This document shows positions 1-6,519 of a stretch of 6,519 nucleotides of DNA, piece by piece. The stretch lies in the NCBI GenBank assembly GCA_001803565.1, contig MHDQ01000270.1, positions 1-6,519 of the forward strand, in the 5' to 3' direction. Source of the DNA: Nitrospinae bacterium RIFCSPLOWO2_12_FULL_45_22. Lineage in GTDB: Bacteria > 2-12-FULL-45-22. A model generated the notes under the pieces. That model worked only from the letters and a program-made list of their open reading frames with translations, was not told where the DNA came from and ran no database searches. Position numbers and translations under genes: made by a program. Numbering within the stretch: the first letter of the stretch is position 1; the number at the start of each line of letters is the position of its first letter.

Positions 1-134
1 ATATCTATAATGCCCACCTTAATCCCGATGTTTTCCCCTTCGACTTTACTATCTTTACCGGCAAAATCTCCGTAGAACGTATGCTTAAAGAACACCTTCT
101 GGAATATATGGCTCAGAAAGAAAAAGGCCAATGA
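1..134 (+). CDS. 3' end of an unrecognised protein gene (partial)
   Basis: An open frame enters from the left edge (first complete codon at 3) and ends at TGA 132-134, giving about 43 residues. The other two forward frames have early stops. The visible tail ([15 protein letters not shown] near the start, [17 protein letters not shown] at the end) ends in a charged, helix-prone stretch with no membrane segment or cysteine motif. I do not recognise the family and assign no function. The stop codon overlaps by two bases the 8-bp target duplication of the mobile element that follows, so that element inserted right at the end of this gene without disrupting it. It is probably a separate transcription unit from the operon downstream, because a sigma-54 promoter lies between them. 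Confidence 0.6.
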
Positions 135-140
135 ATATGA

Positions 141-263
141 GTAACAGTTCAGCCCCTATCGAAAATGAATGTCATTCCGACCAAAGGGAGGAATCTTTAT
201 TTACCTCCGGTCTCGGAAGGATTTCTCGCTGCGCTCGAAAGGACAAAGAACCTGAACTGTTAC
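141..263. mobile_element. MITE-like palindromic element with IS66-like ends
   Basis: The 123-bp element is bounded by perfect 12-bp inverted repeats, GTAACAGTTCAG (141-152) and CTGAACTGTTAC (252-263). It is flanked by an exact 8-bp direct repeat GAATATGA (133-140 and 264-271), which reads as a target-site duplication. Ends starting GTAA and an 8-bp duplication are features of the IS66 family, so a non-autonomous IS66 derivative is a reasonable inference. The interior holds a second imperfect palindrome, TGTCATTCCGA (170-180) against TCGAAAGGACA (235-245), 9 of 11 pairs, resembling the CATTCCGA-type dispersed repeats of many bacteria. There is no coding capacity. The folded RNA could act as a weak terminator or stabiliser for the gene upstream. 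Confidence 0.82.
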
Positions 264-273
264 GAATATGATT

Positions 274-375
274 TGTTGAATTATTCAGCATAATTAGGTA
301 GCTTTAGAAAAATAGGTAAAAAACGAGCAAAGACATGTTGAATATTTCAGCAATATCATGTTGATTTATTCAGCA
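274..375. promoter_or_regulatory. Three 17-bp palindromic enhancer sites (probable activator binding sites)
   Basis: Three copies of a 17-bp interrupted palindrome occur at 274-290 (TGTTGAATTATTCAGCA), 336-352 (TGTTGAATATTTCAGCA) and 359-375 (TGTTGATTTATTCAGCA). The form is TGTTGAAT-N-ATTCAGCA, two 8-bp half-sites around one base. Centres are at 282, 344 and 367, that is 62 and 23 bp apart, close to whole helical turns. Relative to the predicted start near 522 they lie at about -240, -178 and -155. This is the usual location of binding sites for sigma-54 enhancer-binding proteins, and a sigma-54 promoter lies downstream. The identity of the activator is not visible. The MITE target duplication ends only two bases before the first site. 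Confidence 0.78.
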
Positions 376-377
376 TT

Positions 378-438
378 TTTTGGGGATTTAGCTTTATTTC
401 GCTCCGCTTTTTCGATGTCTCTTTAGTCCTCCCCAAAA
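378..438. repeat. Inverted repeat between enhancer sites and promoter
   Basis: TTTTGGGGA (378-386) pairs with TCCCCAAAA (430-438), a perfect 9-bp inverted repeat separated by 43 bp. It sits between the three enhancer sites and the sigma-54 promoter. It could be a further protein-binding site, for example for a DNA-bending factor, or simply chance. The loop is too long for a convincing intrinsic terminator and no T-run follows. Confidence 0.3.
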
Positions 439-495
439 TTTATCTTCAGAAAAATCAGTCCTTTCCGAACCAATAACCCGATAACCCCTTTGCTC

Positions 496-510
496 TGGCA
501 CAGTTATTGC
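496..510 (+). promoter_or_regulatory. Sigma-54 (-24/-12) promoter of the operon
   Basis: TGGCAC (496-501), five bases, then TTGC (507-510) match the RpoN consensus TGGCAC-N5-TTGC, with the invariant GG (497-498) and GC (509-510) exactly ten bases apart. The start site is predicted about 12 bases further on, near 521-523, giving a leader of about 75 nt before the first operon gene. Together with three upstream palindromes it forms a typical sigma-54 control region, so transcription should need an ATP-hydrolysing enhancer-binding activator. Confidence 0.85.
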
Positions 511-580
511 CTTTGAGATTAAGTGAGCCGCAAAGCTCCAAAGAGTCCAAGGGAAGGAATGAAGGGTTATGGTTTTTAAA

Positions 581-586
581 AGGAGG
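581..586 (+). promoter_or_regulatory. Ribosome binding site that sets the first gene's start
   Basis: AGGAGG lies nine bases before ATG 596, ideal for initiation. The in-frame ATG at 569 lies upstream of this site and has only a weaker GGGAAGGA (551-558) before it. The site therefore favours the shorter protein starting MKRQIRYP. Confidence 0.7.
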
Positions 587-595
587 CGATGGTTT

Positions 596-1351
596 ATGAA
601 ACGTCAAATCAGATATCCAGCCACCATCATTGCTACCATTGTTATTGCCCTGGTAGCTATCCCGGCCTTGGCAGTGTTGGGATTTATGTTGCGATATGTA
701 TTATTAGCAGCAATACCCATTGTCCTCTTGGGGTATGTCCTGGCCTATGCTGTAAGCCCTTGGGTAGGGAAAGTCTTTTCACAAGAAGCCCTCGATAGAT
801 CTATGTTGAATGGTTTTAAGGTGCCCAAAGGGGTCCTATTCCATCCCTTCCACAGTTGGGTAAAGTTAGAATCCCCAAAAAAAGCAGCTATTGGGGTAGA
901 TGACTTTGTGCAAAAGGTCTTGGGTCCGTTAGAAGCGATTGATACACCTCCGGTAGGGACAAGAATCCAGCGAGAAGAAAACCTCTTTCAATTGAGGCGC
1001 GGAGACCGAACAGTAGATATAAAATCTCCCATTGCCGGTACCGTCTGTTCAGTCAATGACAAGCTTTCTCGGTATCCTACCCTGGTCAACCAGTTCCCTT
1101 ATGGTAAGGGATGGATAGTAAAACTCCGTCCGGATAATCTTAGTGATGACATAAGAAATCTTAGGGTAGCAAACGAGGCGCTGAAATGGTTTCGTGAGGA
1201 GTTGGAGCGATTTCAATCCCTATTGTCACCCCGTCCGCTCCAGGTCCAAATATTACAGGACGGGGGTACAGTAGTGGATGACCTGTGGGCTTACCTAGAT
1301 AATGACACCTGGTTGTCTATCAAGAAAAACTTTTTTAATAACGCGAGTTAG
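596..1351 (+). CDS. Membrane-anchored GcvH-like protein lacking the lipoyl lysine (paralogue 1)
   Basis: From ATG 596 the protein has 251 residues; ATG 569 would add nine. Residues 10-30 and 33-56 form two hydrophobic helices, and the positive start (MKRQIR) suggests both ends are cytoplasmic. Residues about 82-178 match the glycine-cleavage H-protein fold: FHPFHSWVK, GVDDFVQKVLG, SPIAGTVCSVN and YGKGWIVKL parallel the family's H-x-W, G-x-x-x-x-A-x-x-x-LG, P-x-x-G-x-V-x-x-N and G-W blocks. The ESVK lipoylation block is replaced by RRGDR, so the modified lysine becomes D137 in an ungapped alignment. A C-terminal domain (about 182-248) contains QDGG (221-224) and ends in an NFF helix. It is the first gene after the sigma-54 promoter and is followed by a 116-bp gap. 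A role in glycine cleavage is unlikely; a structural or adaptor role beside the Fe-S/NrfD pair is inferred. It may be annotated as glycine cleavage protein H by similarity. Confidence 0.85.
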   Translation: MKRQIRYPATIIATIVIALVAIPALAVLGFMLRYVLLAAIPIVLLGYVLAYAVSPWVGKVFSQEALDRSMLNGFKVPKGVLFHPFHSWVKLESPKKAAIGVDDFVQKVLGPLEAIDTPPVGTRIQREENLFQLRRGDRTVDIKSPIAGTVCSVNDKLSRYPTLVNQFPYGKGWIVKLRPDNLSDDIRNLRVANEALKWFREELERFQSLLSPRPLQVQILQDGGTVVDDLWAYLDNDTWLSIKKNFFNNAS

Positions 1352-1467
1352 AAAGAAGAGCGGGAGTTTTTAGCCTGAAGAAGAAACAGTTCGGAAGCAA
1401 CTGCTTGATGAAAGAGGATAAATAATAAACCTGAATCCAGTGCAAAATTATTTAGGGAGGAGCCGAA

Positions 1468-2376
1468 ATGGATCTCAAGAGAAGGGATTTTCTCAAAATA
1501 ATTGGTTTAAGCACCGGAAGTGGACTTTTAGGTTGGGTGGGGACGGCTAATGCTTATGTAACTAAACCTGATCCACATGATTCTGCAGCTATGTTAGTTG
1601 ATACCACCAGGTGTGTCGGGTGCCGTACCTGTGAGATGGTTTGTGCCGAGGTGAATAATTTACCAGAGCCAGCTCTTTTGGGCGACGAATCTATCTTTGA
1701 GCAAAAAAGAACAACGGAAACATATGCTCACACGGTGGTTAATCGCTATCCTAACCCGACAGGTGAGCCGGTATATGTCAAGACCCAATGTCGACACTGC
1801 AACGAACCGGCCTGTGCTTCTGCTTGCCTGGTAAAGGCAATGGAAAAGACACCGGAAGGTCCGGTTGTTTACCATGAGGAAAGGTGTATGGGATGTCGCT
1901 ACTGCATGGTAGCCTGTCCCTTCTATATCCCAAAATTCGAATGGTCAAAAGCCGTTCCCGCTGTCCGCAAGTGTATATTTTGTTTTGAACGCCAGAAAGA
2001 AGGATTGGAACCCGCTTGTGCGGAGAACTGTCCAGCGGAGGCCCTTAAGTTTGGCAAGCGGAAAGAACTGCTTGAAATTGCCAGAACCCGCATCTACCAA
2101 AATCCTGATCAGTATATTCACCATATCTATGGAGAGCATGAGGTCGGTGGTACGGGGTGGCTGTATCTCTCCAATATACCATTCGAGCAATTGGGTTTCC
2201 GAATGGACCTCGGAACGAGGCCTTATCCAGAATTTACCAAAGGCTTTCTCACAGCAGTGCCCCTGGTGCTTCTTATTTGGCCAGCTCTGCTCGGAGGTGT
2301 ATATGCCTTTACAAACCAACGAGAGCAAATGAACAATACAGAAAAAGCTGTTAGCCCAATCAAAAAGGAGGTCTGA
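1468..2376 (+). CDS. Tat-exported four-cluster [4Fe-4S] ferredoxin subunit, HybA type
   Basis: The 302-residue protein starts after AGGGAGG (1454-1460), seven bases before the ATG. The N-terminus has a twin-arginine signal (KRRDFLK, residues 4-10), a hydrophobic stretch and a likely cleavage after ANA (27-29), which places the mature protein in the periplasm. Sixteen cysteines form four cluster motifs: C49/C52/C55/C59, C108/C111/C116/C120, C140/C143/C146/C150 and C169/C172/C184/C188, the arrangement of the DmsB/NrfC/HybA electron-transfer family. A C-terminal helix (about 250-271) anchors it to the membrane, as in HybA. It should relay electrons between the NrfD-type subunit encoded next, two bases downstream, and another redox partner. 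That partner, normally a hydrogenase or molybdopterin enzyme, is not encoded in this window. Confidence 0.93.
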   Translation: MDLKRRDFLKIIGLSTGSGLLGWVGTANAYVTKPDPHDSAAMLVDTTRCVGCRTCEMVCAEVNNLPEPALLGDESIFEQKRTTETYAHTVVNRYPNPTGEPVYVKTQCRHCNEPACASACLVKAMEKTPEGPVVYHEERCMGCRYCMVACPFYIPKFEWSKAVPAVRKCIFCFERQKEGLEPACAENCPAEALKFGKRKELLEIARTRIYQNPDQYIHHIYGEHEVGGTGWLYLSNIPFEQLGFRMDLGTRPYPEFTKGFLTAVPLVLLIWPALLGGVYAFTNQREQMNNTEKAVSPIKKEV

Positions 2377-2378
2377 TC

Positions 2379-3611
2379 ATGGCCGAATACATTCAATATC
2401 CAGAGAAAATATATACTCCTCATTTATGGATTAGGGAAAAATTCCTTATGGGGATGAGTTTGTCCGCCTATATAAAGAAGCAGTTTACCCCGTTCAATGT
2501 TGTAGCTGGTCTCATCCTCCTTGTAGGACTGCCTTTTATCGCTCTCCGCTTCTCTCAGGGGCTTGCAGCGGTGACGAATGCCAATAGCGACTATCCCTGG
2601 GGGTTCATTCTTAGTTTCGGACTTTTTGCCGGGGTCCCTTTAGCCGCCGGAGGATATGTCCTTGCCTCTACTGTATACCTCTTCGGGCTTAAACAATATC
2701 ATCCCCTACTCCGCCCTGCTATACTTACAGGCTTTCTCGGTTATTTCTTTGCAGTTGTGTATCTACTCATTGACCTGGGACGTCCCTGGCGACTCCCCTA
2801 TCCCATGTTTATTTACTACGGTCCCGCGTCGGTCCTGTTTCTGGTGGCCTGGCATGTGGCCCTATACCTATCGGTTCAATTTCTCGAGTTCTGTCCGGCT
2901 ATATTCGAGTGGCTCGGTACAGAGAGATTCCGGCGGTGGGCCATGAGAATAACCATAGGGGCCACCATCTTCGGTGTGATCCTCTCGACCCTTCACCAGT
3001 CTGCCCTCGGTGCCCTCTTCCTCCTCGCACCAGGGAAACTTCATCCACTTTGGTACTCACCGTTGATTCCAGTATTTTTCTTCATCTCAAGCATCTTCGC
3101 GGGACTTTCAGTGGTGATTGCTGAAAGTACCCTATCTAGCCGTTTCTTTAAAGACAAAGCTGACTACCACTATCTAGCGAGTCTCGACAACCTCACCCTT
3201 GGCCTTGGTAAAGCAGCTTCGGTTGTCCTCTTTACCTACTTTGGCCTGGAGGTAATTGGTGTTGCCCACGGGAACCACTGGGCCCTCCTGGGTACACCTT
3301 TTGGCTATTGGTTCCTCATAGAGATACTTATGTTCGTCCTTCTTCCTTGCTTTCTCTTTGCCTTTGGGACTCAGAAGAAGAAGGTAGGCCTTGTCCGCTT
3401 TACGGCTTTTCTAACTATCACAGGTATTATTTTCAACCGGCTTACGGTGGTACTTATTGCATTAAACTGGAATCTGCCGCACCACGAAATTCCTTATTGG
3501 AAGGAATTTGTTATTGTTTTAACTATCATTACCATTCACTTGCTCACGTTCCGTTGGATCGTTAACCGGATGCCTGTCCTCCGGGAACACCCCGATTATA
3601 AAGGCATGTAG
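2379..3611 (+). CDS. HybB/NrfD-type quinone-interacting integral membrane subunit
   Basis: The 410-residue protein starts seven bases after AAGGAGG (2365-2371), inside the end of the ferredoxin gene; the two reading frames are two bases apart. It is strongly hydrophobic, with about ten predicted helices, and belongs to the NrfD/PsrC superfamily. Signature stretches are YPWGFILSFGLFAGVPLAAG (72-91), DLGRPWR (132-138), STLHQSALG (203-211) and KLHPLWYSPLIPVFFF (220-235); the last two resemble HybB of hydrogenase 2 closely. The C-terminal FRWIVNRMPVLREHP is also HybB-like. The family exchanges electrons between quinones and a periplasmic four-cluster ferredoxin and has no heme of its own; some members may couple this to proton movement. 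With the HybA-type gene it forms the redox core of the operon. The hybB symbol is withheld because no hydrogenase is encoded nearby. Confidence 0.93.
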   Translation: MAEYIQYPEKIYTPHLWIREKFLMGMSLSAYIKKQFTPFNVVAGLILLVGLPFIALRFSQGLAAVTNANSDYPWGFILSFGLFAGVPLAAGGYVLASTVYLFGLKQYHPLLRPAILTGFLGYFFAVVYLLIDLGRPWRLPYPMFIYYGPASVLFLVAWHVALYLSVQFLEFCPAIFEWLGTERFRRWAMRITIGATIFGVILSTLHQSALGALFLLAPGKLHPLWYSPLIPVFFFISSIFAGLSVVIAESTLSSRFFKDKADYHYLASLDNLTLGLGKAASVVLFTYFGLEVIGVAHGNHWALLGTPFGYWFLIEILMFVLLPCFLFAFGTQKKKVGLVRFTAFLTITGIIFNRLTVVLIALNWNLPHHEIPYWKEFVIVLTIITIHLLTFRWIVNRMPVLREHPDYKGM

Positions 3612-3629
3612 AAGGGAGGAGATATTATT

Positions 3630-4337
3630 ATGGAACATCTATTTATGACTTCAGTCAAAGGAATAGAATATATAATAGCGGTGATATTTCTCTTTACCTT
3701 CATTGTTTTTTGGCGCGTATTAAATATTGGTGGGATTCCGGCCATGGAGTCCTTATCGGTTGCAGCCGGTGGAGTTGTAAAAAAGATAGGGGATATGGTT
3801 GATTGGTTTTTGGTTCCCGATCGGCTATATTTTCACCCCGGACATGCATGGGTAAAAGTAGAGGATGGTGATGTGGTGCGGGTTGGAATGGATGATTTTG
3901 CCCAAAAACTGGTAGGTAAGATTGACGCCCTCAACCTACCGAAGGTCGGCTCCACTGTGAGTCAAGGAGAAAGAGGGTGGACAGTCCATTTAGGATCAAA
4001 ATCCGTTGATCTTCTTTCCCCAATAGATGGAAAGATCGTTGCCGTTAATGAGGCACTATTTAATGCACCGAAGCATATAAATGAGGCCCCTTATGAGGAG
4101 GGGTGGTTGATGAAGGTTAAAGTCCCGAGACTTTCGGCAAACTTAAAGAATCTCCTGTCGGGCAACCTGGCCAGGAGATGGATGGAAGAGGTGAGTGGTA
4201 ATCTACGTTTAAGATTGGGGGCCAATCTTGGCTTGGTGTATCAAGATGGTGGTTTACCCGTTGAAGGGCTAGCCAAAAACTTGGATCGGGATAAATGGGA
4301 TGAGATAGCAAAAGAATTTTTTCTGACTCTAGATTAA
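3630..4337 (+). CDS. Membrane-anchored GcvH-like protein lacking the canonical lipoyl site (paralogue 2)
   Basis: The 235-residue protein starts eight bases after GGGAGGAG (3614-3621), 18 bases beyond the NrfD gene. One hydrophobic helix (about 12-33) is followed by positive residues (R29, K51, K52), which suggests a cytoplasmic C-terminal part. Residues 66-165 have the H-protein fold: YFHPGHAWVKV, GMDDFAQKLVG, LPKVG, SPIDGKIVAVN and YEEGWLMKV. Where GcvH has ESVK-A, this protein reads HLGSKS: an ungapped alignment puts S123 at the lipoyl position, with K124 one residue off, so modification is doubtful but not excluded. The C-terminal domain (about 168-233) shares NLKNL, RRWMEEV, YQDGGLP (204-210) and an EFF end with paralogues 1 and 3. 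Near its end the DNA is very similar to the end of the next gene. Function is unknown; an adaptor or assembly role for the membrane redox pair is inferred. Confidence 0.85.
   Translation: MEHLFMTSVKGIEYIIAVIFLFTFIVFWRVLNIGGIPAMESLSVAAGGVVKKIGDMVDWFLVPDRLYFHPGHAWVKVEDGDVVRVGMDDFAQKLVGKIDALNLPKVGSTVSQGERGWTVHLGSKSVDLLSPIDGKIVAVNEALFNAPKHINEAPYEEGWLMKVKVPRLSANLKNLLSGNLARRWMEEVSGNLRLRLGANLGLVYQDGGLPVEGLAKNLDRDKWDEIAKEFFLTLD
4225..4258 (+). repeat. Copy 1 of a 34-bp direct repeat encoding the QDGG motif
   Basis: This stretch near the 3' end of paralogue 2 matches 4745-4778 in the next gene at 29 of 34 bases, in the same codon register. A run of 15 identical bases (AGATGGTGGTTTACC) occurs at 4244-4258 and 4764-4778. 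The copies encode LGLVYQDGGLP and LGMVYPDGGLP. Confidence 0.75.
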
Positions 4338-4373
4338 TCAAGGGGGGTATGGAACTAACTCTCGTTTTTTAAC

Positions 4374-4393
4374 TGGCAGAGCTGATTCTGCCA
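4374..4393 (+). repeat. Intercistronic hairpin before the small membrane protein gene
   Basis: TGGCAGA (4374-4380) and TCTGCCA (4387-4393) form a perfect 7-bp stem with a 6-base loop. The stem ends five bases before the AAGGAGG ribosome binding site. No T-run follows, so it is not an intrinsic terminator; T6 (4365-4370) comes before the stem, which fits a terminator only on the opposite strand and weakly. It may protect or process the message or tune translation of the next gene. Confidence 0.4.
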
Positions 4394-4413
4394 CTGATAA
4401 GGAGGTGGCTATC

Positions 4414-4809
4414 ATGCAACGGTATTATGGCAGTACCAAGGTCAAGGCAGGGTTTTATTGGAACCCAAGAGCCTGGGATATAGCGCCTATACCAGGCAAA
4501 GGAGGGATATTACCGGGAGATATGGATACTTCTTATTTGAGGGTCCCTATGGTATTGATGCTTTTTGGCGCCCCGGTGGCAGGTCTGTTTTATGTGATCA
4601 CCCTCCCAATTTACCTACCCTTAATCATTCTTGGCATAGCCTTTAACTTCCTTGGACAGAAAATTTACCAGTTGGTCCCAAAACCGGCATCCAAGTTAGT
4701 AGACAAATCAAGAAGTGATAATGGGGAAGTAATTTTTGACTCTCATCTGGGTATGGTATATCCAGATGGTGGTTTACCTATGGAAGATGAGGCTGAAGAT
4801 GAACGCTGA
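4414..4809 (+). CDS. Small membrane protein ending in the QDGG-like motif
   Basis: ATG 4414 follows AAGGAGG (4399-4405) by eight bases; a longer frame from GTG 4405 would overlap that site, so the 131-residue form is preferred. Residues 44-80 are almost wholly hydrophobic, with prolines at 64 and 69, and could form a helical hairpin. Positive residues on both sides (K9, K11, R19, K29, R43; K83, K90, K94, K98) suggest both ends are cytoplasmic. The N-terminus (AGFYWNPRAWDIAPI) resembles no domain I can name. The last part reads LGMVYPDGGLPMEDEAEDER, nearly the same as LGLVYQDGGLPVE of paralogue 2, although no GcvH domain is present. Its position between two GcvH-like genes and the shared tail suggest it belongs to the same complex. 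The next gene begins inside its end. Confidence 0.8.
   Translation: MQRYYGSTKVKAGFYWNPRAWDIAPIPGKGGILPGDMDTSYLRVPMVLMLFGAPVAGLFYVITLPIYLPLIILGIAFNFLGQKIYQLVPKPASKLVDKSRSDNGEVIFDSHLGMVYPDGGLPMEDEAEDER
4745..4778 (+). repeat. Copy 2 of the 34-bp direct repeat encoding the QDGG-like motif
   Basis: This is the second copy of the repeat at 4225-4258, with 29 of 34 bases identical and in the same codon register. It lies in the 3' end of the small membrane protein gene and points to duplication or recombination between the two gene ends, or to strong conservation of the motif. Confidence 0.75.
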
Positions 4810-5527
4810 AAGAAAGCGGATGCCTATTGTTCCTAATGGGGATTTAGAGTGTGTCTGGATGTGGGCAGGGATTGTTACATATAAATTATGTGATTGCAAC
4901 TATGAATGTGAGCACTGCAGTTTTGATAGGGCCATGAAAGAATGTGATTCGGTCCCTTTCCATGGGGAAGTAGGGGGTTACAAGCTCTGCCGCACCTTAT
5001 TTTACCATTCAAGCCATACCTGGGCAGGGGTAGAAGAAGGTGGACATCTCCGTATTGGTCTGGATGATTTTGGTCAGAACATCCTGGGACCAATTCAAAG
5101 GATCTCCCTTCCAAAATTAGGAGCTAGAATAATGGAGGGGAGCATTCAGGTAAGAGGCCGGGGCATAGATGTTCCTCTATGCCCGCCTGCTGAAGGGTAT
5201 ATTGTTGAGGTGAATAAGCAATTGCTGACTTTTCCTGCCTTGATGAATAGTTACCCCTACGATAAAGGATGGGTTGTCCTCATTCGGCCCGTTCATCTTT
5301 TGAAGAGCCTGAGGCAACTTTTTTATGGCTATCAAGCGGAAGAATGGTATCGGAGAGAGGTCTCCCGATTGGGAAGCGCCATTGCCCAGGTAACGCATCT
5401 ACCGCCATCCAGGGTAGGCCCTACCATGCAGGATGGAGGCATTCCAATATTACAGATCCTCGATGCGATAGAGCCGAATGAAGCCTCGAAGATTATAAGA
5501 CAATTTTTCATCCGTAACTGCAATTAG
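4799..5527 (+). CDS. Soluble GcvH-like protein with N-terminal cysteine cluster (paralogue 3)
   Basis: The preferred start is ATG 4799 (242 residues), with GAGG (4789-4792) six bases upstream. It overlaps the previous gene by 11 bases, implying translational coupling; ATG 4787 or 4820 are alternatives. No membrane segment is present, so the protein is probably cytoplasmic. Residues 18-40 hold C18-x12-C31-x-C33-x3-C37-x2-C40 around AGIVTYKLCDCNYECEHC, followed by SFDRAM: a possible Fe-S, zinc or thiol site. Residues about 64-163 are the H-protein fold: YHSSHTWAGV, GLDDFGQNILG, LPKLG, PPAEGYIVEVN and YDKGWVVLI. No lysine occurs between K106 and K140, so the lipoyl lysine is clearly absent. The C-terminal domain has AEEWYRREV, MQDGGIP (210-216) and a QFF end like the other paralogues. 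It is the last gene of the operon. The role is unknown; a soluble partner or redox-sensing adaptor is inferred. Confidence 0.85.
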   Translation: MNAERKRMPIVPNGDLECVWMWAGIVTYKLCDCNYECEHCSFDRAMKECDSVPFHGEVGGYKLCRTLFYHSSHTWAGVEEGGHLRIGLDDFGQNILGPIQRISLPKLGARIMEGSIQVRGRGIDVPLCPPAEGYIVEVNKQLLTFPALMNSYPYDKGWVVLIRPVHLLKSLRQLFYGYQAEEWYRREVSRLGSAIAQVTHLPPSRVGPTMQDGGIPILQILDAIEPNEASKIIRQFFIRNCN

Positions 5528-5630
5528 GACTTCTCCTATATTATCCCACCAAAAGATAAAGAAATGTAAAACCATGAATCTTATTGTTTACATTCGAGAG
5601 GCATTTTGTTCTGGAAATAGAATTTTATTT

Positions 5631-5761
5631 GGGTGTGGCTATTTTCGGTCAGAAACCAATTAACCCTGTAGTGGCAGAGCTTGCTCTGCTAGGAATGTCG
5701 AGCAAGCTCGACCACTACAAATTGTATTATATAGGAGTTATGACAAATAATAGCCACACCC
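5631..5761. mobile_element. MITE-like element with 13-bp inverted repeats and 9-bp target duplication
   Basis: The 131-bp element has perfect 13-bp ends, GGGTGTGGCTATT (5631-5643) and AATAGCCACACCC (5749-5761). It is flanked by an exact 9-bp direct repeat ATTTTATTT (5622-5630 and 5762-5770), read as a target-site duplication, though AT-rich targets repeat by chance more readily. It encodes no transposase. The parent family is not clear from the ends; families making 8- to 10-bp duplications (IS256, IS4, ISAs1) are candidates only. The middle carries a separate strong palindrome. Confidence 0.78.
5667..5719. repeat. REP-like compound palindrome inside the second MITE
   Basis: TGTAGTGG (5667-5674) pairs with CCACTACA (5712-5719). 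Within it, GCAGAGCTTGCTCTGC (5674-5689 region) and GTCGAGCAAGCTCGAC (5697-5712 region) are each near-palindromes that also pair with each other apart from a few mismatches. It can fold as one long stem or as two short hairpins. It resembles dispersed extragenic palindromes and may have its own history, separate from the element around it. Confidence 0.75.
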
Positions 5762-5961
5762 ATTTTATTTCATATGGATCAAACCTCTTGAATATCGGTT
5801 ATGAGATGGGTAAAAATAATTTATTCAGGCAAAGCCCTGCTGTATGTGCCACTGAGGCACACCAAGTAAGAATGATATAGTATAATTATTTGCTATGATG
5901 GGGTTTTAGCCATGCATCCTTACATAGACTTTGGTTGGCGAAAGTACTGCACGATAATGAG

Positions 5962-5990
5962 TTGACAGTTGGTACGAGGTCTGATATAGT
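5962..5990 (+). promoter_or_regulatory. Sigma-70 type promoter of the sensor gene
   Basis: TTGACA (5962-5967) is a perfect -35 box; 17 bases later TATAGT (5985-5990) matches the -10 consensus at five of six positions. The start is predicted near 5996-5998, leaving a leader of about 80 nt before the sensor gene. The sensor is therefore expected to be made by the housekeeping sigma factor, unlike the operon upstream. Confidence 0.75.
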
Positions 5991-5993
5991 TAT

Positions 5994-6032
5994 GAAAGAA
6001 AATAGAGTAATCCCCACCGAAAATTTTCTTTC
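5994..6032. promoter_or_regulatory. Inverted repeat over the predicted start site (possible operator or leader hairpin)
   Basis: GAAAGAAAAT (5994-6003) and ATTTTCTTTC (6023-6032) form a perfect 10-bp inverted repeat with a 19-base spacer. It begins four bases after the -10 box, so it overlaps the predicted transcription start. It could bind a repressor or fold in the leader RNA. The stem is AT-rich and lacks a T-run directly after it. Confidence 0.45.
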
Positions 6033-6078
6033 TATCCTTTTATAGTGATAAACATCCTATCTTTGATGGTGAATGAGC

Positions 6079-6519
6079 ATGCGTCCTTTTGCTTTTAACC
6101 TCTCCACTAAACTACTCATTTGCCTCATTGGCAGCATGGCGTTCATCTTTGGCATCATAGGGGTAATGAGTGTAAGAATGCACCGCCAGCATTTATTGGA
6201 AGCTATCGTCATGAGTGCCGACCGGACCAGCGATGTGATCAGGCGCAGTACTCGTTACTCCATGTTAAAAGATGAACGGAAGGTGGTCTACCAAATTATC
6301 AACACTATTGCCCATGAGCCGGGGATGATAAAGATCAGGATTTTCAACAAAGAGGGCAAGATTACCTTCTCCACTGATCCACTAGAAATCAACTCCTTTG
6401 TCAATAAACAGGCTGAGGCCTGTTACGGATGTCATAGTCGTGCCCAGCCCCTAAGTAAGCTCTCCAGCCCAGACCGCTCCCGGGATTATTACACTCCGGA
6501 TAAAAAACACGTCCTGGGT
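6079..6519 (+). CDS. Membrane sensor protein with periplasmic c-type heme motif, probable histidine kinase (5' part)
   Basis: An open frame of 147 codons runs off the right edge. A stop at 6070-6072 limits the start to ATG 6073 or ATG 6079; the latter has GGTGA six bases upstream and is slightly preferred. Residues 11-31 form a signal-anchor helix. The following region (about 34-147) looks like a periplasmic sensor domain: SADRTSDVIRRSTRYSMLKDE, then IKIRIFNKEGKITFSTDP, then CYGCH (115-119), a c-type heme attachment motif. This arrangement is typical of heme-containing sensor kinases in anaerobic respirers, where it would report redox state or a gaseous ligand. The kinase part would lie beyond the window, so the type of output domain is inferred. 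It has its own sigma-70 promoter. A link to control of the upstream operon is possible but unproven. Confidence 0.82.
   Translation, partial: MRPFAFNLSTKLLICLIGSMAFIFGIIGVMSVRMHRQHLLEAIVMSADRTSDVIRRSTRYSMLKDERKVVYQIINTIAHEPGMIKIRIFNKEGKITFSTDPLEINSFVNKQAEACYGCHSRAQPLSKLSSPDRSRDYYTPDKKHVLG

Follow-up and report, generated by a model that had tools for sequence, protein, structure and literature searches.

The operon and its three GcvH-like proteins

We analysed a window of 6,519 bp (positions 1 to 6,519, forward strand, of contig MHDQ01000270.1 from Nitrospinae bacterium RIFCSPLOWO2_12_FULL_45_22), in which an initial annotation had placed the ORFs of three GcvH-like proteins, here named H1, H2 and H3, at 596-1351, 3630-4337 and 4799-5527; these coordinates were retained. 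Good ribosome-binding sites precede the starts at 596 and 3630, and the H3 start at 4799 overlaps the gene before it. The view that three paralogues occupy a respiratory operon also held, but the annotation had missed the module to which they belong, with its kinase, regulator, M54 peptidase, sigma-54 promoter and palindromes, and C-terminal motif. The features identified were as follows:

274-375 (274-290, 336-352 and 359-375), plus strand: three palindromic sites of the TGTTGAATNATTCAGCA type; 6 strand matches vs 0.09 expected
496-511, plus strand: sigma-54 (-24/-12) promoter TGGCACAGTTATTGCC; 10/10 match to TGGCAC-N5-TTGC
596-1351, plus strand: H1, with an N-terminal transmembrane (TM) region, a GcvH domain without the lipoyl lysine (lipoyl block RRGDR) and a C-terminal extension
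1247-1267, plus strand: C-terminal QILQDGG of H1
1468-2376, plus strand: HmcB-like periplasmic iron-sulfur subunit; NF045715, 380 bits (cut-off 420); Fer4 families
2379-3611, plus strand: HmcC/NrfD-like membrane subunit of a quinone-interacting family; NF045714, 479 bits (cut-off 550); PF03916
3630-4337, plus strand: H2, with an HmcD-like single TM helix, a lysine-less GcvH domain and a C-terminal extension
3975-4022, plus strand: lipoyl hairpin of H2, GWTVHLGSKSVDLLSP
4227-4253, plus strand: C-terminal LGLVYQDGG of H2
4414-4809, plus strand: E, a small protein with two TM segments (likely start ATG 4414), ending in LGMVYPDGG (4747-4773) and an acidic tail
4799-5527, plus strand: H3, soluble, with a GcvH domain
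4850-4918, plus strand: N-terminal Cys4 motif of H3, C-x12-C-x5-C-x2-C
5147-5188, plus strand: lysine-free lipoyl hairpin of H3
5414-5440, plus strand: C-terminal VGPTMQDGG of H3
5962-5990, plus strand: sigma-70-like promoter preceding the sensor kinase gene; consensus match only (11/12, extended -10)
6073-6519, plus strand: N-terminal part of a sensor histidine kinase that runs off the contig, homologous to complete HAMP-HisKA-HATPase kinases
6421-6435, plus strand: periplasmic c-type heme motif CYGCH of the sensor kinase

All three proteins scored above the PF01597 cut-off of 22.2 bits (H1 86, H2 96 and H3 60 bits) and below the cut-off of 115.85 bits of the GcvH equivalog TIGR00527 (82.5, 85.9 and 53.2 bits, respectively), and no other PF01597 match was found in the 85%-complete source genome. 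AlphaFold2 models of H2 (pLDDT 89.7) and H3 (pLDDT 84.7) had the GcvH fold, with matches to GcvH crystal structures that cover residues about 61-190 (H2: Z 18.4, 131 residues, rmsd 1.6 A; H3: Z 19.3, 129 residues, rmsd 1.3 A); H1 was assigned to the fold by sequence. The H-protein landmarks recognised earlier are kept within a GcvH fold (Z 18-19). H1-H3 share this fold and these landmarks with GcvH of the glycine cleavage system, but differ from it in lacking the lipoyl lysine, in their TM or Cys-rich N-termini, in a C-terminal DGG extension and in forming a separate clade. No GcvP, GcvT or Lpd genes were found within the window.

The two genes between H1 and H2 had been read as a HybA/HybB pair, but the HmcB and HmcC models fitted far better (380 and 479 bits vs 229 and 221 for HybA and HybB), all four scores being below the curated cut-offs; as no hydrogenase gene was found in the window either, a HybA/HybB hydrogenase module was rejected. 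The HmcB-like protein has a twin-arginine N-terminus and Cys motifs for four [4Fe-4S] clusters, and the HmcC-like protein has nine predicted TM segments. The HmcD model NF045712 gave 18.2 bits with H2 (cut-off 34) and was matched by 37 of the 57 aligned H2 relatives (best 1e-10). HmcB- and HmcC-like subunits in this order, followed by an HmcD-like helix, are also found in the Hmc (HmcABCDEF) and Nhc (NhcABCD) complexes, the latter counted among NrfD-type complexes (PMC8076601). The window differs from Hmc in that neither the multiheme cytochrome HmcA nor HmcF was found in it, the HmcD-like helix carries a GcvH domain, and two more GcvH-fold proteins are present; multiheme genes occur in only some of the relatives' loci. 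Because the HmcB and HmcC scores lie below the equivalog cut-offs, the electron partner may differ from that of Hmc.

Loss of the lipoyl lysine

The absence of the lipoyl lysine, central to the initial annotation, was borne out by alignment: the E. coli lipoyl lysine aligns with D in H1 (RRGDR), with S123 in H2 (HLGSKS) and with a lysine-free stretch in H3. The residue after the lipoyl column is basic in H1 and H2. In H2 this is K124, which had been singled out as a possible hairpin lysine; it lies one residue beyond the column, where the second hairpin strand begins, and at its position the H2 relatives carry R and K in like numbers (32 vs 31), as well as Q, T, V and A, so that a lipoyl lysine shifted to K124 was rejected. 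In 235 unique PF01597-type sequences gathered for a census of the column, the ES/EA-K block was present in nearly all true GcvHs; of those with the C-terminal extension, 174 had no K in the column and 19 had one, mostly as GKR or GKK. The alignments of H2, of H3 and of the mixed set showed no invariant or nearly invariant lysine.

H1, H2 and H3 are sister lineages, all apart from true GcvH and each present in several phyla; the lysine was already lost in the ancestor of the whole clade. Rather than the degenerate copies they had been taken for, they represent three old conserved lineages, each with its own conserved extensions; chance or pseudogene copies were ruled out by the conservation of each lineage across phyla. 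The GcvH fold is used outside glycine cleavage also by LbpA of sHdr sulfur oxidation and by GcvH-L (TIGR03077), and LbpA likewise sits in a redox gene cluster. However, the lipoyl lysine of LbpA is strictly conserved (PMC6067878), and H1-H3 have no such lysine; the window contained no shdr genes, and no identified gene in it was Hdr-like.

The module across phyla and its regulation

A survey of gene neighbourhoods, suggested with the initial annotation, revealed that the Hmc-like pair and GcvH-like genes recur together at 64 loci from 17 named phyla. They form a conserved module, H1-HmcB-HmcC-H2-(small TM protein)-H3, which also comprises a heme-motif sensor kinase, a sigma-54-type (NtrC-like; REC-sigma54-Fis) response regulator and, usually, an M54 (archaemetzincin) peptidase; 43 loci of 15 named phyla had the full set, and the kinase was present in 36 of 41 large loci. 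The regulator and the peptidase are not seen in the window because the contig ends within the kinase. No catalytic subunit was constant across the module loci. A sister operon type (loci L047, L061, L065 and L126) encodes, beside the heme kinase, fusions of the GcvH domain with receiver (REC) domains, and REC-GcvH pairs occur in locus L069. The literature searched by full text, with slight coverage of subscription journals, held no account of this module, which is apparently undescribed so far.

Palindromes of the TGTTGAA-N3-TTCARCA type (up to two mismatches) were found upstream of 35 of 71 homologous operons vs 6 of 308 control promoters, and this element is shared by modules of different phyla. 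Sigma-54 sites (up to one mismatch) preceded 20 of 72 homologous operons and 5 of 314 controls; in all 17 operons with both elements the palindrome was upstream of the sigma-54 site. The palindromes are probable binding sites, predicted from sequence, of the cognate NtrC-type regulator. Known NtrC/sigma-54 two-component systems likewise have a kinase and a REC-AAA-Fis regulator (here in the relatives), upstream sites and a -24/-12 promoter, but the module differs from them in the periplasmic CxxCH heme motif of its kinase and in a single palindrome conserved across phyla before one module.

The C-terminal motif LGxT(M/L)xDGG recurs among otherwise unrelated module proteins, including the tails of 4 HmcC proteins and 12 small TM proteins, with 2 matches in 9,225 reversed ORFs. 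An M54 gene was present in 17 of 19 H2-bearing genomes vs 54 of 336 overall (p=4e-13), in 14 of the 17 on the same contig; none was found in the source genome (85% complete) outside the window. The relatives' peptidase resembles archaemetzincins in its PF07998 match, its HExxHxxGxxHC motif and its match to solved structures, and differs in being a fixed partner of the module. M54 peptidases in general do not appear to read the motif, which was found in 0 of 1,770 ORFs in 20 stand-alone M54 regions; since such genes have no DGG-motif neighbours, the link between peptidase and motif is one of co-occurrence within the module.

Proposed role and alternatives

We consider it probable that H1-H3, free of lipoate, serve as adaptor subunits on the cytoplasmic face of a quinone-cytochrome oxidoreductase of the Hmc/Nhc type, and that this complex is controlled by a redox-sensing sigma-54 regulon of its own. 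The idea proposed at the outset, that the fold has a structural or adaptor use without lipoate, remains the best-supported reading (fold kept, lysine lost), stripped of the Hyb identity and of degeneracy. Electrons would move between the quinone pool and a c-type cytochrome partner in the periplasm by way of the periplasmic HmcB (four [4Fe-4S] clusters) and the NrfD-like HmcC. Of the GcvH-like proteins, H1 and H2 would be membrane-anchored, the latter as an HmcD helix with an appended GcvH domain, and with soluble H3 they would form an adaptor layer in the place that HmcF has in the classical Hmc; the REC fusions and the charge pattern point to the cytoplasmic side. The heme-motif kinase, sensing in the periplasm, would phosphorylate the NtrC-type regulator, which would then bind the palindromes and activate the sigma-54 promoter, switching the operon on. 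The shared C-terminal motif may mark proteins for a common partner, for which the cytoplasmic M54 metallopeptidase is one candidate. More speculatively, the motif could be a module-specific cytoplasmic tag that the module's own M54 recognises or cleaves; a quinone-linked complex scaffolded by lipoate-free GcvH folds would then be controlled both by a heme-sensing sigma-54 switch and by tagged turnover or maturation. We regard this extension as rather doubtful; if true, many phyla would have a regulated respiratory complex of a new kind.

The REC fusions, the REC-GcvH pairs and the kinase in nearly all large loci would also suit a signalling device, in which HmcBC monitors the redox state of quinone and cytochrome, the signal passes through the GcvH-fold domains to the heme kinase and receivers, and electron transfer is secondary; we find this unlikely, as the GcvH proteins of the main module have no REC domain, and transcriptional control by a plain NtrC-type regulator with a target promoter before the operon suffices. 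Less likely still, the GcvH-like domains may act as redox carriers, with a small ligand bound or a metal or Fe-S cofactor in place, as the four invariant Cys of H3 (27 aligned sequences) and the invariant or nearly invariant H69-x-G71-H72-x-W74 of H2 might suggest; H1 and H2 have no such Cys motif, and the Cys4 of H3 could be a structural zinc site. That K124 of H2, or the GKR lysine of relatives, bears lipoate or another acyl group is highly improbable despite a lipoate ligase/octanoyltransferase-type gene in the source genome and the lysines in or next to the column, since R is as frequent beside it, H1 and H3 have no such lysine, the ES-K context is lost, and E2 lipoyl domains are no longer lipoylated once their lysine is shifted by one residue.

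On the adaptor reading, the GcvH fold has been retained for a function independent of lipoate, and 'GcvH' annotations are misleading in such genomes. The module, found in at least 15 phyla, many of them without cultures, would couple a redox complex in the membrane with a sensor of its own. The conserved palindrome, the nine-residue motif and the Cys4 motif offer ready tests, and since Syntrophus-type bacteria carry the module, it can be probed near cultured organisms.

GcvH-like proteins and the lipoyl site

The window, which is the entire contig, contained the open reading frames named in the initial annotation, among them three GcvH-like proteins, H1, H2 and H3 (scores are for the Pfam GCV_H profile, PF01597):

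596-1351: H1, 86 bits
between H1 and H2: HmcB-like iron-sulfur protein
between H1 and H2: HmcC/NrfD-like membrane protein
3630-4337: H2, 96 bits
4414-4809: E, small two-TM protein between H2 and H3
4799-5527: H3, 60 bits
from 6073: sensor kinase bearing the heme motif CYGCH, incomplete at the contig end

The profile search agreed with the proposed family (cut-off, 22.2 bits); GCV_H was the sole Pfam match for each protein, and none of the three reached the GcvH equivalog cut-off. AlphaFold2 models of H2 and H3 overlaid on GcvH structures with Z scores of 18.4 and 19.3, respectively, bearing out the GcvH fold, and their next-best matches were lipoyl and biotinyl domains (Z about 5). A 98-aa ORF in the gap between H3 and the kinase (5584-5880) had no match among the module proteins and is probably not a real gene.

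The claim that all three proteins lack the lipoyl lysine held in sequence alignments: the E. coli GcvH lysine aligned with D of H1 and S123 of H2, and in H3 it fell in a stretch that has no lysine. K124 of H2 had been named as a possible refuting residue; residues 115-121 and 124-129 formed the strands of the hairpin in the model of H2, with G122-S123 as the turn, so that K124 lies just beyond the tip. Among H2-type relatives S or G predominated in the lipoyl column, and the next column held R (32), K (31) or Q, A, T, G, V, E and H. This next column was R in 17 of 24 H1-type proteins, and H3-type relatives showed no pattern. No invariant or nearly invariant lysine was found at any position of the relatives' alignments. 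Nineteen relatives with a C-terminal extension had K in the lipoyl column, mostly as GKR or GKK without ES-K surroundings. Relatives in L099, L103, L104, L106, L110, L114 and L123 (Ignavibacteria/Bacteroidota) bear GKR, and therefore a lysine in the lipoyl column with the ES-K context absent. No canonical GcvH was found in the source genome (85% complete); a lipoate ligase/octanoyltransferase-type gene was present.

True GcvH separated from the module proteins (SH-aLRT 96) in a quick tree of 137 rows with many weak inner branches, and H1-, H2- and H3-type groups were resolved, each with several phyla. H3-type proteins shared four invariant cysteines (C-x12-C-x5-C-x2-C), a possible Zn or Fe-S site; this N-terminal segment had no Pfam match. 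It reads C(V/I)WMxAGxxxYKLCDRxxxCExCP(F/L)D in H3 (4850-4918) and its relatives. The N-terminus of H2-type proteins is an HmcD-like helix, matched by the HmcD model in 37 of 57 (best, 1e-10).

Gene order and regulation of the module

A scan of genome contigs gave 124 related stretches, of which 80 loci were kept. Gene-order surveys showed the arrangement H1-HmcB-HmcC-H2-H3, followed or faced by the heme-motif kinase, an NtrC-type regulator (REC, sigma-54 domain and Fis-type HTH) and an M54 peptidase. GcvH-like, HmcB and HmcC genes occurred together in 64 of 80 loci from 17 named phyla, and the full set, with kinase, regulator and peptidase, in 43 (15 named phyla and unplaced records). Among the 41 loci of at least 15 kb, 36 had the kinase and 35 the peptidase. 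The two-subunit pair noticed beside the GcvH-like genes fits HmcB and HmcC/NrfD better than HybA/HybB. M54 genes were present in 54 of 336 sampled genomes and in 17 of the 19 with an H2-type protein (p=4e-13), on the same contig in 14 of these 17; the two exceptions were G195, with a 6.8-kb contig, and the source genome, where the contig breaks off within the kinase gene. The kinase of L034 (9622-11181) and other relatives combines CxxCH in its sensor domain with another motif, Cx4CH (CYNAECH), and this domain possibly carries two hemes.

Two kinds of putative regulatory sequence precede H1:

274-375: three palindromes of the type TGTTGAATNATTCAGCA
496-511: TGGCACAGTTATTGCC, a perfect -24/-12 (sigma-54) site

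The sigma-54 site, with at most one mismatch, was found upstream of 20 of 72 homologous operons vs 5 of 314 controls, and the palindrome, with at most two, in 35 of 71 vs 6 of 308 (p=1.5e-23). The palindrome was upstream of the sigma-54 site in all 17 operons with both and seldom preceded the kinase gene (3 of 72). We infer that it is the binding site of the module's own regulator.

Receiver-domain fusions and putative role

Five loci (L047, L061, L065, L069 and L126) encode two adjoining GcvH-like proteins, each fused to REC; the pair adjoins the heme-motif kinase in four, and the L069 sequence begins too near to judge. These fusions argue for a cytoplasmic GcvH domain and for its connection with the heme kinase. 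The pairs represent a sister operon type.

NrfD-type subunits interact with quinones and have no redox cofactors of their own (PMC8076601). HmcB and HmcC of the module would link quinones with periplasmic cytochromes; some relatives have genes for small multiheme cytochromes. The GcvH-fold proteins would form an adaptor layer on the cytoplasmic face of the complex, the most likely role in view of how they are tethered, the fusions to REC, the loss of the lysine and the order of the genes. LbpA is a known GcvH-like protein also found in a redox cluster; its lysine is strictly kept (PMC6067878). We count the module as a variant of the Hmc/Nhc kind, and no published account of it was found in the full-text literature searched, a search mostly outside subscription journals.

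C-terminal DGG motif

The module GcvH-like proteins end in a C-terminal extension with a DGG motif, and the LGxT(M/L)xDGG type also stands near the end, 7-15 residues from the C-terminus, of four HmcC proteins and 12 small TM proteins in the module. Since the pattern is rare in reversed ORFs (2 matches in 9,225) and missing from 20 regions around stand-alone M54 genes, it is a short motif specific to the module. The motif was absent from all 10 REC-GcvH fusions. Its nine residues are common to unrelated proteins of one module, as in E (4414-4809), and the HmcC tails bearing it are those of L053, L054, L060 and L090.
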